From the NCBI GenBank assembly GCA_015272165.1, contig JACYMF010000057.1, forward strand, positions 1-64,000: a stretch of DNA of 64,000 bases, given 5' to 3'. Shown here in pieces: positions 1-64,000 of this stretch. A program made the translations under genes and the position numbers. Source of the stretch: Cyanobacterium sp. T60_A2020_053. Its GTDB lineage: Bacteria; Cyanobacteriota; Cyanobacteriia; Cyanobacteriales; Cyanobacteriaceae. The notes beneath the pieces are model-generated. The model was not told the DNA's origin. It ran no database searches and saw only the letters and a program-made list of their open reading frames with translations. Position 1 is the stretch's first letter, and each line of letters opens with the position of its first letter.

Positions 1-506
1 ATACTTTCTCTCTTCCTCTGACAAAAAATTTTTGTAAGGCATCAATTACACCTAAATTTTATCTTTTCTAACCCAAATTATATACCTAATCAATGCGTCT
101 TAGCTTATCTAATATTAAGTCATTTACCCACCGTGTAATGAATTACACGGCTAATGAGTTTACGTTCAATAAATTGAACTAAGATATTGATATTACCAAT
201 TTGTAATTGATTAAGCGGATTTACAGCAGTTTTCATTTCCTTAAACCATAATTTAGATAGTCACAAAGATTCCCTTTGCGTCTTAGCGCCTTTGCGAGAA
301 ACAAAAAAAAACGTGGTTTATTCATGTGAAATGAGCTGTAAGATAAGACAGATTACCAACCTCAAAATGTACAAAATCACATTTTTTAAAGTAAATACGT
401 AGTTAAAACACAAGATTACATATACTAGACTGAGATAGTAAAACTTCATAATTGTCAACTGTCAATTTGCCCTCACGACTCCACCTTTTCAACACCATAT
501 ATTTAT
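1..506. repeat. Repeat-filled upstream region (R2, R4, R3 remnants)
   Basis: No gene is visible here. It holds three repeat remnants in a row. A degenerate R2 copy lies at about 74-215 and keeps both R2 palindromes: a 20-bp one at 131-150 and TTCAATAAATTGAA at 165-178. An R4 copy lies at 221-341. An R3 fragment at about 405-500 matches the stretch at 63350-63443 closely and ends about ten bases before the next start codon. Any promoter of the downstream gene must lie in or next to these repeats. Confidence 0.75.
221..341. mobile_element. R4 MITE-like element
   Basis: The element starts TTACAGCAGTTTTCATTT and ends in the inverted form GTGAAATGAGCTGTAA, giving imperfect terminal inverted repeats of about 27-30 bp. 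The interior includes TTTGCGTCTTAGCGCCTTTG. A second copy with the same ends and interior lies at 48630-48736. No reading frame is present, so it is a non-autonomous element or a remnant. Confidence 0.65.
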
Positions 507-1853
507 ATGAAAACCAGCGCCCGACACCCAGTGCAAAATCAGCTAAAGATACCACAATTAAATAATTGTCATAAATTAGAAATTATTGCTTACTTTCAAC
601 AGGCATGGCATTTAGAAAATGATGTATTTAAAAGTATTATTGATGAAGATATTTTTTATAAAAATCCTGATAAACTGCGTAACCCTTTAATTTTTTATGT
701 TGGACATTCTGCCGTATTTTATATTAATAAATTAGTGATAGCAGGTTGGAATATTAAAAGGATTAACCCTGACTACGAAAAGATATTTGAGATGGGAGTC
801 GATCCAGAATATCCCGGAGAATTAATAAAAATCATTAATAAATTACGTCAATATTCTCTAAAAAGTTTGGAGAATTATCGTCAACAAGTTTACCAAACTA
901 TTATTGACTTAATTGAAAATACTGATCTTGATTTACCCATTACTCCTAGTAGTAAATGGTGGGCAATAATCATGGGTATTGAGCATCAAAGAATCCACAT
1001 TGAAACCTCATCAATGTTATTAAGACAATTACCATTAGACGTATTAAAAGCGCCCTCCGGCTGGGATTATCTTCCCTCTTTAGGTAAACCACCCCAACAG
1101 GAAATGATTACCGTTGAGGGTGGAGAAGTGAATTTAGGTATTACCTTAGAACATCCTTTTTATGGTTGGGATGTAGATTATGGTAGTAGAGAAGTGGAAG
1201 TAAAACCATTTCGAGTGAGTAAATATATGGTGACAAATGGAGAATTTCTCGATTTTGTCAGAGATGGAGGCTATGAAAACCCCGAATTTTGGTCTCCAGA
1301 GGCTTGGAAATGGTTGAATGGCGAAAATCGTCATCATCCTAAGTTTTGGCTGTGTGAGGGGCAATTTTATCGGTATCGGGCGCTTTTTCATGAGTTTGAT
1401 TTACCCTTAGATTATCCTGCGGAAGTTAATCATCATGAAGCTATGGCATTTTTACGGTATCAAGAAGCCAAAACGGGGGAAAAGTATCAATTGATGTCGG
1501 AGGCACAATGGCATTTGGCACGTCAAAAAGATGATGAGTCTCTGACTAACTATAATCTCAATTTACGTTATCATTCCCCTAATCCCGTGGCGGAGGGCGC
1601 TGTTAGTGACAGTGGTATCGTGGATTTGCGTGGTAATGTTTGGGAATGGTTAGGGGAAACTTTCACCCCCCTATCAGGATTTACTCCTCATTATCTCTAT
1701 GAAGATTATTCAGCGCCCTTTTTTGATAACCGACATTATCTATTGGTGGGGGGCGCTTGGATGACTAACGGCACAGAATCACTACCTTTTTATCGTAATT
1801 GGTTTCGCCCCCATTTTTATCAACACGCTGGGTTTAGATTAGTCCAAAATTAA
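507..1853 (+). CDS. ovoA: OvoA-like 5-histidylcysteine sulfoxide synthase (no methyltransferase domain)
   Basis: This 448-residue protein has the architecture of the EgtB/OvoA family of non-heme iron sulfoxide synthases, which join cysteine to histidine in ovothiol-type thiohistidine synthesis. An N-terminal DinB-like helical domain supplies the three-histidine iron site: H67 in GHSAVF and an HX3HXE motif with H160, H164 and E166. The C-terminal half is a formylglycine-generating-enzyme-like domain ending in GGAWMTNGTES and AGFRLVQN. Full-length OvoA proteins carry an added C-terminal methyltransferase domain of roughly 250 residues, which is absent here. The final product is therefore uncertain: it could be the unmethylated 5-thiohistidine pathway or a separate methyltransferase may act. 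The gene stands alone, convergent with a stress protein gene. Family call is strong; OvoA versus another EgtB-type substrate choice is less sure. Confidence 0.75.
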   Translation: MKTSARHPVQNQLKIPQLNNCHKLEIIAYFQQAWHLENDVFKSIIDEDIFYKNPDKLRNPLIFYVGHSAVFYINKLVIAGWNIKRINPDYEKIFEMGVDPEYPGELIKIINKLRQYSLKSLENYRQQVYQTIIDLIENTDLDLPITPSSKWWAIIMGIEHQRIHIETSSMLLRQLPLDVLKAPSGWDYLPSLGKPPQQEMITVEGGEVNLGITLEHPFYGWDVDYGSREVEVKPFRVSKYMVTNGEFLDFVRDGGYENPEFWSPEAWKWLNGENRHHPKFWLCEGQFYRYRALFHEFDLPLDYPAEVNHHEAMAFLRYQEAKTGEKYQLMSEAQWHLARQKDDESLTNYNLNLRYHSPNPVAEGAVSDSGIVDLRGNVWEWLGETFTPLSGFTPHYLYEDYSAPFFDNRHYLLVGGAWMTNGTESLPFYRNWFRPHFYQHAGFRLVQN

Positions 1854-1867
1854 CATTTGTAAAATCT

Positions 1868-2398
1868 TTATCCATTGTCTTGATGTTGTACGACTAAAAC
1901 AGGGCAGGAAGCATGGTGAAAGACATAATTACTAACACTACCCAAAAAGGCTTCTGATAAGCCCTTTCTACCCCTTCTACCGGTGACAATTAGATCAGCG
2001 CCCCAGTCTTTAGCGAGAGCGACAATTTCAGCGCCCGTATTCCCAGTCAAGCAAACATAATCGCTTTGGATACCTTTGCTTTGGGTTTCTTCATTGAGGG
2101 AGTGTAACCAAGTTCTAATTTTATCTCGATGCTCGGCAAAAACTTCCGCTTCCACCTCCCAGATTTCCGCCGAATAAATACCGGTGCTAATCATGGAAGG
2201 CATTAACATTTCTGAATGAGGAGCTAAATTTTCTTCTAAGCAATGACACATCATTAAATTCCCTTGATATTTTTCGGCTATATCTAAGGCGACTGCTAAT
2301 ATTTCTGAGCTAGTTAAAGGATATTCTAAGGCTACTAAAATCCTTTGAAAAGAAGGGCGAGGGGCGCTGGTTTCATGAGTCGATGATACTTGTTCCAT
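1868..2398 (-). CDS. Universal stress protein, UspA family
   Basis: A single-domain universal stress protein of 176 residues, slightly longer than the usual 140-160 because of an N-terminal extension and an insert near residues 60-80. The C-terminal part shows the nucleotide-binding signature of ATP-binding Usp proteins, G-x2-G-x9-G-S, in GRRGRKGLSEAFLGSVSN, followed by CPVLVV. Such proteins are cytosolic dimers that bind ATP and modulate stress survival; the specific target cannot be read from sequence. It is convergent with the OvoA-like gene (14 bp between stops) and is probably a single-gene unit. Confidence 0.9.
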   Translation of the reverse strand: MEQVSSTHETSAPRPSFQRILVALEYPLTSSEILAVALDIAEKYQGNLMMCHCLEENLAPHSEMLMPSMISTGIYSAEIWEVEAEVFAEHRDKIRTWLHSLNEETQSKGIQSDYVCLTGNTGAEIVALAKDWGADLIVTGRRGRKGLSEAFLGSVSNYVFHHASCPVLVVQHQDNG

Positions 2399-2479
2399 AT
2401 TATTACCCCATATCTATATAATCTTTATATTTTACTATGACATAATCGCCCTGTTGTGATGATTTTTTGACAAAAAAAT

Positions 2480-2560
2480 TAATATATCAATATCAAATGA
2501 TAGAGCCTCATAATTATCAATTGTCCATTTGCCCTCACCACTTGACTTTTTCACCATGAT
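2480..2560. repeat. R3 repeat fragment
   Basis: This stretch matches the inner part of the R3 element at 63350-63443 (GAGCCTCATAATTATCAATT, then TTTGCCCTCACCACTTGAC and a degenerate CTTTTTCACC end). It lies upstream of the universal stress gene and downstream of the truncated symporter. Confidence 0.6.
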
Positions 2561-2606
2561 TTAAATAGGTTTTGTTTTAGTATTATTTTGTTTCCCATAA
2601 AGATAA

Positions 2607-2861
2607 CTAACCAGCGCCCCCCGGACAAGCCGATAATAACATAATTCCCACAGCAATTTCAGGATTTAAAGACCACCACCATACCAAGAAAAAAGCAACC
2701 AAAGGTAAGAAAATTAACTGACAAAATAAACCGACAAAAACTGCTTTTGGCTTAATGGTAATTTGTTTAAAATCATCAGTGGTTAAAGATAAACTCATAC
2801 CTAACATAATAATAATTAAGGCAACAGGCAAAAAAATTTCCGTCAGAATATTTCCTGTCAT
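2607..2861 (-). pseudogene. Truncated bile acid:sodium symporter (BASS) family protein
   Basis: The 84 residues match the N-terminal part of BASS transporters: a first helix (FLPVALIIIMLGMSLSL), the segment TTDDFKQITIKPKAVFVGLF, a second and third helix, and the family motif SACPGG. Family members run to about 300 residues with 8-10 helices, so roughly three quarters is missing. The frame stops directly after SACPGGAG, and the break coincides with a GGGCGCTGG copy of the window-wide heptamer. No matching C-terminal half is visible nearby. I read this as a deletion remnant rather than a functional small protein. Confidence 0.75.
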
Positions 2862-2930
2862 TTGATCACAAATTTAGTTCACTGTAAAATTATATAAAAT
2901 TCAAAAAAGAACGCCACCATTAAAAATAAA

Positions 2931-3057
2931 TAGGTGTTGCTGAAAAAGCAGTGCCGTGAGGAGAAGGGAAAGAAAGGGAGAAGAGAAAGCAAGGGAGATT
3001 ATAATTCATAATTCATAATTCATAATTCATACAACCCTTGCCCTTTGCCAAACAGAC
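2931..3057. repeat. R3 end plus heptanucleotide tandem array
   Basis: The left edge reads TAGGTGTTGCTGAAAAAGC, the end shared by the R3 family. It is followed by purine-rich sequence and four tandem copies of CATAATT (about 3003-3032). The block lies just past the glgB stop codon. Tandem heptamers of this kind are known in cyanobacteria as STRR sequences. Confidence 0.65.
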
Positions 3058-5337
3058 TTAACTAACTACAGCGTCACGATCTAGTTTTAACATCAAAACA
3101 CCTAAAGGAGGTAAACAAAGATCGAGAGATTGAGAATAAGTATGGAAAGGCCATTCCTCAGTCCATTTTCCCCCCAAATTACCCATATTACTACCACCGT
3201 AGTCTTTAGAATCACTGTTAAAGATTTCGGTATAAAATCCCATTTCAGGCACACCTACTCGATAATGGCTATGGGGTTGAGGGGTAAAATTACAGACAAC
3301 GACGATAAAATCATCACTATTTTTGGCGCGACGGAGAAAAGAAACCACACTATGACGATTATCGCTACAGTCAATCCACTGGAAACCTTCTTTTGTGAAA
3401 TCATTATCATACAAAGCAGGTTGAGACTTATATAAAGCGTTCAGATTTTTAAAAAATCCCTTTAATTTACCGTGGGATTCATACTGTAAAAGATGCCATT
3501 CTAAATCTGTCCAAACATTCCACTCACTCCACTGCCCAAATTCCATACTCATAAACATGGTTTTTTTGCCCGGATGCGCAAACATATAACTAAATAAAGC
3601 GCGTAAATTAGCAAATTTTTGCCATTCATCTCCCGGCATTTTGCCGATCATATTACTTTTACCATGGACTATTTCATCATGGGAGAGCGCTAACATATAG
3701 TTTTCACTATGGTGATACCACATACTGAAAGTGATGTTATTTTGATGAAACTGACGAAACCAAGAATCCATGGCGAAATAGTCTAGCATATCGTGCATCC
3801 AGCCCATGTTCCATTTCATGTTAAAGCCTAAACCGCCCATGTAGGCAGGACGAGAAACCATTGCCCAAGAGGTGGACTCCTCGGCAATAGATAAGATACC
3901 GGGGAAGTAACCAAAAATGGTGCTGTTAACTTGCCTTAAAAAGTCCACTGCTTCAATATTTTCTCTGCCACCATAGTCATTGGCTACCCATTCCCCATTT
4001 TCTCGGTCATAATCGAGGTACAACATGGAAGCTACCGCATCAACTCGGATTCCGTCAATATGGTATTTGTCAAACCAAAATAGCGCGTTTGCCACTAGAA
4101 AATTACGGACTTCATTTCGTCCATAGTTAAATACTAATGTACCCCATCCTTTATGTTCACCCTTGCGAGGATCGCCGTGTTCAAATAAGTGTGTACCATC
4201 AAAGAAGGCTAAACCATGACCATCTTTAGGGAAATGACCGGGTACCCAATCCACAATTACCCCAATACCGTTAAGATGGCATTGATCGATAAAGTACATC
4301 AAGTCTTCGGGTGTGCCATAGCGAGAAGTAGGAGCGTAGTATCCTGTAACTTGATAACCCCAAGAGCCATCGAAGGGATGTTCAGCGATGGGTAATAACT
4401 CAATATGAGTATAGCCTAATTCTTTAATATAAGGGATGAGGGCTTCTGCTAATTCGTAGTAGGTGAGAAAACGGGCATCAGGTTTGAGATCAGATGCGGT
4501 GGTCATTTCGGTTTTTTCGCCGTAGTGCTTGGGCGGTTGTTCCTTGGAAGTATGAAGCCATGAACCGATGTGCATTTCATAGACGGAAATGGGTTGAGAA
4601 AGGGGATCGGTATTGCGTCTTTTTTCGAGCCATTCTTGATCATGCCACTGATAGGAGTCTAAATCGGCAACAATGGAAGCGGTTTTGGGGCGCACTTCTT
4701 GGGCAAAGCCAAAAGGGTCTGATTTTTCGTAAATATGCCCTTCCCAGTTTTTGATTTCATACTTATAATGAGCGCCCGTCGCCACATCAGGAATAAATAA
4801 TTCCCAAATAATATTATCTATTTTACGCATTTGATGCTCTCTGCCGTCCCAATTGTTAAAATCACCCAAAACGGAAACATTACGGGCGGAGGGCGCCCAA
4901 ACGGCAAAATATACCCCTTTAACGCCATTTTGGACGATGGAGTGCGCTCCTAATTTTTCATAAATGCGATGGTGATTACCTTCCTTGAATAAGTAGAGGT
5001 CAAAATCAGTAATAGTTTGAGATTTAAACTGATAGGGATCATAAATAACCTTTTCTTGATCTCCTTCCTTTACTCTTAATTGATAATTATCTAATTCTTC
5101 AATTTCAATTTCACATTCAAAAAAATGGGGATGAAAACGAGACTGCATCTCAAACTCAATGCGATTTTCTGGAGATATGACATAAGCCTCTGTGGCTTTC
5201 GGTAAATAGGCTCTTACTATGTAAATTTTACTTTCTCCGTCATCGGATAATAGGTGTGAGCCTAAAATCTCAAAAGGGTCATGATGTAGATTATTAACAA
5301 TTTGTTCTACTTGGTGTTGACTAATGTTACTAGGCAT
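3058..5337 (-). CDS. glgB: 1,4-alpha-glucan branching enzyme (GH13)
   Basis: The 759-residue protein is a full-length glycogen branching enzyme that makes alpha-1,6 branches in glycogen. Residues 1-120 form the extra N-terminal domain found in bacterial GlgB; a CBM48 beta-sandwich follows (YFAVWAPSARNVSVLGDFNNWDG, 143-165, in part). The catalytic barrel shows region I DWVPGHFP (363-370), the nucleophile D433 in GIRVDAV, the acid AEEST (485-489) and D554 in LSHDEIVHGKS. A beta-rich C-terminal domain closes the protein. The start is an ATG followed by the typical ISQHQVEQIVNNLHHDPF. It is divergent from fusA and has no visible operon partner. Confidence 0.97.
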   Translation of the reverse strand: MPSNISQHQVEQIVNNLHHDPFEILGSHLLSDDGESKIYIVRAYLPKATEAYVISPENRIEFEMQSRFHPHFFECEIEIEELDNYQLRVKEGDQEKVIYDPYQFKSQTITDFDLYLFKEGNHHRIYEKLGAHSIVQNGVKGVYFAVWAPSARNVSVLGDFNNWDGREHQMRKIDNIIWELFIPDVATGAHYKYEIKNWEGHIYEKSDPFGFAQEVRPKTASIVADLDSYQWHDQEWLEKRRNTDPLSQPISVYEMHIGSWLHTSKEQPPKHYGEKTEMTTASDLKPDARFLTYYELAEALIPYIKELGYTHIELLPIAEHPFDGSWGYQVTGYYAPTSRYGTPEDLMYFIDQCHLNGIGVIVDWVPGHFPKDGHGLAFFDGTHLFEHGDPRKGEHKGWGTLVFNYGRNEVRNFLVANALFWFDKYHIDGIRVDAVASMLYLDYDRENGEWVANDYGGRENIEAVDFLRQVNSTIFGYFPGILSIAEESTSWAMVSRPAYMGGLGFNMKWNMGWMHDMLDYFAMDSWFRQFHQNNITFSMWYHHSENYMLALSHDEIVHGKSNMIGKMPGDEWQKFANLRALFSYMFAHPGKKTMFMSMEFGQWSEWNVWTDLEWHLLQYESHGKLKGFFKNLNALYKSQPALYDNDFTKEGFQWIDCSDNRHSVVSFLRRAKNSDDFIVVVCNFTPQPHSHYRVGVPEMGFYTEIFNSDSKDYGGSNMGNLGGKWTEEWPFHTYSQSLDLCLPPLGVLMLKLDRDAVVS

Positions 5338-5715
5338 CTAATTTTGATCAGTTAAAGGTTTTTTTTATATATTGCCCTTATGATACCTAGAATTGAGAAT
5401 TTAGAATTTAGAATTTAAAATTAAATCTTATGCAATTTTCTTTTTAATCCATGTCTGGCCAAGCTAGGATTAAACTTTTCACTTTTTTCTACTTCCTTCA
5501 TTGGGACAGGTAGGGCAATGTTAATCGATTGTAACAATGTGATATAATTACCAAGAAATTGAGAAATAAACATAGACCAGAAATTAAACATCAGTCTATA
5601 GAATAAATACTAAAGAAAATGCTGCAATATCAAAGTATGCAACGTTTTTGAACTCAAATAAACCAAAATAGGGTTAAAAAAACCAACAAAGACCGTATTC
5701 TTATACAAAGACATT
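5338..5715. other. Divergent intergenic region between glgB and fusA
   Basis: No gene is visible in these 378 bp. They hold a short heptamer array (repeated GAATTTA near 5393-5420), the fusA promoter candidate at 5521-5548, and a leader of about 160 bases before fusA. The glgB promoter should lie at the left end but I could not fix it. Confidence 0.6.
5521..5548 (+). promoter_or_regulatory. Candidate sigma-70-type promoter of fusA
   Basis: A perfect TATAAT at 5543-5548, preceded by TG at -1/-3 spacing context (TGTGATATAAT), faces fusA. A weak -35-like TTAATC lies 16 bases upstream. Transcription from here would leave a leader of about 160 nt. The -10 box is convincing; the -35 is not. Confidence 0.45.
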
Positions 5716-7809
5716 ATGAAGAAAGACCTTAGCAAATATAGAAATATTGGGATTTTTGCCCACGTTGACGCTGGTAAAACCACCACTACAGAAAGAATCC
5801 TTAAATTAACTGGTAAAATTCACAAAATCGGTGAAGTACATGACGGTGCAGCTACCACCGACTTTATGGAACAAGAACAGGAAAGAGGTATTACCATTCA
5901 ATCCGCCGCCACAAGCTGTTTTTGGAAAGATTATCAATTTAATATTATTGATACTCCCGGTCACGTTGACTTTACCATCGAAGTATATCGTTCTCTCAAA
6001 GTTCTTGACGGCGGTATTGGTGTATTTTGCGGTTCTGGTGGGGTTGAGCCTCAATCAGAAACCAACTGGCGTTATGCCAACGATTCCAAAGTAGCTCGGA
6101 TCATCTATGTTAATAAATTAGACAGGACAGGCGCTAATTTCTTCAATGTTGTTAAACAAGTTAAAGAAATTTTAGCAGCTACTCCTTTGGTCATGGTTTT
6201 ACCCATCGGTATTGAAAATGACTTTAAAGGTATGGTGGACTTATTAACCCGTAAGGCTTGGATATGGGATGATTCGGGAGACCCCATGAACTATACCGTT
6301 GAGGATGTTCCCGAAGACATGAAAGACGAGGTCGAAATGTATCGTGAACAGTTAATCGAAACTGCAGTAGAACAAAATGATGAACTCATGGAAAAATATC
6401 TCGAAGGAGAAGAAATCGCCGTTGAGGATATTAAAGCCTGTATCCGCAAAGGTACTCGTGAATTAGCTTTCTTCCCCACTTATTGCGGTTCTTCTTTCAA
6501 AAATAAAGGGGTACAATTAGTTCTTGATGCAGTAATTGACTATCTCCCAGCGCCCGACGAAGTTAACCCACAACCAATCGTGGATTTAGATGGTAATGAA
6601 ACTGGTGAATTTGCCAAAGTTGATCCCGATGAAACTTTAAAAGCCTTAGCTTTCAAAATCATGGATGATCGCTACGGCGCCTTAACCTTTACTCGTATTT
6701 ACTCTGGTAAGTTGGAGAAAGGTATGACTATCCTTAATACCGCCACTGGTAAAACAGAACGGGTGGGCAGAATTGTGGAAATGCACGCCAATGATCGTAT
6801 TGAAATCGATCAAGCCCAAGCCGGTGATATTGTTGCCATCGTGGGCATGAAAAACATTCAAACTGGTCATACTCTTTGTGATCCCAATCATCCTGCCACC
6901 CTAGAACCAATGGTATTCCCCGATCCCGTTATCTCCATTTCTATTAAGCCTAAGCAAAAAGGCGGTAATGAGAAAATGGGTATGGCATTAAGTAAAATGG
7001 TACAAGAAGACCCCTCTTTTTATGTAGAAACCGATCAGGAAAGCGGTGAAACCATCATTAAAGGCATGGGAGAATTGCACCTCGATATTAAAGTGGACAT
7101 TCTCAAACGTACCCACGGGGTAGAAGTGGAAGTCGGTAAACCTCAAGTAGCTTACCGTGAATCCATCACTAAAGTGGTTAATGATAGCTACACCCACAAG
7201 AAGCAGTCTGGAGGTTCTGGACAATTTGGACGTATTGACTACACCATCGAGCCGGGCGAACCGGGTACAGGCTTCCAGTTTGAATCTAAAGTTACTGGAG
7301 GTAACGTTCCCCGTGAGTTTTGGCCCGCCGTGCAAAAAGGTTTTGAAAACAGTATCGTCAAAGGTGTTTTAGCTGGTTATCCTTGTGTTGACCTTAAAGT
7401 CACTTTAACCGATGGTTCTTTCCACCCCGTGGACTCTAGTGCCATTGCGTTTGAAATTGCTGCCAAAGCTGGTTATCGTCAATCTATTCCTAAAGCAGGT
7501 CCTCAAATCTTAGAACCGATTATGAATGTGGATGTTTTCACCCCTGAAGATCACATTGGTGATGTCATTGGTGATCTTAACCGTCGTCGTGGCATGATTA
7601 AGTCTCAAAGTACCACTCCTATGGGTGTGAGAATTAAAGCAGAAGCGCCTTTGAGTGAGATGTTTGGTTACATCGGTGATTTGCGTACCATGACTTCTGG
7701 GCGTGGTCAATTCTCTATGGAGTTTGATCATTATGCTCCTTGTCCGAGAAATATTGCCGATCAGGTGATTACAGAAGCGAAAGAGCGTGAATTAGCTTTA
7801 GCTAAATAA
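5716..7809 (+). CDS. fusA: Elongation factor G, redox-cysteine type
   Basis: A complete 697-residue translational GTPase that drives ribosomal translocation. GTPase motifs are AHVDAGKTT (15-23), DTPGH (79-83) and NKLD (133-136), followed by EF-G domains II-V including the GMGELHLDI motif and a C-terminal [11 protein letters not shown]. It stands alone rather than in the rpsL-rpsG-fusA-tufA cluster, and closely resembles the Synechocystis Slr1463 type. It has cysteines at exactly 105 (GVFCGSGG) and 242 (DIKACIRKG). In Slr1463 these two positions were reported to form a disulfide that inactivates the factor under oxidation and is reduced by thioredoxin; conservation here suggests the same control. 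Strong TATAAT promoter candidate upstream; ends at TAA just before repeat-rich DNA. Confidence 0.95.
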
Positions 7810-7830
7810 TTGATTGAGATGGTTTGCCCT

Positions 7831-8086
7831 CACCCCAACCCCTCTCCCACAGCAGGGGATTTTCAAAGTCAGGATCAAAATTGATTTGTTTTTGACAAGA
7901 AGACAATATAAGGATGATCCCCCCCAACCCCCCTTAAAAAGGGGGGAGATTCAGGGAGACAGGAGGATTTTTTACTATTAATTGATTTATTAGTAGTTAA
8001 AAACCTCTGAATTTCAGATTATTGGCTAGTTTGAGAAACTAACATTTTTGAGAATGAAAACGCCCTGCTCCCACAGGAGAGGGGAG
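7831..8086. repeat. R6 hairpin interrupted by R1
   Basis: An R6 element (CCCTCACCCCAACCCCTCTC, then GGAGAGGGGAG) is split by the 215-bp R1 insertion. The 9-bp sequence CTCCCACAG occurs on both sides of the insert (7844-7852 and 8068-8076). Without R1 the R6 copy would read as a normal hairpin downstream of fusA. Confidence 0.85.
7853..8067. mobile_element. R1 MITE, 215 bp, copy 1
   Basis: The element begins CAGGGGATTTTCA and ends in the inverted form TGAAAACGCCCTG, so it has 13-bp imperfect terminal inverted repeats. It is flanked by a 9-bp target duplication CTCCCACAG. The interior carries a C-rich hairpin (CCCCCCTTAAAAAGGGGGG) and no reading frame. An almost identical copy of the same length lies in the opposite orientation at 18338-18552. 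The only visible differences are near one end, so transposition was recent. A long terminal repeat-flanked transposase gene is not present in this window. Confidence 0.9.
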
Positions 8087-8116
8087 TAATATTGATAAAA
8101 ACTAACCACTCCTAAT

Positions 8117-8383
8117 TAGGTGGTGCTGAAAAAGTATTTTAGTGAGGGGAGGTGTCGGGTTTCAGGTTTCAGGTGAAATGCTTATAAATTAAAGAGTTAA
8201 GCCAAATAGTTATTTTTCATAAATTGCTCATTTGTATCAATAATCTTTGATTAGGGGATCAGAAATACAAATTTTTTGGCAAAAAAAGAGTATTTTTGGC
8301 ACTTTTTAAGCATTGAAACCTTTGCCCATTGCCCTTTCAACTTTGTCCTTTACCTGACGATTGCACTTTTTCCGCAAACCCTA
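8117..8383. mobile_element. R3 element, full-length copy
   Basis: Both ends are present: TAGGTGGTGCTGAAAAAGT on the left and, inverted, TAGGGTTTGCGGAAAAAGT on the right. The interior has a CAGGTTT-type heptamer array and an AT-rich stretch also seen at 60040-60130. The right end lies one base past the stop codon of the following minus-strand gene. No coding capacity. Confidence 0.75.
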
Positions 8384-8384
8384 T

Positions 8385-9296
8385 TTATAGGCTACAATCT
8401 GGAGATTCCTTAACGGAATCTTCAGCAAAGTTTAACCAAGCGCCCATTATGTTTTCGGGTTCTACAGACATAATAATTTGATTAATAAAATCATTCCATA
8501 AGGGATCATTTGCTGGTAGAATAACTCCGTATTTTTCACAAGTTAAAGGTATTTTTGGCACTATTTCATATTCTCCATTTAGTGGCAAATTTAAAGATAA
8601 GGCAATACCAACTAATAAAATACCGTCACTGGCAAAAGCATCTATTCTATTGTTTTCCAGCGCCCTCCCCCCTTGTTTTGCACCGTTAGCACCATCAAAA
8701 AGACGTAAATTAGCTTGGGAAAATTGTTGGCTTAAATAGTCGGCAGTGGTGGTATTATTCAGCGCCCCTAACCGTAAATTATTATTAGTCGAATTAATAT
8801 TATTAACTTGATTTTTTTTAGTTAAAAATTGTAATCCTGTTATAAAAAAAGGGTCAGAAAATGTAACGTTATAACCCTCAATTTCTCTGATGGTATTAGC
8901 TCCACATTCTAAATATACCACACCATCATTGACTAATTGAAAACGATTTTTAAGGTTAGAAACATAAACTTGAGTAGTGATACTTTGGCGATTAAGAATA
9001 ACAGTCAAATTTTTTTGAATTAATTTTACAAACTCAAGGCAAATTCCCCTTAATTCTTGATTGTCGTCTCGGTAGCCAAAAGGAATGGCATTATCAGCAA
9101 TGCCTACTTTTAATATCCCTGTATTTTCAATTTCTTTCAAAATATTTTGAGCATTTACCGGTAATTGGGATAAAAGGAGAAGGGCGCTGGTGATACTAAT
9201 AGACTTAATTAGTAAGTTTTTGGTGAGAAAACTTAAGACTGCAATTTTAATATTCAATTTATTGCCGATATTTTTCCCTAATAATTGATATTTCAT
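8385..9296 (-). CDS. Orphan family-3 extracellular solute-binding protein
   Basis: The 303-residue protein has a hydrophobic N-terminal segment (about residues 34-50, ending VNAQN) that reads as a signal peptide, then the fold of amino-acid/polar solute-binding proteins (SBP family 3): GILKVGIADNAIPFGYRDDN, RGICLEFVKLIQ, and a C-terminal lobe with ANDPLWNDFINQII. Such proteins capture amino acids in the periplasm for an ABC transporter or act as sensors. No permease or ATPase gene is adjacent, so its partner is unknown. The long pre-signal region suggests that a start a little downstream is possible. Divergent from rimM, with only 74 bp between them. Confidence 0.8.
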   Translation of the reverse strand: MKYQLLGKNIGNKLNIKIAVLSFLTKNLLIKSISITSALLLLSQLPVNAQNILKEIENTGILKVGIADNAIPFGYRDDNQELRGICLEFVKLIQKNLTVILNRQSITTQVYVSNLKNRFQLVNDGVVYLECGANTIREIEGYNVTFSDPFFITGLQFLTKKNQVNNINSTNNNLRLGALNNTTTADYLSQQFSQANLRLFDGANGAKQGGRALENNRIDAFASDGILLVGIALSLNLPLNGEYEIVPKIPLTCEKYGVILPANDPLWNDFINQIIMSVEPENIMGAWLNFAEDSVKESPDCSL

Positions 9297-9370
9297 GAAT
9301 GATTTAAGATCGCTATGTAGTTACAATAGAAACGGTAATAAATTAATTATGATTGAAGGAGTAAAGGAGA

Positions 9371-10015
9371 TTGGATATTGACGACTTATTGGAAATTGGC
9401 ACGATTGTAGCGCCCCAAGGATTGAAAGGAAAACTAAAAGTAAGAATAACCACTGATTTTCCCGAAAGATTTGAACAAAAAGGAGAAAGATGGTTAAAAA
9501 TCCCTAATCAAGCGCCCGTCGCCGTAGAATTAATCAAAGGGCAAGAAGTGCCGGGAAAAGGAATATATGTCATTAGTTTAGCAGGAGTGGAAGATAGGAC
9601 GGGCGCTGAAAAATTGAAAGGTGCGACATTATATGTAGATAAAAACCAGCGCCCTTCCCTTGCCAGTGACGAGTATCATGTGAATGATTTAATTGGTTTA
9701 GAAGTTTACAACCAACAAAACGGCGAAAATATTGGTATCGTTACGGATGTTTTCAGTGCAGGAAATGATATTTTGGAAGTGACACTACATAAACAGCCCG
9801 ACATCGACACCACCCCAGAAAAAGATTTAAGCCAAATCAGTCGCATTTCTAAACGCAAAAAACTTAAACCGAAACAAAATAAACCCGTAACCGTTTTAAT
9901 TCCTTTTGTTAAAGAAATAGTGCCGATTATCGATTTAGAACAAAAAATCGTTAAAATTGATCCTCCTTTGGGCTTATTAAAAGAGGAAGAGGCTATCATA
10001 ATGGACAATGAATAA
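9371..10015 (+). CDS. rimM: Ribosome maturation factor RimM
   Basis: RimM binds S19 and helps process the 16S rRNA head domain. The N-terminal domain is typical (IGTIVAPQGLKGKLKVR), followed by the PRC-barrel half (NDLIGLEVYNQQNGENIGIV and LIPFVKEIVPIIDLEQKIV, DPPLGLL). At 214 residues it is longer than many RimM proteins because of a lysine-rich insert around residues 145-165. The start is a TTG: the only nearby ATG upstream is out of frame and hits a stop, and a GAAGGAG sequence lies about ten bases before the TTG. Immediately followed by repeat DNA. Confidence 0.92.
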   Translation: MDIDDLLEIGTIVAPQGLKGKLKVRITTDFPERFEQKGERWLKIPNQAPVAVELIKGQEVPGKGIYVISLAGVEDRTGAEKLKGATLYVDKNQRPSLASDEYHVNDLIGLEVYNQQNGENIGIVTDVFSAGNDILEVTLHKQPDIDTTPEKDLSQISRISKRKKLKPKQNKPVTVLIPFVKEIVPIIDLEQKIVKIDPPLGLLKEEEAIIMDNE

Positions 10016-10096
10016 TTGATGAAAAGGGCAAAGGGCAAAGGAAATTATTAATTCGTAATTCATAACTCAAAACTATTTCTAAACAAAGGTTTTAAG

Positions 10097-10251
10097 CATA
10101 GCTGTAAAGGTGTCAGGTATCGGGTGTTAGGTATTAGGTATTAGTAATAGGTTTGAAAATTACACCTAAAACCTGCAACCTGAAGCCTGAAACCTACTCA
10201 CCCTTGCCCTTTTCCCTTCACTTCACGATTGCACTTTTTCAGCAAAACCTA
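10097..10251. repeat. R3 element with GGTGTCAGGT-type array
   Basis: Tandem GTGTTAGGTATTAGG-like units on the left face inverted CCTGAAACCTG units, forming a long imperfect hairpin. The right end, read on the minus strand, is TAGGTTTTGCTGAAAAAGT and starts one base after the sir stop codon. No gene. Confidence 0.7.
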
Positions 10252-10252
10252 G

Positions 10253-12166
10253 TTATTTAAAATAGGCTTCCAGCGCCCTCCCCACAATGTCACTCATGGG
10301 CAAATTTTCAGCTTGAGAAGTGGCTTTCAAAGTTTGATACCAGTCTTCGTTAACGGTGATGCGATGTTCACTTTTGCGATTACGGCGTTTTTTGGTAACT
10401 TTGTATGTAGTAGGATCGTATTGCGCCGCAAATTGACCTAAAGCATCGAAACCCACACGATGGCAAAATTGACCAAAAGTCTCCGCTTTTTGCTTATTAT
10501 CACGGAAAAACACCAGTAGAGGCTCAAAAAATGTCTCTAACTCACTGATATTCAGTTTTTCTACATATACCTGAGCGAGTCTCGTTTGATTAGGGCAACC
10601 ACCCAGCCAGATTTGATAGGTGTCGGGCGCTGAACCCACAAAGCCAATTTCCGCCATGTAGGGGCGCGCGCAACCGTTAGGACAGCCTGTCATGCGAATT
10701 ACAAAGGTTTCTTTTGCCATGCCTAATTTAGCCAACAGGGTATCCATACGCTCTAAAATACTAGGTAAAATGCGCTCAGATTCTGTAGTAGCTAAACCGC
10801 AGGTAGGCAAAGCTGGACAAGCCATGGCATAACGGGTTAAGTGATTGACTTTCTTAACGTCTGTTTCTACACCATTTTTCTTGAGAATGGCGTTAATATC
10901 TTTTTGCCATTGGGGATCGATTTCATAAAGAATGATGTTATGATTTGCCGTTAAGCGCGTGGGTAATTCATACTTAGCGATGATTTGTTGGAGGGCGCTT
11001 TTTAGTTGAAATGTACCATCATTTTTTACTCTACCATTTTCTACGGAAATGCCCAAGAATTTTTTACCGTCACCTTGATCGTGCCATCCCAAATAATCTT
11101 CATATTTCCAGTCAGGAAGGGATTTGAAAGGCTCGATTTTTTTACCAAAAAATTCTTCTAATTGACTGCGGAATTTTTCTACACCCCAATCATTAATTAA
11201 ATATTTCATGCGAGAGTGACGGCGATCAACTCTATTGCCGTAATCCCTTTGGGTGGCTACAATGGCTTTGACAAGATCAAAAATGTCATCTTTAGCAACA
11301 TAACCGATTTCGTCAGCACTACGGGCGAAAGTATCTTCCTTGCGGTGGGTGCGCCCTAAACCGCCTCCAGCTAAGACGTTAAACCCTTCTAATTCTCCTG
11401 CATCGTTAGTAATTACTACTAAACTGACATCATGGGTATAAACATCAATGGAGTTATCTCCCGGCACGGTGACGCAACATTTGAATTTGCGTGGCATATA
11501 ATGAGTACCGTAAATTGGTTCGATGGAGTCATGGAAAATTGTGCCGTTGCCATTTTTCTGGCGCGCTTCTTTTACTTCGGGCGCTTCTTCGGCGCTAATT
11601 ACTTTTTCACCGTCTAACCAGATTTCATAATAAGCGCCCGTCTGCGGTGTCAATAAATCGGCAATTTTATCGGCATATTCCCACGCATATTGATATTCTG
11701 GACGATCTTTGTAAGGGGCGGGGGGCGCCATGACATTACGGTTTAAATCACCACAAGCGCCTAAAGTTGACCCCATACTTTTAACAATACTACTAATCAC
11801 GGTTTTGAGATTTTTTTTCAGGATACCGTGAATTTGATAACCTTGACGAGTGGTAACTCTAAGGGTGTGATTACCATATTCTTCGCTGAGTTGATCAAGG
11901 GCGAGAAATAGTTGCGGTGGGATGAAACCGCCGGGGCTACGGGTGCGCAACATGAATTGATAATCTTTTTCTTGTCCTTTGATGCGATTATCTCGGTTAT
12001 CTTGTTGGTATGAGCCATGGAATTTGAGAATTTGGATGGCATCTTCACTAAAATGCGTAGTATCTTGTAGTAATTCTGTAGCTACAGGTTCTCTTAAAAA
12101 GTTACTATTTTCTTTCATTACCTCCACTTTGGAGGGTTTTTTAGGGATAGTTATACTGTCTGTCAT
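10253..12166 (-). CDS. sir: Ferredoxin-sulfite reductase with C-terminal ribbon-helix-helix-like tail
   Basis: A 637-residue assimilatory sulfite reductase, reducing sulfite to sulfide with electrons from ferredoxin. The siroheme-4Fe4S ligands are visible as C450, C456 ([11 protein letters not shown]), C495 and C499 ([11 protein letters not shown]). Two sulfite/nitrite reductase repeats are complete, and [11 protein letters not shown] near residue 75 fits the ferredoxin-type enzyme. After residue 590 comes a basic linker (KKRRNRKSE) and about 37 residues ([15 protein letters not shown] then [13 protein letters not shown]) that look like a CopG/Arc-type ribbon-helix-helix half. Plant plastid sulfite reductase is known to bind nucleoid DNA, so a DNA-binding role for the tail is conceivable but unproven. 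Confidence 0.95.
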
Positions 12167-12268
12167 TAGTCTTATGTTGTTTTATATTCCTTCTCTTATT
12201 GTAATGGCGATCGGTGGAGGGCGCTGGATTTAATAAATAATTAATATTTAACTCTCTCGAAAATATTA

Positions 12269-12306
12269 CTCCCCTCTCCTGTGGGAGAGGGGTTGGGGGT
12301 GAGGGC
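12269..12306. repeat. R6 C-rich hairpin element
   Basis: CTCCCCTCTCCTGTGGGAGA with GGGGTTGGGGGTGAGGG forms a perfect CTCCCCTCTCC/GGAGAGGGG-type stem-loop. It lies between lepB and sir, just downstream of lepB on its strand, where it could act as a transcription end or mRNA stabiliser. Other copies are at 17218, 18319 and 63127, and at 7831. Confidence 0.85.
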
Positions 12307-12341
12307 AAAGGGTTTTGATTCTGACTTTGCAAAAACCCTAC

Positions 12342-12884
12342 TTAAAGATAACCAAAACCAGCAAGAGGCCAAAAGCGAAATATTGCCCTACCGATGATAT
12401 AGTTTTCTGGTAAAAAACCCCAAATATGAGAGTCATTACTGTTATTACGATTATCTCCCATGACAAAAATATAACCTTCAGGGATAGTTATGGGCGCTAA
12501 TTCATAGTTGGGGGATTCGAGAGTGTAATCTTCCGCAATGGGTTGATCATTAACATAAACCATGCCATCATGAACTGCAATGGTATCTCCCGAAGCGCCC
12601 ATCACCCTTTTTATAAAAGCCTGACTAGAATCATAACCGAGAACTTGTAACTGTGGCGGAGGAGTGAAAACGATAATATCTTGAAAATGGGGAGTAGAAA
12701 AATGAGGGGTAATTTTTTCTACCACAATGCGATCTCCGATAGCTAAAGTCGGTAACATAGACTCAGAAGGAATATAACGAGGTTCGGCGATAAATATTCT
12801 AATTAGTAACGCTAGAATTAATCCAGCAGTGATAATTAAAATATTTTCTTTAACCTGTTGTTTTACCGATGACTTGGTTTCCAT
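12342..12884 (-). CDS. lepB: Signal peptidase I
   Basis: The 180-residue protein is a type I (S26A) leader peptidase that removes signal peptides at the outer face of the cytoplasmic or thylakoid membrane. One N-terminal helix (residues 14-32) is followed by the catalytic serine S42 in IPSESMLPTL, the segment DRIVVEKI, the general base K92 in FIKRVMGASGD, and box E GDNRNNSNDSH. Length and single helix match cyanobacterial and Gram-positive LepB. It is upstream of sir on the same strand but separated by an R6 hairpin, so it is probably transcribed separately. Confidence 0.96.
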   Translation of the reverse strand: METKSSVKQQVKENILIITAGLILALLIRIFIAEPRYIPSESMLPTLAIGDRIVVEKITPHFSTPHFQDIIVFTPPPQLQVLGYDSSQAFIKRVMGASGDTIAVHDGMVYVNDQPIAEDYTLESPNYELAPITIPEGYIFVMGDNRNNSNDSHIWGFLPENYIIGRAIFRFWPLAGFGYL

Positions 12885-12978
12885 TTCAACATCTTAACCC
12901 ATTAACAAAATACAGTTTATCACGAATGTTAATCTTTTTAAAAGTTATAAAAATTATCGAAGAATAAATAATTTTAAA

Positions 12979-13000
12979 CCTCGTCTTTTAAGACATGAGG
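12979..13000. repeat. Stem-loop in lepB-scpA intergenic region
   Basis: CCTCGTCTTTTAAGAC followed by ATGAGG can fold as a hairpin with GTCTT/AAGAC and CCTC/GAGG stems. It lies between divergent lepB and scpA. It loosely recalls stem-loops at the right end of IS200/IS605-type elements, but no tnpB remnant is seen. Confidence 0.35.
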
Positions 13001-13115
13001 ATAGAAACACGGTAGTTCAAAATATCTTTAAATTTACCTTTGCCCTTTGTCCCTTGCTCTTTGCCCTTTTGATCTTTTTTACAACAATTTTTTAAGCAAG
13101 TTTTAACCACAAATT

Positions 13116-13871
13116 ATGAACAATAGTCCAGCCAGTGAAGCTATTGCCATGCTAATTGATTTAGCCCAAAAAGGAGAAATTAATCCTTGGGATGTGCAAG
13201 TAATCGAAATTATTGATCGTTTTCTTGCTGAATTAGGCATTAAAGATAGTGATAATTTTGACTATTTTAATGCTGATTTATCTCACTCTGGACAAGTGAT
13301 GTTATGGGCTTCCATGTTAGTTTTATTAAAAGCAGATACTCTGGAAAGATTAGAACAACAAGAGGAAGAAAATGAAGATATTTTATCTTTAGAATCATCT
13401 GTAAGAATCCAGCGCCCTCCCCTCAATTTAGAAGAACAAATAAAAAGAAGAACTAGCGCCCCTCCCCCTCGTAAAAGAAGGGTGACATTAGCAGAATTAA
13501 TCACTCAATTACAGGAAATTGAAAAGGAATTACAACAAAATAATAATCTTCATCAATTAAATATAAAAAAGACCAAAAAATATACTAAAAAAGAAGCTCA
13601 AAAAACTGTCACAGAATTAGCCCATGACGAAAACTTAACAGGATTAGCAGAAGAATTAAATAAATTTTTAGTGAGTAATAATCATATTTTGTCACCAGAA
13701 AATGAAACCTTAAATTTTGATGATTTAATTAATGTCTGGAGTCAGTATCAAGAAACTGAAAAAAAAGATCGGGTAGGAATTTTTTGGGCGCTATTATTAC
13801 TAGCTTCTCAATCGAAAGTAGAACTATCTCAAGAAGAATTTTATCAAGATTTAAGTATTATTTCTCTTTAA
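13116..13871 (+). CDS. scpA: Segregation and condensation protein A
   Basis: ScpA is the kleisin that bridges SMC heads with ScpB in the bacterial condensin complex. The N-terminal region (SEAIAMLIDLAQKGEINPWD, VQVIEIIDRFL) and the segment SGQVMLWASMLVLLKADTL match the kleisin N-domain; the C-terminal winged-helix half appears as RVGIFWALLLLASQSKVELSQ. The middle is charged and low-complexity. At 251 residues it is of normal length. The partner scpB and smc are not in this window. Convergent with xisI (10 bp between stops). Confidence 0.88.
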   Translation: MNNSPASEAIAMLIDLAQKGEINPWDVQVIEIIDRFLAELGIKDSDNFDYFNADLSHSGQVMLWASMLVLLKADTLERLEQQEEENEDILSLESSVRIQRPPLNLEEQIKRRTSAPPPRKRRVTLAELITQLQEIEKELQQNNNLHQLNIKKTKKYTKKEAQKTVTELAHDENLTGLAEELNKFLVSNNHILSPENETLNFDDLINVWSQYQETEKKDRVGIFWALLLLASQSKVELSQEEFYQDLSIISL

Positions 13872-13881
13872 AAATTAATTG

Positions 13882-14223
13882 CTAATTTTCTACTTTACTA
13901 AAACCGCTAAATTGACGAAAAAAAGGCGTCTGATACCCCAAAACAATATCATTCTTTGGCACTCCTTTTTCTACTAATTGATTAGCCAAAGCTACTTCTG
14001 TGCCATCATATTGAATCCAAATTTTATCATCAATAAAATCCACATGAATTAACACTCCATAAACCCTTCTTCCCTGAAGCCAACCAACTCTAAGGACTTG
14101 ATAACGATCACGTTCATGATCAAATAATAACTCCATATTTATTTCTCCATAAGCAGGAATAATTTTACTATGTTCTATCAAAAGTTCCTGCACAATTTGA
14201 CGATAATTTGTTATTTTATCCAT
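13882..14223 (-). CDS. xisI: XisI-family protein
   Basis: A 113-residue protein of the XisI family (fdxN element excision controlling factor), named from Anabaena where xisH and xisI are needed for heterocyst excision of the fdxN element. Diagnostic features include the start TNYRQIVQELLIEHSKI, the segment DHERDRYQVLRVGWLQGRRVYG and the motif IWIQYDGTEVALANQLVEKGVPK. It overlaps the end of xisH by 13 bp, so the two are translationally coupled. No excision element or XisF recombinase is seen here, so the pair must do something else in this genome. Confidence 0.9.
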   Translation of the reverse strand: MDKITNYRQIVQELLIEHSKIIPAYGEINMELLFDHERDRYQVLRVGWLQGRRVYGVLIHVDFIDDKIWIQYDGTEVALANQLVEKGVPKNDIVLGYQTPFFRQFSGFSKVEN

Positions 14224-14624
14224 TGCATAATACTCCTTTTTTCCACATCATAAATAATTAAAAAAATTTTATATTCAGTAATACTTTCATTAACAAAACG
14301 AAGACGAAAAAACTCATCATAAACTTGAATTGGTACAGCTAAATATAAAGTTCTTTCTGCTTCTTGAGAACGTAATGCCTTACGATAATTCAAATATTGA
14401 CCTACAGTGGTATGAAATTCAGAAATAGGTGAAGGATTAGTAAAACTTTTTATTTCCACTGCAATTTTAAGGTTTTCTTTTTCAGCACCTAATAAAAATT
14501 CTGCACCTAAATCAATTTGCATTTGTACATCTCCATAAGCAACGGGAAAAGGATCATGAGTTATATTCCATCCCTCACCTATTAAGGCTTCTTTAACAAT
14601 AAAATGAAATAAATCTTTTGCCAT
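14211..14624 (-). CDS. xisH: XisH-family protein (PD-(D/E)XK nuclease-like)
   Basis: The 137-residue protein is of the XisH family and always found with XisI. A restriction-endonuclease-like core is visible: D38 (QIDLGAEFL) and E57-x-K59 (KIAVEIKSF) form a PD-(D/E)XK site, followed by the conserved HTTVGQYLNYRKAL and LYLAVP strands. That suggests a nuclease or a nuclease-derived DNA-binding factor. Start ATG follows the family pattern MAKDLFHFIVKEALI. Upstream lies a short AT-rich gap to the DUF1980 gene; the pair probably forms its own transcript. Confidence 0.9.
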   Translation of the reverse strand: MAKDLFHFIVKEALIGEGWNITHDPFPVAYGDVQMQIDLGAEFLLGAEKENLKIAVEIKSFTNPSPISEFHTTVGQYLNYRKALRSQEAERTLYLAVPIQVYDEFFRLRFVNESITEYKIFLIIYDVEKRSIMQWIK

Positions 14625-14673
14625 TGATTAAGTTAATTTTTTGATTTAATCTTAATAATAATATTACATTATT

Positions 14674-15468
14674 TTATTGTGCATAGGGATTGCGAGGGGT
14701 AGGAATAATTTTGACATTTTGCGCGTTTACCACCAAATAGCGCACTTCACCATTATTGTTTGAGGATTTCCCCCCCAAGTAAGCCAAAGTTTCCGTCATC
14801 ATTGTCCCTTCTATTTCTAACCAAGTATCCGCAGGATATTTACTGTTAGATTCTGGTAACTTGACAGGAATACCCACCGGGTAAGCATCCGCTGCGCAAC
14901 AAGTCAAAACAAATCGAGATAAATAAATATAATTATCTGGTAATGAGTCTAAATGTACTACAAAACCAGTAAGATTGGCTTTTTGTCCCGTATAGCTATC
15001 TGGCTCAGGATATACATTAATTGTGCGCATCCATTCAATTAAGGTTCTATCTTCAGGTTTTGAGGCGTTAGCGAAGGCTTCTGGTTGTAGGGAGACGGGA
15101 GGTAATGAGTCGGTTAATCCTCGTTGAAGGGCGCTGGTGCTATTTAAGATTTTTGGTTCAGTGGTTAAACCTATCATTGCTACCATAATTAGGAGAAAAC
15201 TTGCTCCTTTTTTTGGTAATAATGAGCTACTATTATCTTCATTTTTTAAGGTGGAGGGCGCTTTTTTAATTAAATTTCTGACTATCTTCAAACTAGCAAT
15301 TATTAATAAAATAATTCCTGATGCAAATACTAATAAAAAATAATTCGGATGAATTAATTTATATAATTCTCCCGTAACCCAGTATTTTAACATCAATAAT
15401 CCCCATAAAAAAAATGCTGTTATATCCAAAAGATTTGGGAAAGATATTTTTTTTCTAATTTTTTTCAT
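14674..15468 (-). CDS. TIGR03943/DUF1980 family membrane protein
   Basis: The 264-residue protein has two N-terminal transmembrane helices (about 13-30 and 41-60), a third hydrophobic segment near 90-105 and a soluble C-terminal domain with the conserved motif VLTCCAADAYPVGIPV. This is the arrangement of the TIGR03943 (DUF1980) family, the small subunit usually encoded next to a DUF318-type permease. No permease gene is adjacent in this window, so the usual pair is split or the protein acts alone. The substrate is unknown. Confidence 0.8.
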   Translation of the reverse strand: MKKIRKKISFPNLLDITAFFLWGLLMLKYWVTGELYKLIHPNYFLLVFASGIILLIIASLKIVRNLIKKAPSTLKNEDNSSSLLPKKGASFLLIMVAMIGLTTEPKILNSTSALQRGLTDSLPPVSLQPEAFANASKPEDRTLIEWMRTINVYPEPDSYTGQKANLTGFVVHLDSLPDNYIYLSRFVLTCCAADAYPVGIPVKLPESNSKYPADTWLEIEGTMMTETLAYLGGKSSNNNGEVRYLVVNAQNVKIIPTPRNPYAQ

Positions 15469-15599
15469 GAGTGTATCTATACTATTATTTATTAAGAATA
15501 ATAATTTCCTTTGTCCTTTTCCTTATTTCAACTAACAATTTATCATAATCAAAGCAAGAAAGCCTAAGAACCTGTTTAAAAAGTGATGATATTGACTGT

Positions 15600-15665
15600 A
15601 TATCCCCATCCTCCCTCACCCCTTTATAAAAGAGGGGGAATTGGATGGGAAGTATCCCTTAATGA
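15600..15665. repeat. C/G-rich inverted repeat near 15.6 kb
   Basis: CCCTCACCCCTTTATAAAAG and AGGGGGAATTGGATGGGAAG, with a further GAGGGGG downstream, form a loose hairpin resembling the R6 class in composition but not in exact sequence. It sits between the DUF1980 gene and the small membrane protein gene. Nothing else is visible in this gap. Confidence 0.35.
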
Positions 15666-15703
15666 GGGGGATTTAAAGGAATATGAAACTTTCAGAATAG
15701 GTG

Positions 15704-15895
15704 CTAATAAGTTAAATCAATCAAAAATAAAATTAAACTCAGCGCCCCTAACCCTAGCATAAAAATTATTACCCCACCACTTACGAAACTGATAACCCCA
15801 AAACCTCTCAGGAGATATAAACCTAAAGCTAGGGGCAAAGAAATTATCGTTACATTTCTTAAAAAATTACTAATTAATTGAGTATTTCTACGCAT
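15704..15895 (-). CDS. Small two-helix membrane protein, unknown
   Basis: Starting at the ATG of MRRNTQLISNFLRN the protein has 63 residues with two hydrophobic helices (about 14-32 and 36-60) and a glycine-rich loop (GFGVISFVSGGV). I do not recognise a family. An in-frame TTG ten codons upstream is possible, but the ATG gives a more typical small membrane protein with a basic N-terminus. It is divergent from chlL by about 440 bp. Confidence 0.5.
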   Translation of the reverse strand: MRRNTQLISNFLRNVTIISLPLALGLYLLRGFGVISFVSGGVIIFMLGLGALSLILFLIDLTY

Positions 15896-15925
15896 TTTTT
15901 TGATGATTTCGCCTCTTTGTAGCAA

Positions 15926-16339
15926 ATATTAACATTTCTCCAGAATTTTTTTAGTTTTAAGCCCTAAAAAAAGCGCCCTCCTCCATCATTATTACACCTA
16001 AATCCTTATCAACTATAGATTACAGCGCCCTTCACCGTTACTAAGAAGCAAAAAAATAGCTTAATCCCTTAAACCTTTAACCAATATAAGTTATAGCCAT
16101 TGTGATGATTTTGTAAAATAGTTTTGCTTTTATTCATAATTACTAAAAATAAATATACAAAATTCTAAAAATAGTCAAAAATTGGGATAGGAAATGATGA
16201 AAAGTTAAATAAAGCCAAAATATTAATAAAACAATCTTTAACATTGATATGATAATAAAATCATTACTGGCAACACTTTAAAAAACTGGAAAAGTGGTCA
16301 ATAATGCAAACAAGAGCAAAACAAAAGGAAGTTTGACAA
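15926..16339. other. chlL upstream region
   Basis: No gene is seen. The AT-rich 414 bp contain two AGCGCCC heptamers (near 15971 and 16024) and, close to chlL, AAAAGGAAG about ten bases before its ATG as the ribosome binding site. Promoter hexamers could not be assigned with confidence; a TTGATATGATAATAAAAT stretch near 16243 is a possible core. Confidence 0.5.
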
Positions 16340-17212
16340 ATGACATTGACCTTAGCAGTTTACGGAAAAGGTGGCATCGGCAAATCCACCACCAGTTGCA
16401 ATATATCCACCGCTTTAGCCAAACGTGGTAAAAAAGTATTACAAATCGGTTGCGATCCGAAACATGATAGTACCTTTACCCTAACAGGCTTTTTAATTCC
16501 CACCATTATCGATACTCTGCAAGAAAAAGATTTTCATTACGAAGACATTTGGCCCGAAGATGTAATTTATAAAGGATACGCTGGAGTTGATTGCGTAGAA
16601 GCCGGTGGGCCGCCGGCGGGCGCTGGATGTGGTGGTTATGTAGTGGGTGAAACCGTCAAACTGCTCAAAGAATTAAACGCCTTTGGTGAATATGACGTAA
16701 TTTTATTCGATGTCTTGGGTGACGTGGTTTGCGGTGGATTTGCAGCGCCCCTCAACTATGCTGATTATTGCCTCATTGTCACCGATAACGGTTTCGATGC
16801 TCTTTTTGCCGCCAACCGCATCGCTGCTTCCGTGAGAGAAAAAGCGCGCACCCATAACCTGCGCCTTGCTGGATTGATTGGTAATCGCACCTCAAAACGG
16901 GATTTAATCGATAAATATATCTCCCATGTAGCCATGCCAGTATTGGAAGTATTACCCCTCATTGAAGATATACGAGTGTCACGGGTGAAAGGAAAAACCC
17001 TGTTTGAAATGGCAGAAAAAGACCCTAGTTTGGATTATGTATGTGATTATTACCTCAATATAGCTGATCAAATTTTAGCCATGCCAGAGGGTGTTGTGCC
17101 GACTGAAACCCAAGACAGAGACTTATTTACCCTCCTTTCTGATTATTACCTCAATCCTCCTGCGGATGCACCAAAACAGGAAGTTGATGAACTTGATCTC
17201 ATGATGGTATAA
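16340..17212 (+). CDS. chlL: Light-independent protochlorophyllide reductase, iron protein
   Basis: ChlL is the NifH-like ATPase of dark-operative protochlorophyllide reductase. It transfers electrons from ferredoxin to the ChlNB catalytic component in chlorophyll synthesis. The 290-residue protein has the P-loop GKGGIGKST (9-17), the cysteines that hold the shared 4Fe-4S cluster, C97 (GAGCGGYVV) and C131 ([10 protein letters not shown]), and the C-terminal tail [14 protein letters not shown]. An AAAGGAAG lies before the ATG. It begins a probable operon chlL-DUF5331-DUF5331-chlN; chlB is not in the window. The enzyme is oxygen-sensitive and typically used in dark or low-oxygen conditions. Confidence 0.98.
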
Positions 17213-17217
17213 ATTAA

Positions 17218-17255
17218 CTCCCCTCTCCTGTGGGAGAGGGGTTGGGGGTGAGGGT
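17218..17255. repeat. R6 hairpin after chlL
   Basis: A complete R6 element (CTCCCCTCTCCTGTGGGAGA and GGGGTTGGGGGTGAGGG) starts five bases after the chlL stop codon. Its stem could terminate part of the chlL transcript or protect its 3' end, giving more ChlL than ChlN. Confidence 0.85.
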
Positions 17256-17352
17256 AACGGGGAATGAAAACTAAACTAATAATTAAAAAAGCGCCCTCCA
17301 CCGTTATTAATACCTGATAATTGATCTTGTTGAATAAAAATTATTGTTATCT

Positions 17353-17763
17353 ATGTTTGCCGAAGAAATTAGACAAAAAGCTAAAAATATTCTCTGTGAT
17401 TTTTATGAATCTAACGAGACACTTATCAAGCAATTATCTAACGGATATGGCCGTCAAGTTAATGACATTCAATATGAAAATGTTCATGGAGAAACAAAAA
17501 ATGGTTTGATTCTAAACTCTAGTTTAATTATTGGTATTTTGTGTAGCTTCGATCAAGAAATGTCAAGTATAATTGAACTATTTTGTTCTGCTACTGATAA
17601 TGATGTTGATAAAATTATCAACGTCTTAGACTTGAATTACGATTATCAATACTTGATTGATCAGCGCAATAAAGAAAGACAGGAAAAAGCCGAACAAGAA
17701 GCTAAACTAATTCCCCCATCACCCCTTGATGAATTTCGCCAAAAAATTATCGAAAACCCGTAG
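17353..17763 (+). CDS. DUF5331-family protein, copy 1
   Basis: From the ATG of MFAEEIRQKAKNIL this is a 136-residue acidic/helical protein. Its layout parallels the next gene: an N-terminal KxK-[WF]-x-FYE segment, a middle stretch (LNSSLIIGILCSFDQEMSSI), then a motif DKIINVLDLNYDYQYLI that corresponds to DIVKALGLDFDPDLEL downstream. That identifies it as a diverged DUF5331 relative, a family I know from between chlL and chlN in other cyanobacteria. Function is unknown. The stop codon TAG is supplied by the first bases of the R7 repeat, so the original C-terminus may have been longer. A TTG three codons upstream is a less likely start. Confidence 0.65.
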   Translation: MFAEEIRQKAKNILCDFYESNETLIKQLSNGYGRQVNDIQYENVHGETKNGLILNSSLIIGILCSFDQEMSSIIELFCSATDNDVDKIINVLDLNYDYQYLIDQRNKERQEKAEQEAKLIPPSPLDEFRQKIIENP

Positions 17764-17890
17764 GTTGGGTTAAATGAAATGAAACCCAACACCATCTGAT
17801 TAATCAATCACCCTTGAGATTATGAAAACTATATTTCAATGGATGAGAAGACATTGATTTTGTTTGGTTTCGTGCCTCAACCCAACCTAC
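17760..17890. mobile_element. R7 inverted-repeat element (GTAGGTTGGGTT ends)
   Basis: The element starts GTAGGTTGGGTT and ends AACCCAACCTAC, a perfect 12-bp terminal inverted repeat, with a second inner pair GAAACCCAAC/GGTTTCGTGCC. It has no reading frame. Elements with these ends are common in cyanobacterial genomes. Here it lies between the two DUF5331 genes and overlaps the stop codon of the first. Confidence 0.8.
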
Positions 17891-17954
17891 AAAATGAGGA
17901 TTCCACCAAAAGGATGTCAAGATAATAGGAGCAAAATTAATCAACGATGATGAC

Positions 17955-18314
17955 ATGAACAAAATCAAAGAGCAAATCAAAGAAAAATGGCTAGATTATT
18001 GGGAAAAAAATAGGACATGGATTATTACTTCCTGCCAATATAACGGCTATCGCAAAACTCCCGATAACGGTAGAAGACCCCGATCCGAATTTATCATTGT
18101 AGTATTAACCATATTATCAAGCCAATTTGCCCAAACATGGCTAGAAATTTTTTATAGCTTAAACTCTAATGAAGACGACATTGTTAAAGCGTTAGGCTTG
18201 GACTTCGATCCTGATTTAGAACTTAAAAAGAGACAAGATTCAGAACAACAAGCGCACCTCATCCCAGCCAACGATCCGAAACAACTACCACAAACCCTCG
18301 AAAAACATAGATAA
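17955..18314 (+). CDS. DUF5331-family protein, copy 2
   Basis: A 119-residue protein that matches the DUF5331 pattern well: KEQIKEKWLDYWEKNRTWI at the N-terminus, NGRRPRSEFIIVVLTIL in the middle, LDFDPDLELKKR near residue 90 and a short polar tail. Members of this family occur beside chlL/chlN, so a role in assembly or regulation of dark protochlorophyllide reductase is a reasonable guess from context alone. No cofactor motif is visible. Its stop codon is followed within four bases by an R6 hairpin that is split by an R1 insertion. Confidence 0.75.
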   Translation: MNKIKEQIKEKWLDYWEKNRTWIITSCQYNGYRKTPDNGRRPRSEFIIVVLTILSSQFAQTWLEIFYSLNSNEDDIVKALGLDFDPDLELKKRQDSEQQAHLIPANDPKQLPQTLEKHR

Positions 18315-18318
18315 AAAA

Positions 18319-18577
18319 CTCCCCTCTCCTATGGGAGCAGGGCGTTTTCATTCTCAAAAATGTTAGTTTCTCAAACTAGCCAATAATCTGAAATTCAGAG
18401 GTTTTTAACTACTAATAAATCAATTAATAGTAAAAAATCCTCCTGTCTCCCTGAATCTCCCCCCTTTTTAAGGGGGGTTGGGGGGGATCATCCTTATATT
18501 GTCTTCTTGTCAAAAACAAATCAATTTTGATCCTGACTTTGAAAACACCCTGCTATGGGAGAGGGGTTGGGCATGAG
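18319..18577. repeat. R6 hairpin interrupted by R1, between DUF5331 and chlN
   Basis: CTCCCCTCTCCTATGGGAG on the left and CTATGGGAGAGGGGTTGGG on the right are the two parts of one R6 copy, split by R1 at 18338-18552. The repeated CTATGGGAG (18329-18337 and 18553-18561) is the 9-bp target duplication. Confidence 0.85.
18338..18552. mobile_element. R1 MITE, 215 bp, copy 2 (inverted)
   Basis: Starts CAGGGCGTTTTCATTCTC and ends GACTTTGAAAACACCCTG. It is the reverse complement of the 7853-8067 copy, of identical length and nearly identical sequence, flanked by the 9-bp duplication CTATGGGAG. It lies inside the probable chl operon, about 60 bp upstream of chlN, and could affect readthrough into chlN. 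Confidence 0.9.
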
Positions 18578-18595
18578 GGTTAAACAAACAATTAA

Positions 18596-20014
<1,419 letters not shown>

Positions 20015-20015
20015 A

Positions 20016-20110
20016 TAGTGGTTGCTGAAAAAGTGGAATCGTGAGGGCAAATGGATAATGGACAATTATGAGGTTTTACTATCTCCGTGTAGTAGATGTA
20101 ATATTGTAGT
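20016..20110. repeat. R3 element after chlN
   Basis: TAGTGGTTGCTGAAAAAGTGG begins one base after the chlN stop. The following GTGAGGGCAAATGGATAATG and GAGGTTTTACTATCTC match, inverted, the R3 copies at 405-500 and 63350-63443. Confidence 0.75.
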
Positions 20111-20259
20111 TTGAAGTACATTTTCATCAAAAAAGCCCTGTAAGGGTGATAAGGCTTATACAATCAGTATTTTGAGTTCCTTCTCGCCCCACAGGGAAAA
20201 TTTTGATAAATGTTTGAATGATGTCAAAATCGATAGAATCTAACAAAATTTTTATCGGT

Positions 20260-21873
20260 TTAATAATTCCATCCACTCAGTAAACTTTGAGTATAAGGGT
20301 GTTGAGGATTATTAAAAATTTCGGTGGTGGGCGCTAATTCCACTATTTTACCTTGATTCATTACTGCAATGCGGTTACAAAAATAGCGCGCGACGGCTAA
20401 GTCATGGGTAATAAATAAATAAGTCAGATTAAATTCTTCTTTTAAATTGAGCATTAATTCTAAAACTTGACTTTGGATAGTGGCATCTAACATACTCACT
20501 GCCTCATCACAAATAATTAATTGTGGATTGGTAATTAAAGCGCGCGCCACCGCTACCCTCTGTTGTTGCCCTCCCGATAATTGTTTGGGATAACGATTGA
20601 TATAGTCTTCAAATGGTGTTAAACCTACTTTATTTAACATTTTGATTACTTTTGACCTAATTTCTTTTTTATCCCCTAATTTATGGATAATAAGCGGTTC
20701 TGAGAGAATATTTAATACCGTCATCATGGGGTTTAAACTGGCTTGAGGGTCTTGAAAAATCATTTGCAGTTGACGGCGCACGGATTTAAGAGAGTTTTTC
20801 TTGAGTGTTACTAAGTTTTTGCCCTGAAAATTTACTTGTCCTTCCGTAGCTTTAATGAGTTGTAAAATTGTGCGCGATAAGGTACTTTTTCCGCAACCTG
20901 ATTCTCCCACTAAACCGATAATTTCCCCTTGATATATTTGTAAGTTAATATCATCAACTGCTTTGATTAATTTACTTTTTTTACCTAACATTCTTTGAAA
21001 AATATTAGGTTCTAAACTATAAGTTTTGTGTAAATTTCTGATTTCTAAGATAATTTCAGGATTGCTATTTTTTAAGCTATTTAATACTTGGGGAGAAGGA
21101 GGATTAAATGCTAAGGATGAGTTAAATAATTGCTTTGTATAGCTATGGTGAGGGGCGCTGATTATTTCTTTGGTTAAACCTGTTTCTACTATTTTACCTT
21201 GATACATCACCGATAAATAATCGCTGTAGGTTGCTACCATGGCTAAATCATGGGAAATCAAGAGTAAACTAACATTTTTTTCTCGACATAAATAAGTAAA
21301 TTCTGCCAATATTTGTCGAGAAATAGTCACATCTAAACTGGTGGTAGGTTCATCAGCTATGATCAATTTTGGTTCTAATAATAAAGCTAAAGCAATAGCT
21401 ACTCTCTGGCGCATTCCACCGCTAAACTCATGGGGATATTGCTCAAAACGATCCGTAGCAATTTTAACCATTTCAAGGGTAGTTAAAACTTTACGTTTTG
21501 CTTCTTGAAAAGTTAGATTTGGCTGATGAGTTTGTAAAGTTTCTAAGCAATGATTCCCGATAGTCATTAAAGGGTTTAACCTTGTCATGGGGTCTTGAAA
21601 GACTAATCCTACCGCTTCTCCTCGAAATTTTCTTAATTGTGAGGGGGTATAGCTTAAAATTGATTCTCCTTGAAAGCAAATATCCCCTGTAATGGTGCTT
21701 TTGGACGGTAATAAACGCAAAATACTTTTACCGATGGTAGATTTTCCACTGCCAGACTCACCTACCAGCGCCCTCACTTCTCCTTTTTCTAACTGGAAGG
21801 ATACTTCATCTACCGCCCAATTATCGTCGCCGTAGGCTATTTTTAGATTATCAATGCTAAGGAGAGAAGTCAT
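20260..21873 (-). CDS. Oligopeptide/dipeptide-type ABC transporter ATPase, two fused ATPase domains
   Basis: The 537-residue protein is a tandem of two ABC ATPases like a DppD-DppF or GsiA/YejF fusion. Domain 1 (about 1-260): Walker A GESGSGKST, signature FSGGMRQR, Walker B LIIADEP. Domain 2 (about 275-537): Walker A GESGCGKST, signature LSGGQQQR, Walker B LIICDEA. Both domains carry the oligopeptide-family C-terminal motif HPYTQ/HHSYTKQL. The Walker B aspartate-glutamate of domain 2 is present (DEA). It would energise import of peptides or nickel-like ligands. No permease or binding protein genes are adjacent, as is common in cyanobacteria where these genes are scattered. Confidence 0.92.
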   Translation of the reverse strand: MTSLLSIDNLKIAYGDDNWAVDEVSFQLEKGEVRALVGESGSGKSTIGKSILRLLPSKSTITGDICFQGESILSYTPSQLRKFRGEAVGLVFQDPMTRLNPLMTIGNHCLETLQTHQPNLTFQEAKRKVLTTLEMVKIATDRFEQYPHEFSGGMRQRVAIALALLLEPKLIIADEPTTSLDVTISRQILAEFTYLCREKNVSLLLISHDLAMVATYSDYLSVMYQGKIVETGLTKEIISAPHHSYTKQLFNSSLAFNPPSPQVLNSLKNSNPEIILEIRNLHKTYSLEPNIFQRMLGKKSKLIKAVDDINLQIYQGEIIGLVGESGCGKSTLSRTILQLIKATEGQVNFQGKNLVTLKKNSLKSVRRQLQMIFQDPQASLNPMMTVLNILSEPLIIHKLGDKKEIRSKVIKMLNKVGLTPFEDYINRYPKQLSGGQQQRVAVARALITNPQLIICDEAVSMLDATIQSQVLELMLNLKEEFNLTYLFITHDLAVARYFCNRIAVMNQGKIVELAPTTEIFNNPQHPYTQSLLSGWNY

Positions 21874-21874
21874 A

Positions 21875-21920
21875 TTGTAAATTATGAATTATGAGTTATG
21901 AATTATGAATTTCCCTTGCC
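21875..21920. repeat. Heptanucleotide tandem array (STRR)
   Basis: Consecutive copies of ATTATGA / ATGAATT in the gap between the ABC ATPase start and htrA. Followed by ATTATCAATTATCTATTGTC-type decamer repeats up to about 21970. Nothing else is visible here. Confidence 0.7.
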
Positions 21921-22019
21921 CTTTTAACCCATTATCAATTATCTATTGTCCATTATCAATTATCCATTGCTCTCATAATTCATTACAATGGGGTAACAAG
22001 ACATTAATATAACTTAGAT

Positions 22020-23183
22020 ATGAGCCGATTATTCTCTAAGGTTATCATCTCCGCCGGATTCTTGAGCGCTGGTATGGCTTTGGGGTGGTGGAGTACAGAA
22101 AAACTCAAATTAGAAAGCAACCAACCCCGTGAAATTTTGCCCCAAATCAACAAAATTTTACCTGTTTTTGACCCTGAAATTACCACAGACAAAAATCCTA
22201 ACTATAATTTTATCGCCTCTGCTGTGGAAAAAGTTGCTCCGGCAGTGGTGAGAATTAACGCCGAGCGAGAAATTGGGTTCAACATACCTCAAAAATTACA
22301 AAAAAACTTTTTTGGTAGTGATTTACCACAAGAACGAGAAGAAATAGGCTCAGGTTCTGGATTTATTGTACAAGAAGACGGTTTAATTCTGACTAATGCC
22401 CATGTGGTGGAGGGCGCTAGTTTTGTCTCCGTTTCTCTCCAAGATGGTCGTATTTTTGACGGTGAAGTCTTAGGAGTTGATACCATGACAGATGTGGCGG
22501 TGGTGAAAATTTCTGCTCTGGATTTACCGACAGTATCCATGGGCAATAGTGAAGCCATTAATACTGGGGAGTGGGCTATCGCCATAGGTAATCCTCTCGG
22601 TTTAAATCATACCGTCACGGCGGGTATTATCAGCGCCCTCAACCGCACCAGTAATGAAGTGGGCATACCCGACAAAAAAGTGCGCTTTATTCAAACTGAT
22701 GCCGCCATCAATCCGGGCAACTCAGGAGGTCCACTCCTCAATGCACAAGGGGAAGTAATTGGTATTAATACCGCCATTCGTGCTGATGCGCAGGGCTTAG
22801 GTTTTGCCATTCCTATCGAAACCGCTAATCGCATTTCTCAACAACTTTATACGAAAGGAAAAGCAGATCATCCGTACTTAGGGATTCAAATGTTGACCTT
22901 TAATCAAAATATTCCCCGGGATGATAATTTACCCATTTCTCCGGCTGATGAAGATAAACAGGGGGTGTTAATTGTGGCAGTCATTTCCGATTCTCCCGCC
23001 GAAAGAGGCGGAATGTTATTGGGTGATTTAATTATTCAGGTGGGAGATGACAAAATCCTTGAAGCTGTGGAAGTACAAGAATCTGTAGAAAAAAGTAGTA
23101 TTGGTGAAGTTTTACCCGTGACGATTTATCGTCAAGGAGAAATGATGGTTTTAGAGGTAATTCCTGACGAATTTCCCCAATAA
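22020..23183 (+). CDS. HtrA/Deg family serine protease
   Basis: A 387-residue trypsin-like protease with one PDZ domain, of the cyanobacterial HtrA/HhoA/HhoB group that acts in the periplasm or thylakoid lumen on damaged proteins. An N-terminal hydrophobic segment (residues 6-24) serves as signal or anchor. The triad is H128 (LTNAHVVEG), D158 (TMTDVAVVKI) and S235 (NPGNSGGPLL). The PDZ domain follows from about residue 280 (YLGIQMLTFN, GVLIVAVISDSPAERGGM). Start ATG gives a basic MSRLFSK N-terminus. I cannot tell which paralogue it is. Confidence 0.93.
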   Translation: MSRLFSKVIISAGFLSAGMALGWWSTEKLKLESNQPREILPQINKILPVFDPEITTDKNPNYNFIASAVEKVAPAVVRINAEREIGFNIPQKLQKNFFGSDLPQEREEIGSGSGFIVQEDGLILTNAHVVEGASFVSVSLQDGRIFDGEVLGVDTMTDVAVVKISALDLPTVSMGNSEAINTGEWAIAIGNPLGLNHTVTAGIISALNRTSNEVGIPDKKVRFIQTDAAINPGNSGGPLLNAQGEVIGINTAIRADAQGLGFAIPIETANRISQQLYTKGKADHPYLGIQMLTFNQNIPRDDNLPISPADEDKQGVLIVAVISDSPAERGGMLLGDLIIQVGDDKILEAVEVQESVEKSSIGEVLPVTIYRQGEMMVLEVIPDEFPQ

Positions 23184-23800
23184 GTTATCGTGCAAAATTA
23201 ATTGTATATAGGCAAGGGGGTAACAAGGGGCGCACATCCCCTTGCCTTCCTCGTTGTTATAGCTTTGAGAAAAATGAAAGTCACAATTAATTTTGCTTAC
23301 CTACTTAGTTTTGGCTGATACGTTTATGCAGAATAAAACGGCATATACCGTAATAAACTGCAATAGCATTTGAGTAAAATACTCAAAAGGAGGTATCCCT
23401 CAAAGCCTTAAAAAATATTTTTAAGACACTTATGTTATCTGATTTAACAGACTGCTTCACCCACGGAAGCGTTAATAGTATTACTATCCTATTTTTGTAA
23501 GGTACTTCCCCAAAAGGGGCAACCAAAATCTCCCTTTATCGTACATCAAATATTACTTTTCTGAAACCGAAATCGAATACTTTCACAAACTTTTTATTTA
23601 TTTGTCCTTTTATGTCATTTTATATCCGTTTATATAGAAAATCTAAGATTTAGTAAATCTCTTTTACTTTCAGTATGATAAATTGCTGATTGACAGAAGG
23701 AAAAGATGCAAAGATTTTGCAAAAATGAATCTGTGTGAGAAAATTAAACAACAATAACAAAAATAATTAAAATTAGTTTAAAATCACTAAAATTCCCAGA
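23184..23800. other. 617-bp intergenic region with possible structured RNA
   Basis: No protein gene is visible. After the htrA hairpin there are several small inverted pairs: TTGAGTAAAATACTCAA (23372-23388), GCTTCACCCACGGAAGC (about 23454-23470) and TACTTCCCCAAAAGGGGC (about 23503). The region then becomes AT-rich up to the next gene. The clustering of short stems suggests a non-coding RNA or long leader, but I could not match it to a known family such as 6S RNA or tmRNA. Confidence 0.35.
23210..23247. terminator. Stem-loop downstream of htrA
   Basis: AGGCAAGGGG (23210-23219) pairs perfectly with CCCCTTGCCT (23238-23247) around an 18-base loop, 27 bases after the htrA stop codon. There is no T-run, so it may be an mRNA-stabilising hairpin or a repeat rather than an intrinsic terminator. 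A similar GGCAAGGGGTAACAAG stem occurs at 38520-38551. Confidence 0.5.
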
Positions 23801-24364
23801 ATGATTACTTGTCCTAATTGCCAACACGAAAATCCCGATGGCGCGACAGTTTGTGAACTTTGTTTTACAAATCTTCCCGTGAGTAACTCCACTTCTTTAA
23901 GTAAATGCCCTAATTGTGGTGCCAAAGTTCAAGTTAATGCTACTTTTTGTGGTGAATGTGGTTTTAATTTAAGTGCGGTTGGTGGGATGAAGGGCGCTAC
24001 AGAAGTATTAGATGGTCAAACTCAATTACAGTCTTCTCGGGGGAGTTTACTTCACATACAAACTAATTTAACCATCGAATTATCCTCTGATTTACCCGTA
24101 ATTCACATCGGTAAACCCAACGAAAATATTCCCCCTGATATTGATGTGTCAGGGTTTCCTAACTCTCAGGTTGTTTCTCGTATTCATGCGGATATTCGAC
24201 AGGAGGAGGGCGCTTTTTTTATTGAAGATACCGGTAGTGCTAACGGCACTTATATTAATCATATTCCCTTACCTATGGGTAATCGTCATCTTTTAAAAAA
24301 TGGTGATCGCATTGCCTTAGGGAAGGAAGATAAAGTTAGTTTTATTTTTCAATTAATCGGTTAG
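23801..24364 (+). CDS. Double zinc-ribbon and FHA domain protein
   Basis: The 187-residue protein begins with two zinc ribbons: CPNCQHENPDGATVCELC (residues 4-21) and CPNCGAKVQVNATFCGEC (37-54). An FHA domain occupies about 95-187, with the phosphothreonine-binding signature SRIHADI and the later SANGTYIN. FHA domains bind phosphothreonine peptides, so this is likely a partner of Ser/Thr kinases; the ribbons may bind another protein or nucleic acid. The layout is common in cyanobacteria. It is a single-gene unit, with a short AT-rich leader. Confidence 0.9.
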   Translation: MITCPNCQHENPDGATVCELCFTNLPVSNSTSLSKCPNCGAKVQVNATFCGECGFNLSAVGGMKGATEVLDGQTQLQSSRGSLLHIQTNLTIELSSDLPVIHIGKPNENIPPDIDVSGFPNSQVVSRIHADIRQEEGAFFIEDTGSANGTYINHIPLPMGNRHLLKNGDRIALGKEDKVSFIFQLIG

Positions 24365-24460
24365 GGGCGCTATTTCTCTGGCAAAGCTAGACTTTTCACA
24401 CCCAAAATCATTGAAGGATATACGTCAATTTCTCTTAATATAAAACTATCTGATTTTTAT

Positions 24461-24563
24461 TAACTGATATTACGCATCAAACGATATATTAATAAATAGT
24501 TTCAGAGGTTAAATGGGAACGAAAAATTAGTATTTCAATGTTGATTGTGCGTAACGTCAGTTA
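24461..24563. mobile_element. R5 MITE-like element (CTGAYGTTACGCA ends)
   Basis: TAACTGATATTACGCA on the left is matched by TGCGTAACGTCAGTTA on the right, giving 16-bp imperfect terminal inverted repeats around an AT-rich core of about 70 bp. A second copy with the same ends is at 59471-59670. No coding capacity. Confidence 0.75.
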
Positions 24564-24643
24564 TTAAACAACTTCAATCAGAAGTTATGAAAGAAGATGA
24601 GAGAAAATAAATCCAGCGCCCTCCACCCTTCACTATCATTGAT

Positions 24644-25363
24644 TTATTCTGCTAACTCCACACTATCAGCATAACTATAGATTTCGATGCCCAAAGCTTT
24701 TGCCACAGGCAAAGCGCGCTTATCCACCATCGGACAAATTACCATCTTACGATTAATTTCACGGTTGTGACGTTTCGCATAAAAATCTGCCTTTCTTCCA
24801 AAAATATACATTCCAGCCTTATCAATAGAAGATTTGATTTCACAGAGAATAAGTAAACCATTTTTGACAATAATATCAATTTCCACTTGATCTGGTCTGC
24901 CAAAAACCTCCCCTTGATCATCAAATTCTGTCACATTGACAACCTGCACCCCAAAAGAATCCTCTAAAATACCTTTTAAAGCATTACGGAAACTAGCTTC
25001 TGAGTATAAACCCCATCTTGAACCTAAAGCACCGATGGTACTATCATATTTTTTAGAAAGTTCTTTAATTTCAGTTAAACTTTGATCAATTTGGCTTTGC
25101 ATTTTATCAAATCTTTGACTACTTTCATCCCATTTGCGGTTGGCTTCGTCCCATTTTCGATTTTGTTCATCCCATTTTCGAGCTTGTTCTTCTCTGTCGC
25201 TCTGTAATTCTGCTAAGATACGATCAAATTTGTTATCAATTTCTGCTTTAGGAGTGTAATATTCTGATACTGTGCGCAGAATAAAATCTCGAATTAGGGG
25301 ATCATTACTAATTAATGTGGGTAACTCTTGTTTAATTAGGTCTTTAATTTGGGTTTCTGTCAT
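24644..25363 (-). CDS. DUF3782-type PD-(D/E)XK nuclease-like protein with coiled coil
   Basis: Residues 40-110 form a coiled coil with heptad units RKWDEQN, RKWDEAN, RKWDESS encoded by 21-bp tandem repeats. The C-terminal half (about 115-239) has the DUF3782 pattern: SEASFRNALKGIL, FGRPDQVEIDIIVKNGLLILCEIKSS. The D...E-x-K arrangement (EIDIIV, LCEIKS) fits a restriction-endonuclease-like fold. Substrate and function are unknown; related proteins are widespread in cyanobacteria in many copies. Possibly co-transcribed with ruvX (118 bp gap). Confidence 0.85.
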   Translation of the reverse strand: MTETQIKDLIKQELPTLISNDPLIRDFILRTVSEYYTPKAEIDNKFDRILAELQSDREEQARKWDEQNRKWDEANRKWDESSQRFDKMQSQIDQSLTEIKELSKKYDSTIGALGSRWGLYSEASFRNALKGILEDSFGVQVVNVTEFDDQGEVFGRPDQVEIDIIVKNGLLILCEIKSSIDKAGMYIFGRKADFYAKRHNREINRKMVICPMVDKRALPVAKALGIEIYSYADSVELAE

Positions 25364-25481
25364 GGCTTTAGACTCTCAGCATACTAATCTTTATTATAAT
25401 TATTCAATTAATAAAAATTTCGGCTCTCTTACTTTAACTATGATAAAAAGAGTTAATTATCCATTATCCATTTTGAATTAT

Positions 25482-25907
25482 TTATCGACTATCTAACCAT
25501 AGTTGAAGAATAATCGCCGCCGCACGCTGATCAATTAAACCCTTATCTTTACGGGGAGAATATCGTTTTTTTTGTTCTTTAAGTTGCTCTTGCGCTTCTA
25601 CAGAGGTGAATCTCTCATCGATAAATTCCAGGGGTAAATCCAGCGCCCTCCCTACCCTCTCAGCATACTTGACTACTTGCTTGGCTTGATGACCAATTTC
25701 TCCTTCTTGATTGTAGGGCAACCCCACCACCAATACCGTTACTTCTCTCTCTGTTACAATTTGTTGCAAAGCCTTGACATCTTGCTCAAAAGATGATCTG
25801 ACTAAGGTAGTAATTTCTGTGGCAATAATGCCTAAGCCGTCACATCCAGCGATACCAACTCTTCTCAAGCCGATGTCTAAACCTAGGGCAGATATTTTTT
25901 TTGACAT
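25482..25907 (-). CDS. ruvX: RuvX/YqgF family RNase H-like protein
   Basis: The 141-residue protein matches the YqgF family (putative Holliday junction resolvase, also linked to rRNA processing). The N-terminal acidic strand ALGLDIGLRRVGIA, the motif VGLPYNQEGEIG and the block FIDERFTSVEAQEQL with a terminal DQRAAAIILQLWLD carry the RNase H-fold acidic residues. Its ATG overlaps the stop codon of the upstream methyltransferase gene by one base (TAATG arrangement), so translation is coupled. Confidence 0.92.
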   Translation of the reverse strand: MSKKISALGLDIGLRRVGIAGCDGLGIIATEITTLVRSSFEQDVKALQQIVTEREVTVLVVGLPYNQEGEIGHQAKQVVKYAERVGRALDLPLEFIDERFTSVEAQEQLKEQKKRYSPRKDKGLIDQRAAAIILQLWLDSR

Positions 25908-26824
25908 TATTTTTGAGTGATAATGACACGGTGACGGGCGCTGATAGGTATAATTTCAGGGTGCTGAAATCCAACTTTTGTCATAGTTTGCGCCACATCC
26001 AACGAGAAATACTGATCCAAAAAAGGCTCAGTGCTTTTCAGCAAGGTTAACACATAACGGGGCATTTTTTGATAAACTTCCGATTGAGGATTCATGTCCA
26101 TCAAAGCAAAATACCCTCCGGGTTTTACCAACCGATAGGCTTCCTCAATAATTTTTCTTGATGCTTCTTGAGGTAACTCATGAAACACCAAAAAACAAGA
26201 AACCAAATCCAAAGATTCACCATCAAGATGAGTAGTTTCCCCCGCTTGATGTAACCAATTAATGCGCCGTTGCTGTTTTTCCCCTTGATATTTTGCCACC
26301 GCTAGAAAATAAGGAGATAAATCTAATCCCGTAATGTCAGCATTCTTGAAAGTATCAGCTAAAGCAAAAGTGCTTAAACCAACACCACATCCCACATCAA
26401 GAATTTTTGGGGGAGATACAGCAATTTTGCTTTGTAAAACTTCGTGATATTTTTGGCGCAAAGTGGGATCGCCCGACACTTCTGGAGTGGGAGAATAAAT
26501 GGTAGAATGAACCGTATAGGCTGCAGTTTCCAACTCCCAAGCTGGTTGCCATGCTAAATTACCTTTCTCATAAGCATGAAAAGAATTAAGGTAATAAGCA
26601 GGATAATCAAGAGAAGGATTTTCGACTTCTGTTAACTTCTCTTCCCAATCACAGCTACTTTGTAAGGTGTTAACCTTACCTTGCCAATCTAAACCAATTT
26701 TACTTGCCCTTGTCATCATCATTTTTCGGGCATTATGTTTAGCAAAACTAGCTAAAGGTTTAAAACTTAGCAAGGCGTTAATAATTTTAGTGCTGAGAGG
26801 TTGAGAGTTAACAATAGTATTCAT
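25907..26824 (-). CDS. Class I SAM-dependent methyltransferase
   Basis: A 305-residue protein with a Rossmann methyltransferase core: motif I ILDVGCGVGLSTFAL (about 150-164), motif II ITGLDLSPYF, and LVSCFLVFHELP, VKPGGYFALMDMNP further on. A roughly 130-residue N-terminal extension (FKPLASFAKHNARKMM and LDYPAYYLNSFHAYEKGNLAW) is typical of a plant/cyanobacterial group of unknown substrate. Coupled to ruvX by a one-base overlap. An R3 end (TAGGGTTGGCCGAAAAAGTG) lies only six bases upstream of its start codon, so the ribosome site is unusual. Confidence 0.85.
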   Translation of the reverse strand: MNTIVNSQPLSTKIINALLSFKPLASFAKHNARKMMMTRASKIGLDWQGKVNTLQSSCDWEEKLTEVENPSLDYPAYYLNSFHAYEKGNLAWQPAWELETAAYTVHSTIYSPTPEVSGDPTLRQKYHEVLQSKIAVSPPKILDVGCGVGLSTFALADTFKNADITGLDLSPYFLAVAKYQGEKQQRRINWLHQAGETTHLDGESLDLVSCFLVFHELPQEASRKIIEEAYRLVKPGGYFALMDMNPQSEVYQKMPRYVLTLLKSTEPFLDQYFSLDVAQTMTKVGFQHPEIIPISARHRVIITQK

Positions 26825-27165
26825 ATCAATTAGGGTTGGCCGAAAAAGTGGTGTCGTGAGGGGAATGTAGAATGTAGAATGTAGAATGTAGAATTTAGAA
26901 CGTAGAATTAATAATTTTTGATTGGGATGAAAAATACAGTATTTTTATATAAAAAAGTCAATTTATGACACTTTTTGTAATGTAGAATAAATTTTAAACC
27001 TTTGTTTAATATCAAGTTGGTTTGAACACTTACAAATTAGTAATATCAACATCTTAGTTCAATTTATTGAACGATTGGGCTGTTGATTCCGTGTAATTCA
27101 TTACACGGTGGGTAAATTGCGAAGATATAATTTTTTATAACTAATTATCCATTGTTCATTGTCAA
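26825..27165. repeat. Compound repeat block: R3, GTAGAAT array, R2
   Basis: No gene is visible in this 341-bp gap. It begins with an R3 end (26831), contains four or more tandem GTAGAAT-type heptamers (26868-26905), then R3-type interior (TTTTTGATTGGGATGAAAAAT), and finishes with an R2 copy at 27009-27150 in reverse orientation. Confidence 0.75.
27009..27150. mobile_element. R2 MITE-like element, one end truncated
   Basis: ATATCAAGTTGG forms one end; both R2 palindromes follow (TTCAATTTATTGAA and the 20-bp one centred near 27100). The other end stops at CTAATTATCC, where the complete copies continue GAACTTGATAT. The missing end is replaced by ATTGTCCATT-type decamer repeats. Confidence 0.7.
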
Positions 27166-27465
27166 TTATCCATTATTTTGTTGCTCTGCCATCAATTTTT
27201 CAACTTCTTCAGGGGATAATTTTTCCAGTTGTTTCTGAAAAAAAGCGTCTTCATAATCTCTGACTTGTTTATGATAAGTCATATCATTGGTGAAGACTCG
27301 AAAAACATAGGTAGAAACCCAACCTAATAAACCTAATACCAAAATAACTTGACTCCAGATACCAGCGTGGGCGGTATCTACACCTAAAACTTGAAAAGAA
27401 ATATACATGATTCCCCCGACAGCAAAAAAGCCGAGGGCGATTAGAATAGCATCGATTCTGCGCAT
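27166..27465 (-). CDS. DUF3007 family membrane protein
   Basis: A 99-residue protein with two hydrophobic helices (about 7-28 and 38-58) and a charged C-terminal tail with EDAFFQKQLEKLSPEEVEKLM. This matches the DUF3007 family conserved in cyanobacteria and plant plastids. It lies four bases after the ndhL stop, a pairing seen in many cyanobacteria, so a link to the thylakoid NDH-1 complex is plausible from context. Function is not established. Confidence 0.85.
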   Translation of the reverse strand: MRRIDAILIALGFFAVGGIMYISFQVLGVDTAHAGIWSQVILVLGLLGWVSTYVFRVFTNDMTYHKQVRDYEDAFFQKQLEKLSPEEVEKLMAEQQNNG

Positions 27466-27469
27466 AATT

Positions 27470-27721
27470 TTAGTTTAATTGACGACGACGGGGGCGAAAA
27501 TTAAGAAAAGGGCTTAATAGCAACATTCCGGGGAAGGAAAAGAAAACGAGAAAATACATAAATCCGCGCTCGAAGGAACTGGCTACATACCAACGTTGAT
27601 TAAGATAGAAGTATACTCCTCCCGGTATGACGAGAAGATATAACCCACTGAGGGTAAGATATAATCCAGCGGTAATTAGAGTGTTCAAATCAATACTTTG
27701 GATGTCAAAAAGATTTTCCAT
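27470..27721 (-). CDS. ndhL: NAD(P)H-quinone oxidoreductase subunit L
   Basis: From the ATG of [15 protein letters not shown] the protein has 83 residues, the usual NdhL size. Two transmembrane helices (about 15-33 and 54-72) and the motif [20 protein letters not shown]-like segment identify the photosynthetic NDH-1 subunit L (IctA), needed for cyclic electron flow and inorganic carbon uptake. A longer upstream ATG-like reading (12 more hydrophobic residues) was rejected because NdhL homologues start here. Followed directly by the DUF3007 gene. Confidence 0.9.
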
Positions 27722-27788
27722 TATGACGATGATGGTTATGGTTAAACATAGAATCACTCTCTATTATACATCTTAATTGCGAGATAAT

Positions 27789-28253
27789 TTAAAAACGTTT
27801 CAGCGCCCGTGCCATTTCTCGTTGATCTTCACGGCGTTTAACGGTTTCACGCTTATCATGGAGTTTTTTCCCTTTACCAACTCCCAATAATACTTTAATC
27901 CAATCACCTTTAAGATACATTTTCAAGGGTACTAAAGTTAAGCCTTGTTGCTCCAATAAACCCACCAACTTATTAATTTCTTTCTTATGTAATAATAACT
28001 TGCGGTCTTGTTTCGGTTCGTGGTTAAAATATTGACCAGCCATATTGTGGGGTGAAATATGAACATTAACCAACCATGCTTCACCGCCACGAATTAAGCA
28101 ATAACCATCCCTCAAGTTAACTTTACCTAAGCGCACGGATTTTACCTCAGTACCAGTCAACCGAAGTCCAGCTTCATATGTCTCTAATATTTCATAGAGA
28201 AATCGAGCTTGACGATTATCGCTGATAATTTTGATCGGTAATTTCTCGGACAT
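27789..28253 (-). CDS. smpB: SsrA-binding protein SmpB
   Basis: SmpB brings tmRNA to stalled ribosomes in trans-translation. The 154 residues from [10 protein letters not shown] contain the OB-fold signatures [32 protein letters not shown] and HISPHNM, then the basic tail [18 protein letters not shown], which inserts in the decoding site. An in-frame TTG eight codons upstream was not chosen because the ATG fits the family. The tmRNA gene is not in this window. Confidence 0.96.
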
Positions 28254-28285
28254 GAAAAAATTTAATTTTGTTGACAATCTTATTA

Positions 28286-28639
28286 TTATAGCAATTTTTC
28301 TTCCTTGACTTGTTCATTAGCTCGAAAACCGACTAAAACGGCTACTCCATCCCGCACAAACAAAGGTCTTTTGAGTAACATGGCGTTATGTCCCAGCGCC
28401 CTCACCCATTCATTTTCAGTCCAAGTGTTTCTTTCTTCCCCTAAAGCACGATAAGCTAAACCAGAAGTATTGCGCATGGATTTAATACCCAGAGTTTTCA
28501 CCCATTCAGCAATCATGGTTTCTGTGGGAGGATTTTCTTTAGTATTGATAAATTCATACTCAGCGCCCTTGCTGTCTAACCATTGTAAGGCTTTTTTGCA
28601 AGTGCTACAGTTAGGAATGCCGTAAATTTGTAAGGACAT
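28286..28639 (-). CDS. Spx/ArsC-like (YffB-type) thioredoxin-fold protein
   Basis: From [20 protein letters not shown] the protein has 117 residues with a CXXC pair (C11, C14) in the ArsC/Spx position. The segment [20 protein letters not shown] and the late [20 protein letters not shown] match the Spx/MgsR/YffB group. Gram-positive Spx binds RNA polymerase; the role of cyanobacterial members is uncertain (a glutathione-dependent reductase has also been suggested for YffB). The start at 28639 was preferred over a TTG three codons upstream. Confidence 0.82.
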
Positions 28640-28680
28640 AATAAACAATGGATAATTGATGGAAAGGGCAAAGTAAAAAG

Positions 28681-28783
28681 GGCAAAGGTTTTAAAAGAGC
28701 GAAGGTTTTAAAACAGCAAAGGTTTTAAAAGAGCAAAGAAAATTATTATTTCATAATTCATAATTCATAATTCATAATTCATT
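28681..28783. repeat. Tandem repeats between accA and spx-like gene
   Basis: Three to four copies of an approximately 17-bp unit GCAAAGGTTTTAAAAGA (28681-28737) are followed by tandem CATAATT heptamers (28752-28783). Together they fill the 142-bp gap. No other feature is visible. Confidence 0.8.
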
Positions 28784-29759
28784 AATGATCCAAAAACACG
28801 CCCATGTGACGGAATTTTTGATAACGCAAGTCTTTTCGCTCTTCTGGGGTTAATGCCGATAAATACTCTAAATTTTCCCAAATAGCGTTTTTGAGGGTTT
28901 CAGCCGCGCCGAGGGGGTCGGAGTGCGCACAATTAGGAGGTTCAGGTAAAATTTGGTCAATAATTCCTAATTTTTGTAAATCTTTAGCCGTAATTTTCAA
29001 CGCTATAGCTGCCTGATCCGATTTTTTCGCATCCTTCCAGAGAATGGCGGCACAGGCTTCAGGACTGGCAACGGTATAAACCGAGTGTTCAAACATCATC
29101 AATTTTTCTGCTACACCAATACCCAGCGCTCCTCCCGAGCCACCTTCACCAATGACGGTGGTTATAATGGGTACATCGAGGCTGAACATTTCGCGCAAAT
29201 TGTAAGCGATGGCTTCTCCCTGTCCTAATTCTTCCGCTTCTACCCCTGCATAAGCGCCGGGTGTGTCAATAAAGGTGATGATGGGCAATGCAAAACGGTT
29301 AGCATGATCCATTAAACGCATGGCTTTGCGATAACCGCCCGGAGATGCCATGCCAAAATTACGAGCTACATTGTCTTTCGTGTCTCGCCCTTTTTGATGC
29401 CCTAAAATCAACACTGTGCGCCCGTTTAGACGGGCAATACCACCGATTAGGGCTGGATCGTCATAACCACGGCGATCGCCGTGTAATTCAAACCAATCAT
29501 CGGTCATGGCTTGAATATAGTCGAGGGTGGAAGGGCGCCGGGGATGGCGCGCTATTTGTAGTTTTTGCGAGGGGGTTAAACTACTGAAAATTTCGAGCCG
29601 TAATTGTTCTGCTTTTCCTTCTAATTCGTTGACCTGCCCTGATACGTCAACATTGGTTTCTTCGGCTAGTTGCTTAATCTGATCTATCCTTGACTGTAAT
29701 TCTACTAAGGGTTTTTCAAATTCTAATAAGAAAGTCCGTTTTTTTTCGGTTTTGACCAT
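28782..29759 (-). CDS. accA: Acetyl-CoA carboxylase carboxyltransferase subunit alpha
   Basis: AccA with AccD transfers carboxyl from carboxybiotin to acetyl-CoA, the first step of fatty acid synthesis. The 325-residue protein has the N-terminal [16 protein letters not shown] helix, the crotonase-like core with [38 protein letters not shown] and [19 protein letters not shown], all conserved. Full length; ATG start. No accD nearby, as normal in cyanobacteria. Confidence 0.97.
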
Positions 29760-30026
29760 AGTTAATATAAATGTTAAGTTGTTGTTTTAGTACCGTTAAT
29801 TTTTGCCATGGGGTGGAGGGCGCTGGTTTCCTCCATTGTCTCACCTCAGTAGGAACAGTCAACATTATATCTTAACTTTTTTCTCAATTTTTCCGATCAA
29901 TTTAACTCTATTTGAGTATTTCATTGTCAATGTAGAGACTTTGCATACAACCTCTCTACTTAAATGTGAAAAACTAAATCAAGTTACAAATATACAATTA
30001 ATTTTATACGAGAACTTATATAGCCA

Positions 30027-30422
30027 TTAAACCCAATTATCTAATCTTATGTTAAGAATCCGTTGATAATGGCGAGTATTATTTGTTACTAAAATTAAAT
30101 TGTTAGTTAATGCCACACTAGCAATAAGTAAATCGAAATTATCTATTGTATTGCCCGTTTTTCTCAAAAAGGCTTTTAATTCACCAAATTTTTTGAGACT
30201 ATCGTTGGTAAATGACAATACAGATATACTTTTTAAAAAGTCATCGAGAGTTTTTAAATTATTGTCTATCTGATTAGAATTATAAGCACCAAAATATAAT
30301 TCTGATACTGTAATTTGACAAATACATACTTGATTAAAACCCACTGTACATAATCTATTTTTAATTGGGATTCTACCTTTTAGCCAATAAATACAAGTAT
30401 CTGTATCCAATAAATACTTCAT
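30027..30422 (-). CDS. VapC-like PIN-domain toxin
   Basis: The 131-residue PIN-domain protein has the acidic nuclease residues D6 (YLLDTDTCIYWL), E41 (ITVSELYFGA) and D97 (TIDNFDLLIA), followed by VTNNTRHYQRI. PIN toxins of the VapC family cleave tRNA or rRNA and are held in check by a cognate antitoxin. The small gene immediately upstream (15-bp gap) fills that role. The pair closes the tubulin/MotAB gene run on the same strand. Confidence 0.9.
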   Translation of the reverse strand: MKYLLDTDTCIYWLKGRIPIKNRLCTVGFNQVCICQITVSELYFGAYNSNQIDNNLKTLDDFLKSISVLSFTNDSLKKFGELKAFLRKTGNTIDNFDLLIASVALTNNLILVTNNTRHYQRILNIRLDNWV

Positions 30423-30437
30423 TTAATCTGTGTTATT

Positions 30438-30647
30438 TTAATCTAAATTATCATTTCTGTTGCTATAAATTTCCCCTATTATTTCCTCATCCGTTTTCGT
30501 GTCATCCCACTTACCAAAAGTATCTAATAAATTTTGATCATTGTAGTTATAATTTTGCTGTTTTAACGTCTTTTGAACGATTTTTTCAATTATTGATTCT
30601 AACTGATTAATAGTTAAATTTTCTATAACGTTTACCGATTTATTCAT
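30438..30647 (-). CDS. Small antitoxin partner of VapC-like toxin
   Basis: A 69-residue acidic protein; residues 1-35 are helical (NLTINQLESIIEKIVQKTLKQ), and the C-terminal part LDTFGKWDDTKTDEEIIGEIY matches the tail of cyanobacterial antitoxins paired with PIN toxins. The acidic tail probably blocks the VapC active site. Starts 41 bp after the MotB-like gene ends, so it could share its transcript. I am sure of the pairing, less of the exact antitoxin family. Confidence 0.8.
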   Translation of the reverse strand: MNKSVNVIENLTINQLESIIEKIVQKTLKQQNYNYNDQNLLDTFGKWDDTKTDEEIIGEIYSNRNDNLD

Positions 30648-30688
30648 AATTTTTACAAATGATTTAGGATCACTATAGCCATGATACC

Positions 30689-31315
30689 CTAATTACTTCT
30701 ACCCGGAGGAATAAAACGAATTTCAATGCGCCTTCTCGTGTCGTCTTGAGTGCGATTGACGGGCGCAAATCCTCCCGATGGTAAATATAATTGCGCTCCA
30801 GAATATGCCCTAAATTGGACGTTTTTAAACTCTCCTTGTTGCTGTAATTCTTGCACTACTGCTAAGGCTCTCATTAGGGCTAAATCGCCATTCGAGCCGG
30901 GTTTTAACTGTTTAACACTAAGTTGATTTTGAGCAACCTTTTCTAAATTTTGGTCTAAATTTCCTGATACCCCAGCGCCCACCACCTGCCCATCAGTATG
31001 CCCGATTACTTGAATAAAATCAATGTCTTGTGTCTTAATAATTTGATTAATTTGTGGGGTGACAATTTCAGTTATATAGCTTTTTAAATCGGGGGTTAAT
31101 TCAGCGCTTCCTGAAGGAAACTGAAAATTCCCAGATTCTTCATCTATGACGATGGGAGTTGCTGACTGTAGTCTTTTATTTAATTCTAAAGATTGAAATA
31201 ATGCTAATAATAATAAAAAACTAATAATCATAAAAGCATTAGACATTAAATCAGTAAAAGAAGGAAAAATATCTAAATCTTGGCTCTCAGCTAAATTTTT
31301 TACTCTGCGTCTCAT
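30689..31315 (-). CDS. MotB/ZorB-like membrane protein with OmpA-type peptidoglycan-binding domain
   Basis: The 208-residue protein has a short basic cytoplasmic N-terminus, one transmembrane helix (about 24-43) and a periplasmic OmpA/MotB domain (about 65-208). D22 in PSFTDLMSNAFMI lies at the helix start like the ion-binding aspartate of MotB and ZorB. The OmpA signature is clear in VIGHTDGQVVG and DLALMRALAVVQEL, ending in DTRRRIEIRFIPPG. This is the stator half that anchors to cell wall. With the adjacent MotA-like protein it should form an ion-driven 5:2 motor unit. No flagellar genes are nearby, and the arrangement resembles ZorAB of the Zorya anti-phage system. Confidence 0.85.
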   Translation of the reverse strand: MRRRVKNLAESQDLDIFPSFTDLMSNAFMIISFLLLLALFQSLELNKRLQSATPIVIDEESGNFQFPSGSAELTPDLKSYITEIVTPQINQIIKTQDIDFIQVIGHTDGQVVGAGVSGNLDQNLEKVAQNQLSVKQLKPGSNGDLALMRALAVVQELQQQGEFKNVQFRAYSGAQLYLPSGGFAPVNRTQDDTRRRIEIRFIPPGRSN

Positions 31316-31389
31316 GGCTTTTTTATAATAAATTAATGACCTTGTTTTTCTAAAAAATTAACATTTTTTAACTGTAAATAATATTCTAA

Positions 31390-33018
31390 TTATGATATTG
31401 ACTTAATATCATCATTTTTTAAATAAGATTTGTCTAATATCTCTTTGGCAAGATAAATAAATCGTTTTTCTGTCTCGTTTAATGCTTGTAACTTTTGCTC
31501 TAAATTTGAACTGATATTGTACATATTATCAGCAAATAAATTATAACTGTTTTTGCTATTAACAGAAATTTCCCCTATTCTTAAAAGAATATCTCTACTT
31601 AAATTTGTCATTTCTAAATATCGATTATTAATATCATCTACATTGTGAGAGAGTTTGACCATATTATCAGCAGACAATTCAAGGGTTTTTACATTTACGG
31701 TAATCGGTTTAACAATTTCATTAAGAGTTTTAACTACTTCATTAGTTTTCTCTACAATAGAATCTAAATTATTTGTAGTATCAAATAAATGTTCATTAAA
31801 TTTACTTTCTTTAATGGTAATAGCAGAATCAGCGAATATTATCGCACTCTCTTGTAAACTACTACTAGAATCCCGAAAATGCTCATAAACTCCTTTAGCT
31901 AAATGAGTGGTTTGTTGATTATTTTCAACTATTTTTGCGTTAGAATTAGCTAACAAATTAGTAGCCTCTGCAAATTTTTCTTGTACTTGAGTTAAGTTAA
32001 TAATAATCTTTTCTATATTCTCACTAAATTTACTATTTTCAATTTTTTCAGAAGAATTTAACATTCTTTTTGAGCTTAAGTCTAAACTTTTTATGTTAAC
32101 TTCAAATTGATCATTAATTTTTGCTAAATTATTTACCCTTTCTTCTATTTTTAATACAGCATTTTCAAAAATCCTTGCACCACTGTGGAGGGCGCTACAA
32201 GAATCAAATAGTTGTTGATATACTTGAATTGCTAATTTTTGTGACTTTTCATTTTGATCAGCCATTCTATCACTAGCTTGTTTAAAAGTTTTTTCTAAAA
32301 CTTGCCCGACATTATCATGAAATCTTAGCAAAAACTCATGTTGTTGTTCCACCATTCTATTAACAGCTTTATCAAGTCTCGTATCACCTTCTACTTGAGG
32401 TTTATAAATATTGTCCAGATAATCTTCTAAATTATTAAGTAAACTATTTTTTTCAAAATTAACATTATTTTTAATATTTATAACTGTTAAAAAAGAACTA
32501 CAAACTAAAGCAATTAAGCTAGTGAGAAAAGCTAATGCCATACTTTGTAAAGGTGTTTGCAACTGATTGGTTAAATCTGTAATTTCAGCCCCTCCTTGAT
32601 TGATAATTTGACTAATACTATTTAGGTTAAGAGTGATACCCAAAAAAGTTCCTAATAAACCAAAAGCAAGGAGTAAATTAGGCATAATTTTAGTAATATA
32701 TTCTCCTTTTTCACAGCGCACCTCACCCCAAAAAAAACGGAATGTTTCTTGATAATAAACACCATCAATTAATGCCAAACTATTAACATTCTCTATTTCT
32801 TTACTTGCTTTTCTAAATCTATTTTGTAATCTCTCTAAAAATAGAGGTTGTTTACCTTGACTATCACCATTAACTAATCGATAAGTTTTTTTTCTCAAAT
32901 CTAAAAGATGACGATACAACGAAACGCGCAATCCCCAAATTGCTAAGGTAGGAATAATGACAAATAAAACTGTAATTATCCTTAAATATAAGGGGAAAAT
33001 TTGCAATATTTCTAACAT
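31390..33018 (-). CDS. MotA/TolQ/ExbB/ZorA-like proton channel with long cytoplasmic tail
   Basis: The 542-residue protein has three predicted helices: 8-30, 112-132 (NLLLAFGLLGTFLGITLNL) and 157-181 (PLQSMALAFLTSLIALVCSS). The GLLGTFLG motif is the MotA/TolQ/ExbB proton channel hallmark. Residues 185-542 form a long cytoplasmic helical tail with many heptads and polar, S/N-rich repeats (for example LANSNAKIVENNQQTTHLAKG). TolQ and ExbB lack such a tail; ZorA of Zorya has one. Its partner is the MotB-like protein 74 bp downstream. The tail may contact the tubulin-like protein encoded just upstream; that is inference from gene order. Confidence 0.85.
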   Translation of the reverse strand: MLEILQIFPLYLRIITVLFVIIPTLAIWGLRVSLYRHLLDLRKKTYRLVNGDSQGKQPLFLERLQNRFRKASKEIENVNSLALIDGVYYQETFRFFWGEVRCEKGEYITKIMPNLLLAFGLLGTFLGITLNLNSISQIINQGGAEITDLTNQLQTPLQSMALAFLTSLIALVCSSFLTVINIKNNVNFEKNSLLNNLEDYLDNIYKPQVEGDTRLDKAVNRMVEQQHEFLLRFHDNVGQVLEKTFKQASDRMADQNEKSQKLAIQVYQQLFDSCSALHSGARIFENAVLKIEERVNNLAKINDQFEVNIKSLDLSSKRMLNSSEKIENSKFSENIEKIIINLTQVQEKFAEATNLLANSNAKIVENNQQTTHLAKGVYEHFRDSSSSLQESAIIFADSAITIKESKFNEHLFDTTNNLDSIVEKTNEVVKTLNEIVKPITVNVKTLELSADNMVKLSHNVDDINNRYLEMTNLSRDILLRIGEISVNSKNSYNLFADNMYNISSNLEQKLQALNETEKRFIYLAKEILDKSYLKNDDIKSIS

Positions 33019-33074
33019 ATTATGTGTTTATTAATTAAGTAATTTTACTGAGTTAAATTTTAGCTTGATTCCGT

Positions 33075-36000
33075 TTATAAACCGCCAATAATTCTTTTCG
33101 CTCTTTGAAATTCTTCATCATCTAAATCACCAGATTTACGCAAATCAATTAAATCTTTCATAGTGACACCTTGCCATCTCTTCAAAAATTCTTGATCTTC
33201 TTCTGTAATTTGATTAGGATTATTATCCCAAAAGTCAACCTCTACAACCTCAGTATATTGGGCATCATTGTTATGATTGTTACTATTTGTTGCTGATTTA
33301 CTAGAAATTAATAGTTTTTTTTGCTCATTACTTTTTTTCGCTGACAATGAATGTTTTTTAGGTGAATTTTCCGACGGTTGAACATTATCAATAATCTGAA
33401 TAAAGCGATCATATATTCTCCTTAATATACCGTCTTTTCCTAAAGAAGTGCGGTCTGCTCTTTCTCCTAAAACATATTTTTTCTGACTATAATTGATGTC
33501 ATATTCCGTTAATCTGTCTAAATCATCAATAAAACTAATTAAACTTGGGTAGTAGCTTTGCTGGAATATACCGGGATTTTCTTTGACTTCTTCTTCCATA
33601 GTTTTGACAGTATCAGCTAAATAATTTCTGATAGTTTCATTTTGGCTAATGGTTTCTAAAGCTTCTTCCCAAATACCACTAATATCAACCTCATAAACTT
33701 TATCTCTTAAGTCATCTTTTAACTCTAAGTAATAGTTATTATGATCAGGTTTTTTGATAATTTTCCCAAATGCTAAACAAGTATAAAAATCATCCTGTAA
33801 TAACTCCATCTCTCTACCTTCTGGGGGAATAATATCGAGGAAAAAAGTTTGAGAATCATTATGTAAGTTGTAACCGTCATACAAGCGTTTTTGTCGGTTA
33901 TATTGTTCTCTCAATTCTCTTAAACCGTTAACAATTCTCAAAGGAAAACCTCCAAACTCTTTAATGAAGACAATTTCATTTTTAGTTTGTAGAGGAATAA
34001 TAACATCTGAATTAATGCCTATATCGTCAATGATTAATTTTCGGAATTCTTTATTTTCCCTATCATCTGTTTGTTTGAAACCGATAATTTGTTTTGTTTT
34101 ATCAGCGTCATTGACAAAATAAGGGGCATTGCTGTTTAAAGGTAATAAAACGTCTCCTTCATCAATAATTTGTTTTAAGCGAGTTTGTCCATCAGAAAAA
34201 GGGTATTTTTGCACAAAACGGTTAACGACAGAATCAGTTAAATCAAAACTTTTATCCCCAAATCTTTCTTCAATATTAGTATCAACAGTTTGGCTTAATT
34301 CCTGTTGCTCAATAATTCTTTCTCCTGTGAAAAAATGCAATAAGGATGGAGGAATTGTCACACTTTCATTAATTCTATGGCTTACTTCTACTAATAAGTT
34401 TCTTCTCTCTCTTTCTGGCAATAAAACTTGATAATATTGATCATTATCATCAGCTTCAAATATTGCCTCTCCGTTAATTTCATCGTCATCAATTTGACTC
34501 AAATCTTCTCCTTTGCGGAGGTAATAACTTTCTAAGTCTTGTAATAAATTATGAAAATTACTGGCTTGAGTTTTTAATTGTTGTACTAATTGTCGTAAAT
34601 TAATGGCGATTTTCAAACTTTCATCGGTTAAAGTTAAATCAAAATTACGTTTAATCAGTTTAGTAATTTCTTGAATGCCTTGATTTACTTCTTGTTGAAA
34701 TTCTTTACTTTTAGTCTTGTTAGACTTACCCCCCATACCTAAAAATCTTTTTTTATCTCCCTCTATATCTTTAATACTTTGAGAAATATCTTGCCATTTT
34801 TTCTCAATATTTTCTAAGTTAACAAAAATAGCTCCTTCTTGTTTTTCTTCTTCCAATTCTCTAACATATTCATTTAATTTTGTTAATAATGCCTCTAACC
34901 AACCTCGACTATTATCTAAGGCAAAATGAGGATTAGATGGTTGTAATAATTCTGCTAAATAATTAAGAATATCTTGGCTAAAACTTTTCTCTAGTTTTTG
35001 ACTGTTTTTTTGTAGTTGAGTTAACCATGTACCTCTAATATTTTCGGTTTCTCCTTGTTGAACTTTTTTAAATTGATTTTTTAATTCACTGCGCATTTTC
35101 TCCATAAACATTTTTCTGTCTTCTGAGTTTTTGCAGTTATCAATTTCTTTCTGTTGTTTATTTTTCCAGTTGTTTAAAACTTGATTAAATGATTTATCAT
35201 TTTCTACAGTAATAGACTCTAATTTATTTTTAAAAATATTTCTAGTATTTTCATCTTTGGACTGCCAATTTAAGAGAAATTTATCTAAAAGTTCTAAAGA
35301 ATCTGGGCTTTGCCCTTCGCCGTATAACCAAAAATTAATTAATTTAATTTTGACTTTATTTAAGCAAATTGTAATTGTTAAATCACGGGGAAAATAAATT
35401 TTAGCTAAACCAAAGGTTAAATATCTTTGTGCATTAGGGCGTGGATGTTCGTCATAAACACTAAAATACTTTTTAACGTTATCTCGATGTCCTTTAATAT
35501 TTGTAGATATTTCTTCAGCAAAATCAGCAAAAATTTTATGAGCAATTACTTGAGATAATTTTTCTTTTTTGACAATTTTATGTCCACTGTTAGTGCGATT
35601 TCCGACCAAGTAAACAAAGTCAAAAGGTGGTCTATTTTCATCCACTGAAAATAAATTAACAGGGTCATAATTAGCCGTAAATTGTGTTCCCTGAGAAGTG
35701 TAATAATTAAGTTCTTTTAAAGCGGCGTAAGTATTTGCTTTAACACTGGGAGTATTACCATATAACTCTGGGGCAATAATTAAATAAGCTGTAATTACGC
35801 TGTCAACTTCATAACCATATTTTTCTCTCAAACTATAAGCCATATCGATAAATGTACCGCTTCCTGTACCACCGCATAATGAACCGACAACAATAATATT
35901 TGTACCCGGATCAACTATGATATTTTTAGTGAGTAGTTTTTGAGCATGTCCTACAGTTGCGTTATCTGCAGTGTCGATGGCTTGCTGTATTTTACTGTGA

Positions 36001-36449
36001 TTATGAAAAAATGCTAGTCTGCCTACTGGACGAATGGCTCCCGCACCGTTTTCAATAGATTTAACATCTTTTAAAATTTGTTTTGGAAACCATGAGCCAA
36101 TATGATCATAGGGTGATTGTCTTTCATATTCGCTTCTTCTTTCTAAACCTTTACTCAAATCGTCTATTTCTTGCTTATTCATGGTAGCGGTGACGATTTC
36201 AGAAGGCTTAAATAAAACATTTTCGCCATGATAAGTGTCGCCAGTTTTTAACCCTGTTATCTGAGAAGCACCTTTGTCGGTGTCAATATGTATAAAACTA
36301 ACGACTGGCAGTTCTGATAGCTTACCATAGCGATCCACTATTAAACGTCTAATTTGCATTAGTATATCTCGACCTGTGCCACCTAAGCCGATACAAATGG
36401 TGCGTTTGATGTTTAGGGTTTTAGTTTCTGTTGGGGTATTACTTGGCAT
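33075..36449 (-). CDS. Tubulin-like (tubulin_2) GTPase, large
   Basis: From the ATG of MPSNTPTETKTL the protein has 1124 residues. The N-terminal third has a tubulin/FtsZ-like nucleotide fold: TICIGLGGTGRDILMQIRRL for the first loop and a tubulin G-box VVGSLCGGTGSGTFIDMAY near residue 200. The central part is long, helical and charged (about 380-760), with coiled-coil stretches. The extreme C-terminus (MKDLIDLRKSGDLDDEEFQ, AKRIIGGL) is SHOCT-like. This combination matches bacterial tubulin-like (PF13809-type) proteins whose function is unknown. It lies 56 bp upstream of the MotA-like gene and 148 bp downstream of the DUF4926 gene. The gene contains no GGGCGCT heptamer in 3.4 kb, unlike its surroundings, hinting at later arrival. 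Confidence 0.85.
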   Translation of the reverse strand: MPSNTPTETKTLNIKRTICIGLGGTGRDILMQIRRLIVDRYGKLSELPVVSFIHIDTDKGASQITGLKTGDTYHGENVLFKPSEIVTATMNKQEIDDLSKGLERRSEYERQSPYDHIGSWFPKQILKDVKSIENGAGAIRPVGRLAFFHNHSKIQQAIDTADNATVGHAQKLLTKNIIVDPGTNIIVVGSLCGGTGSGTFIDMAYSLREKYGYEVDSVITAYLIIAPELYGNTPSVKANTYAALKELNYYTSQGTQFTANYDPVNLFSVDENRPPFDFVYLVGNRTNSGHKIVKKEKLSQVIAHKIFADFAEEISTNIKGHRDNVKKYFSVYDEHPRPNAQRYLTFGLAKIYFPRDLTITICLNKVKIKLINFWLYGEGQSPDSLELLDKFLLNWQSKDENTRNIFKNKLESITVENDKSFNQVLNNWKNKQQKEIDNCKNSEDRKMFMEKMRSELKNQFKKVQQGETENIRGTWLTQLQKNSQKLEKSFSQDILNYLAELLQPSNPHFALDNSRGWLEALLTKLNEYVRELEEEKQEGAIFVNLENIEKKWQDISQSIKDIEGDKKRFLGMGGKSNKTKSKEFQQEVNQGIQEITKLIKRNFDLTLTDESLKIAINLRQLVQQLKTQASNFHNLLQDLESYYLRKGEDLSQIDDDEINGEAIFEADDNDQYYQVLLPERERRNLLVEVSHRINESVTIPPSLLHFFTGERIIEQQELSQTVDTNIEERFGDKSFDLTDSVVNRFVQKYPFSDGQTRLKQIIDEGDVLLPLNSNAPYFVNDADKTKQIIGFKQTDDRENKEFRKLIIDDIGINSDVIIPLQTKNEIVFIKEFGGFPLRIVNGLRELREQYNRQKRLYDGYNLHNDSQTFFLDIIPPEGREMELLQDDFYTCLAFGKIIKKPDHNNYYLELKDDLRDKVYEVDISGIWEEALETISQNETIRNYLADTVKTMEEEVKENPGIFQQSYYPSLISFIDDLDRLTEYDINYSQKKYVLGERADRTSLGKDGILRRIYDRFIQIIDNVQPSENSPKKHSLSAKKSNEQKKLLISSKSATNSNNHNNDAQYTEVVEVDFWDNNPNQITEEDQEFLKRWQGVTMKDLIDLRKSGDLDDEEFQRAKRIIGGL

Positions 36450-36606
36450 GATTATCAAAATTTTTTAGGCTACTAATTATTTATCAGGAATTTATGAGCT
36501 ATTTATGCAAATTACCAATTTTTAACTTCAATGATAGGTGATAGTTACAATAATATGACGGAATTTCAGAATTGAGGGTTTTTTCATAAAAATTTTATGT
36601 TATGTT

Positions 36607-36855
36607 TTAAGCTAAGACAAGATTAGAAGTATCGTAGTAAAGTAAAATGAACTTTTCGGGATTCAGAGATAATAATGCGTAAGTTTGCCCATTTTCATCT
36701 GAAAATTCTACTTCAAAGGCTTTATTTTCGGGATAAATTTCAACAATTGTGCCTACTTGTCCTCTAGGAATAATTATCGTTTTATTTGTCATAAATTGTT
36801 TAGCTGTAATATTTTCATTTAAGGCAACCATGTCATGTAATTTAATATGATTCAT
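36607..36855 (-). CDS. DUF4926-family small protein
   Basis: From MNHIKLHDMVALNENI the protein has 82 residues. The pattern LHDMVALxEN...IPRGQVGTIVEIYPENKAFEVEFSDENGQT, followed by LLSLNPEKF, is that of the DUF4926 family: a small SH3-like beta barrel. Such genes are often paired with a DUF6883 gene, as here (eight-base gap). Function unknown; a toxin-antitoxin or immunity role is guessed in such pairs, not shown. A longer upstream frame overlapping the previous gene was rejected. Confidence 0.82.
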   Translation of the reverse strand: MNHIKLHDMVALNENITAKQFMTNKTIIIPRGQVGTIVEIYPENKAFEVEFSDENGQTYALLSLNPEKFILLYYDTSNLVLA

Positions 36856-36863
36856 AATATTTT

Positions 36864-37202
36864 TTACAGAGGGTAAACTGTTGTTAAACGAGGATATTCT
36901 TCTGTATTTAGAATAATCCATGCACTTCTAACTTTACAAAAGCCGTAAGGTGTTTTTAATAAAAAATCGATAACATATTTTTCACCGTGAGGACTATTTT
37001 CCGTATGACAAACATCTTCTTCTTTTGCTATTTTTAACAAAGCATCGATTAAAATATATTGATTATCTAAGTTAATTCCCAATATTGATTTGAATAGACG
37101 AGCTTTATGTTGACCATCTTTATGATCTTCTTTTAATATATAGTTGGTCAGTTTTTCTGATATTTGAGTTGGTTTGACGTTATCTCCATTTGGTAATTTC
37201 AT
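36864..37202 (-). CDS. DUF6883-family protein
   Basis: A 112-residue protein beginning MKLPNGDNVKPTQISEKL with the signature DHKDGQHKARLFKSILGI and the end FCKVRSAWIILNTEEYPRL. This matches DUF6883, a compact alpha/beta family with a HKAR motif that commonly precedes DUF4926. It sits between the vWA gene and the tubulin-like gene on the same strand, so it may be part of the same transcript or a small cassette inserted into the locus. Confidence 0.8.
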   Translation of the reverse strand: MKLPNGDNVKPTQISEKLTNYILKEDHKDGQHKARLFKSILGINLDNQYILIDALLKIAKEEDVCHTENSPHGEKYVIDFLLKTPYGFCKVRSAWIILNTEEYPRLTTVYPL

Positions 37203-37258
37203 TTCTTTATAAATAAAAATTTATAAAATGCTTTACTCACAATCAAGCTCAATTTAAC

Positions 37259-38380
37259 CTAGCTTTGTCTTGTTATTTTAATATATAATTCTTCTCTTAC
37301 ATCAGGCATATCTAACCGTATAGAGCGATCTTGGGCGTTTTTTAGGTATATTTTATCTCTTATTTCTTGACCTTTATATTCTATCGGTAAACTATCGGAG
37401 TGAGGTTCAATAATTAATCGGTTTCCTTTTCTTCTTAAATATCCTCTAATTTCGCCTCCTTTACACTCCACATCTTCCCCAATCGATAGACTTTCATTAT
37501 GTTTCAGGTAAATTATTTGACTATCATCATCATCATTTATTTTAACTTCTAATTTCCAGACTTTTTTTAAATCCAAATAATATTTAATGCCGTAAAATCC
37601 AGCGCCCCCCACCCCAAGCAAACATAGTAAAATTAAGCTAAAAGGTAGCCATAATTGACCAAAAAGATAAGAATTCACCAGACAAGTTTCTCTACCGCCG
37701 GGCGCTGGGGTACAAAATTCCTGCACCGTAGGGGCAATATCAACCACACTTAACTGATAATTACCAATAGTGCGACTGTTGCTAGTGAGGGGAAGATTAT
37801 CTAACCAACTTTGACGGTTAACACTTTCAGATGTGGTAGCATCACGATAAGGACTATTCGCAGGAGTTTCTATCCACACCTCAGAAGTCATACCCGGCGA
37901 AGTTTGCAAAGGCGCATCCGTTAACCATACCACCGACTGCGGTTTTATCGGTTGCTTTTCACACAGTCGATTTTGATTGATTTGGGCGAGATTTTGATAA
38001 ATAAAATGTTCAGCTTGTTGTATATCTGTATTACTTTCATTGACATCCGTTTGCAGAGGAATTTTATTTAAAACCGCTTCGATACCTTCTTCAGGATTAC
38101 GAAATTCAATAGCTTCGGAAGGATTTAAAGGGTTACTATCACCCGTAGGGTTAACCTGTGAAGAAAAAGGCACAATATAAACCGTATCACCCCGATTAAG
38201 ACTCTCATCGATAATTTGTTTTAAACGTAATCTTCCCTCATCATCAAGGCTGACGCTTTCGGTTAAATCAATGGCAAAAACCACATCTCTACCTCGCCAC
38301 CATGACACCAATTCCAAACCTTTTATTTGCAAAGGTGTCAGGGTTTCACCGACGGTAATTTGGGCGCAATTATCTTTCAT
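37259..38380 (-). CDS. vWA-domain membrane protein with C-terminal FHA-like region
   Basis: The 373-residue protein has a von Willebrand A domain at its N-terminus (about 30-215): VVFAIDLTESVSL gives MIDAS residues D38, T40 and S42 (a DxTxS variant of DxSxS), and VVWLTDAP supplies the last aspartate. One transmembrane helix lies at about 243-266 (LPFSLILLCLLGVGGAGFYG). The C-terminal 100 residues (LSIGEDVECKGGEIRGYLRR, NRLIIEP) look like a diverged FHA-type beta-sandwich. There is no signal peptide, so topology is unclear. It is the first gene of the run leading to the tubulin-like and MotAB-like genes. Confidence 0.8.
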   Translation of the reverse strand: MKDNCAQITVGETLTPLQIKGLELVSWWRGRDVVFAIDLTESVSLDDEGRLRLKQIIDESLNRGDTVYIVPFSSQVNPTGDSNPLNPSEAIEFRNPEEGIEAVLNKIPLQTDVNESNTDIQQAEHFIYQNLAQINQNRLCEKQPIKPQSVVWLTDAPLQTSPGMTSEVWIETPANSPYRDATTSESVNRQSWLDNLPLTSNSRTIGNYQLSVVDIAPTVQEFCTPAPGGRETCLVNSYLFGQLWLPFSLILLCLLGVGGAGFYGIKYYLDLKKVWKLEVKINDDDDSQIIYLKHNESLSIGEDVECKGGEIRGYLRRKGNRLIIEPHSDSLPIEYKGQEIRDKIYLKNAQDRSIRLDMPDVREELYIKITRQS

Positions 38381-38519
38381 TTCCTTTTCAATAACAATCC
38401 ATTTATTTCTAGCATAATTTACTCATCCTAAAGGTAAAAGATTCTGGCTTTCTTACTTTGAGTATATAAATTGTTGGTTAGGGTAGGCAAGAGTTAATAG
38501 GTAAGCGTTTGAGTTATAA

Positions 38520-38551
38520 GGCAAGGGGTAACAAGAGGTTTAAACCCCTTG
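38520..38551. repeat. GGCAAGGGG stem-loop repeat
   Basis: CAAGGGG (38522-38528) pairs with CCCCTTG (38545-38551). The GGGGTAACAAGAGG part recurs at 23211-23230 after htrA. It lies between the divergent vWA and ABC transporter genes. Confidence 0.55.
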
Positions 38552-38666
38552 TTAGTAGAAACGGTAAGTTAAATGCTTCTTACCTTATAAATTAATCCCT
38601 CAAAGGAAACAACTGAAAATTCGTTACAATGGGAAAAAGCTAAGTTACATTTATTAACATCTTTTC

Positions 38667-40418
38667 ATGGTAAGCCCCAGACTAAAGAAACTATTTTCGT
38701 ATCTCGAACCTCATCAAGATAAACTATATTGGGGCATTTCCGCCCTTTTATTAGTCAACATTTTAGGGGTTTATCTGCCTTGGTTAATTCGGGATATTTT
38801 TGATGCTTTAGAGCAAGGTTTCACCCTCAATCAATTAATGCAATATGTAATTTTATTGTTTATTCTTGCTTGTATCATGTGGTGTATTCGGATGTTTTCC
38901 CGCATGATGATTTTTGGCATCGGCAGACAAGTAGAATTTGATTTAAAACAAGTTATCTTTGAACATTTACTTAAACTTGAGCCTTCTTATTTCAGCGTTA
39001 ATACTTCCGGAGATTTAATCAACCGTGCCACTAGCGATGTGGATAATATTCGCCGTTTGGTGGGTTTTGCTATCCTCAGTTTAATTAACACTGTTTTTGC
39101 TTATGGTTTGACTTTACCGGCAATGTTGTTCATTAATGTTAAACTTAGCCTATTAGCCATTGCAGTTTATCCGTTAATGTTAATGACGGTGCAGTTATTT
39201 AGTCGTAAATTAGCAGATCAACAGTTAGATGTGCAAGAAAGACTCTCGGATATTAGTGAGTTAATCCAAGAGGATATGAGTGGCATTGCCTTGATTAAAA
39301 TTTATGCCCAAGAGGAAAACGAAAGAAGGGCTTTTGCAGAAACTAATCGCCGTTTACTGAAAGCCAATTTACGGTTGGCACAAACAAGAAATGTACTTTT
39401 TCCAGTCATTCAAGGTATCGCTAGTATTAGTTTTTTAGTTCTTCTTTGGTTTGGAACTACTGACATCGAAAAAGGTTTAATTAGTGTAGGGGATTTCATT
39501 GCCTTACTTATCTATGTAGAAAGGTTAGTTTTTCCCACTGCTTTACTTGGTTTTACCATTACCACTTATCAACGGGGTGAGGTTAGCATTGATCGTTTAG
39601 ATGCTATTACTCAGGTTGAACCAAAAATTAAAAATGATCCTGAACCAGTTTCCATACCATTATCACAACTCAAGGGAGAAATAAAAGCACAAAATTTAAC
39701 TTTTTATTATCCTGATAGTAAAATTCCAGCTTTAGATGATCTCAATTTTACTGTTAAAGCTGGTGAAACGGTTGCTATTGTTGGTTTAATTGGTTCTGGA
39801 AAATCCACCCTCGCTAATGCGATTCCTCGTTTACTGGAAATTGAATCAAATCAATTATTTCTCGATGGGGTGGATATTACCAAAGTTAATTTATACGATT
39901 TACGTCAAGCTATCGCTTTTGTGCCTCAAGATAGTTTCTTATTTTCCACTACTATTAAAAATAATATCGCTTATAGTGATCCCCAAGGGGAATTGGTGGC
40001 GGTGCAACAGGCGGCACGACAAGCTCAAATTGAGCCAGAAATTGTTAATTTTCCTCAACAATATGAAACTTTAGTGGGTGAAAGGGGAATTACTCTATCG
40101 GGTGGGCAAAGGCAACGTAGCTCACTGGCACGGGCGCTCTTCGCCGATGCTAAAATCCTGATATTAGATGATGCGCTTTCTAGTGTGGATAATAAAACTG
40201 CTACGCAAATTTTAGAAAATCTCAAGCAAGAAAAGGATAAAACCACTATTTTTATTACTCATCAACTGTCGGCGGTACAAAATGCGGATCGTATTTTTGT
40301 GATGGAAAAGGGTAAAATTGTGCAGATGGGGACTCATCAAGAGTTATTTAATCAAGTTGGTTTGTATCAGAGGTTGTGGCAACAGCATCAATTAGAGGAA
40401 ATTCTTAGCGGTACTTAA
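38667..40418 (+). CDS. ABC exporter half-transporter, MsbA/multidrug type
   Basis: The 583-residue protein has six transmembrane helices in residues 15-310 and one ATPase domain (about 340-575): Walker A VGLIGSGKST, Q-loop FVPQDSFLF, signature LSGGQRQR, Walker B ILILDDALSSVD and the H-loop ITHQLS. It would form a homodimer or heterodimer exporting lipids, peptides or drugs. No partner half-transporter is adjacent, so a homodimer is likely. The substrate cannot be predicted. Confidence 0.93.
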   Translation: MVSPRLKKLFSYLEPHQDKLYWGISALLLVNILGVYLPWLIRDIFDALEQGFTLNQLMQYVILLFILACIMWCIRMFSRMMIFGIGRQVEFDLKQVIFEHLLKLEPSYFSVNTSGDLINRATSDVDNIRRLVGFAILSLINTVFAYGLTLPAMLFINVKLSLLAIAVYPLMLMTVQLFSRKLADQQLDVQERLSDISELIQEDMSGIALIKIYAQEENERRAFAETNRRLLKANLRLAQTRNVLFPVIQGIASISFLVLLWFGTTDIEKGLISVGDFIALLIYVERLVFPTALLGFTITTYQRGEVSIDRLDAITQVEPKIKNDPEPVSIPLSQLKGEIKAQNLTFYYPDSKIPALDDLNFTVKAGETVAIVGLIGSGKSTLANAIPRLLEIESNQLFLDGVDITKVNLYDLRQAIAFVPQDSFLFSTTIKNNIAYSDPQGELVAVQQAARQAQIEPEIVNFPQQYETLVGERGITLSGGQRQRSSLARALFADAKILILDDALSSVDNKTATQILENLKQEKDKTTIFITHQLSAVQNADRIFVMEKGKIVQMGTHQELFNQVGLYQRLWQQHQLEEILSGT

Positions 40419-40429
40419 ACAAAAATCGA

Positions 40430-40495
40430 GGCGTTGCATTTTTATGGGATGATTTATTCAGAAAATTGCATATCATCCCGCAATGATACAACGCC
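40430..40495. repeat. Fold-back inverted repeat (GGCGTTG ends) after ABC exporter
   Basis: GGCGTTGCATT on the left is matched by AATGATACAACGCC on the right, and an inner pair GGGATGAT / ATCATCCC extends the stem around a 20-base AT-rich loop. It is a strong hairpin between the convergent ABC exporter and recJ genes and could end transcription from both sides. An R2 remnant (TTCAATAAATTGAACT) follows at about 40515. Confidence 0.7.
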
Positions 40496-40528
40496 CGAAA
40501 CCAACGGTATTTCTTTCAATAAATTGAA

Positions 40529-42256
40529 CTAGGATGGTTTCATGCCCTGAATATCTAACTGTATATTTTTTTCTCCTTGCCATTCATTAAGAGTGATTTT
40601 ATAGGCAATATCAATGGTAGGCGGTAAGGGAAAATAGTCACTTTTTCGCCATGCAATACAACGTAAAGTACCTGAATTATCTTTTAAAATCAACTGTAAA
40701 TGTTCTCCGTTTCTAGTAAGTTTTTGTTCTATTACTTTTACGCCACGACTGCAAAAAATTGGCGTATTGTTTTCAATGCCCCAAGGCTGTAATTTTTCTG
40801 ATTCTCTTAGTAAAATTAAATTTGCTTGAGAGAGGTTAATTTCTGCATCAATTTTTACTAAAGTCTGTAGATGCTCAGGTAATAAAAGTTGATGACTAAA
40901 ATCAATTAATCTTTGTTTAATTAGGCTTAAATTTTTGGTTTCAAAACTAAACCCTCCTGCCATTTTATGTCCACCATATTTACCTAATAAATCATCACAA
41001 TATTGTAAAGCCTCAAAAATATTATATTCTTCAATGCCACGAGCTGAACCTCTAATTTTTTCGTTATCATCTCCTTCATAAGTGCCAATAAAAACAGGTA
41101 CAGCATATTTTTCTACTAAGCGAGATGCCACAATACCGATAATACCATGATGCCATCCTTCTTGAACTATTAAAATTACTCGGTCTTGTTTGTAGTGTGA
41201 GTAATTTTTTTCAATTAAATTAATAGCTTCATCAGTTATTTCTATACATAATTTCTGTCTAGTTTCGTTGACTTGATTACATTCCAGCGCCCTTGCCGTA
41301 GCAATTTCATCATCATTGGTGGTTAATAATTCTATAACAATTTGAGGATCACCAATGCGCCCGATGGCGTTAATTCTTGGACCTAATTTAAAACCTATAT
41401 CTTCAGGATTGAGAGTTTTTTTCTGGTCATTTACTCCTCCTATTTCAATTAATTTTTGTATGCCTAAAACATCAGAATTAGCTAAAAATTTTAATCCTCT
41501 TTTTAACCAACGTCTATTAACACCGGTGAGGGGCGCTAAATCAGCAATAGTACCAAGGGTATATAATTCTAATAACTGTTTAGTTAAACCAGATAATTGA
41601 GCCAATTTTTGAGCTAAAGTAACCGCTAAAATATAAGCTACTCCTACCCCTGCTAAACCAGCATAGGGAGAGTTTTTCGGTAGTAATTTAGGATTTAAAA
41701 TGGCATCCGCTAACGGTAAATTTAGGGGTAAATCATGATGATCTGTGATAATAACTTTTATCCCTAATTCTTTTGCCAAGGCAATAGGTTGATGGGCAGA
41801 AATTCCATTATCAACCGTTAAAATTAACTGCACATTTTCCTGCTTAAACTCCTCCACAATACGATTATTTAAGCCATAGCCATCTTTCATACGACTGGGA
41901 ATAGCATAATCAACTATTGCTCCTAAATGCTTAAAAGCTCTGATTAATAAAGCTGTACTGGTCATGCCGTCAGCATCATAATCGCCACAAATAGCTATTT
42001 TTTCTTGATGATTAATGGCATCAGTCAGTAAATTTAAACTATGCTCTAAATCAGGAAACTCTTGCAAAGGAGAGGGAAGATTCTCGCTCTCAGGGGAGAT
42101 ATAACAGCGCACGTCGCCGAGATCATGAAAACCTCGATTAATGATTACTTGTGCCATTATAGGTGATAAACCAAAAGTTCTCACTAACTCAGCTACTAAG
42201 TGAGGTTGAGGGGGATAAATTTTCCATCTTTGGGGATAAATTTTTGAACTTATCAT
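40529..42256 (-). CDS. recJ: Single-stranded-DNA exonuclease RecJ
   Basis: The 575-residue protein is a DHH-family 5'-3' ssDNA exonuclease for recombination and mismatch repair. Metal-binding motifs are CGDYDADGMTST (motif I), LTVDNGISA (II), ITDHHDLP (III), and GGHKMAGGFSF in the DHHA1 domain. The C-terminal OB-fold includes LRCIAWRKSDYFPLPP. Length and motif order are standard. It is downstream of kaiC on the same strand but separated by about 185 bp. Confidence 0.95.
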   Translation of the reverse strand: MISSKIYPQRWKIYPPQPHLVAELVRTFGLSPIMAQVIINRGFHDLGDVRCYISPESENLPSPLQEFPDLEHSLNLLTDAINHQEKIAICGDYDADGMTSTALLIRAFKHLGAIVDYAIPSRMKDGYGLNNRIVEEFKQENVQLILTVDNGISAHQPIALAKELGIKVIITDHHDLPLNLPLADAILNPKLLPKNSPYAGLAGVGVAYILAVTLAQKLAQLSGLTKQLLELYTLGTIADLAPLTGVNRRWLKRGLKFLANSDVLGIQKLIEIGGVNDQKKTLNPEDIGFKLGPRINAIGRIGDPQIVIELLTTNDDEIATARALECNQVNETRQKLCIEITDEAINLIEKNYSHYKQDRVILIVQEGWHHGIIGIVASRLVEKYAVPVFIGTYEGDDNEKIRGSARGIEEYNIFEALQYCDDLLGKYGGHKMAGGFSFETKNLSLIKQRLIDFSHQLLLPEHLQTLVKIDAEINLSQANLILLRESEKLQPWGIENNTPIFCSRGVKVIEQKLTRNGEHLQLILKDNSGTLRCIAWRKSDYFPLPPTIDIAYKITLNEWQGEKNIQLDIQGMKPS

Positions 42257-42413
42257 TATCTATTTCAGTGATTAAAATATTTATCGGTAAAGTTTTACGG
42301 GGTTTTTAGTCAATCTGATTTTGTTGATTAAAATATTTATGTGAAACAGGCTTCTAGTCTGTTTGATTCTCTTGCCAAAAAAAAGGATAATCTTCTGGAG
42401 TATTGGCTAAACA

Positions 42414-42430
42414 CGGGCAAGACGCCCGTT
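42414..42430. terminator. Hairpin downstream of kaiC
   Basis: ACGGGC and GCCCGT pair around the loop AAGAC, 11 bases after the kaiC stop codon on the minus strand. A short T-run (GTTTAGCC) follows on that strand. It is a plausible end of the kai operon, though the sequence is also a common cyanobacterial repeat. Confidence 0.5.
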
Positions 42431-42440
42431 CTACGAAGGT

Positions 42441-43997
42441 TTACGGCGCTTTATCTTTAACTCCCTTCACAATACGGGATAATTCGGTTTTCTCATCCAC
42501 ACTAATGCGACTGGGCGAACCAGAGATAATTCTTTCATAATTACGGAAAGAATCTTTAATATTAGGACCTTCCTTACTAATACTATATTCCCTAATTCCT
42601 TTGTCATGCCATGACCCACGCATTTTAAAGACGTTAATGGCTCTCGACATCTCTCCTCTAATTTCCACATACTGTAACATTAAAATCGTGTCAGTAATGG
42701 TAGAAATATGAGATTCTGTAATGGAATGAGCGCCCATAAATTGATCTGTAGTATTAGTGAAAAATCCTGTAATCTCTTCCTGTTTAGCGTAACCCGTCAC
42801 ACCGATGACAAATTGACGGAAAGCGTTATTAGTAACTCCCCTCGCTAAAGCTGATAAGGAATCAATAGCAATACGACTGGGTTTAAACTCCGCAATCTCG
42901 GACTTAATCATTTGTAAATGATCTTCTAGCCCGGCTGATTCGGGATAAGAACATAATAGTTTTAATAAACCTTTACTCTCCATTTCCTCAAAATCAATGC
43001 CCCAAGAAGAAGCATTACGGGATAACTGCGCCCGTGACTCTTCATAGGCAAATAAGATCGCCCGTTCTCCCTGACGACATCCTTCTTCTAAAAATTTACT
43101 CACTAATAAAGTTTTTCCTGTACCCGTAGCGCCCGTTGCCAATATGATAGAATCTTTGAAAAAACCACCACCGCACATGTCATCAAGAGTCTTAATACCA
43201 GACGAACTACGGGAGTTTGAGGAGCGCTGGGTAAGTTGCATCGCCCCCAGAGGAAAGATATTAATACCATCCCCTGTAATGGTAAAAGGATATTCCCCTT
43301 TCATGTGTGTTGTACCCCTCAATTTTAATACCTCCACCGTGCGCCGTCTCCTTTCCCCTTCCAACACGTTGCGCACAATTACCACGTTATCCGACACAAA
43401 TTCTTCTACCCCAAATCTCGCCACCGGACCATATTCCTCAATCCTTTCTGTGGTCATAATGGAGGTGACTTCCAGATGTTTGAGGCGCGCTACTAACCTA
43501 AAAATCTCTCGGCGCACGACGGAGGCTGCATCATACTGCTGAAATACCGCCGTCACTGAATCAATGGAAACAAACTTTGCTTTATATTTGTTAACAGCGT
43601 ATTGAATCCGCTCAATTAAAGCAGATAGATCAAAATTACCAACTACCTCTTGACCTTCAGGATCAGGAGAAGCATCCAAAATAAACAACTTACCTTGCTC
43701 AATTAAACTTTGTAAATCCCAACCAAAACTATAAGCATTTTGAATAATATCATGGGGGGATTCTTCAAAAGTAATAAATAGCCCCGGATAGCTAAAATGT
43801 TTGATGCCATTATACAGAAATTGAATTGCTAATAAAGTTTTACCCGTTCCTGATGTACCACTGACTAGAGTAGTTCTGGCGATGGGTAAACCACCATGGG
43901 TAATTTCATCAAAACCCTCAATCATGGTGCGTATTTTTTTGACACCTTTTTCTTTTAGAGCGTCTTTTTTTTCCTGACTAATCATATTTTTATTCAT
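42441..43997 (-). CDS. kaiC: Circadian clock protein KaiC
   Basis: The 518-residue double-domain RecA-like ATPase is the core oscillator of the cyanobacterial clock. CI has Walker A GTSGTGKT (47-54) and catalytic E78/E79; CII has GATGTGKT (289-296) and E319/E320. The phosphorylation sites S432 and T433 lie in ITESHISTITD, equivalent to S431/T432 of Synechococcus, and T427 matches T426. The C-terminal tail needed for KaiA binding is present. Gene order kaiA-kaiB-kaiC is intact on the minus strand, so a full KaiABC oscillator is expected. Confidence 0.98.
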   Translation of the reverse strand: MNKNMISQEKKDALKEKGVKKIRTMIEGFDEITHGGLPIARTTLVSGTSGTGKTLLAIQFLYNGIKHFSYPGLFITFEESPHDIIQNAYSFGWDLQSLIEQGKLFILDASPDPEGQEVVGNFDLSALIERIQYAVNKYKAKFVSIDSVTAVFQQYDAASVVRREIFRLVARLKHLEVTSIMTTERIEEYGPVARFGVEEFVSDNVVIVRNVLEGERRRRTVEVLKLRGTTHMKGEYPFTITGDGINIFPLGAMQLTQRSSNSRSSSGIKTLDDMCGGGFFKDSIILATGATGTGKTLLVSKFLEEGCRQGERAILFAYEESRAQLSRNASSWGIDFEEMESKGLLKLLCSYPESAGLEDHLQMIKSEIAEFKPSRIAIDSLSALARGVTNNAFRQFVIGVTGYAKQEEITGFFTNTTDQFMGAHSITESHISTITDTILMLQYVEIRGEMSRAINVFKMRGSWHDKGIREYSISKEGPNIKDSFRNYERIISGSPSRISVDEKTELSRIVKGVKDKAP

Positions 43998-44160
43998 TAC
44001 TAATTTAATTCTATAATTAATACTTAATATCTAAAAAAATAATTTATTATTACTGATAATTGTCGAATAATAAAGGGTTTCAAACTCCATCTTTTAACAA
44101 AGAAACAAATCTAATTGTAGTCGAAGCTATCTCTAAATTTGCCTTTGCCCTTTTGACAAT

Positions 44161-44466
44161 TTATTCTCGATCTTTAATTTCCTCATAAAGTAAATCTAAG
44201 CCGATTAAAACTTTTTCTCGATCTGATAAATCACCAATAATTTTCCGCACTGGAGGCGGTAAAACCTTTGAGAGAGTAGGGGTAGCTAAAATTTTATCTT
44301 CTTCCGCTAGTTGCGGATTTTTCAATACATCAATCACTTTGAGGGCATATACGCCCTTAAATTCTTCTTCGAGAATAGTTTTTAATGTTTTCAAAGCTCG
44401 AACTGAATTAGGGGTATTTCCTGCTACATATAACTTGAGGACGTAGGTTTTTTTTAGAGGATTCAT
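44161..44466 (-). CDS. kaiB: Circadian clock protein KaiB
   Basis: A 101-residue thioredoxin-like fold-switching protein. [20 protein letters not shown] at the start and [24 protein letters not shown] in the middle are highly conserved; the C-terminal [12 protein letters not shown] acidic tail is present. It binds phosphorylated KaiC and sequesters KaiA. It lies 65 bp after kaiA and 163 bp before kaiC. Confidence 0.98.
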
Positions 44467-44531
44467 ATAACTATTTTTAACAGCTTTTTAAAAGTTTATA
44501 TTATACAATTTCAATCCACAGGAAACAATAC

Positions 44532-45461
44532 CTAAAAAGGTAAATTTTCTCTGGGAATTGAGCGACGATACATTTCACAAACATGAGCAATAATATCAAT
44601 TAAAACTAAACGATAATCAATCAAAATTTCTTCATTGCGCCCCTCCAGTTTTAATTGTTGAGCAAATTCATCCATTAATTCCATGTGAATTTCTAGTATT
44701 TGTGATACTGATAAGTCAGCAAAAAAACATTGATTAACAAATTGATCTATTTCTTGATTAACGTCATTTTCAGATTGAAAATAATTGAGAATAATCTCTC
44801 GATAATCAAGACTTAATTGTTTAATTAGTTCTTGTTTTTCTTCTTCCTCAAGATTACGATAAAAATAGTCAGATTTACGATTGTAATAAATTCCTAAATA
44901 ACCTAGTCTTTCTTTTAGTTTTGAGGCTAATCTTCTTTGTTGTAGAAGTAAAAAATTTTGTTTTTCCTCCACCTGAGATTGATGATTTTGGGTGGCAGGA
45001 TTTTCATTTATAGAACAACTGGGGGCTAAATATAAAAATTGAGTGATAGCTTTATCAATATGATTAGTAATATTATTAAGCTGTGTGGGTTTTATTTTCA
45101 CTTCGCCGATGTGATACAACAGGGGATAAGATTGTTTATCGGCAATTTGTTTGTAGCTATTTTCTAACGGTATTATCAAATTACTTTCTTCAGTATCGAT
45201 GGGGTAATCGGGGGATTCTATGATAACCATTGGCAAAATCAACCCCTGTTCATAAAAATTATCGATAATTGTATTGCTGATGTGATTATATAGTATTATA
45301 AGACAGTCGATTTTTTCTTTATTTTCCGAAACGAATTGATTTAATTCTGTGGGTGATTGGATGAAATGAAGTTGATAGCGCCCTTCATCGAGTATGTCAG
45401 TGATAGACTGAGTGATACTGGTGACGGGCGCAAAAATACAGATATGTAATCGAGAAGACAA
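44532..45461 (-). CDS. kaiA: Circadian clock protein KaiA, full length
   Basis: The 309-residue protein has an N-terminal pseudo-receiver domain (about 1-130; LHICIFAPVTSITQSI, without a phosphoryl-acceptor aspartate context) and the C-terminal four-helix KaiA domain (about 195-309; SDYFYRNLEEEEKQELIKQL, MELMDEFAQQLKLEGR). The C-terminal domain binds the KaiC tail and stimulates autophosphorylation. This is the long form, unlike the short KaiA of Nostoc types. First gene of the kai cluster. Confidence 0.95.
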   Translation of the reverse strand: MSSRLHICIFAPVTSITQSITDILDEGRYQLHFIQSPTELNQFVSENKEKIDCLIILYNHISNTIIDNFYEQGLILPMVIIESPDYPIDTEESNLIIPLENSYKQIADKQSYPLLYHIGEVKIKPTQLNNITNHIDKAITQFLYLAPSCSINENPATQNHQSQVEEKQNFLLLQQRRLASKLKERLGYLGIYYNRKSDYFYRNLEEEEKQELIKQLSLDYREIILNYFQSENDVNQEIDQFVNQCFFADLSVSQILEIHMELMDEFAQQLKLEGRNEEILIDYRLVLIDIIAHVCEMYRRSIPRENLPF

Positions 45462-45539
45462 GGGAGTTTGGGGGTAAGTTTTATGGATAATTTTAGTAAT
45501 ATTATTTTATCTTACCTCCATTTCTCCCCATTGATCAAT

Positions 45540-45635
45540 TCTTCCAAAAGGACAAAGTTAAAAGGGCAAAGGAAATTATTATTTCATAATTCATAATTCA
45601 TAACTCATAATTCCTAACTCATAATTCCTAATTTT
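45540..45635. repeat. Heptanucleotide array upstream of kaiA / after AI-2E gene
   Basis: Repeated TCATAAT and AACTCATAATTCCT units (about 45583-45632) follow an AAAGGGCAAAGG stretch. Any kaiA promoter must lie between these and 45462. Nothing else is visible. Confidence 0.7.
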
Positions 45636-46662
45636 GAGTCTCGCCCACTTCCCAACGATCTAAAATATCAACAAATAGCAATTCTTCTAGCCAAGTTTTC
45701 AGCACAACGGTTAAAGGTAAAGCTAAAATTAAACCAATGATACCGAAGGATTGAGCGAAGAAAATTTGGGCAAAAAGTGTTACCGCTGGTAAGAGTGAAA
45801 CCTTCTCTGCCATTACTTTTGGGGTTAACCAATAGCTTTCAATAGTTTGAATGATAAAGTACCATATTAGTATTCCTACCACTTGCCAAGGGTTGTAGAG
45901 GAGGGCGCTGGTAATGGGGAAGATAACACTTGCAGTGGGTCCTATATTGGGAATAAAGTTAAGTAATCCGGCGAGTAAGGCATGAACTAAAACTAATTTT
46001 ACCCCTAAAATGAGTAAGCCTACTCCGCTCAAAGTGCCAATAAATAAGCAATTAATCAAAATTCCAGTTAACCAACTAACAATGGCAATTTCACTTTTAT
46101 CTAAAATTTCGTTAACTCGACGGCGGTAAAAAGAGGGAAATAATTTAGTAAAATAATTTCGATATAAGGGCGGATTTAGTAAAAATACCACCGTTAAGAA
46201 TAACACTAAACCAAGTTGTAAACTAACAGCAAATACGTTAGAAAAAATTACTAAAAAGTTATTAACAACATCACTACTTAAGTTACTGTAATTTTTAATA
46301 ATTTCATTCAAACTAGGAAATATTCCTGTACTTTGTAGGTATTGATTATAAACTGTTTCTAATGTGGGTCTGATTTGTTGCCAAACTTTTGGCAAACTGT
46401 TAATTAATAATTCAAATTGTGCAATGAAGGGCGGTAAAATTAAAATTAATAAAATATTTAAAACAATTAATGATAATAATGATACAAATAAAGTGGCGTA
46501 TTTTCGTGAAAAATTAAAACCAATTAATAGCCTAACTAGACGATTAAAAGCTACTGCAAAAATTACCGCCATAAAAATCAGTAGTAATAGTTGGCGTATT
46601 TGCCATAGGATAGACAAAGAAATTAAAAACGCTAAAAAGCCGATGGATTGACCAAAATTCAT
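45628..46662 (-). CDS. AI-2E family transporter
   Basis: The 344-residue membrane protein has about eight hydrophobic segments and the family pattern: an N-terminal double helix (QLLLLIFMAVIFAVAFNRLV), a long hydrophilic loop, then LLNFIPNIGPTASVIFP and the final FGIIGLILALPLTVVLKTWLEE. These proteins (formerly PerM/TqsA type) are secondary transporters; E. coli TqsA exports AI-2 but the cyanobacterial substrates are unknown. Lies upstream of kaiA on the same strand with a 166-bp repeat-bearing gap. Confidence 0.9.
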   Translation of the reverse strand: MNFGQSIGFLAFLISLSILWQIRQLLLLIFMAVIFAVAFNRLVRLLIGFNFSRKYATLFVSLLSLIVLNILLILILPPFIAQFELLINSLPKVWQQIRPTLETVYNQYLQSTGIFPSLNEIIKNYSNLSSDVVNNFLVIFSNVFAVSLQLGLVLFLTVVFLLNPPLYRNYFTKLFPSFYRRRVNEILDKSEIAIVSWLTGILINCLFIGTLSGVGLLILGVKLVLVHALLAGLLNFIPNIGPTASVIFPITSALLYNPWQVVGILIWYFIIQTIESYWLTPKVMAEKVSLLPAVTLFAQIFFAQSFGIIGLILALPLTVVLKTWLEELLFVDILDRWEVGETQN

Positions 46663-46729
46663 TGATTGTCTTGATTTAATTTACTAATTATGTAGTCAAG
46701 GAAAAAAATAAGGTAGTCTCAATAAAGAT

Positions 46730-47905
46730 TTATGGGGAGTTATGAGGGCGCTGGAAGGGGGTAAAATCATAGTTAGGGAGACTGAAATCGTCACTGTTTT
46801 GAAAATCATTCAATAAATTTTCTGGAGAATCCTGATCAAGCAATACATCATCTTCCGTAGTAATTCTTCTAATCGGTACAGTATAGAAGACTAACTCAAA
46901 TTCTCGGTTAATTGTAGCGTTAAGATAATCTCGGACTAATCTAACTTCATTGGGTGTAATCTCTTTATCAGTTTGTAAGGTAACATTAACTAAAGGTGGA
47001 TTACTGCGCCAACGAACATTAACTTTTACTTCGTCCACATCTTGCCCTACCGTGATGGTTTCATTGGCTAATTTACGGTTAATCTCTTTTTCAACTCTTT
47101 CTTGCTCGATTAATTGAAAAAATCTAGTACCGAGGGGTATTAATAAAAAAGCCGTCATGAAAGTTGCCCATCCTAAGGCTTTTGTGACTTTTGTATATCC
47201 TGATAAGATAAAGGCAATCATACAAGCAAGGGTAATGCCTAATAAATTGGTGACATATAATAAAAAAGCGCCCATGCCGTTACCAAAAGCGCCCCCCGCC
47301 ACAGAAATTCCCACCACACAAAGGGGAGGCATTAAAGCTACTGCAATGGCAGTACCAGCCAAGGTTTCACTAATACCTGATCTTACTTTGCCAAAACCGC
47401 TAATTAACCCGGCAGTAATAGCAATGCCTAAATCCATTAAAGTTGGTCTAGTTCGAGCGATAATTTCTGAGCCAAAATCAGGTAACGCCACCATAATAGC
47501 AATGAACCAAGAAATAAATAAAGCTAATACTGTAGCGCCCACCAACGACAAAAGAGACTTACGAAATAACCCAAAATCCGCTTCACAAGCAGAAAAAGCC
47601 AAACCCCTTAAAGGCAACATTAAAGGTGCAACAATCATGGCCCCAATAATCACGGCGGCGCTATTACTCAACAACCCAAAAGTAGCGATCAAACAAGAAG
47701 CAATAGTAGTCAGAAGATAGTCCACACCCCAACTGGAATCAGCAGTTAAATCTTGGTGTAACTTGGTAACACGGGTAGGTGAGGCATGGGGCAAAAAACG
47801 ATTAACGGTTGCAGTTAACCAGCGCCCGACAGCTTTCATTTTTTTAGGAGAAGCCCATTTACTGGTTAAATTGTACCAATGTTGATGATGTTTAGGGTCT
47901 TTCAT
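46730..47905 (-). CDS. DUF389 (TIGR00341-type) membrane protein
   Basis: The 391-residue protein has six or more helices between residues 50 and 275, with motifs VIIGAMIVAPLMLPLRGLA and TAGLISGFGKVRSGISETLAGTAIAVALMPP-like segments (residues about 85-200), and a soluble C-terminal domain. This is the DUF389 family; function unknown. An N-terminal extension of about 45 residues includes KWASPKKMKAVGRWL. Single gene upstream of the AI-2E transporter gene on the same strand. Confidence 0.88.
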   Translation of the reverse strand: MKDPKHHQHWYNLTSKWASPKKMKAVGRWLTATVNRFLPHASPTRVTKLHQDLTADSSWGVDYLLTTIASCLIATFGLLSNSAAVIIGAMIVAPLMLPLRGLAFSACEADFGLFRKSLLSLVGATVLALFISWFIAIMVALPDFGSEIIARTRPTLMDLGIAITAGLISGFGKVRSGISETLAGTAIAVALMPPLCVVGISVAGGAFGNGMGAFLLYVTNLLGITLACMIAFILSGYTKVTKALGWATFMTAFLLIPLGTRFFQLIEQERVEKEINRKLANETITVGQDVDEVKVNVRWRSNPPLVNVTLQTDKEITPNEVRLVRDYLNATINREFELVFYTVPIRRITTEDDVLLDQDSPENLLNDFQNSDDFSLPNYDFTPFQRPHNSP

Positions 47906-48052
47906 GGTAGATTGCCAAAAAGGGAAATTTAATAAGGTTTAGGTTAAAGTTGAGGGTAATCAAAAGGGCAAAGGTTAATATTAGGTTTTAAAACACTGAC
48001 TTTTAAACCTAATACTATTTTATAAAACCCATATTTTTTCACTATGACCTGA

Positions 48053-48283
48053 TTATGACTGATCGTGATGGCAAGGTGGTACGGGATCATAACCGCCGGG
48101 GTGAAAAGGATGACAGCGCAGAATCCGTCGCAAGGCTAAGTAACTTCCTTTGATGCTACCATGGCGCTCAATAGCCATAAGGGCGTATTGTGAACAAGTG
48201 GGCTGGAAACGACAACTAGGGGGGAAAAGAGGCGAAATAAAGTATCGATAACCTCGAATTAATGATATTAAAACTTTTTTCAT
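48053..48283 (-). CDS. yidD: Membrane protein insertion efficiency factor YidD
   Basis: A 76-residue protein with an amphipathic N-terminal helix and the family signature [39 protein letters not shown]. YidD assists YidC in membrane protein insertion. In many genomes it lies by rpmH-rnpA-yidC; here it is separate, following a small coiled-coil protein gene by six bases. Confidence 0.95.
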
Positions 48284-48289
48284 AAAGAT

Positions 48290-48595
48290 TTACATTTTAT
48301 CTTTAAAATTCCAAAATAAAGAGGTCACAAATCCAGTTAATAAAACGATGGCAATTTGTTTCCAGTTTTTTAACTCTCCTACTCTTTCAAATAAATCTGC
48401 TGTTTTATCGATGGATGGTTTCCAATCATTTAACCTTGTGGCAATCTCTGCTTGACCTATTTTTAGTTCAGTTATTTCTTGATTGACTTTATCAAAACGC
48501 TGATCTACTCTATCAAAACGCTGATTCATGCGCTCATTTAATTGTAGAATCATATCTTTAACTTCTTTCAAATCATTATCGGTAATGGTACTCAT
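48290..48595 (-). CDS. Small coiled-coil protein with C-terminal membrane anchor
   Basis: The 101-residue protein has a coiled coil at residues 5-55 with heptads NQRFDRVDQRFDKVNQ and a single hydrophobic segment at the end (WKQIAIVLLTGFVTSLFW). It resembles XhlA-like or hemolysin-type tail-anchored coiled-coil proteins in cyanobacteria, but I do not assign a family. Six bases upstream of yidD and probably co-transcribed. Confidence 0.7.
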   Translation of the reverse strand: MSTITDNDLKEVKDMILQLNERMNQRFDRVDQRFDKVNQEITELKIGQAEIATRLNDWKPSIDKTADLFERVGELKNWKQIAIVLLTGFVTSLFWNFKDKM

Positions 48596-48629
48596 GTTAT
48601 AATTCTCCTTAGTTTTAGATCAGTCTAAC

Positions 48630-48736
48630 TTACAGCAATTCTCATTTCTTTAAACCACACTTAGCATTCTTCTTTGCGACTTGGCGACTTTGCGAGACAT
48701 AAAAAATGTGGTTTATTCATTAGAAAAGCACTGTAA
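48630..48736. mobile_element. R4 MITE-like element, copy 2
   Basis: TTACAGCAATTCTCATTTC and AAACCACA on the left correspond to inverted TGTGGTTTATTCAT and GCACTGTAA on the right. The middle CTTTGCGACTTGGCGACTTTG matches the copy at 221-341. It lies between divergent genes and no coding sequence is present. Confidence 0.7.
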
Positions 48737-48788
48737 ATAGTAATGATTACTTTCTACCTCATATTAACAATCAAATTTTAATTTTATT

Positions 48789-49382
48789 ATGGCTATCGGT
48801 GATCGTTTCAATCAATTTTGGGGTAAAACAAGATTTGTGGTTTCTCGTATTTTTCTTCATTTACAAGGGGAAGAAATTGCTCCTCTGTTGGGAATTTTAA
48901 ATAATAATGCCCTTAATATCATTGATGCCGATGGAGATATGGCGGTGACGGGAGGGGCGCTGGTTAATGTTTGTGAAAGTTTATTGCAGTATCAAAATTG
49001 GTGGCAAAGTGCTAGTAACGAAGGAGATGTATTTTGGGCGGAGGAGGGCGCTGGAGATTTTGTGACGGAATTATTTACTGATTCTGCCAATCGTTATCTT
49101 GCGGAAGCCTCTTTTCAAGGAAAGGAAAATCAACCTCTTTCTTTGCCCATTACCCATAATTTGGTAGTGATGATTACCGTTGCCTTTGAGGGAGAAGTGC
49201 CAGAAATTGAAACGGATTTAGCCGATTTTTCTGCTTTAACAGAGGCTCTAAAAGCCTTAATTAGCCTTAACTATAAGGGAAAATATCGAGCTGTTTCTCT
49301 ACATTTTTCCCCTGCTAAATTGGGAGATATCCTCACAGATGATCAAGTTATTATTAATTTTCCAGAATTGATTCCTTTATAA
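48789..49382 (+). CDS. DUF1517-family protein
   Basis: The 197-residue protein lacks a signal peptide. The pattern LPITHNLVVMITVAFEGEVPEIETDLADFSALTEALKAL-type region (residues about 117-157) and the late VSLHFSPAKLGDILTDDQVI, INFPELIPL match the C-terminal core of the DUF1517 family of cyanobacteria and plastids. Two GGGCGCTGG heptamers lie within the coding region. Function unknown. Confidence 0.8.
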   Translation: MAIGDRFNQFWGKTRFVVSRIFLHLQGEEIAPLLGILNNNALNIIDADGDMAVTGGALVNVCESLLQYQNWWQSASNEGDVFWAEEGAGDFVTELFTDSANRYLAEASFQGKENQPLSLPITHNLVVMITVAFEGEVPEIETDLADFSALTEALKALISLNYKGKYRAVSLHFSPAKLGDILTDDQVIINFPELIPL

Positions 49383-49505
49383 AAGTAGTTTTTGACATAA
49401 TCAGCGCCCTCCAAACTACAAAATATAAGACTTTTTCTGAAACCTAAATCAATTCTCATGAATTTGCTATGATTAAGTAACATTTTGAAACAAAAAATTG
49501 GTCTG

Positions 49506-49946
49506 ATGAGTAAGTGGTTAGAACATAGTGTAGAAGTAGAAGTGGATGCACCCATTGATTTAGTGTGGCAATTATGGTCTGATTTAGAGCAGATGCCACG
49601 GTGGATGAAGTGGATTGATTCTGTTCATGTTTTAACTGAAAATCCTAATTTATCACGGTGGAAGTTAGCGAGTGGAGGCTTTGAGTTTAGTTGGCTATCT
49701 CGCATTGTGAATTTACAAACCCATCAGATTATTCAATGGGAATCTGTTGATGGTTTACCGAATAGGGGCGCTGTGCGTTTTTATGACCGTCATTCGGGTA
49801 GTGTGGTTCGTCTAAGCATATCTTATTCCATCCCCGGTATTTTGGGTCGTCTCATGGATAATTTATTTTTAGGTCAAATCGTAGAATCAACTATTCAAGC
49901 TGATTTGGAGCGTTTTAAGGAATACGTTGCTAAAATTCCCCATTAA
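49506..49946 (+). CDS. SRPBCC (cyclase/dehydrase-type) lipid-binding fold protein
   Basis: From the ATG of MSKWLEHSVEVEVDAPIDLVW the protein has 146 residues and the START/Bet v1-like fold typical of the polyketide cyclase/dehydrase family: VWQLWSDLEQMPRWMKWIDSV, a central LQTHQIIQWESVDGLPNRG and a long C-terminal helix. It would bind a hydrophobic ligand; the ligand is unknown. An upstream in-frame TTG was rejected in favour of this ATG. Confidence 0.85.
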   Translation: MSKWLEHSVEVEVDAPIDLVWQLWSDLEQMPRWMKWIDSVHVLTENPNLSRWKLASGGFEFSWLSRIVNLQTHQIIQWESVDGLPNRGAVRFYDRHSGSVVRLSISYSIPGILGRLMDNLFLGQIVESTIQADLERFKEYVAKIPH

Positions 49947-49989
49947 GACGGGAAGGGATTTTCCAAGTAAGTATAAAAATGTATTTGTT

Positions 49990-50130
49990 TTGCAAGGAGA
50001 AGCAGGAGAGAAAGGGAAGATTTTTTCTATTCATTTATTAATTGGTAGTTGAAACCCTGTTTATATAATAACTTTAAATAGTTTCAGCAATGAACATTTT
50101 GACAGTGAAAACGTCCTGCTAAAATAGAAT
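49990..50130. repeat. Degenerate R1-like half element
   Basis: GATTTTTTCTATTCATTTAT and the terminal TGAAAACGTCCTGCT resemble the right half of R1 (TGAAAACGCCCTG end, preceded by TTTTTACTATTAATTGATTT). It is much diverged and has lost its left end. It lies in the gap before the LptA-like gene. Confidence 0.5.
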
Positions 50131-50154
50131 CGACCTTATTAAGATTAGCTAATT

Positions 50155-50571
50155 ATGAGTAAAAGAATTTTTCCTAAATTTCCTTGGCAATCAACCCTGT
50201 GGGCGATTATCACCTTTACAGGTATTATTATTATGCCCAGCGCCCTCCCCCCCGCCATTCAAGCCCAAAATAGTAGTCAGGCGCTAACGGTGAAATCTGA
50301 TATTCAAGAAGCTAACTCAGAAACAGGAATTATCACCGCTAGGGGTAACGTCACCGTAAATTATCCAGCCCGAAATATTCAAGCCACCTCCGCCCAAGCG
50401 CAATATTTTAGCCAAGAAAGAAGATTAGTTTTAAGTGGTAACGTTTATGTAGTACAAAACGGCAATACAATTAGAGCCGAAACCATGACTTATTTGATCG
50501 ATGAAGGGCGCTTTATTGCCACTCCTCAAAATAAAGGACAAGTGGAGTCAGTTTATTTAGTAGAAGATTAA
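50155..50571 (+). CDS. LptA/OstA-like periplasmic protein
   Basis: The 138-residue protein has an N-terminal signal segment (WAIITFTGIIIMPSALPPAIQA) and a single OstA/LptA-type beta domain: VKSDIQEANSETGIITARGNVTV, ATSAQAQYFSQERRLVLSGNV, IRAETMTYLIDEGRF. LptA bridges lipopolysaccharide transport across the periplasm. Cyanobacterial members with this compact form often lie near lptB or lptC; neither is adjacent here. Convergent with nusB (one base between stops). Confidence 0.82.
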   Translation: MSKRIFPKFPWQSTLWAIITFTGIIIMPSALPPAIQAQNSSQALTVKSDIQEANSETGIITARGNVTVNYPARNIQATSAQAQYFSQERRLVLSGNVYVVQNGNTIRAETMTYLIDEGRFIATPQNKGQVESVYLVED

Positions 50572-50572
50572 G

Positions 50573-51208
50573 TTAGAGTTTAGAAGTCGTAATGCGATCA
50601 CTTACTTTTCTTAAAACCCCATTAATAAAACGAAAACCATCATCATCCGAATATTGCTTGGCGATTTCGATAGCTTCGTTAATTGCCACTTTGGCATCGA
50701 CTTGTAAAAATGACATTTCTGCCACCGCTAGGCGTAAAATATTACTGTCAATCAGAGACAATCGATTTAACTTCCAATCAGTCATCACTTGATCCAATAT
50801 TTCATTAATTTCCTCTTGACGACGATTAACCGTAGAAATTAACTCAATGGCATACTCTCTCACTTGATGCTGTTGGGAGACTTGCACAAATTCGGGTATT
50901 TCAATGACATTACCCAGACGATTAATAGCTTTTTGGGTGATAGTGATGGCATCTTTGAGCATTTCCTTTGCCGTGCCAACATTACTGGTGCGAGTTTCAA
51001 TTTTAAAAACTTGGTCATGACTGCGATTTAGCTCATCGGAGGCAGTCTCTAAGGCATTTTCTACCTCAATAATTAGGCTACGAGTAGCGCCCGTCAAAAG
51101 TTCATTAATATCAACTTGTTCTATTTTCTCTTGTTTATGGCTAATTTGGCTTAAACTAAGTAAAGCTAAAATACGGGCGGTTCTTCGGGGTTGTTGACGT
51201 ATGGGCAT
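50573..51208 (-). CDS. nusB: Transcription antitermination factor NusB
   Basis: The 211-residue protein is NusB with an N-terminal motif QPRRTARILALLSLSQI and the core VREYAIELISTVNRRQEEIN, LDQVMTDWKLNRLSLID, ILRLAVAEMSF, VAINEAIEIAKQYSDDDGFRFINGVL. It acts with NusE/S10 in rRNA antitermination. A charged insert (about residues 40-90) makes it longer than the E. coli protein, as normal in cyanobacteria. Confidence 0.95.
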   Translation of the reverse strand: MPIRQQPRRTARILALLSLSQISHKQEKIEQVDINELLTGATRSLIIEVENALETASDELNRSHDQVFKIETRTSNVGTAKEMLKDAITITQKAINRLGNVIEIPEFVQVSQQHQVREYAIELISTVNRRQEEINEILDQVMTDWKLNRLSLIDSNILRLAVAEMSFLQVDAKVAINEAIEIAKQYSDDDGFRFINGVLRKVSDRITTSKL

Positions 51209-51288
51209 CTTATTTCATAAACAATCTGGCAAGTAATTATAACATTAATTACCAGACTACAGCAAACCCTAAGTAATAAACAAAAACA

Positions 51289-51618
51289 CTGTCCTGTACC
51301 ATTAATATCTATGGCACCTTGATCTGAGGTGATTGTACTGCCATTAAGAACAATTCCTTGATAATTACCTGTTGCTGTACCTTGTGCCGTGAGGTTAATC
51401 TCTCCATTGGTGGTAGTTAAAGTCGAACTACCATTCAAATTGATAGTTTGTCCTACTATCCAAGTTATATCACCACTATCTCCAATATCATTAGTGGTAA
51501 TTGCCTTACCTGATGCAAAGTTAATGTGTTGAACTTGATCGATGGAAAAATCATTAGTATTAATGTCACCATTGATATTTACTGTATCGCCATTACTATA
51601 ACCACCATTAGCACCGCT
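51289..51618 (-). pseudogene. Remnant of repetitive adhesin (beta-helix type)
   Basis: About 110 residues of open frame read NGDTVNINGDINTNDFSIDQ, WIVGQTINLNGSSTLTTTNG, GNYQGIVLNGSTITSDQG: the rung pattern of filamentous haemagglutinin-like or large secreted beta-helix proteins. There is no start of its own; the open frame runs in from the tRNA gene on the same strand. The end (after DINGTGQ) turns into unrelated residues. I read it as a fragment of a large adhesin gene left beside the tRNA gene by insertion or deletion. Confidence 0.6.
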
Positions 51619-51639
51619 TAAAAATAGAGTGAAAACTAA

Positions 51640-51721
51640 TGCGGATGGCGAGACTCGAACTCGCAAGGTCAAGACCACACGCCCCTCAAGCGTGCGCGTA
51701 TACCAATTCCGCCACATCCGC
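51640..51721 (-). tRNA. tRNA-Leu (anticodon GAG)
   Basis: The 82-nt gene folds as a class II tRNA: acceptor GCGGATG/CATCCGC with discriminator A, D-arm GCGGAATTGGTATACGC, anticodon stem CACGC/GCGTG with loop TTGAGGG (anticodon GAG, reading CUU/CUC leucine codons), a long variable arm, and T-arm GCGAGTTCGAGTCTCGC. CCA is not encoded. The adhesin remnant lies directly past its 3' end. Confidence 0.97.
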
Positions 51722-51932
51722 AGAATACAGTCAACTATTATAACATATCAAAATGCAAAAAACCACCATGGACAAATGGATAATTGAGAGGTTAATAGCT
51801 TATCTCAGAACGAATCAAGGTTGCTGAATTATTCTCCCAAGCCTGAGTAGGAAAAGGAGAAGAAAATTACTTGATCTTGAAAGGGTTTTTTGTACTAAAA
51901 TTCAGCATTGAAATTATGTAAAGCATGGGATT

Positions 51933-52991
51933 ATGACGGCATCACAAAAATTAGCGGTAGGCATCATTGGAGCTTCTGGTTACGGGGGAGTGCAATTAGT
52001 CAAGTTATTATCAGAGCATCCACAAGTAGAGGTGGTTTATTTGGGAGGTGACAGTAGTGCTGGGAAATCCTATGGGGATTTATACCCCCATTTGAGTTTG
52101 GATATTAAGCAAAAAATTGAACCCATTGACATCGAAATTATTGCTAGTCGTTGTGAGGTTGTATTTCTTGGGCTTCCCAATGGTTTAGCTTGTCATATCG
52201 CTCCTGCTTTGTTGTCTAAAGGTTGCAAGGTACTAGATTTATCTGCTGATTATCGTTTTCAGAATCTTGAAACTTATACTGCTTGGTATCAAACTCCTAG
52301 GGATGATTTGGATACGGTGAAGGGCGCAGTTTATGGTTTACCTGAGTTATACCGAGAGCAAATTAAGGCTAGTTCTTTAATTGGTTGCCCGGGTTGTTAT
52401 CCTACGGCTAGTTTATTAGCGCTCTCCCCGTTGCTTAAACAGGGTTTGATTTTACCAGAGACTATTATTATTGATGCGAAGTCTGGCACTTCGGGCGGAG
52501 GGCGCCAAGGCAAAATTAATTTGTTGTTAGCAGAAGTAGATAATTCTTTAGGTGCTTATGGAGTTGCTAAACACCGTCATACTCCCGAGATTGAGCAAAT
52601 TTGCTCCGATTTAGCTCGAAATGATGTTAGAGTGCAATTTACGCCTCATTTAATTCCTATGTCGAGGGGGATTTTAGCGACTGTTTACGCGACACTGAGA
52701 GACCCGGGGTTGGTAACTGAAGATTTACTCACCATTTATAGTGCTTTTTATCGCTCTTCTCCTTTTGTGAAGGTATTACCTAACGGCACTTATCCTCAAA
52801 CTAAATGGGCATGGGGTACGAATTCGGCTTATATTGGCATTGAAGTTGATCCTCGCACTGGTCGGGTAATTGTGATGTCTGCTATTGATAATTTAATTAA
52901 AGGACAAGCTGGACAAGCAATACAGTGTTTAAATTTGATGATGGGATGGGATGAGGATTTAGGTTTACCTAAATTGGCTTTTTATCCGTAA
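51933..52991 (+). CDS. argC: N-acetyl-gamma-glutamyl-phosphate reductase
   Basis: ArgC performs the third step of arginine synthesis, NADPH-dependent reduction of N-acetylglutamyl phosphate. The 352-residue protein has the Rossmann start [18 protein letters not shown], the active cysteine C155 in [10 protein letters not shown], and [14 protein letters not shown] with the late [10 protein letters not shown]. Normal length; ATG start. Single gene with a 210-bp leader region after tRNA-Leu. Confidence 0.97.
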
Positions 52992-53522
52992 TCAAGTTTT
53001 TGTAAATTCGGCATCAAAATTGATTTATTTTGGACTCTGAAGAAATTATAAGGATGATCGAGCAGCGCCGCCTTTGCCGATCACCCTCCGAGGGATTTTC
53101 ATTCTCAAATTTTAATGACTTTTCTTTGTCTCAATATTTTTGATTTTGTTCATTTCCGAAATAATAGCCCATCGGGCGCTGGGTTGTTGAGATTATTCCT
53201 TTTCTGATTTTGGGGTGCATAAAGCCACTAATGAGCCTTATTTTTTGGCAGTTGGATTATTTTAGATTTTTAACAAAATCAGTATGATTTCTAAAATGTT
53301 ACTGGTGAAGAGACAAGATTTGGATAAAAATTTTTTTGAAATGTGGTGTCATGCTTCCCAAACAGTGAAAAGATAGTATAGAGTGGAGGGCGCTGGGGAA
53401 GTAAAATTTATGAATTAATAGGTAGGTGAAGAGTTAATTATCAATTATCCATAGCCCATTATTCATTTTTATGCCAACCAAAAATCATAACTTAATCTAC
53501 CAAAGCCCCTATATTGTAAATA
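52992..53522. repeat. Intergenic region with degenerate R1-like sequence
   Basis: No gene is visible. Positions about 53005-53125 contain ATCAAAATTGATTTATTTTG and ATAAGGATGATC, matching the R1 interior, and then GAGGGATTTTCATTCTCAAA like the other R1 end. Two GGGCGCTGG copies lie at 53174 and 53390. The rest is AT-rich with decamer ATCAATTATCCAT repeats before the next gene. Confidence 0.55.
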
Positions 53523-55232
53523 ATGCAACCTGTTGATTACACAACCTTAGTGGCAATTTGTCACTCCCTTAACAGCGCCCATCTCCCAAGCCGATTAGAA
53601 CAGGTATATCAGATAGATCGTACCACCATTACATTATGTTTGCGCAGTGTCAGTAAAAAATCATGGTTAACTATCGCTTGGCATCCCCAAGGCGCCCGAA
53701 TTTGCATCGGAAATCCCCCCCCTCGCCAAAAAGACACCTTTACCCTGAGTGAACAACTACGACACCTAATCAATGGTTATGCTTTAATTGGGGTGGAAAT
53801 TGTCAGCGCATGGGAGAGAGTCATGGATTTTCAATTTGCCCAGCGCCCTTCAGAGTCACCGTTATACCATCTCTATGTGGAAATAATGGGAAAATATAGC
53901 AATGTGATTTTAACCAACGCTGAAAAGCAAATTATCACCGTTGCCAAACAAGTTACCGCCCAAAAATCCACCTTGCGCACCGTAGAAACTAGCCAAACCT
54001 ATCAACTACCGCCACCATTAACAGGAAATACTCCCAAATTAAGCGAATCTTGGGCGCAGTGGCAAGAAACAGTTAACCTTATACCCGGCAGAATCGATAA
54101 ACAATTAATCAAAAGTTATCGAGGAGTTAGCCCCACTTTAGCACGACAATTATTACAACAAGCAGAAATTGATCCTCTCACTCCTAATCATGAATTAACC
54201 ATTTCTCAGTGGGAAAATTTATATACACAATGGCAAAATTGGTTAACAACTATCGAAAATAAAGACTTTTTTCCCCATGTCACTCCTTGGGGTTATACTG
54301 TCATAAAATCTCCCCACGCTAAGGAAAAAATTAATTTACACACTCTTATTAATAACTATTATCAAATACAACTTAATCAAGAAAAATTTCAGCAATTACA
54401 ACAACAATTATTACAAAAAATTAAAAATATTCTCACTAAACTACTAATTAAAGCAGAAAAATATCAAAATAAGCTCACAGAATCAGATAATGCCGAAATT
54501 CATCGGCAACAAGCAGATTTATTAATGGCAAATCTTCATCAATATAAAATTGGCTCAAGCTCCATTATATTAAATGATTTTGTGACAAATAAACCATTAA
54601 CAATCAATTTAGCTCCCCATAAAAACATTATCCAAAATGCCCAAGATTTATATAAAAAATATCAAAAACTAAGTAGAGCCAAAAATATAGTATTACCATT
54701 ATTAACCGAAGTCCAAACAGAAATTAACTATTTTAAGCAGATAGAAAATAACATATTACAATTAGAAAATGATCAGTTAGAAAGTTTAGATATATTATTA
54801 GAAATAAAAGGAGAATTAATCCAGCAAAAATATATTGAAGATGCTCAATATCGACAAAATAATATTAACGAAGAATCACAACCAAGACATTTTGTTTCTC
54901 CATCAGGCTATGAAATTTTAGTAGGTAAAAATAATCGACAAAATGACTTATTAACATCTCGTATTGCCACCGATTATGATTTGTGGTTTCATGCCCAAGA
55001 AATACCCGGTTCTCATGTTTTATTAAGATTAAATGCTGGAGATATTCCCGACCAAAAAGACTTACAATTTACTGCTAATTTAGCAGGTTATTATAGTCGA
55101 GGGCGAGAAAGTGAGCAAATCCCTGTTATTTATACCAAACCCAAGTATGTTTATAAGCCGAAGGGCGCTAAACCCGGTATGGTAATTTATACCAGAGAAA
55201 CTGTTATTTGGGCAAAACCAAGCGATGTTTGA
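53523..55232 (+). CDS. NFACT (RqcH/FbpA-like) family protein
   Basis: The 569-residue protein has an N-terminal NFACT-N domain (about 1-130: VDYTTLVAICHSL, TITLCLRSVSKKSWLTI), a central helix-hairpin and long coiled coil (about 230-450, rich in Q, N and K), and a C-terminal NFACT-R domain with FVSPSGYEILVGKNNRQND, LWFHAQEIPGSHVLLR. RqcH recruits tRNA-Ala to obstructed 50S subunits and adds C-terminal alanine tails. The DLWFHAQ and GSHV segments are the conserved part. Single gene. Confidence 0.9.
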   Translation: MQPVDYTTLVAICHSLNSAHLPSRLEQVYQIDRTTITLCLRSVSKKSWLTIAWHPQGARICIGNPPPRQKDTFTLSEQLRHLINGYALIGVEIVSAWERVMDFQFAQRPSESPLYHLYVEIMGKYSNVILTNAEKQIITVAKQVTAQKSTLRTVETSQTYQLPPPLTGNTPKLSESWAQWQETVNLIPGRIDKQLIKSYRGVSPTLARQLLQQAEIDPLTPNHELTISQWENLYTQWQNWLTTIENKDFFPHVTPWGYTVIKSPHAKEKINLHTLINNYYQIQLNQEKFQQLQQQLLQKIKNILTKLLIKAEKYQNKLTESDNAEIHRQQADLLMANLHQYKIGSSSIILNDFVTNKPLTINLAPHKNIIQNAQDLYKKYQKLSRAKNIVLPLLTEVQTEINYFKQIENNILQLENDQLESLDILLEIKGELIQQKYIEDAQYRQNNINEESQPRHFVSPSGYEILVGKNNRQNDLLTSRIATDYDLWFHAQEIPGSHVLLRLNAGDIPDQKDLQFTANLAGYYSRGRESEQIPVIYTKPKYVYKPKGAKPGMVIYTRETVIWAKPSDV

Positions 55233-55542
55233 GGGGCGCTGAGGGCAAATTGATAATGTACAATGGATAATTGACAATGATAGAGCTTTACTATATGTAA
55301 TCTCACCTAAAAATAGCGTAATCCAAGAAAGTCTTAGCTCAGTTATAACCCTCTTTTGTCACTACCCGAAAACATTTGCCATTCTGAAATTACAAGACCT
55401 TGATCACTAAACTACTTCAGAAGTTTTTAACTAATAACAATTATCAGAATTTAAAAATGGCTGAAACTATATCTATTAAAGCAACTTGATCGGAAAGTGA
55501 CAGATCAGGGATAATTAAGCAAAAAGAGAGTAAAAATAGACT
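55233..55542. other. Intergenic region with R3 fragment
   Basis: Immediately after the NFACT gene stop comes GGGGCGCTGAGGGCAAATTG and a short R3-type fragment (GATAGAGCTTTACTATATG, about 55236-55300, inverted relative to 63350). The remaining 230 bp hold no recognisable feature. Confidence 0.55.
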
Positions 55543-56190
55543 ATGACTACTACGGCAGATGATGTTTGGCAATTATTAGCAGAATTAGCCATCGCCCAAA
55601 AAGAGACAGAGAGAATTATTAAAGAAACTTCTCAAGAAACCGATCGACGTTTTCAAGAAACTGATCGCCGTTTTCAAGAAACCGATCGCCGTTTTCAAGA
55701 AACCGATCGCCGTTTTCAAGAAATGACTCAGGAAACCAATCGCCAAATTAAACAGGTAAATAAGCAAATTGGACAATTAGGGAATCGTTTAGGGGAGTTT
55801 GTGGAATCACAACTGCGCCCTTCGGCGGTAAAATTATTCTCTCAAAGAGGTATTGATGTTCATGAATTACACTCTGATATATCTGTACAAAGAGGGGATG
55901 GTGGTTTAGAAATTGATCTCTTAGTCGTCAATGATACTGAAGTAGTTTTGGTGGAAGTAAAAAGTAAATTAACAGAAAAAGATATAGACCAACATTTACA
56001 GCGTTTAGATAAGTTTAAAAGATTCATGCCTCGATACAGCAATATGACAACGTATGGGGCGATGGGCGCTATGGTTGTCAGTAATGAAGTGGCTAATTAT
56101 GCTTATCAAAAAGGTTTATTTGTGATTACTCAAAATGGAGATAATATGGTTATTATTAATGATGAAAAATTTAAGCCTAAAGTTTGGTAA
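55543..56190 (+). CDS. Coiled-coil PD-(D/E)XK nuclease-like protein with heptad tandem repeats
   Basis: The 215-residue protein has a coiled coil at about 20-75 containing four consecutive identical heptads DRRFQET, encoded by 21-bp tandem repeats (about 55641-55724). The C-terminal domain (about 80-215) has GGLEIDLLVVNDTEVVLVEVKSK, with D and E-x-K in the spacing of restriction-endonuclease-like folds. The family resembles DUF3782-type proteins such as the one at 24644-25363. Function is unknown. The repeats can change number by slippage, altering coiled-coil length without breaking the frame. Confidence 0.8.
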   Translation: MTTTADDVWQLLAELAIAQKETERIIKETSQETDRRFQETDRRFQETDRRFQETDRRFQEMTQETNRQIKQVNKQIGQLGNRLGEFVESQLRPSAVKLFSQRGIDVHELHSDISVQRGDGGLEIDLLVVNDTEVVLVEVKSKLTEKDIDQHLQRLDKFKRFMPRYSNMTTYGAMGAMVVSNEVANYAYQKGLFVITQNGDNMVIINDEKFKPKVW

Positions 56191-56216
56191 AATCAATTAC
56201 TTTAGTTGATAAGAAA

Positions 56217-57068
56217 TTAATTTTGCTTTTTATCTTCCGTTGGTTTTTTTACCTCGACTTTTTGTTTAAGAAAAGGCATTTGCGGATCAACTAAATCAAT
56301 ATAAATAATATCTTCTCTTTTCACCTGTTGAGTCAGAGGTTTCAGTGTTGCTAATACCGTTAACTGTTGAGAAAATTTAGACGTATAACCACCCAGATGC
56401 ACTTTACCTAAATCAGTAGTCAAAATAAGATTAGTAGGATTTTGCCAATTTATTTCAGTAATGGGTATAGATGATTGCCGAATTAAACTGTACATATTTT
56501 GCCAATAACTAAGATAAACCGAAGGAGTGCCAACTACTCGTAAAGTAGGCAATTTTTCTGGTTTTTTCTGTAAATCTTGATATAAATTTTTATCCATAAA
56601 AACCCCCTCTTCATTGAGAAAACCGACTAAATCCAGCGCCCTCCCCCCATTCTCTCTCTCTACCATGTCAAAAGCAAGGGCAACGGGTTTCGTTTCCGTA
56701 ATTCGCAGGGTTAAACGAGGGGGAAAAATATTTCTCACCACCGTCACATCTTTAATGGGATTATTTGCTGTTAAATTTTGAGCTAAATCATCCCCAGATA
56801 AAGTCAAAATCGGTTGAGGATATTTGAGGGGAATCAATTTGCGGACTTCCTCAGTGGATAAAAACTCATTACCCTGAATGTTAATTTGTTGCCCATCCTT
56901 AATCACCCATTCCGGCAAAGTAATCCACCAAAAAACCCCCACCGACAACCCAAAAATTCCCGTAAAACGCCAAAAGCTACTCCAAAAACGAGCAGATTTT
57001 TCCTTTTTTAACAAAAGGCGACGCTCTTTCGCTTCAGCCGGAGAGAGACGATGTTTAGTACCAGTCAT
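56217..57068 (-). CDS. ftsQ: Cell division protein FtsQ
   Basis: The 283-residue single-pass protein has an N-terminal cytoplasmic segment, a helix at about 34-52 (FWRFTGIFGLSVGVFWWI), a POTRA domain (INIQGNEFLSTEEVRKLIP, LTLRITETKPVALAF) and an FtsQ-type C-terminal part. FtsQ links cytoplasmic and periplasmic divisome proteins. In cyanobacteria it is often separate from ftsZ; here it follows clpX on the same strand with a repeat-filled 152-bp gap. Confidence 0.88.
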   Translation of the reverse strand: MTGTKHRLSPAEAKERRLLLKKEKSARFWSSFWRFTGIFGLSVGVFWWITLPEWVIKDGQQINIQGNEFLSTEEVRKLIPLKYPQPILTLSGDDLAQNLTANNPIKDVTVVRNIFPPRLTLRITETKPVALAFDMVERENGGRALDLVGFLNEEGVFMDKNLYQDLQKKPEKLPTLRVVGTPSVYLSYWQNMYSLIRQSSIPITEINWQNPTNLILTTDLGKVHLGGYTSKFSQQLTVLATLKPLTQQVKREDIIYIDLVDPQMPFLKQKVEVKKPTEDKKQN

Positions 57069-57094
57069 ATTTATTTCAGAAAGAGAGAAAGGGA

Positions 57095-57220
57095 AGTAAA
57101 AATTATGAATTATGAATTATGAATTATGAATTAATACGGGATGGGTGATAGGTAAAAATTTAATTATCAATTATCCATTGTCAATTATCAATTATCCATT
57201 GTCAATTATTCATTAATAAT
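57095..57220. repeat. Heptamer and decamer arrays between clpX and ftsQ
   Basis: Four TGAATTA-type heptamers (57107-57134) are followed by ATTGTCAATTATCCATTGTC-type alternating decamers (about 57160-57220). These fill the gap; no other feature is visible. Confidence 0.75.
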
Positions 57221-58543
57221 CTATGCTGATTCAGGAGTAGGTAAGGAAGATGGATGTAGTAATAACTCAGCAGTGCTACGTTTTTCCACCATTTCCTTAG
57301 TGATGCGACATTTGCGTAAATCCTGACGAGAAGGAATTTCATACATCACATCTAACATAACTTCTTCCACTATACCCCTCAGCGCCCTTGCCCCAGTTTT
57401 ACGGCGGTAAGCCTCCTGAGAAATCGCAGTAATAGCTTCCGGTTCAAATTCTAACACCACATTATCCATATCTAACAAAGTTTGATACTGTTTCACCAAA
57501 GCATTACGAGGCTGAGTTAAAATCGCCGTTAAAGCCTCTTCCGTCAAAGAATCCAACACCGCCACCACTGGTAAACGCCCTGCAAACTCAGGAATTAAAC
57601 CAAAACGCACCAAGTCATCGGTTTGTAACTGGCGCGCTGCCGCCGCAATTCTTTCCTCTTTGGTTTTATTCTCGTCGGGAATTTCAAACCCTAGCACCTT
57701 TTTATTGCTATTTTGCTCAATAATCTTTTCTAAACCGCTAAATGCACCACCACAAATAAATAAAATATTGCTGGTGTCAATGGTAATACAATCTTGATAG
57801 GGGTGTTTTCTGCCACCTTGGGGCGGTACATTAGCTACAGTACCTTCTAACATTTTTAATAACGCTTGTTGTACCCCTTCCCCAGAAACATCCCTAGTGA
57901 TAGAAGGGTTTTCACTTTTACGGGCAATTTTATCGATTTCATCAATGTAAATGATACCCCGTTGAGCTTGTTCCACGTTCAAATCGGCTACTTGTAGTAA
58001 TCGCAGCAAAATATTTTCCACGTCTTCCCCCACATAACCAGCTTCAGTTAAAGTGGTAGCATCGGCAATGGCAAAAGGCACATCGAGAATTTTTGCTAAA
58101 GTTTGGGCTAATAAAGTTTTACCCGATCCCGTGGGCCCAATTAACAAAATATTTGATTTTTGTAACTCGATGTCATCAGCGCCCTTCCCCTGATTTTCTT
58201 TCACACTGAGACGCTTATAGTGATTGTAAACTGCCACCGATAAGACTTTTTTCGCCTCATCCTGTCCAATGACATAATCATCTAAAGAGGCTTTAATTTC
58301 CTTCGGTTTAGGTAAATTGCTGAGGATGAGGGGCGCTGGTTTGCCACCAGCATTAGGTTTGGTGGCTTGTTTTGGGGAAGGATGACTCTTGTCATGGGAG
58401 TATAACTCCTCCTCCAAAATTTCGTTACACAATTCCACACACTCATCACAGATATAAACCCCAGGTCCGGCAATTAATTTGCGCACCTGTTCTTGAGATT
58501 TACCACAAAATGAGCATTTTAGATGAGAGTCGTATTTAGACAT
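57221..58543 (-). CDS. clpX: ATP-dependent Clp protease ATP-binding subunit ClpX
   Basis: The 440-residue AAA+ unfoldase has the N-terminal zinc-binding domain with C10, C13 (CSFC), C32 and C35 (CDEC), then Walker A GPTGSGKT (about 137-144), Walker [11 protein letters not shown], the sensor 2 region [10 protein letters not shown], and a ClpP-contact IGF-like loop region. It feeds substrates to ClpP. A 66-bp gap separates it from clpP upstream on the same strand, a conserved operon. Confidence 0.97.
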
Positions 58544-58608
58544 AAAACTTCTTTGACGTTAACAGTGAAAATGAACAAAAAACGGTGGAGGGCGCACTCC
58601 CCCCGAAA

Positions 58609-59331
58609 CTAATTAAAAGCATCTGATAAATCAATATCTTTACGATTGATAGGCAAATTAACCCCTTCTCTGACGATTACATCATCAATAATTCCATATT
58701 CTTTTCCTTCCACCGAAGACATATAAAAATCCCTTTCCGTATCAGCACTAATACGCTCAAAAGGTTGCCCCGTATGGTGAGTTAAAATTTCATTAAGTCT
58801 TTGTTTAATGTAGAGAATTTCCTTGGCTTGAATTTCAATATCACTGGCTTGACCTTGCGCACCCCCTAAGGGTTGATGAATCATAATGCGAGAATTGGGT
58901 AAACCTAACCGCTTACCTTTAGCGCCCCCCGCCAATAAAAAAGCGCCCATACTAGCGGCAATACCGTAGCAAATGGTGGAAACATCTGGTTCAATTTGTT
59001 GCATAGTGTCATAAATAGCTAAACCAGAATAAACAGAACCACCGGGAGAGTTGATGTAAATATAAATATCTTTTTTGGGGTCATCGGCTTCTAAATATAA
59101 TAGTTGCGCCACCACTGAATCTGCTAATTTATCATCAATAGCAGTACCCAGAAAAATAATTCTCTCCCTGAGCAGACGAGAATAAACATCAAATACTTTT
59201 TCACCCGTGCCTGATGATTCTACAACCATCGGTACTCCAGTATTATTAACGATATTTTCTGTTCTTATGGAGTTAATTTGGGCGTTGGTAATATTTTGAA
59301 TGTCTAAAGACGTTAGTTGGGATTCTAGCAT
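58609..59331 (-). CDS. clpP: ATP-dependent Clp protease proteolytic subunit
   Basis: A 240-residue ClpP with catalytic S127 ([11 protein letters not shown]), H152 ([10 protein letters not shown]) and D201 ([10 protein letters not shown]). The N-terminal 35 residues exceed most ClpPs, as in the clpX-linked cyanobacterial paralogue. A good TATAAT-type -10 (minus strand, 59372-59377) lies about 40 bases upstream of the start. First gene of the clpP-clpX pair. Confidence 0.97.
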
Positions 59332-59470
59332 AGCTGTTTGACGTTTATGGTAAAAGCTCTTACAACTTCATATTATACTACCTTACGGATAATGGATAAT
59401 TGATAATTGATAATGGATAATTGACAATGAATAATAATTTGAAAGGGAAAGGGGCAAAGGAAATTATTAT
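59332..59470. repeat. Decamer repeats upstream of clpP
   Basis: The clpP -10 box (59372-59377) is followed by alternating TAATTGATAATGGATAATTG-type decamer repeats (about 59390-59430) and AAAGGGGCAAAGG. Beyond this lies the R5 element at 59471-59670. Confidence 0.6.
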
Positions 59471-59670
59471 CTGATGTTACGCAAAATATAGAATTAATTG
59501 TTGGTGTCAGGTGTCGGGTGTCAGGTATTAGGTTAAAGAATTGACAAGAAACTTATGTTTATTGATCTTTTTGTTGTACAAGAGTCTATGGAGGGAAGGG
59601 TTTTAAACCTGAAACCTGCTACCTGCTACCTGAAACCTCCCTTAACATTTGAATCAGTGCGTAACGTCAG
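59471..59670. mobile_element. R5 MITE-like element containing inverted heptamer arrays
   Basis: CTGATGTTACGCA on the left matches inverted TGCGTAACGTCAG on the right. Inside, a GGTGTCAGGTGTCGGGTGTC array (59505-59530) faces an inverted CCTGAAACCTGCTACCTGC array (59610-59635), so the whole can fold into a long hairpin. No protein is encoded. Confidence 0.75.
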
Positions 59671-59706
59671 TTATTATTTCATAATTCATAATCTGCTTTT
59701 TTCATT

Positions 59707-59901
59707 TTATCTGAGAAGGCGAGGACGAGTTAGACTAAAAATTAAGCCGATTGTACCGCCAATTAAACCAATTCCTAGCCACAGGGCAAAAGAATAACCT
59801 TTACTATCAGCTACAACGGCGGTTAATAAGCCGATGAGACAATGTAATAACATCAAAGAAAAAACTAGGCTGGGTTCAGGATTGGTAATAATTTCTTGCA
59901 T
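59707..59901 (-). CDS. Small two-helix membrane protein, unknown
   Basis: A 64-residue protein with two hydrophobic helices (about 12-30 and 38-57) joined by a short polar turn (DSKGYS), with glycine-rich GIGLIGGTIGLIF in the second and a basic end (TRPRLLR). I do not recognise it. The regular membrane pattern and ATG start favour a real gene, but evidence is limited. Confidence 0.55.
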   Translation of the reverse strand: MQEIITNPEPSLVFSLMLLHCLIGLLTAVVADSKGYSFALWLGIGLIGGTIGLIFSLTRPRLLR

Positions 59902-60432
59902 AGTAGTTGATAATTATTGAATATAGCTTTATTTTATAAAGATTCGGGCTTTTGATATTAAACCGTGAGATGATAAACTTTACGATTAGGGGTTGCTGAA
60001 AAAGTATTTTGGTGAGGAAAGGTGTCAGGTTTCGGGAGTCAGGTTTCAGGTGAAATGCTTATGAATTAAAGACTGTAGCCAAATGGTTAGTTTTCATAGA
60101 CTACTATTTTACATCAATAATTTTTGATTAGGTTATATCAAGTTCGGATAATCTGTTCCAAATAGATTTTCTCTTCGCACTTTACCCACCGTGTAATGAA
60201 TTACACGGAACCAACGGTATTACGTTCAATAAATTGAACTAAGATTGGTTTAATTTATTTATAAGTGATCGCGCAGCGGCAGCCTTCGGCTGATCAAACG
60301 AACTTGATATTAGACAAAAAAGATTTAGCACTTTTTTGATTTCATCGTACTTAAAACCTTTATTTAAGAAGGGTTTTGATTCATTCAGCGGTCTTTAATT
60401 GTTCATTATCAATTGTCCATTGTCCCCAAAAT
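59902..60432. repeat. Nested repeats: R2 inserted in R3
   Basis: No gene is visible. An R3 element begins at 59987 (TAGGGGTTGCTGAAAAAGT), has the same interior as the full-length copy at 8117-8383, and is interrupted at 60135 by a complete R2 element (to 60310). R3-type sequence then resumes (CACTTTTTTG near 60330). ATTGTCCATTGTCC-type decamers precede the next start codon. Confidence 0.75.
60135..60310. mobile_element. R2 MITE, 176 bp, complete
   Basis: Perfect 12-bp terminal inverted repeats ATATCAAGTTCG / CGAACTTGATAT. Inside are a 20-bp palindrome CCGTGTAATGAATTACACGG (60188-60207) and the palindrome TTCAATAAATTGAA (about 60224-60237). A further GATCGCGCAGCGGCAGCC-type stretch with inverted partner CGGCTGATC near the right end makes this copy longer than the one at 63194. 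It splits an R3 element. Flanking bases allow either a TA or a TTA target duplication. Confidence 0.85.
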
Positions 60433-61323
60433 ATGTTTTTACCTCCTCCTTTACAACCCGGTGCCAAATTAAAAGCCATAGCGCCCTCCGGCACATTAAG
60501 AGATAAAGAGTTAGCCAAATTTGAACAGGGCTTGGCAGTGTGGAGACAACAAGGCTATCAAGTGGATGTGGATAGTAGTTTTCAGGCTCAAAAAGGTTAT
60601 TTAGCAGGAGATGATGAGGTAAGGCGAAGGGCGCTGAAAGAGGCTTGGCATAATCCTGATTATCAGGGTATTTTGTGCATTCGTGGTGGTTATGGTAGCG
60701 CCCGTCTCCTCGAAAATTGGCGTTGGGAAAATACGAACACCCCAAAATGGTTGCTCGGATTTTCCGATGTCACCAGTCTATTATGGAGTTTGGCATCTGA
60801 AAATATTATTTCTCTCCATGGGCCGGTTTTAACTACCATTGCCCAAGAATCGGAAGCCTCTTTAAATCGTCTTTTTAGCTACCTAAAAGGGGAAAGTTTA
60901 CCCCCCCTCCAAGGCACGGGGACGGGCGCTGGGAAAGCGCAAGGAAGGCTTTTGGTAGGTAATTTAACGGTGGCTACCCATATCCTCGGCTCATGGTTTT
61001 GTCCGAATTTTGACGGGGTAATTTTAGCGTTAGAAGATGTGCAGGAAGCGCCTTATAAAATTGATCGGATGTTGACTCAGTGGCGTTTAATGGGCATTCT
61101 CACCCAAGTGAAAGGCATTGCGCTGGGGCGCTTTAGCGGTTGTCAAGCGCCCGACGGTATTCCTAGCTTAACGGTGGAGCAAGTGTTACAAGATCGTTTG
61201 GGGGATTTAAACATTCCTATTATTACTGATTTACCTTTTGGTCATGATGGGGTTAATTTTTGTTTGCCGGTGGGGGCGCTGGTGGAAATTGACGGCGATA
61301 ATGGTTTATTATCTTTTCTTTAA
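60433..61323 (+). CDS. LD-carboxypeptidase (peptidase family S66)
   Basis: From the ATG of MFLPPPLQPGAKLKAIAPSG the protein has 296 residues. The catalytic serine lies in RGGYGSARLLENW, the glutamate in LALEDVQEAPYKIDRML, and the histidine in LPFGHDGVNFCLPVG. LD-carboxypeptidases trim tetrapeptides in murein recycling. The 19 codons upstream in the same frame are translated repeat DNA and were excluded. Followed by the Ycf23-like gene after 44 bp on the same strand. Confidence 0.92.
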   Translation: MFLPPPLQPGAKLKAIAPSGTLRDKELAKFEQGLAVWRQQGYQVDVDSSFQAQKGYLAGDDEVRRRALKEAWHNPDYQGILCIRGGYGSARLLENWRWENTNTPKWLLGFSDVTSLLWSLASENIISLHGPVLTTIAQESEASLNRLFSYLKGESLPPLQGTGTGAGKAQGRLLVGNLTVATHILGSWFCPNFDGVILALEDVQEAPYKIDRMLTQWRLMGILTQVKGIALGRFSGCQAPDGIPSLTVEQVLQDRLGDLNIPIITDLPFGHDGVNFCLPVGALVEIDGDNGLLSFL

Positions 61324-61367
61324 ATGTTATGATGTGTTCTTTAAACAACAACATTTAACAGTTAGTT

Positions 61368-62117
61368 ATGAGTATTGAGAGAGTAAGAGAAGCCATGGCG
61401 CAAGGTCGGGCATTAAAAGTAATTAGTGGCTTAAATAATTTTGATTTTGCGAATGTGATGGCAGTATGTCGTGCGGCTGAAATGGGGGGCGCTACTTTTG
61501 TTGATATTGGCGCTAATGCCGAGTTAATTAAAGCGGTTAAGTCTGCTATTAGTTTACCTGTGTGTGTTTCTGCTGTTGAACCTCAGTTATTAGTTATGGC
61601 TGTGGCGGAGGGCGCTGATTTGGTGGAAATCGGTAATTTTGACAGTTTCTATGCTCAAGGAATTAATTTCACGGCGGAAGATGTCTTATCTTTAACTCGT
61701 CAAACTCGTGAGTTATTACCCGAAATTACTTTATCTGTCACTGTACCTCATACGTTACCTTTGGATCAACAAGCTGATTTAGCTCAAAAATTAGTGGCGG
61801 AGGGCGCTGATATAATCCAAACGGAAGGTGGCACAAGTTCTCAGCCTAATCATAGCGGAGTTTTGGGCTTAATTGAAAAAGCATCTCCTACCTTAGCCGC
61901 AGCGCACGTCATCTCAGCAGTGGTAGATGTGCCTGTATTATGTGCTTCTGGTTTATCTGATGTTACTGTGCCAATGGCTATTGCTTCTGGTGCTTCTGGA
62001 GTGGGTGTTGGTTCTGCCATCAATAAACTTAATGATCCCGTTGCCATGATTGCCGTCGTGCGCCGTTTGGTTGAATGTCTTTATGCTACGGAATCTCGTT
62101 TTTCTTTAACTCGTTAA
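61368..62117 (+). CDS. Ycf23-like DUF561 protein (TIM-barrel)
   Basis: The 249-residue protein has the strand-helix rhythm of a TIM barrel: ALKVISGLNNFDFANVMAV, ATFVDIGANAELIKAV, LPVCVSAVEPQLLVMAV, GADIIQTEGGTSSQPNHSGV and VPVLCASGLSDVTVPMA, GASGVGVGSAINKL. That matches the DUF561/Ycf23 family encoded in red algal plastids and cyanobacteria. Function unknown; residues of the phosphate-binding end are conserved. Probably co-transcribed with the LD-carboxypeptidase gene. An intrinsic terminator follows at 62179-62209. Confidence 0.9.
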   Translation: MSIERVREAMAQGRALKVISGLNNFDFANVMAVCRAAEMGGATFVDIGANAELIKAVKSAISLPVCVSAVEPQLLVMAVAEGADLVEIGNFDSFYAQGINFTAEDVLSLTRQTRELLPEITLSVTVPHTLPLDQQADLAQKLVAEGADIIQTEGGTSSQPNHSGVLGLIEKASPTLAAAHVISAVVDVPVLCASGLSDVTVPMAIASGASGVGVGSAINKLNDPVAMIAVVRRLVECLYATESRFSLTR

Positions 62118-62118
62118 T

Positions 62119-62237
62119 TAGGGCTTCGTCAAAAGGGTAAAAGTAATAATTTTATTGACTACTTAGAATGTAATATGAGGGTTGAACATTGTTCAACCCC
62201 TATTTTTTTGACACCACTTTTTCAGGAAACTCCACTA
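62119..62237. repeat. Degenerate R3-like element after Ycf23-like gene
   Basis: TAGGGCTTCGTCAAAAGGG begins one base after the stop codon; the inverted right end reads TAGTGGAGTTTCCTGAAAAAG. The interior contains the terminator hairpin at 62179-62199. The ends are diverged from the R3 consensus, so the assignment is tentative. Confidence 0.5.
62179..62209 (+). terminator. Intrinsic terminator after Ycf23-like gene
   Basis: GGGTTGAAC (62179-62187) pairs perfectly with GTTCAACCC (62191-62199) around ATT, followed by a run of seven T (62203-62209). It is the clearest rho-independent terminator in the window and lies 62 bases after the stop codon. Confidence 0.85.
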
Positions 62238-62418
62238 TTATGAGAAAACTAACTCAAGAAGTGACATTTTTAAGATAAAATAATATAAAGTGCAGAAAGT
62301 TATGTAAATCACTGCCATAAATATCGAATATATCTAACAACTTTCAGTAATTTCGATCAAACTGATTTTTCTAGCTACATTCAGAAAATTATTGACCACC
62401 TAATCTCTTTAGCTCATA

Positions 62419-63183
62419 ATGCCCCAAGTTATTGTTATTGTTAATGCTCAAGTTAAAGACGGAAAAATTTGTGCCACAGCGCCCGTCACCGCTAAAATGA
62501 CATTAGCCTTAATGAAGGGCATTAGGAATACTGAACCGGAAGCAGACATCAAAATTATCAGTGGTGCAGATTTGTGGTCAAAATCGATACATTTACCCAC
62601 CCCTAGTGCAGATGTTAGATACTGCCCTTTAACCATTAAACTACCGGACTGGTTCAAGTTTAAAGCAAGTCAAGTTTATAAGGCTTGTTGTGAGGTAGAT
62701 CAGCGCCGAAACTGGGTTAAAGAGAATTTTGGTTATCGCACCAGTAAAGAAAATAGTTTTTTAGGGGATTTATGGTTGCCGATTATTGCCACAACCAAAG
62801 GGATAGTTTATGGAGAAGTAATTGGTGAAGGAGAAATTCCCAATTCTTATCAACAGCCTGTGGATTTTCCTGATAGTTGGCGACAACCTCTCTATCGTCT
62901 TGGTTATAGTCTATTGGAATCTATTGATGCCCCCCCGTCAGTATATTTGTTACAGTTCAAAATGTTAGACAAGGACATTATTTTTGACCGTCTCTGGCCT
63001 TTTCCTGCCACTCCAGCTATCGCTTCCATCGGTATTCAAGAGCCTGATTTGTTTACCTGTCATTGGCATTGTCTTACAAATCAACCTTTTTTTGATATTA
63101 AAATTTTTCCCCAATCTTTGTCAAATGCCCTCACCCTTAACCCCTCTCCCACAGGAGAGGGGAATATGTCTATATCAAATTAA
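62419..63183 (+). CDS. Conserved cyanobacterial protein of unknown function with repeat-derived C-terminus
   Basis: The 254-residue protein starts MPQVIVIVNAQVKDGKI and contains a long aromatic-rich region (LPDWFKFKASQVYKACCEVD, FPDSWRQPLYRLGYSLLESI). I do not recognise a family. No signal peptide or helix is visible; it is probably soluble. Its last 18 residues (ALTLNPSPTGEGNMSISN) are a translation of an R6 hairpin element at 63127-63164, so the natural C-terminus was replaced or extended by a repeat. Confidence 0.65.
   Translation: MPQVIVIVNAQVKDGKICATAPVTAKMTLALMKGIRNTEPEADIKIISGADLWSKSIHLPTPSADVRYCPLTIKLPDWFKFKASQVYKACCEVDQRRNWVKENFGYRTSKENSFLGDLWLPIIATTKGIVYGEVIGEGEIPNSYQQPVDFPDSWRQPLYRLGYSLLESIDAPPSVYLLQFKMLDKDIIFDRLWPFPATPAIASIGIQEPDLFTCHWHCLTNQPFFDIKIFPQSLSNALTLNPSPTGEGNMSISN
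63127..63164. repeat. R6 hairpin inside a coding region
   Basis: GCCCTCACCCTTAACCCCTC and TCCCACAGGAGAGGGG form an R6 copy that is read as NALTLNPSPTGEG at the end of the preceding protein. It is uninterrupted, unlike the two copies split by R1. Confidence 0.8.
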
Positions 63184-63193
63184 TTTCGATCTA

Positions 63194-63345
63194 ATATCAA
63201 GTTCGGATAATTAGTTATAGAAGATTATATCTTCGCAATTTACCCACCGTGTAATAAATTACACGGAACCAGTAGTATTCCGTTCAATAAATTGAACTAA
63301 GATCATAATATTACTAATTTCTAAGTAGTCAAGCGAACTTGATAT
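63194..63345. mobile_element. R2 MITE, 152 bp, complete
   Basis: Ends ATATCAAGTTCG / CGAACTTGATAT are perfect inverted repeats. Both internal palindromes are present: the 20-bp one (one base diverged, CCGTGTAATAAATTACACGG) and TTCAATAAATTGAA. It lies between the unknown gene and the R3 block next to psb32. Confidence 0.85.
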
Positions 63346-63349
63346 TAAA

Positions 63350-63443
63350 AGACAAGATTACAGATGCGACACGATGGTAGTAAAACCTCATAATTGTCCA
63401 TTGTCCATTTGCCCTCACCAAAATACTTTTTCAGCAACACCTA
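63350..63443. repeat. R3 element abutting psb32
   Basis: GACAAGATTACAGATGCGAC and TAGTAAAACCTCATAATTGT lead to TTTGCCCTCACC and the R3 end (TAGGTGTTGCTGAAAAAGT on the minus strand, 63443-63425). The terminal TAG of R3 is itself the psb32 stop codon. Confidence 0.8.
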
Positions 63444-64000
63444 ACTACCCGGAAACCCTACATACCAAAAATAAGTAACCATGGGGATAATCGTGGCAAG
63501 GGCAACAATTACCACCACCCAAATAGTAGCGATACCGTCATCGGTTTCCTCTGCACTGGAAAAGGTACTATCAATATTTAACTCTTCAGCTACGGGGGGA
63601 CCGGGGTCTTCTTGTCCTGCTAAAATAGCACTAAGACGGGCGCTGGCATCTACTAAGGCTTGATTATATAATTGGTCTTTGAGAGGAAAACCAATGGTTT
63701 CTTTGATGATACTCTCGTTAATTTCAGGGTTAATCAAAGTTTGTAAAGTTTCCCCTGTGCGAAGGGCGCTACGATTAGTTAAGGTATCTAATACTAATAG
63801 GGCTTGATTTGCTTGGGTGGAGGGCGCTTCATACCAAGTCGAAAATACCTCATCTGCGAAAGAATCAATGGTAGCACCATAATCAAGGCGACGAATAGTT
63901 AAAATTCTTAACTCATTCCCTGTCTTCTCAGCAATATCCCTTAAACTGCTTTCCAGTTTTAATTCTGTCGCCCGACTGAGGGTATCGGCTTCATCGACTA
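63441..64000 (-). CDS. psb32: Psb32 / TLP18.3-type TPM-domain protein (partial, 5' end outside window)
   Basis: The visible 186 residues start inside the protein at VDEADTLSRATELKLESS and continue with LRILTIRRLDYGATIDSFAD, YNQALVDASARLSAILAGQE, EDPGPPVAEEL and a C-terminal transmembrane helix (IWVVVIVALATIIPMVTYFWY). This is the TPM-domain protein Psb32 that protects photosystem II and speeds its repair; it faces the lumen with a C-terminal anchor. The signal peptide and start lie beyond 64000. The stop codon TAG is contributed by the R3 repeat end. Confidence 0.9.
   Translation of the reverse strand, partial: VDEADTLSRATELKLESSLRDIAEKTGNELRILTIRRLDYGATIDSFADEVFSTWYEAPSTQANQALLVLDTLTNRSALRTGETLQTLINPEINESIIKETIGFPLKDQLYNQALVDASARLSAILAGQEDPGPPVAEELNIDSTFSSAEETDDGIATIWVVVIVALATIIPMVTYFWYVGFPGS

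Follow-up and report, generated by a model that had tools for sequence, protein, structure and literature searches.

A core of four genes, encoding in order a vWA-TM-FHA membrane protein, a Tubulin_2 GTPase, a ZorA/MotA-like channel and a ZorB/MotB-like stator with an OmpA domain, is conserved in cyanobacteria. We analysed it from the window, the whole 64,000-nucleotide stretch of Cyanobacterium sp. T60_A2020_053, in which the six minus-strand open reading frames reported by an initial annotation were all found where it had placed them (Table 1). The 1124 residues it gave for the tubulin-like protein fit the ATG at 36449, which is most likely the start of this gene.

Table 1. Core genes and passenger genes of the locus in the window.
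Feature	Position	Strand	Description
vWA-TM-FHA membrane protein	37259..38380	(-)	373 aa; vWA ~27-212, predicted TM 239-257, FHA fold 274-373
Tubulin_2 / FtsZl1-family GTPase	33075..36449	(-)	1124 aa from ATG 36449 (most likely start); listed ORF opens at TTG 36458
ZorA/MotA-like ion channel subunit	31390..33018	(-)	542 aa; 3 predicted TM helices, helical tail from ~205
ZorB/MotB-like stator subunit	30689..31315	(-)	208 aa; one predicted TM helix, OmpA-type domain
DUF6883 protein, non-core passenger inside operon	36864..37202	(-)	112 aa; Pfam DUF6883 2e-24
DUF4926 protein, non-core passenger	36607..36855	(-)	82 aa from likely start 36855; Pfam DUF4926 1.7e-20

Distribution of the four-gene core

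The observation is real: genes for the vWA, ZorA-like and ZorB-like proteins lay at most a few ORFs from the tubulin gene in 61 of 80 cyanobacterial loci, so that the four families do co-occur elsewhere, which supports the initial annotation. When partners were accepted anywhere in the stretch, the full set was present in 66 of the 80 loci, and 11 of the remaining 14 were near a contig end. Weak Tubulin_2 matches (E 1.2e-8 and above, mostly ~500-residue frames) were excluded from all locus counts. The gene nearest to that of the tubulin is the one for the vWA protein, with a gap of 7-32 bp in 50 of 60 measured loci, and the core four keep their order while passenger genes vary between loci. 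Among 64 loci of the phylum, the full set accompanied 30 of 35 with the window's tubulin subfamily versus none of the 29 whose tubulin is of another Tubulin_2 subfamily (Fisher p = 2.1e-13, which overstates the significance because the genomes are related and the first group supplied the sequences for the profiles). This comparison used profiles from the same locus group at thresholds of 100/100/80 bits and missed divergent partners, such as those of L059, one of the 29 loci, where a divergent motor is present. Several loci depart from the full set: L082 has the vWA and tubulin genes and no motor nearby, L055 has no ZorA in the 64-locus comparison, and vWA and ZorB matches were not found in the possibly incomplete genome of L155. 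In Geminocystis sp. GBBB08, the tubulin gene is on one contig and the vWA and ZorB genes are on others. The tubulin tree mostly tracks taxonomy, with 34 rows, all but one Nostocales by name, forming a clade (SH-aLRT 100). Neither a promoter scan (49 sites versus 40.3, sd 7.1, in shuffles) nor a terminator scan (1 versus 4.1 in shuffles) gave a signal.

The DUF6883 and DUF4926 genes, listed by the initial annotation among the six in the row, were rejected as parts of the system, being inside the operon at only 3 of 64 loci (the window, L038 and L058). The DUF4926 gene most likely starts at 36855, giving 82 aa as in the other two loci; the two passenger genes therefore need not overlap. The DUF6883 protein is perhaps half of a toxin-antitoxin-like pair.

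A related arrangement with distant tubulins is present on four Deinococcus plasmids. When a small ORF set was searched, their ZorA-like proteins gave E values of 7e-14 to 3e-12, their stators match the cyanobacterial ZorB profile weakly, and one locus (L197) has an OmpA match at 2.8e-18. In D. radiophilus, the tubulin-like ORF is separated from the ZorA-like gene by an IS630 transposase gene, the D. actinosclerus plasmid locus (L199) includes a kinase-beta-helix protein, and one plasmid copy adjoins an AAA ATPase matching the candidate defence family PDC-M26A (2.1e-48). A deep-branching genome of the cyanobacterial phylum (G047), also with a distant tubulin, has ZorA-like (43 bits), ZorB-like (24 bits) and OmpA (2.1e-18) matches. 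Pfam and the cyanobacterial vWA profile both gave no match to the vWA-like proteins of G047 and of Deinococcus (tested for L197); these proteins were called by eye from their position, one TM helix and short C-terminal part, and from the motif DASGSM in G047. On Thermaceae plasmids, vWA-tubulin pairs without a ZorA-like match lie beside BrxL, and in Meiothermus also HmaC; given BrxL, a defence link may still hold for the wider family.

The motor pair and its partner proteins

By Pfam, the channel (MotA_ExbB, 1.2e-3) and the stator (OmpA, 2.3e-4) both fell under the cut-off. PADLOC profiles matched the window motor as ZorA1 (8.2e-12) and ZorB3 (9.5e-8), and ZorA1 matched all 34 ZorA-like members at E <= 0.01. 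Two channel residues, T124 and S167, which fall in the final two TM helices, are invariant in the same number of sequences (34/34), and D22, at the start of the predicted stator helix, is invariant in 32 of 32. The initial annotation had pointed to this D22 and to an OmpA domain, and the domain carries the motifs GHTD (105-108) and RRRIEIRF (194-201), with predicted peptidoglycan binding. The ZorA-like tail, at 300-621 residues in 34 sequences, varies in length and is little conserved; hence no specific tail-tubulin contact is visible.

Comparison with solved-structure sequences placed 8vvn chain C at the top for the pore core and chain B of the same entry as the best match for the stator; the entry code appears in a paper on Zorya ZorAB structures. 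Among the best 60 of 335 channel matches, three were ZorA or ZorA-type chains, and the rest were read as helical or coiled-coil tail matches and set aside. In a tree of 58 sequences and 120 columns, a ZorA-like clade that includes Zorya ZorA was recovered at SH-aLRT/bootstrap 96.8/99, while MotA, TolQ, ExbB and an orphan MotA-like protein fell apart from it. On this tree, we reject a grouping of the motor with TolQ/ExbB or flagellar MotA. Within the clade, Zorya sequences are nested among tubulin-linked ones at bootstrap 41-49, and we claim no order there. The profile comparison proposed earlier favours a Zorya-type affinity: sequence evidence supports a motor closest to ZorA/ZorB, not to TolQ/ExbB or flagellar MotA.

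The window's tubulin-like protein matched Pfam Tubulin_2 at 3.6e-100, and its glycine loop, GSLCGGTGSG (residues 192-201 of the listed ORF), is invariant in 39 sequences. A structure model (pLDDT 83) places both tubulin domains on either side of a long helical insert, ~385-780, and aligns with CetZ and tubulins from residue 17 to ~880 (Z 21-24), CetZ being the top match (Z 24.2, 299 residues, rmsd 3.9). The model thus supports the tubulin-like fold that had been annotated; GTP binding and GTPase activity are predicted. None of the three outcomes that the initial annotation had named as refuting its reading was observed. Searches of solved-structure sequences with the tubulin and vWA alignments returned no meaningful match. 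The tubulin domain was matched by one phage record, at 23%.

The window vWA protein had no Pfam match, VWA_2 was matched by 4 of 29 relatives (best 0.0062), and Foldseek returned nothing at E <= 0.001. By VIA-align, residues 27-212 matched vWA folds (Z ~9) and residues 274-373 FHA folds (Z up to 10.3). The MIDAS residues D38, T40 and S42 are invariant in 29/29 sequences, and C223 and C233 are also invariant; the vWA identity, given by the initial annotation, rests on this predicted fold and motif. No signal peptide is evident in the cyanobacterial protein, so that an outside location of the vWA domain is not certain. FHA domains bind phosphothreonine through an Arg after Gly and a Ser-x-x-His motif. 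These residues are not conserved in our alignment (A5), and we do not claim phosphopeptide binding. In the window protein, the TM helix lacks His and Asp, and with them an SHLS motif or pore aspartate (same alignment, by eye).

A proposed machine and its alternatives

With moderate confidence, we propose that the locus encodes a device that spans the envelope, is powered by ions and works on a tubulin-like GTPase. Assigned to their family by sequence, the ZorA-like and ZorB-like proteins would form a MotAB/ZorAB-type inner-membrane ion motor, presumably with 5:2 assembly, and the OmpA domain of the stator would grip peptidoglycan. By analogy with Zorya and MotAB, ion flow past D22 and T124/S167 would turn the ring of ZorA-like subunits and, with it, the bundled tail in the cytoplasm. 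The tail may then act on the cytoplasmic GTPase, with the ~400-residue helical insert as the likely contact, such that a GTP-dependent filament or oligomer is assembled, moved or released. The vWA-TM-FHA protein would gate or anchor the machine, its vWA domain most likely facing out and its FHA domain facing in. The output would most likely be an envelope-maintenance or membrane-remodelling response rather than anti-phage defence, and the system has probably persisted in cyanobacteria mainly through vertical descent. More tentatively, the locus is possibly an ancient ion-powered cytoskeletal machine, in which a wall-anchored ZorAB-type rotary motor drives or controls a tubulin-superfamily filament via its tail, under a transmembrane vWA-FHA gate. 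To our knowledge, no tubulin-like filament has so far been described as a target of ion-driven rotation. If true, this would explain how cytoplasmic FtsZl1 proteins connect to periplasmic partners. If the OmpA-domain protein is read as a ZorB/MotB-type inner-membrane stator, it and the adjoining ZorA/MotA-type channel with a cytoplasmic tail would join the two sides of the membrane directly; ZorAB-type motors would also serve partners beyond anti-phage effectors. Simple mutants follow from the motor reading: pore aspartate, tail and GTP loop.

The affinity of the motor also suggests a variant Zorya anti-phage system, which we consider unlikely. In it, the places of ZorC/D or ZorE would be taken by the tubulin-like GTPase and the vWA protein; the motor would detect the disturbance of the cell wall by an entering phage, and its tail would set free or activate the tubulin-like effector. 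ZorA and ZorB are the nearest relatives by PADLOC, solved-structure sequences and tree; the Deinococcus copies are plasmid-borne, one beside the PDC-M26A-matching ATPase; and the related Thermaceae plasmid tubulins adjoin BrxL and, in Meiothermus, HmaC. Our survey of the near flanks took in 135 of 178 proteins and drew on 45 of 60 cyanobacterial loci (two proteins of L146 left out). Among the matches listed, MTase_II, phospholipase effector, PD-T4-6, NACHT and NB-ARC each occurred in 1 or 2 of the 135 and Uma2 in 7. Without a matched control, 47 PADLOC families were found at E <= 1e-10, with <=7 members each among the best 25 of the 47; generic families head the PADLOC and Pfam matches listed, with some defence-type families present. 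However, ZorC, ZorD and ZorE had no match among the 17 (7 + 10) window-region proteins scanned, a set that covers the small ORFs incompletely, the tubulin tree mostly follows taxonomy, some flanking families, read as photosynthesis and housekeeping genes, recur across a group of loci, and separate ZorA-ZorB-ZorC loci exist in cyanobacteria. The defence role raised by the initial annotation is thus weakly supported.

Two further explanations concern how the parts cooperate. That the motor moves a periplasmic vWA domain as a force transducer, with the tubulin-like protein as a cytoplasmic scaffold positioning motors, draws on the close adjacency of the vWA and tubulin genes and on a 2025 proposal of this role for vWA proteins beside 5:2 motors (PMC12204202). 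It is quite improbable, as the window TM helix lacks the His and Asp that are the signatures given there, and the ZorB-like stator makes the vWA protein unnecessary as a pore partner. Alternatively, a single operon could encode the motor and the tubulin-like protein without any joint function, as with two co-regulated envelope functions that share no complex. Operons can hold unlinked functions, vWA and ZorB lie apart from the tubulin contig in GBBB08, and Tubulin_2 genes occur without the motor in Thermaceae and, for other subfamilies, in cyanobacteria. Nevertheless, tubulin-like, ZorA-like and ZorB-like genes are associated in three lineages with distant sequences, this association is specific to one tubulin subfamily among the cyanobacterial loci compared, and the core four keep their order while passengers come and go, which makes independence distinctly doubtful.

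Comparison with known systems

No flagellar MotAB, Tol-Pal or Ton genes were found among the annotated neighbours of the locus, and these motors, although of the same superfamily, occupy separate tree branches. As in the vWA force transducers described in PMC12204202, a vWA protein with a TM helix lies beside a 5:2-type motor; unlike those TolQR-like systems, as far as described there, the locus has no SHLS motif or pore aspartate (by eye), and it has a ZorAB-like motor and a tubulin-like GTPase.

With Zorya, as presented in the parts of PMC11890865 consulted, the locus shares a ZorA-like channel with a long helical tail and a ZorB-like stator that combines a pore aspartate with a peptidoglycan-binding domain. 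It differs in having a tubulin-like GTPase and a vWA-TM-FHA protein in place of any ZorC/ZorD or ZorE match among the 17 proteins, and its best PADLOC ZorA score is 8e-12 versus 4e-195 for a genuine cyanobacterial ZorA.

The initial annotation knew of no named system of this composition. This has to be qualified for operons of tubulin, vWA and OmpA proteins, which in 2010 Makarova and Koonin described as the FtsZl1 (Tubulin_2) predicted membrane-remodelling system (PMC2875224). The main text of that paper names no MotA-type partner: MotA, TolQ, ExbB and proton are absent from it, and the OmpA partner is presented there as an OmpA-family membrane protein. Unnamed associated families A1-A2 and B1-B9 are in its additional files, and the ZorA-like gene may be among them. 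The 2010 description assigned no function, and later functional work on FtsZl1 tubulins was not found in the literature searched. FtsZl1 operons frequently, though not universally, include a protein kinase or P-loop GTPase; none is among the six window genes, and locus L199 has the kinase-beta-helix protein mentioned above. The second half of the tubulin fold, not alignable in the 2010 text, is seen in the present model. As far as that text goes, the locus shares with the FtsZl1 system the tubulin-like family, vWA and OmpA-family neighbours, a coiled-coil middle region and cyanobacterial hosts. Parts of the system were predicted in 2010, and its motor seems to have gone unrecognised.

Gene content of the operon and its conserved core

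The six genes of the window operon are transcribed in the order vWA protein, DUF6883, DUF4926, Tubulin_2, MotA/ZorA-like channel and MotB/ZorB-like stator, in a source genome of 3.36 Mb in 118 contigs. Pfam matched Tubulin_2 (3.6e-100), DUF6883 (2e-24) and DUF4926 (1.7e-20), with OmpA and MotA_ExbB matches both under cut-off, and PADLOC matched the motor proteins to ZorA1 (8.2e-12) and ZorB3 (9.5e-8). The nearest named relative of the tubulin gene is that of Geminocystis sp. GBBB08 (78%). The VapC-type gene behind the operon matched NCBIfam VapCLeptosp at 1.4e-39, slightly under cut-off.

Of 292 genomes searched in the phylum, 61 have a Tubulin_2 match, 57 of them above the family cut-off; we read 64 loci, comprising the window and 63 stretches around the stronger matches. 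The window's tubulin subfamily accounts for 35 of these loci, and in 30 of the 35 the vWA, ZorA-like and ZorB-like genes have the same orientation and lie within 9 kb. Three of the five incomplete loci are at a contig end (L050, L054, L088), one is without ZorA (L055), and one is without both motor genes nearby (L082). In the 29 loci that belong to other Tubulin_2 subfamilies, no partner gene of the three scored above the thresholds used. A separate scan of named genomes, partly overlapping with the 64 loci, confirmed 178 relatives; among the best 80 of these 178, all cyanobacterial by title, 61 show the order vWA–tubulin–ZorA–ZorB, and each of the three partners there is no more than a few ORFs from the tubulin gene. 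The gap between the vWA and tubulin genes is 7–32 bp in 50 of 60 measured loci.

DUF6883 and DUF4926 occur within the operon in only 3 of the 64 loci (the window, L038 and L058), and toxin–antitoxin genes sit at other operon positions elsewhere: L043 has Fic/DOC with MazE, and L093 has PIN paired with a FitA-like antitoxin. It looks as though such modules use the operon as a landing site. Because the DUF genes are rare and the toxin–antitoxin inserts vary by locus, the four core genes are what stays together. Cyanobacteria carry a conserved four-protein set: a ZorAB-type motor pair, a protein of tubulin fold and a vWA-TM-FHA protein.

Coordinates of the operon, its inserts and other features
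Feature	Sequence	Positions	Strand	Remark
Six-gene operon	window	30689-38380	minus	ORFs
VapC-type PIN gene and small VapB-like ORF (by reading)	window	30027-30422, 30438-30647	both minus	directly behind operon
DUF3782/PD-(D/E)XK nuclease-like protein	window	24644-25363	minus	nothing seen ties it to the operon
Fic/DOC and MazE pair	L043	4270-4949	minus	in vWA-tubulin-motor operon
PIN and FitA-like RHH pair	L093	3119-3786	minus	in vWA-tubulin-motor operon
Orphan MotA-like protein, 476 residues	L202	3670-5100	minus	window's own genome, contig C40
Periplasmic-binding-protein gene (Peripla_BP_6)	L067	6233-7828	plus	upstream, second cyanobacterial Tubulin_2 subfamily; motor genes absent
Weak tubulin-domain match (23%, 2e-10)	MT836542.1	6934-7965		phage record, 9.8 kb, human faecal samples

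The motor pair, the tubulin fold and the vWA-TM-FHA protein

Across 34 ZorA-like sequences, residues G120, G123, T124, G127, M160, A163, F164, S167 and L168 are invariant. In 32 ZorB-like sequences D22, which lies where the TM helix starts, is equally constant, and so are GHTD and RRRIEIRF. The best solved-structure sequence matches are 8vvn_C for the ZorA-like pore core and 8vvn_B for the ZorB-like profile. 8VVN is an entry code of the Zorya ZorAB structure paper, which reports that Zorya depends for its activity on the pore aspartate of ZorB, the tail of ZorA and binding to peptidoglycan (PMC11890865). A tree built on 120 columns from 58 core sequences places the tubulin-linked proteins of cyanobacteria, the proteins of Deinococcus and the cyanobacterial Zorya ZorA in one clade (SH-aLRT/bootstrap 96.8/99), which is supported as a whole, with poorly supported internal branching. 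Outside this clade fall E. coli MotA, TolQ and ExbB, two cyanobacterial ExbB-type proteins, and the orphan MotA-like protein of the window's genome, beside which the stretch read contains no MotB-like gene.

A model of the tubulin-like protein, built from 39 sequences (mean pLDDT 83), matched archaeal CetZ with Z 24.2 and rmsd 3.9 over 299 residues of a 342-residue chain, spanning model residues 17–861, and matched tubulins with Z 21–22.6. The succession of strands and helices leads us to infer that residues ~385–780 would form a mostly helical insert within the second tubulin domain. Where the 2010 paper describing FtsZl1, the family of this protein, treats the fold, its second half is given as not alignable and filament formation is left open (PMC2875224).

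The modelled vWA protein (pLDDT 85.5) has a long helix between two folds, vWA over residues 27–212 (Z ~9) and FHA over 274–373 (Z up to 10.3); Foldseek alone returned nothing for this model at E <= 0.001. The MIDAS residues do not vary, nor do two cysteines ahead of the TM helix. Since FHA domains generally lie in the cytoplasm, FHA would be inside and vWA outside. By eye, the cyanobacterial protein has no signal-peptide-like start; in G047, a genome that branches deep in the phylum, its counterpart begins as a signal peptide would, and the Deinococcus one does so less clearly; a hydrophobic start was computed for the G047 protein only.

Counterparts in other lineages

Tubulin-like, ZorA-like and OmpA genes follow one another in the same order on Deinococcus plasmids (n=4), preceded by a gene that is vWA-like by eye only. 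The full order there runs from a protein of ~420–450 residues and one of ~108 through the tubulin-like protein to a ZorA-like protein of ~410 residues and an OmpA protein of 200. A long protein comes next, which in L197 contains LRV repeats, and then a beta-helix protein, which in L199 contains a kinase domain. In D. radiophilus the tubulin-like ORF is shorter and has an IS630 transposase gene behind it. In a small ORF set, the cyanobacterial ZorA-like profile matched all four Deinococcus proteins with E-values from 7e-14 to 3e-12, and the ZorB-like profile was weak on the Deinococcus stators, in which the pore aspartate aligns; the OmpA domain of L197 scored 2.8e-18. In L197 and L177 the first protein looks by eye like a vWA-type domain followed by a single TM helix and a short domain at the C-terminus; it had no match to the cyanobacterial vWA profile and, for L197, none in Pfam.

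G047 (L059, L226) carries a vWA-like gene, a tubulin-like gene, four further proteins, and then ZorA-like and ZorB-like genes; it was tallied among the 29 partnerless loci because its partner scores were under the thresholds used there. Its first protein, which has no Pfam match, can be read as vWA from a DASGSM motif. Among the four intervening proteins, one of 931 residues resembles an Hsp70 relative by reading, without a Pfam match, and three of coiled-coil type share a C-terminal stretch.

Thermaceae plasmids (L175, L200, L227) show the order vWA, tubulin-like, a ~680-residue protein and BrxL, the first two as annotated, and in Meiothermus HmaC and a DUF1156 protein are neighbours as well. 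No ZorA-like gene was found in the two plasmids scanned. Given these neighbours, the wider tubulin family may have links to defence.

Genomic setting and relation to known systems

We consider it unlikely that the four-gene set is itself an anti-phage defence system. PADLOC on 135 flanking proteins gave 47 families at E <= 1e-10, a search without a control set; generic ATPase-type models lead the list (mad3 and mad8, 7 members each), and it also includes the defence-type families MTase_II, phospholipase effector and PD-T4-6. Pfam found NACHT and NB-ARC in 2 flanking proteins each, and Uma2 in 7. Against a defence role, the neighbours that recur among 77 flanked loci, as identified by eye, are PsbO and a sigma factor (14 each), an 884-residue protein right downstream (12), cytochrome b559 alpha and a Ycf48-like protein (9 each), and NADH dehydrogenase subunits (5–6). 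Such recurrent flanks suggest, for these loci, a stable chromosomal place rather than a mobile defence island. A quick tree of the tubulins from 60 complete loci likewise argues against defence, as it mostly tracks taxonomy: 34 rows, Nostocales by name except Plectonema radiosum, form a clade (SH-aLRT 100), the three rows from Microcystis group together, and so do the four that are pleurocapsalean; the two Prochloraceae rows are separate and several branches are long. Moreover, cyanobacterial Zorya loci with ZorC exist separately, with ZorC1 scores of 4e-158 to 5e-182 in three tested.

Several of these Zorya stretches (L212, L214, L216 and others of L210–L225) are type I-like, with a gene of ~115–130 residues followed by ZorA, ZorB and ZorC. 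That first gene had no PADLOC match in the one tested (L214), and no ZorD is evident by eye in the stretches read of L210–L225.

Envelope maintenance or remodelling may instead be the purpose of the four-protein set. We see an even chance that the four proteins form one machine, as the initial annotation had proposed, in which the ZorA-like tail would act on the tubulin-like protein.

Among the open-access papers searched, with subscription papers mostly outside, no paper links tubulin-like with ZorA and ZorB, or tubulin-like with von Willebrand and MotA, and none joins three of FtsZ-like, ExbB, vWA domain and forkhead-associated. Zorya and FtsZ occur together in three papers, in one of which FtsZ appears only within a reference title. 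Makarova and Koonin listed vWA, OmpA, kinase and GTPase genes as neighbours of FtsZl1 and suggested a role in membrane remodelling; MotA, TolQ, ExbB and proton are absent as words from the main text (PMC2875224). Other vWA proteins, next to TolQR-like motors, were proposed in a 2025 paper to be force transducers (PMC12204202).
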